Origin: Xanthobacteraceae bacterium
Lineage (GTDB): Bacteria; Pseudomonadota; Alphaproteobacteria; Rhizobiales; Xanthobacteraceae
Assembly: GCA_030037185.1 (NCBI GenBank)
Contig: JASHRR010000335.1
Location: 1 to 8,389, forward strand
Reading direction: 5' to 3'
Length of the DNA stretch: 8,389 nt
Positions 1-8,389 of the stretch are shown piece after piece. How positions within the stretch are numbered: the stretch's first letter is position 1; each line of letters opens with the position of its first letter. The position numbers were made by a program, and so were the translations under genes. Under the pieces are notes generated by a model. That model searched no databases. It saw only the letters and a program-made list of their open reading frames with translations, and was not told the origin of the DNA.

Positions 1-480
1 AATTAATTGACGCGGCCGCTTCTCAGTCGACCCTTGGTTTGCCAAACATTATTTACGTTCTCCCCCCTGTTTAGGCGATAATTTGCTCCTCGCAGCCAAA
101 CCCAGGATTTCCACTTGAATGTCGGTATTGGAAAATAAGAATGCTGGAATTGCAAATAACAATGCCTGGATTGTAAATATCAGCTAAACGGACAACAAAG
201 TCGCTTTTGCGACGTTATCGTGGGCTAGTAGGGGCCGGCCGCTGGTGACATTGCGACCAGTGGGCAGAGCCGTGGGCCCCTGCCACATTTTGATTGCGCC
301 AACTGTCTCCATTTGATCACAGCGGTGTAAATTCTGCTATTGGCGCCGGTGCCCTCTCAGAATCCCCGGATAGTCCACAACAATGTCGCAAAGGCGCCCC
401 TTGGTTTCACTAGCCGTGATACCGGTAGGGAGCCACCGTCCCGATTTCGATCGGTCTCGGGTGGCTGTCGTCATAAGTGC
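1..480. other. AT-rich leader region without a recognised gene
   Basis: No convincing coding sequence is visible on either strand. The stretch is clearly richer in A and T than the rest of the window, especially between about 40 and 200. It holds a degenerate tandem repeat (annotated separately), a short palindrome GTTTGcCAAAC at 38-48 and a small hairpin GTCGC-TTTT-GCGAC at 200-213. It lies directly upstream of the stranded start of the multicopper oxidase pseudogene, so it probably contains that gene's old promoter. I could not pick out a convincing -35/-10 pair. Confidence 0.5.
123..184. repeat. Degenerate 22-bp tandem repeat, about 2.8 copies
   Basis: Three consecutive AT-rich units begin at 123, 145 and 167. 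Units one and two are 22 bp and share a core resembling GGAATTGCAAATAACAATG. The third is cut short after AAATATCAGC. The period of two helical turns puts equivalent bases on one face of the DNA, as for cooperative protein binding or intrinsic curvature. The copies differ by substitutions and one-base indels, so the repeat is old. It sits about 310 bp upstream of the stranded oxidase start. Function is unknown. Confidence 0.65.
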
Positions 481-497
481 GGGGGAGGAAGCTAATG
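481..497 (+). promoter_or_regulatory. Stranded Shine-Dalgarno and start codon of the multicopper oxidase
   Basis: GGGGGAGGAA at 481-490 is a near-ideal ribosome binding site, four bases before an ATG at 495-497. As the DNA now stands, this start opens an uninteresting reading frame. If the segment 510-883 is flipped back, the same ATG, followed by TTC AAC AAA, runs into the hydrophobic signal-peptide coding sequence of the oxidase after a single-base frame correction in the AACAAACCACC run. I therefore read it as the original translation start, separated from its gene by an inversion. Confidence 0.6.
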
Positions 498-509
498 TTC
501 AACAAACCA

Positions 510-883
510 CCAGCGTTCGCGGTGCCGGTGTGTCGGTCGATTGGGGGTTGTTGGTTACCGTGATATTGAGGGTATCGCCGGCCGTTAGTGCAGGGTCGGG
601 TTCTCCATGCCGTTTGGGGTCATAAAGCAAAAACAGTTGTCGGCCAGCCGAATCGGTGGCGGTTTGATAAGAGAACCTGACGTACAGAACGCCGTTCTGG
701 CCGAACAGTGCTGCGGCTTTTGAACTACGCTGCCGGCCGCAAATCGCTGACATGGGTTGGCAACAGGGGCCACGGCAGTCGAACTGGTAACACCGGCGGC
801 GCTCGCCGCCGCGGAGCTTGCCGGGCTCGCGGTTTGAGCCGTGGCTGCACCACCTGCGGCCCACAAAGCGATGATTACGCTGG
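510..883 (-). pseudogene. Multicopper oxidase (laccase-like), inverted N-terminal part
   Basis: Read from 883 downwards, this strand encodes, in pieces, the start of a secreted multicopper oxidase. The order is a hydrophobic export signal (SVIIALWAAGGAATAQ), an Ala/Ser/Thr-rich linker, then NPCQRFAAGSVVQ, ALFGQNGVLYVRFSYQTATD, CFMTPNGMENPTLH and TAGDTLNITVTNN. The last piece is the typical first-cupredoxin-domain GDTL.I.V.N signature. At least three frameshifts separate the pieces: near 718, near 628 and near 583. The next part of the same protein lies on the opposite strand from 884 onward, so this block appears inverted. CCAGCGT at 510-516 and ACGCTGG at 877-883 mark both ends. In a working form the product would be an exported copper enzyme oxidising phenols or metals. 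It cannot be made from this arrangement. Confidence 0.82.
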
Positions 884-1345
884 CTGACGCCTTCCAATCC
901 CGTCGGGGATTCGACCGAGGCCTTCAACGCGCCCACCTGCGGAGATACGACGCAATTGACGCAAAACCCGGCGAACAGCAACGGCGTGACTGGCGGTTCG
1001 ATCAACATCGACTATCACGGCACCAACGCGAGCCCGGCGTGTCATGGCGATAACGTCGTAAAAACGCTGATCAATCCCGGAAACACTTTCTCCTACAGCA
1101 TCCGGTTCCCGACCAACGAGCCGCCGGGACTTTATTGGTATCACCCGCACGTTCATGGCCTTTGCGGAAGCTGCTGTCCAGGGCGGTGGATTCCGGAGCC
1201 CTCGTGGTTGATGGCATTAACAATATGCAGCCAGCGACTGCCGGCCCGCCCTAGCGCATCCTGATAATCCGCGACCTGCCGACGCTGCAGGGTCTGCAGG
1301 AAAGTCCTGGAGACACGGAAGGTGGCGTTCCGCGGGAGGCCTGAA
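884..1345 (+). pseudogene. Multicopper oxidase (laccase-like), continuation of first cupredoxin domain
   Basis: The frame from about 890 to 1160 reads AFNAPTCGDTTQ, then SINIDYHGTNASPACHGDN, VVKTLINPGNTFSYSIRF and PPGLYWYHPHVHG. This is the classic first domain of a multicopper oxidase with the second copper-binding motif HPHVHG intact. The first motif, normally HxHG, reads DYHG, so one copper-ligand histidine is replaced by Asp. After HVHG the frame shifts (FAEAAVQGG), then shifts again to SGALVVDGINNMQP. A TAG stop lies at 1252-1254, followed by RILIIRDLPTLQGLQESPGD up to a TGA at 1342-1344. The second and third cupredoxin domains are absent. Similarity stops where the integrase remnant begins. 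Family assignment is secure; the natural substrate is unknown. Confidence 0.88.
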
Positions 1346-1349
1346 GATG

Positions 1350-1582
1350 ACCTTGCTCGATGCGTGGCATAGTGCGTTTGGAAATCGATATCTGAGACCT
1401 TCAGTGAGGCAATCTCGCAGACGCGCAGCCCCCCGGACGTCAGAGGCAACTGAAAGGCGCGGACGTCTTTCGCGTTCGCTGTATCGGGACAGGCTTGAGG
1501 TAATTTGCGAAGTCGTTGATCCGCTGCACATGGTCATATTGGGTCTTCCGCGCGAACTGGCGGATCGTCTGTCTTCGATCAT
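1350..1582 (-). pseudogene. Tyrosine recombinase/integrase remnant (IS91-associated type)
   Basis: Starting near the ATG at 1582, the minus strand encodes MIED, then after a shift TIRQFARKTQYDHVQRINDF and ANYLK. After another shift it reads PDTANAKDVRAFQLPL running directly into GGLRVCEIASLKVSDID, then SKRTMPRIEQG after a further shift. The first part is the N-terminal DNA-binding (SAM-like) domain of integrases found with IS91-type transposons. The GLRV-E--LKVSDID block opens the catalytic domain with its first conserved Arg. Most of the linker and early catalytic domain between FQL and GGLR is deleted. Everything after IEQG, including the remaining catalytic residues and the Tyr nucleophile, is missing. 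It is a dead mobile-element fossil, adjoining the truncated oxidase at 1345-1350. Confidence 0.8.
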
Positions 1583-1677
1583 GCGCCAACCAAAAAAGCG
1601 CGACCTGCCCCGTCATTCGTGCCCGGGGGATCAGAGCACCAGCCCGTGCAGGCGGGCTTTGCACGGTTCTCTTGCAT
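1579..1677 (-). CDS. Possible 32-residue leader peptide before the integrase remnant
   Basis: A short frame beginning ATG at 1677 encodes 32 residues, starting MQENRAKPACTGWCSDPP. It is preceded by GGAGG at 1690-1686, eight bases upstream, an excellent ribosome binding site. Its TGA stop overlaps the ATG of the integrase remnant as ATGA, the arrangement used for translational coupling. I do not recognise the peptide. It has two Cys residues four apart and no membrane segment. It may be a genuine leader, a fragment of a longer protein left by deletion, or chance. Confidence 0.25.
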   Translation of the reverse strand: MQENRAKPACTGWCSDPPGTNDGAGRAFLVGA

Positions 1678-2167
1678 TGAGAAAGCCTCCGCGTATTCAA
1701 ATATTTACTTGCTGTTTGAAATCGTAATTGGCGGTTTTTGGAAAATAGCTTCCCTCGTAAAGCCGAGAGCGGAAACGCTTTATCTCGACGCTCCAGATAA
1801 CTGGCGGGACTGCAAGCAGTCCCGAGCGAACGGCGTTGGAGGTCTTTTAACCAGCGAGAGGCATGGGCCACGCCCTTCCCGCGCTCCTCATATCAGAGCT
1901 CAGAGCTGGTCGTTCGAGCACTCTGTCCGGACCCATGACGAGGCCTCGGATGTTGTAACAGGTTCTGACCTGCGAGAGCCGAGGAGAGTGGTGGGAGGCA
2001 CAAGCCCCTTCCTTCAGGAAGAGGAGGCTTCACGCAACGGGCTTGTTCGGGGCGCCGCAGCAACGCGAGGATGGGAAAGTTTAGGCCGCGGGTCATGGTA
2101 CGGTCATAGTTTTGCTGCCACCTTGACGGGCACGTCCAGAAGGACGCGTTGCAAAGGGGGAAGTGCC
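1590..2167. other. Intergenic stretch without a recognised gene
   Basis: Long frames on both strands here contain no recognisable domains and overlap each other, so I treat them as non-coding apart from the 32-residue candidate. Two inverted repeats stand out. CCGTGCA at 1644-1650 pairs with TGCACGG at 1660-1666. CGGGACTGC at 1805-1813 pairs with GCAGTCCCG at 1816-1824 across only two bases. Neither is followed by a T-run, so neither is a good terminator. The right end presumably carries the promoter of the secreted-protein gene at 2168; a TTGACG at about 2123-2128 has no convincing -10 partner. Confidence 0.4.
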
Positions 2168-2716
2168 ATGATGAAAAAAGCATTAGCCCATACGATATTC
2201 CTGGTAGTGGCGTTCTCGCTGCCAGCGGCGGCGGACGAGGCGAGTTTGAAATTCAAGCATGGGATAGGCGTCATTCCCGTCACGTCTGTTACCTGCGTTC
2301 CATCGGCCACGCCCTGCGTCAGCCCGACAGAGACAGTGACAGTCACTCAGAACGTCGTTCGCGGCCAGCAACCAGGCGGCGAGGTCTGGGTGATCGACGA
2401 GCTCGATGCCGAGGTGAGTGCAAACGGGAATATCATGGTTCGCGGAACGGGGTTGCTTCTGGGCGGCGGCAACGGCGCTGGCGGGGTCCCCGCCGGAACG
2501 AATGTGTTCGCCACACTGAGCTGCCAATCTACTTCCCCCTTTGCGCTAAGTAGTACGTCCCCTGCCGGTGTTCCAGTGTCGCCCAACGGTAACTTCCAAA
2601 TCAATGGCATGCTCTCACCGGCGCCGACGTTCCCTTGCGCCAGCCCCCTGCTCCTCATCCAAAGCGCGTCGAACTCGCACTGGTTCGCGTTCGGGATCGT
2701 CAGTTCGGACAACTGA
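2168..2716 (+). CDS. Small secreted protein of unknown function (182 residues)
   Basis: The ATG at 2168 follows AAGGGGGAA at 2154-2162. A second ATG at 2171 is also possible. The first 22 residues form a clear Sec signal: MMKK, a hydrophobic core (TIFLVVAFSLP), and AAA before Asp23. The mature protein of about 160 residues has four Cys (43, 50, 119, 157), which could form two disulphides. Its motifs include NVVRGQQPGGEVWVIDELDA, a Gly-rich RGTGLLLGGGNGAGG block near 92-106, VFATLSC and CASPLLLIQSASNSHWFAFG at the end. Strand-rich sequence with regular Gly, Thr and Val suggests a beta-sandwich. I recall similar exported hypothetical proteins from soil proteobacteria, but no function. The long open frame upstream of 2168 lacks any sign of coding. 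A GC hairpin follows 37 bp after the stop. Confidence 0.85.
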   Translation: MMKKALAHTIFLVVAFSLPAAADEASLKFKHGIGVIPVTSVTCVPSATPCVSPTETVTVTQNVVRGQQPGGEVWVIDELDAEVSANGNIMVRGTGLLLGGGNGAGGVPAGTNVFATLSCQSTSPFALSSTSPAGVPVSPNGNFQINGMLSPAPTFPCASPLLLIQSASNSHWFAFGIVSSDN

Positions 2717-2747
2717 TCCGGAGCCTGTCAACTCCGAATGCGCTGGC

Positions 2748-2780
2748 AAAAAAGGCCCCCGACCGGGGGCCAATTCTATC
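2748..2780. terminator. GC-rich terminator hairpin, T-run facing the minus strand
   Basis: GGCCCCC at 2754-2760 pairs perfectly with GGGGGCC at 2765-2771 around the loop GACC. Six A's (2748-2753) precede it. Reading plus, the tail is only AATTCTAT, a weak U-tract, yet the position just after the secreted-protein gene fits its terminator. Reading minus, the hairpin is followed by six T's, a textbook intrinsic terminator, although I see no minus-strand gene leading into it. It probably acts in both directions. Confidence 0.7.
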
Positions 2781-3808
2781 CGAAAAGCTCGCCAGGATGC
2801 TTTTGACCTCGACAAGCGGACCCTCGTTCGTCCCCATTGCCAGTAGCCAGGATCATCCACCGCTACACCAACATGACGAAGCTCTCGCGGAACCGGATGC
2901 GTCAGTCGCGCTCGTCCGGGTGTGTGGGGAGCGAGGGGGGCAACGTCCTCGCCTACCCGGCAGACCGACGTCCAATGCTTCTGGTAGGAAACGAACCGGG
3001 CTGCTGCGCAGAGTCATGCGGCCGTTTCATGTAGGAGGGTCGCTCGGCGGCCGGTAGGAACTCAGTTCGGACTTCTCGGAGGAGACTTAAGACGAGCTCG
3101 GGAGCACGAAACAGGTCCGAAACCGATGGACTGGCTACTCACCGACGCATCGACGGCAATTTTGACGGCAATTATTGGCATCCTCCTCGTGACCATCGCG
3201 TGGTAGCAATATGGAAGATAGCCGGCAGCCAGCGCCACTAGGTGGGCTGCACCACCGATTCAATGACTCAGCCTGCATGCAATACCCGATAGACGATGAC
3301 CGATGCCGAGATGCGTTGGCCGGCGGCCGTAGCGCCATAGCCCTGCGCTTTCAGCTCGCGGAGGCGGGAGGTGGGGATGGCCGTTGCGTGGTTCGGAGGC
3401 CGGGCCGTTTGGCATTAACAGCGAATTTATCTTCCGAACGCCAAATTTAATGGTGCTAGCCGGCTGCCAATTTATTTTGAGTAACCCAGCTGAGAAGCTG
3501 CGTCAAAGGGGCAACGGTCCGGGGGTCTACAGCCGATTGTAACTCCACGCACTCGGCGGAGTACCGCGCCCATGGCGAAACCGGTATTACGGGAATGGCA
3601 GTTTGCGCGGCACCGGCGGTATGCGCCGGAAAATTCCGATGCGCATGTTTACTGGCATGTGCACGTGACAACGACCGCACCGTGGGTTGAACGGGCCGAA
3701 TTGATGGCTAAAAAAGAATGGTTGGCTTGGTTTGTGCCGGCCAATTTCTCGATTAAGTCCGGCATGCTCCGGAACGGGTTCCAAAACACCGAAACAAGGA
3801 AACGCGTC
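2781..3808. other. Long stretch with no confident gene
   Basis: About one kilobase lies between the two small secreted-protein genes. Open frames exist on both strands, but none shows a recognisable domain, a good start or a consistent advantage over its overlapping rivals. The one candidate I single out is a 26-residue membrane peptide at 3126-3206. The frame of the gene at 3809 stays open upstream to 3572, including an in-frame ATG at about 3704 (MAKKEWLAWFVPAN), but that part has no signal or family features. A near-identical 13-bp sequence, TAGCCGGCAGCCA at 3219-3231 and TAGCCGGCTGCCA at 3458-3470, is the only repeat seen. Confidence 0.4.
3126..3206 (+). CDS. Possible 26-residue single-pass membrane peptide
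   Basis: The short frame from the ATG at 3126 to the TAG at 3204-3206 starts MDWLLTDASTAIL and ends with a strongly hydrophobic run, TAIIGILLVTIAW. Together these could form one transmembrane helix with the N-terminal Asp outside the membrane core. The ribosome binding site is poor: AGGT lies about ten bases upstream, and the better GGAGGAG at 3079-3085 is too far away. No homologue is recognised. Chance is a real possibility, because a hydrophobic run of this length can arise in non-coding sequence. Confidence 0.3.
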   Translation: MDWLLTDASTAILTAIIGILLVTIAW

Positions 3809-4150
3809 ATGTTGCGAAACCTACTGTTTACAGCCGCAGTGACCGCAATCGTCGCGCCGGTTGTCATGACGGCCGACGCGATGGCCGGTTCTTCTACATC
3901 TACCGAAATCGGCAAACGACACGTACGCTCGGCAGCGCATTCCGCGCCGCAGCATCACCACCAATTCGCCGCTCGCCGCACATTCACGCGCGGCTTCAAT
4001 AACGACGCGGCGGCATATTATTCGGTCCGACCAAACGTTTCGGTTTTTCGCGGGCCGGGCTATGTCTACGTGCCGCGCAAGGGCATTGTAGATGAAGCCT
4101 GCAATCTGCCGACGAGCGCATGCCCAAATGAGCTGCGCGATGTCCAATAG
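3809..4150 (+). CDS. Small secreted His-containing protein (113 residues)
   Basis: The ATG at 3809 is eight bases after AAGGA (3796-3800) and opens directly onto a Sec signal: MLRN, a hydrophobic core (LLFTAAVTAIVAPVVM), and a cleavage site AMA before Gly27. The mature part has a Ser/Thr-rich start, a His cluster (HSAPQHHHQ, 44-52), an aromatic middle (FRGPGYVYVPRKG, 80-92) and a C-terminal GIVDEACNLPTSACPNELRD with Cys98 and Cys105, a likely disulphide. I recall the GPGYV-VP-KGIV-EACNLPTS-CPNE ending from small exported hypothetical proteins of Bradyrhizobium and relatives. No function is known to me. The His cluster might bind metal, which is inference only. The frame is open upstream to 3572, but the signal peptide and ribosome binding site favour 3809. 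Confidence 0.85.
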   Translation: MLRNLLFTAAVTAIVAPVVMTADAMAGSSTSTEIGKRHVRSAAHSAPQHHHQFAARRTFTRGFNNDAAAYYSVRPNVSVFRGPGYVYVPRKGIVDEACNLPTSACPNELRDVQ

Positions 4151-4989
4151 GATTGATCCACTATTTTCGTCACCATCGCGGCAAGAGTGTTGCCTGGCAT
4201 CCCGGTCGCCGAGGCTGCGCAGCTTGGCCAGATAGACGCACTTGCTGGTCGGAAGCTGCTACTGTTCGGTCAACGGGCGTGATGGAGTCCTCCATTGCCA
4301 TTATCAAATTTCATCCCGCTCAATCCGCGATGACGGAGGACTTTATTTCGGGAACATATGAGATGCGGCGCCCGAGACCTGGCGTCAGGCGTCTGCACAT
4401 TTCGAGCAAGGAGGAACTGTTTCGGCGGCAGACATTGTGTCCGTTGCCCCCGTTGGGCGCGGGGCTGACGGCCGGGGCATGAAGCGGGCAAAGAGAGTGT
4501 CGAGCAAGCTTTATTTGCCGAAGGAAGTGGGCGATCTTCGCGAAGACTGGATGGAACGACGCCGGTGATTAATCTGGCAGATGGGAGCGATCGTCTACCG
4601 GGCACGGCGAAACGCCGCCCCCGTTACCCAAAGAGATGCGTACTTGAGCGAAGAGCAACGTGCGATCCGATCGCCGCCGGCTCCCCCCGCAGCAACGGGG
4701 CTGGGCGGCTTGGCCGAGCTCCCGCCCAGGAGGCCAATAAGGCATCCGCAAGCACTCTTATGCAGCGATAACAACTGTGGATTGTATAGAAGCGAAAGGA
4801 CTTCGGTGCAGGGGAATTCATTGCTCGGCGGCGCCGCCGCCGGCACGATCCCGCCACCGGCCTCCATCGTCGCCCAAGCCTCGCCCGCCAAATCCGCGAT
4901 CCCGCATGCGACGGAGGTAAGGAGAGCCCGTGCGCACTATCGCGCCCGAACCTGTGTTTCGTATCCTGAAGGCGAGCGCGGCTGGCCGA
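4151..4989. other. Long stretch without a recognised gene
   Basis: Overlapping open frames are present on both strands, but none carries a domain, signal peptide or convincing ribosome binding site. One frame (4157-4282, plus) reads protein-like, VLPGIPVAEAAQLGQI followed by LAGRKLLLFGQ. It lacks a start and ends in TGA, so it may be a gene fossil. Another short frame ends at 4568 with KLYLPKEVGDLREDW. I cannot assign either. Much of 4600-4900 is Ala/Pro/Arg-type GC-rich sequence, which gives open frames by composition alone. Confidence 0.35.
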
Positions 4990-5097
4990 TCAAGCCCGGG
5001 CGTTGCGCCACGCATTCCGAAATGCCGACAACCGCGGTAGCGGATAGCGGCGATAGATCCCGTAGTGCATGAGGAACCGCTTGATAAACGCGCGCAT
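4990..5097 (-). CDS. Small basic protein (35 residues)
   Basis: The minus-strand frame from the ATG at 5097 to the TGA at 4990 encodes MRAFIKRFLMHYGIYRRYPL followed by PRLSAFRNAWRNARA. ACAGGTG lies about five bases upstream and could serve as a ribosome binding site. The pattern of a short basic amphipathic helix, an IYRRY element and a final aromatic-Arg AWR block resembles very small proteins I associate with alphaproteobacterial genomes. I cannot name a family. With about nine Arg/Lys and no acidic residue it could bind nucleic acid or lie along a membrane. The frame is open further upstream: an ATG at 5178 gives about 62 residues and a GTG at 5220 gives 76. The compact form looks best. 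Confidence 0.5.
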   Translation of the reverse strand: MRAFIKRFLMHYGIYRRYPLPRLSAFRNAWRNARA

Positions 5098-5489
5098 AGC
5101 CACACCTGTCGTTTCTTCCCTCGGCAATGCTTCTCGGCGAAATAAGTTCAGCCGGGCATCGCACTTTAGCTTGGTCATAGTAGCTCGAATTTTTTTATGA
5201 TTTTTGCAGGAAACGATCACATCTTTATGAACTCTCGGAGCCGCGCTTCAGCGCCTCCTGCAGAAGCACGATTTGGCGCGCGGCAGCCTCTGATTCTATC
5301 CTTATTCCCCTTACATTTCAGTGCGTTGACGCAAGATCCGGCAACAGAGACCAACTGCTTCTGCTCGGCGGCCGGGTTCGTCCGGGCCCGGCGTGTTCAT
5401 CAGGATGCGCAGTGCTCGAGTGAAATCACAAGCCCGGTTATAGCCAAGTGAGAACTGGTTTGGCCCCTGTTGTTACGGCACCACTCCTC
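5098..5489. other. Intergenic stretch between the small basic gene and bpt
   Basis: No plausible gene is visible. A short AT-rich run at about 5186-5206 lies upstream of the small basic gene and may hold its promoter, but the candidate elements are weak. The remainder is GC-rich, with open frames that show no domain. The window's only gene ending toward this stretch is bpt, which runs leftward. Confidence 0.35.
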
Positions 5490-5535
5490 AAGTCTGGGCT
5501 TCGGCTTGATTTCGCAAATCTCGAACTCCAGACTT
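5490..5535 (-). terminator. Stem structure at the end of bpt, possible terminator
   Basis: AAGTCTGG and its exact complement CCAGACTT lie at 5490-5497 and 5528-5535, the latter overlapping the last base of the bpt stop region. Between them is a nested small hairpin GATTT-GCG-AAATC (minus-strand reading). The transcript could therefore fold into a branched structure right after the stop codon. There is no T-run, so it would be a poor intrinsic terminator. It may instead protect the 3' end of the message, or be chance. Confidence 0.3.
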
Positions 5536-6287
5536 CACTTTTCGACGCGAAGCCATCCCTCAGGCGCAAGCCTTTCCTGCGGCAGAAAGCGTCCTTTGTA
5601 ATCCATCTTGCGGGAGCCGTGCACCCAGTAGCCGAGGTACACATAGGCAAGACCCATGTGTCGCGCCCGTGCGATGTGGTCGAGGATCATGAAGGTGCCC
5701 AGCGAGCGGTGCTCGGGCTCCGGCTCGTAAAACGAATAAACCATTGACAGCCCATCCTTGAGGACGTCCGTCAACGCTACGGCGAGGAGCTCTCCCTTGG
5801 GGCTGGAAATGGAGGTACGAGCGCCGGAGCTGCGGCGCCGATATTCGATTATCCTGGTCTGAACATGGCTGTCCTCGACCATCATGGCGTAATCCAGCAC
5901 CGTCATGTCGGCCATCCCGCCGTCGTAGTGGCGGGCGTCGAGATAGGCGCGGAAGACGGAATACTGCTCGGAGCTCGGCACCGCGAGACGCATCTCGCCC
6001 TCAAGGTCTCGGTTGCGGTCAAGCACGCGGCGCATGTTGCGGGTCGGGCGAAACTCATTGGCGATGACCCGCACCGACACGCAGGCCCGGCAACCCTCGC
6101 AAGCCGGCCGGTACGCGATCGACTGGCTGCGCCGGAAGTCTCCGTGCGTGAGCAGATTGTTGAGATCACTGGCGCGGTCCCCGACCAGATGCGTGAACAC
6201 CTTCCGCTCTTCCTGCCCCGGCAAATAGGGACACGGCGAGGGCGCGGTCAGGTAGAACTGCGGCGTATCGCGGGAATGCTGGGTCAA
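5535..6287 (-). CDS. bpt: Aspartate/glutamate leucyltransferase (bacterial protein transferase)
   Basis: The 250-residue product adds leucine from Leu-tRNA to proteins with N-terminal Asp or Glu. This makes them N-degron substrates that ClpS delivers to the Clp protease in the cytosol. The N-terminal domain shows CPYLPG (Cys19) and [13 protein letters not shown] (Cys63, 66, 69), the conserved cysteines of the ATE/Bpt family. The C-terminal domain has [26 protein letters not shown], a SMVYSFYEP block and the final [20 protein letters not shown] signature. Length matches the family. I chose TTG at 6287 because the protein from there ([13 protein letters not shown]) begins like known Bradyrhizobium relatives and GAAGAAG precedes it. 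The ATG at 6359 would add 24 residues of Pro/Arg-rich sequence unlike the family. The gene is intact and appears monocistronic, with long non-coding flanks. Confidence 0.96.
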
Positions 6288-6373
6288 AGGCTTCTTCGTG
6301 CGCGTTCGATGAGGTGCGTTATTTGTCTGGGGCCGGGGGCCGCCGCCCTCGCCGACCATAGATTTGCGCGGTT

Positions 6374-6394
6374 ATGGCTTTTCGTCAAAGCCAT
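6374..6394. repeat. 8-bp hairpin in the bpt leader
   Basis: ATGGCTTT at 6374-6381 pairs perfectly with AAAGCCAT at 6387-6394 around a five-base loop. It lies about 87 bases upstream of the bpt start and 22 bases from the larger palindrome. No T-run follows on either strand, so it is not an intrinsic terminator. In a bpt leader transcript it would fold as a stable stem. Confidence 0.5.
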
Positions 6395-6416
6395 TTGCTC
6401 GACCTAACCTCTGTAT

Positions 6417-6469
6417 CCGGATTGAGCCACCCGGGCCGGCCGAAATGCCGGCCCGGTCGCTCAATCCGG
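6417..6469. repeat. 53-nt near-perfect palindrome upstream of bpt
   Basis: An outer arm CCGGATTGAGC (6417-6427) matches GCTCAATCCGG (6459-6469), and an inner arm CCGGGCCGGC (6431-6440) matches GCCGGCCCGG (6447-6456). They are separated by a small internal loop (CAC opposite TC) and a six-base apical loop CGAAAT. That gives 21 base pairs of stem. No T-run follows on either strand. It looks like a REP-type intergenic palindrome or a structured leader element of bpt rather than a terminator. Confidence 0.8.
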
Positions 6470-6540
6470 GCTGTCGCAAGCGGCTCCTTGCAGTGTAGCA
6501 AAGCAACGCGCCCCGGCGTTCATTGTCAATGACCTCCACA

Positions 6541-6569
6541 ATGACATAAGGCATAAGATTGTTCGTCAA
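6541..6569 (-). promoter_or_regulatory. Candidate promoter for bpt
   Basis: On the minus strand TTGACG (6569-6564) is separated by 17 bases from TGTCAT (6546-6541), a fair match to the -35 and -10 elements of housekeeping-type promoters. Transcription from here would give a leader of roughly 250 bases before the bpt TTG, containing both hairpins. A second TTGACA at 6529-6524 has no well-placed -10. Assigned by pattern only. Confidence 0.3.
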
Positions 6570-6893
6570 GAATACAATAGGTCATGTCGCAGTCAGCATG
6601 TGGTCAACAAAATTGATCGGCATCTTGGTCAGCAAATCGCCGCACCGGCAGCACCGCGCCGCGCGTTGAATTTGGAACGCGGATCAAAGGGTGCTGGTCT
6701 TTTAGGCTCGCGGTCATCAACGCCCGCCGGGGCTATACCAGCCGGCGAGTGCCCTCTCTCTGACCCCGGCGGGGTGCGACGTATAACCACGCGGACCCCA
6801 GCACGGATCGCGTTGGCGGCGCTCCCTCGTGGATGAGACCGGGCCGAACGCTCTGGCGTGGCCGGTTGCGCTCACCCGTTAGGGGAAGGGGCA

Positions 6894-7238
6894 ATGTGGA
6901 AATCAGAATTGGCCCTGTATTCGTCTGGACCACGGTCGCCGCAAGTCCCCCGCGATCTGGCCGCGCCGCAACCTGGCATCTCCTGGCGGCTCGTGCCGCA
7001 GCTGCAGACGGGAAAGCCTTATGCTCCTGGTGCGCGGCAGCGCAAGCCGCCACGCCGCCCGGCTGAATCCTCAACGACATTGCAGCCGGACGCTGGGGCT
7101 TCGGATCAGCTGCCGCGGGAAGGGAGCATTCCGTTCAAGCCTAGCCGACGCAAGGTCGGCGTCCGCATTGTCACTTTTCAAGTCATTCTCAGGCTTTTAC
7201 TGCGCGCTACGGCCTACCACATCGCTCAACCGCCCTAA
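6894..7238 (+). CDS. Doubtful hypothetical protein (114 residues)
   Basis: The ATG at 6894 follows AGGGGAAGGGGCA, a plausible ribosome binding site, and the frame runs to TAA at 7236-7238. The product begins MWKSELALYSSGPRSP, is rich in Pro, Arg and Gln in the middle (KPYAPGARQRKPPRRPAESS), and ends with a hydrophobic-basic stretch, IVTFQVILRLLLRATAY. I recognise no family. Longer frames overlap it in other phases on both strands, so base composition alone may explain it. It has no link to its neighbours. Confidence 0.22.
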   Translation: MWKSELALYSSGPRSPQVPRDLAAPQPGISWRLVPQLQTGKPYAPGARQRKPPRRPAESSTTLQPDAGASDQLPREGSIPFKPSRRKVGVRIVTFQVILRLLLRATAYHIAQPP

Positions 7239-7489
7239 GGCGATCTTGTCACGAGGCTCCGGCCCTTCCGGTTGCCCGGGCCGAGCCGCTCGTCAGCTGC
7301 AGACTAACACTCTGGATGGACGCCTCCTTCACAAGTGATTCGCGACTTCGAGGCGCACGGCCAAGATAAACATGCTCCGCGCCTCTTCGCAGCAATGATG
7401 GTGTCGGGTACCATACGGCCGCTACGTCCGCCTCGAGAGGACTCAAGATGTATCGCCGAACTCCAGCAACTAGCTCGCGTTCAGCGAAG

Positions 7490-7508
7490 GCTGACGAAGA
7501 CAGTCAGC
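7490..7508. promoter_or_regulatory. Inverted repeat just upstream of the amidase ribosome binding site
   Basis: GCTGAC (7490-7495) and GTCAGC (7503-7508) form a 6-bp inverted repeat with a seven-base spacer, ending five bases before the GGAGG of the amidase gene. In DNA it could be a small operator. In the message it would be a weak stem next to the ribosome binding site. Six-base arms can occur by chance. Confidence 0.25.
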
Positions 7509-7524
7509 ACACTGGAGGAAACAC

Positions 7525-8389
7525 ATGCGCTGTGGATGGTTGCCCCCCCTTGTCATCGCCGTCACGTCCTCGATTGGATTGTCCGCTGGTTTGTCCGCTG
7601 CGGAAAACACCTTCACACTCGAGGAGTCGACCATAGCGGAAATTCACGAGGCCGTAGTTGCCGGAGCGTTGTCGTCTGAAAAGCTGGTCGAGCTCTATCT
7701 TGCGAGGATTGCCGCTTACGATAGGGCTGGTCCTCGGCTCAACTCGATCATCTATATAAATCCGAATGCCAAGGCGGAAGCAGCCGCTCTCGATAAGGAG
7801 CGTGCTGATAAGGGAGCGCGCGGCCCGCTGCACGGCATTCCCGTTTTGCTCAAGGATAATATTGATGTCGCCAACATGCCGACTACAAATGGATCTGCGG
7901 TCATGAAGGGCGCCATTCCGCCCGAGGACGGCTCTATCACTAAGGCCCTCCGGGCTGCGGGTGCGGTGATCCTGGGAAAGGCTGCGATGGGCGAATTCGC
8001 GGGAGGTAGCTACAACTCGGTACGCGGCCAAACGCTCAATCCCTATAACGTCAAGCGCACAACTGGGGGCTCGAGCAGCGGTTCGGCAGCGGCGGTCTCA
8101 GCCAACTTCAGCGTTCTAGCGGTTGGAACCGACACCAGTACCTCAGTTCGTGGTCCCGCTTCCTATACGGGCATTGTCGGCCTGCGGCCGACAACCGGAC
8201 TCATATCGCGCGCCGGCATTGCGCCAAAAAATCTGAATTTTGACAGCGCGGGCCCGATGGCCCGCAACGTGACGGACCTCGCGCTGATGATGAACGTTCT
8301 CGCCTTCCCGGACCCAAAAGATCCGAAGAGCGTGCAGGTGTGGGGCGAGGTCGAGAAGATCAATCCCACAGCAAAAAACGGCGTGGATT
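7525..8389 (+). CDS. Secreted amidase, amidase-signature family (3' end beyond window)
   Basis: The ATG at 7525 is six bases after GGAGG (7514-7518). The 288 residues visible start with a Sec signal (hydrophobic LPPLVIAVTSSIGLSAG, cleavage about SAA before Glu27). They continue into the amidase-signature fold: EIHEAVVAGALSSEKLVELY, GPLHGIPVLLKDNID with the catalytic Lys110, and GGSSSGSAAAV with the cis-Ser at about 183. Next come the nucleophile region GTDTSTSVRGPAS (Ser207) and the GIVGLRPTTGLISRAGI segment. All three members of the Ser-cisSer-Lys triad are present. The enzyme hydrolyses an amide or ester bond outside the cytoplasm; the substrate cannot be told. Full-length relatives are usually around 500 residues, so roughly the C-terminal 40 percent is missing only because the window ends. 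TST replaces the common TGG before the nucleophile, as in some secreted relatives. Confidence 0.95.
   Translation, partial: MRCGWLPPLVIAVTSSIGLSAGLSAAENTFTLEESTIAEIHEAVVAGALSSEKLVELYLARIAAYDRAGPRLNSIIYINPNAKAEAAALDKERADKGARGPLHGIPVLLKDNIDVANMPTTNGSAVMKGAIPPEDGSITKALRAAGAVILGKAAMGEFAGGSYNSVRGQTLNPYNVKRTTGGSSSGSAAAVSANFSVLAVGTDTSTSVRGPASYTGIVGLRPTTGLISRAGIAPKNLNFDSAGPMARNVTDLALMMNVLAFPDPKDPKSVQVWGEVEKINPTAKNGVD

Follow-up and report, generated by a model that had tools for sequence, protein, structure and literature searches.

A multicopper oxidase pseudogene of the Xanthobacteraceae with a reversed 340-bp segment at its 5' end, most likely the product of end-joining

The window analyzed in this study, a stretch of 8,389 nucleotides, contains near its low end the remains of a multicopper oxidase (MCO) gene. 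Judged by sequence comparison, it is an MCO pseudogene, FtsP/CotA-like according to the label of its relatives, in a host of the Xanthobacteraceae group. The remains fall into three blocks. A Shine-Dalgarno-like stretch, the ATG at 495 and codons 1–17 (495–545) occupy 481–546 on the plus strand in the original orientation; the codons were located by tblastn, and the start signals (a ribosome binding site-like stretch and the ATG, 481–497) were read by eye. An inverted segment of 340 bp (547–886), delimited by blastn and tblastn, is read on the minus strand with about three frame changes and holds the rest of the signal-peptide region up to GDTLNITVTNN. The continuation, from TPSNPVGD to TEGGVP, lies on the plus strand at 887–1335, where the frame changes twice and a stop codon occurs, and ends at about 1335. 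The left and right inversion junctions are located at 546/547 and 886/887, respectively.

Several further features were found in the window. Scattered pieces that are possibly degraded remnants of a tyrosine recombinase or integrase abut the truncated MCO end on the minus strand (1363–1610). The profile match to the NCBIfam XerA type was weak (E 6e-4, 19.5 bits, far below the cut-off of 220). Against plasmids, the integrase-like pieces gave no match at E 1e-5; at E values up to 10, matches with E 0.1–9 were obtained, partly to non-integrase proteins. At this relaxed level the first piece matched 6 plasmid records, 2 of them annotated as tyrosine recombinase and 4 not, and the second piece 115 records, with 7 of the 8 listed annotated as recombinase or integrase. 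A search of five genomes with the recombinase piece returned a single match, a stretch of genome G001 antisense to the MCO of that genome. From their sequence, these pieces may be recombinase-like remnants, a weak possibility, and they are not tied to the inversion. A minus-strand match to an Rfam family of group II intron domains (RF02003) was found at 7202–7332, with 55 bits against a gathering score of 49. In genome G024, six sites match the segment 2877–2961 at 79–81%; four of these sites lie close to the low ends of their contigs, a pattern as expected of a putative dispersed repeat. The 5' part of an amidase gene (Pfam Amidase, E 5e-75) is found on the plus strand at 7525–8388, where it is cut by the window end.

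To collect intact relatives, the plus-strand fragment 884–1264 was searched against 84,980 genomes of bacteria and archaea. A relative was encoded in 205 stretches, and the best 80 of these 205 were kept. Translations of nine of the best 80 (L001–L008 and L033) were aligned to the unaltered window by tblastn; for five of the nine (L001, L002, L003, L005, and L033), blastn was run as well. L001 stems from a Xanthobacteraceae metagenome genome and has a 673-codon frame. Additionally, protein searches yielded 124 relatives (126 minus P0001 and P0002, which represent inverted alleles and were set aside); of the 124, 120 are the top-ranked entries listed from a set of 3051.

The protein of L001 matched the window on both strands. 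Residues 39–157 aligned to 884–547 on the minus strand in two frames, and residues 158–306 to 887–1335 on the plus strand. On the DNA level, three blocks were obtained: positions 130–202 of the L001 slice matched 473–544 (plus strand, 78%, E 1e-10), positions 201–563 matched 891–547 (minus strand, 79%, E 5e-85) and positions 564–1008 matched 887–1333 (plus strand, 85%, E 7e-146). These blocks abut in the coordinates of L001 itself, and their order in the window is plus, minus, plus. The same order was given by L003 and L005, while L002 and L033 matched the inverted and right blocks without the left one. The inverted block shared 79% identity with L001, 84% with L003 and 75% with L005 in blastn, and the best tblastn E value of the relatives across the matched window blocks was 7e-63. 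With 547–886 as the sole target, minus-strand matches were found for all five relatives tested and plus-strand matches for none. The real block scored 96–302 bits (best match of each relative), compared to a top score of 30 bits among 200 base-shuffled copies.

Among the 124 protein relatives, 61 showed a minus-strand block ending near 547 together with a plus-strand block starting near 887; the other 63 did not show the two blocks together within the set coordinate limits. In 40 of the 61, the residues on either side of 547/887 were consecutive with a gap of 0, and the remaining 21 had a different join. The short left plus-strand block (17–22 residues) was seen in just 16 of the 124. Collinear flanks around a reversed inner block are what is found here, as in a conservative inversion, with less certainty at the left join. 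The first-pass annotation had interpreted the locus as adjacent, non-overlapping parts of one MCO on opposite strands, resulting from an inversion of the 5' part of the gene inside a pseudogene. The L001 blocks bear this out, and neither matches to different paralogues nor overlapping protein coordinates were found.

The extent of the inversion differs from that proposed initially. On the plus strand, 495–545 encodes MFNKPPAFAVPVCRSIG, which is still in place and matches the intact N-termini MFNRSVAFAVPLRRSIG in L001 and MFNKPAAFAVPLRRSIG in P0012. In tblastn, residues 18–37 of L001 aligned to 486–545 and residues 8–29 of L003 to 480–545, both on the plus strand. Since the N-terminus is thus encoded in place at 495–545, the inverted part comprises 547–886. 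The segment had been given as 510–883, and the plus-strand block at 486–545 had been overlooked. Re-inversion had also been thought to reconnect the ribosome binding site and ATG with the signal peptide; in fact, the start was never parted from its first 17 codons.

At the right join, TNN is followed by TP, and the residues are continuous as in the relatives. The left break falls within a codon, after which the register with L001 resumes (residue 37, then 39). The residue count at this join varies among relatives, P0022 having one fewer. These alignments suggest that little or nothing is likely to have been lost at the joins. As the ancestral DNA is deduced from relatives of 75–85% identity and the left join varies in residue number, microhomology over a few bases is possible, as is a loss or gain of that size.

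The reading of the MCO is interrupted in both of the longer blocks. In tblastn, it switches back and forth between frames -3 and -2 within the inverted block and shifts among +2, +3, and +1 in the right block; the final matching stretch contains an in-frame stop. Beyond residue 306 of 673, L001 found no match in the window by tblastn or blastn. Homology over more than one block, combined with lesions that disrupt the frame relative to intact relatives, characterizes the gene as an MCO pseudogene. Due to the frameshifts, the stop codon and the missing 3' part, it is dead in either orientation. The Pfam domain Cu-oxidase_3 (PF07732) was recognized on 956–1264 (E 7e-6, 26.5 bits, cut-off 21), and the minus-strand frames 502–1008 and 588–866 gave no Pfam match. 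Most of the closest intact relatives listed have a length of about 600–690 amino acids, and two are labelled Xanthobacteraceae; the ancestral MCO was probably exported. A plus-strand open reading frame over the left junction (383–622) returned three candidates from the protein collection, none significant, a result that speaks neither for nor against the inversion.

A 7-bp inverted repeat had been reported to sit exactly at both junctions. Both heptamers exist but lie off the joins: CCAGCGT (510–516) is located 30 nt outside the true left join and ACGCTGG (877–883) 3 nt inside the true right join. Chance alone often produces such pairs: when 500 pairs of similarly sized regions were drawn at random from this window, 31% contained one or more 7-bp inverted pairs. 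Around the true joins, the top-scoring inverted matches reach 5 (within 12 nt), 6 (within 25 nt), and 8 (within 50 nt), values equalled or exceeded by 184, 236, and 87 of 500 random placements, respectively. Within these distances of 546/547 and 886/887, no inverted repeat above chance was found, and no repeat was present at both joins. The longest inverted match within 300–1600 is 24 nt at 71%. The microhomology-mediated mechanism built on the wrong breakpoints is hence unsupported. The case illustrates how placing breakpoints by eye can lead one to take a nearby short repeat for the cause of a rearrangement.

The inverted allele was also recovered elsewhere. When the minus-strand frame 502–1008, which spans both joins, was used as a query against proteins, six of 66 candidates were hits (P0001–P0006). 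P0001 (JGI, 2159-bp contig, three member sequences) was identical in 167 of 169 residues over its whole length. This near-identity across both joins indicates that both junctions are present in another contig. P0002 (2546-bp contig) follows the minus strand of the window between about 777 and 340, with serine in place of the stop codon 499–501; its residues 1–48 match 1217–1074 on the minus strand, after which the protein continues from about 777. A stretch of about 296 bp (778–1073, edges set by hand from the protein only) is missing in this allele and intact in the window itself. P0002 crosses the left junction, and the right junction lies within the missing stretch. As it keeps the left junction without the right, the deletion would have followed the inversion, unless the P0002 contig is misassembled. 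P0003–P0006 read as uninverted MCO pieces. In total, sequence comparison places the inverted allele in three contigs, with P0001 and P0002 known as proteins only and possibly from the same sample as the window. The suggestion that the inversion dates the order of decay holds in part: the deletion in the sister allele can be placed after it, but nothing within the window orders the events.

The distribution of the gene was analyzed in the family of G001 (391 genomes, drawn from a larger group) by a search at the DNA level, in which two candidates were scored for each genome. Matches at E 1e-3 were obtained in 59 of the 391 genomes. The gene itself was found only in G001, G002, and G003, and the matches in the other 56 were short (≤63.5 bits); remote MCO copies would be missed by a DNA-only search limited to two candidates per genome. 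The uninverted form, which the first-pass annotation had advised looking for in related strains, is present in all three carriers. In G024, the closest genome, no match to the MCO was found. The arginyltransferase gene of the window shared 86% identity with G024, the single genome of its genus that was compared, and in the genus of G360 (265 genomes) this gene was the best-scoring match to the whole window (78%). Together, 4985–5225 and 5514–6398, which cover the arginyltransferase gene and its upstream region, are collinear with contig 50 of G024 at 86%. As the MCO region has no match in G024 despite this collinearity over 4985–6398, the remnant may sit in a lineage-specific stretch. A plasmid search for the locus gave no match.

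Taken together, we are highly confident that the locus is an MCO pseudogene in which 547–886 has been reversed with the start and first 17 codons left in place, most likely through end-joining. Two double-strand breaks would have bracketed 547–886 in the 5' end of the MCO, and the freed 340-bp segment would have been rejoined backwards by homology-independent end-joining. The gene would also have acquired its frameshifts, stop codon and 3' truncation, and a later deletion of about 296 bp in one allele would have removed the right junction. End-joining is considered most likely because the joins lack an above-chance inverted repeat and the residues of the relatives are continuous across both. 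Ku was found in six of seven related genomes, including G024, and was not found in G001; the host itself was outside this set of tested relatives. The required machinery is thus plausible.

Other origins were weighed against end-joining. Replication template switching or another fork error is unlikely, though it deserves serious consideration. Template-switch events can leave little homology, and inverted matches are indeed present near the joins (GATTGG at 539–544 and 894–899, TCGGTCGA at 533–540 and 911–918); these are off the joins and at chance level in the random placements given above (236 and 87 of 500), and 340 bp is long for an inversion of this type. A flip between CCAGCGT and ACGCTGG would draw on two heptamers that are present and mutually inverted, but 510–545 encodes the N-terminus on the plus strand, 884–886 belongs to the minus-strand block, and comparable pairs are frequent. 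The block alignments and the random-pair counts rule out breakpoints at 510/883 with a 7-bp repeat, and we give this flip next to no credence. That two unrelated fragments of different paralogues lie head to head is conceivable in principle, as MCO genes can be multicopy; it is exceedingly improbable given that for 40 of 61 relatives the two blocks follow each other in one protein with no residue skipped or repeated, and that ranking the five relatives by score gives one and the same order for the inverted block as for the right one. The window may be a metagenome contig, which would leave room for an assembly artefact or chimera. Two separate contigs encode proteins crossing both junctions (2159 bp) or the left one (2546 bp), and the longest inverted match within 300–1600 is too short and divergent to be a long repeat that would mislead an assembler, so that an artefact is extremely unlikely.

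It is also very improbable that the segment is a reversible intragenic inverton, flipped by a recombinase to turn the oxidase on or off. Weak integrase-like matches lie nearby, at about 1363–1610, and intragenic inversions are a known kind, for which Chanin et al. (2024) is cited. Invertons are flanked by inverted repeats of 10–40 nt, as described in PMC11892184, and the joins here show no inverted repeats beyond chance. Moreover, the gene is dead in both orientations, and the three gene-holding genomes are all uninverted. A switchable inverton is rejected on account of the absent repeats and the dead gene; the locus is unlikely to be a switch and does not appear to represent phase variation. 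The inverted gene is a functionless scar now.

Returning to the main reading, the pseudogene is an ordinary relic of gene decay, though a real one. It offers a clean and checkable small inversion in a dead gene, with a related allele that orders the inversion and then the deletion. We tentatively entertain a more far-reaching view, in which a few hundred bases may have been inverted in a natural population without homology and possibly to the exact nucleotide, while a derivative that later suffered a deletion is still extant. If true, the locus would preserve a naturally occurring trace of bacterial end-joining inversions, in the form of Ku-type rejoining of a freed fragment backwards. If blunt inversions turned out to be common in genomes with Ku, they could serve as a gauge of end-joining in uncultured bacteria.

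As in FtsP/CotA-like MCOs with their N-terminal Cu-oxidase_3 domain, the GDTLNITVTNN, YHGTN, and WYHPHVHG regions are recognizable in the window gene; the latter two are motifs that we take to belong to the copper sites. In contrast to these enzymes, the gene is inverted inside, frameshifted, interrupted by a stop codon and devoid of its C-terminal part, and it encodes no working protein. Among the literature titles surveyed, none dealt with this locus or with homology-free small bacterial inversions, a statement confined to these titles. The intragenic invertons credited to Chanin et al. (2024) resemble the present case in that the inversion lies wholly within the coding sequence; they differ from it by their flanking inverted repeats and switchable product. 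For microinversions, PMC2483231 refers to mammalian examples, and it links inversions in bacteria to inverted repeats, of which the joins described here show none above chance. Small inversions of this kind (microinversions) share with the present locus a short segment, a single change of orientation and collinear flanks, whereas the inversion described here lies in a dead gene and has a sister allele with a later deletion.
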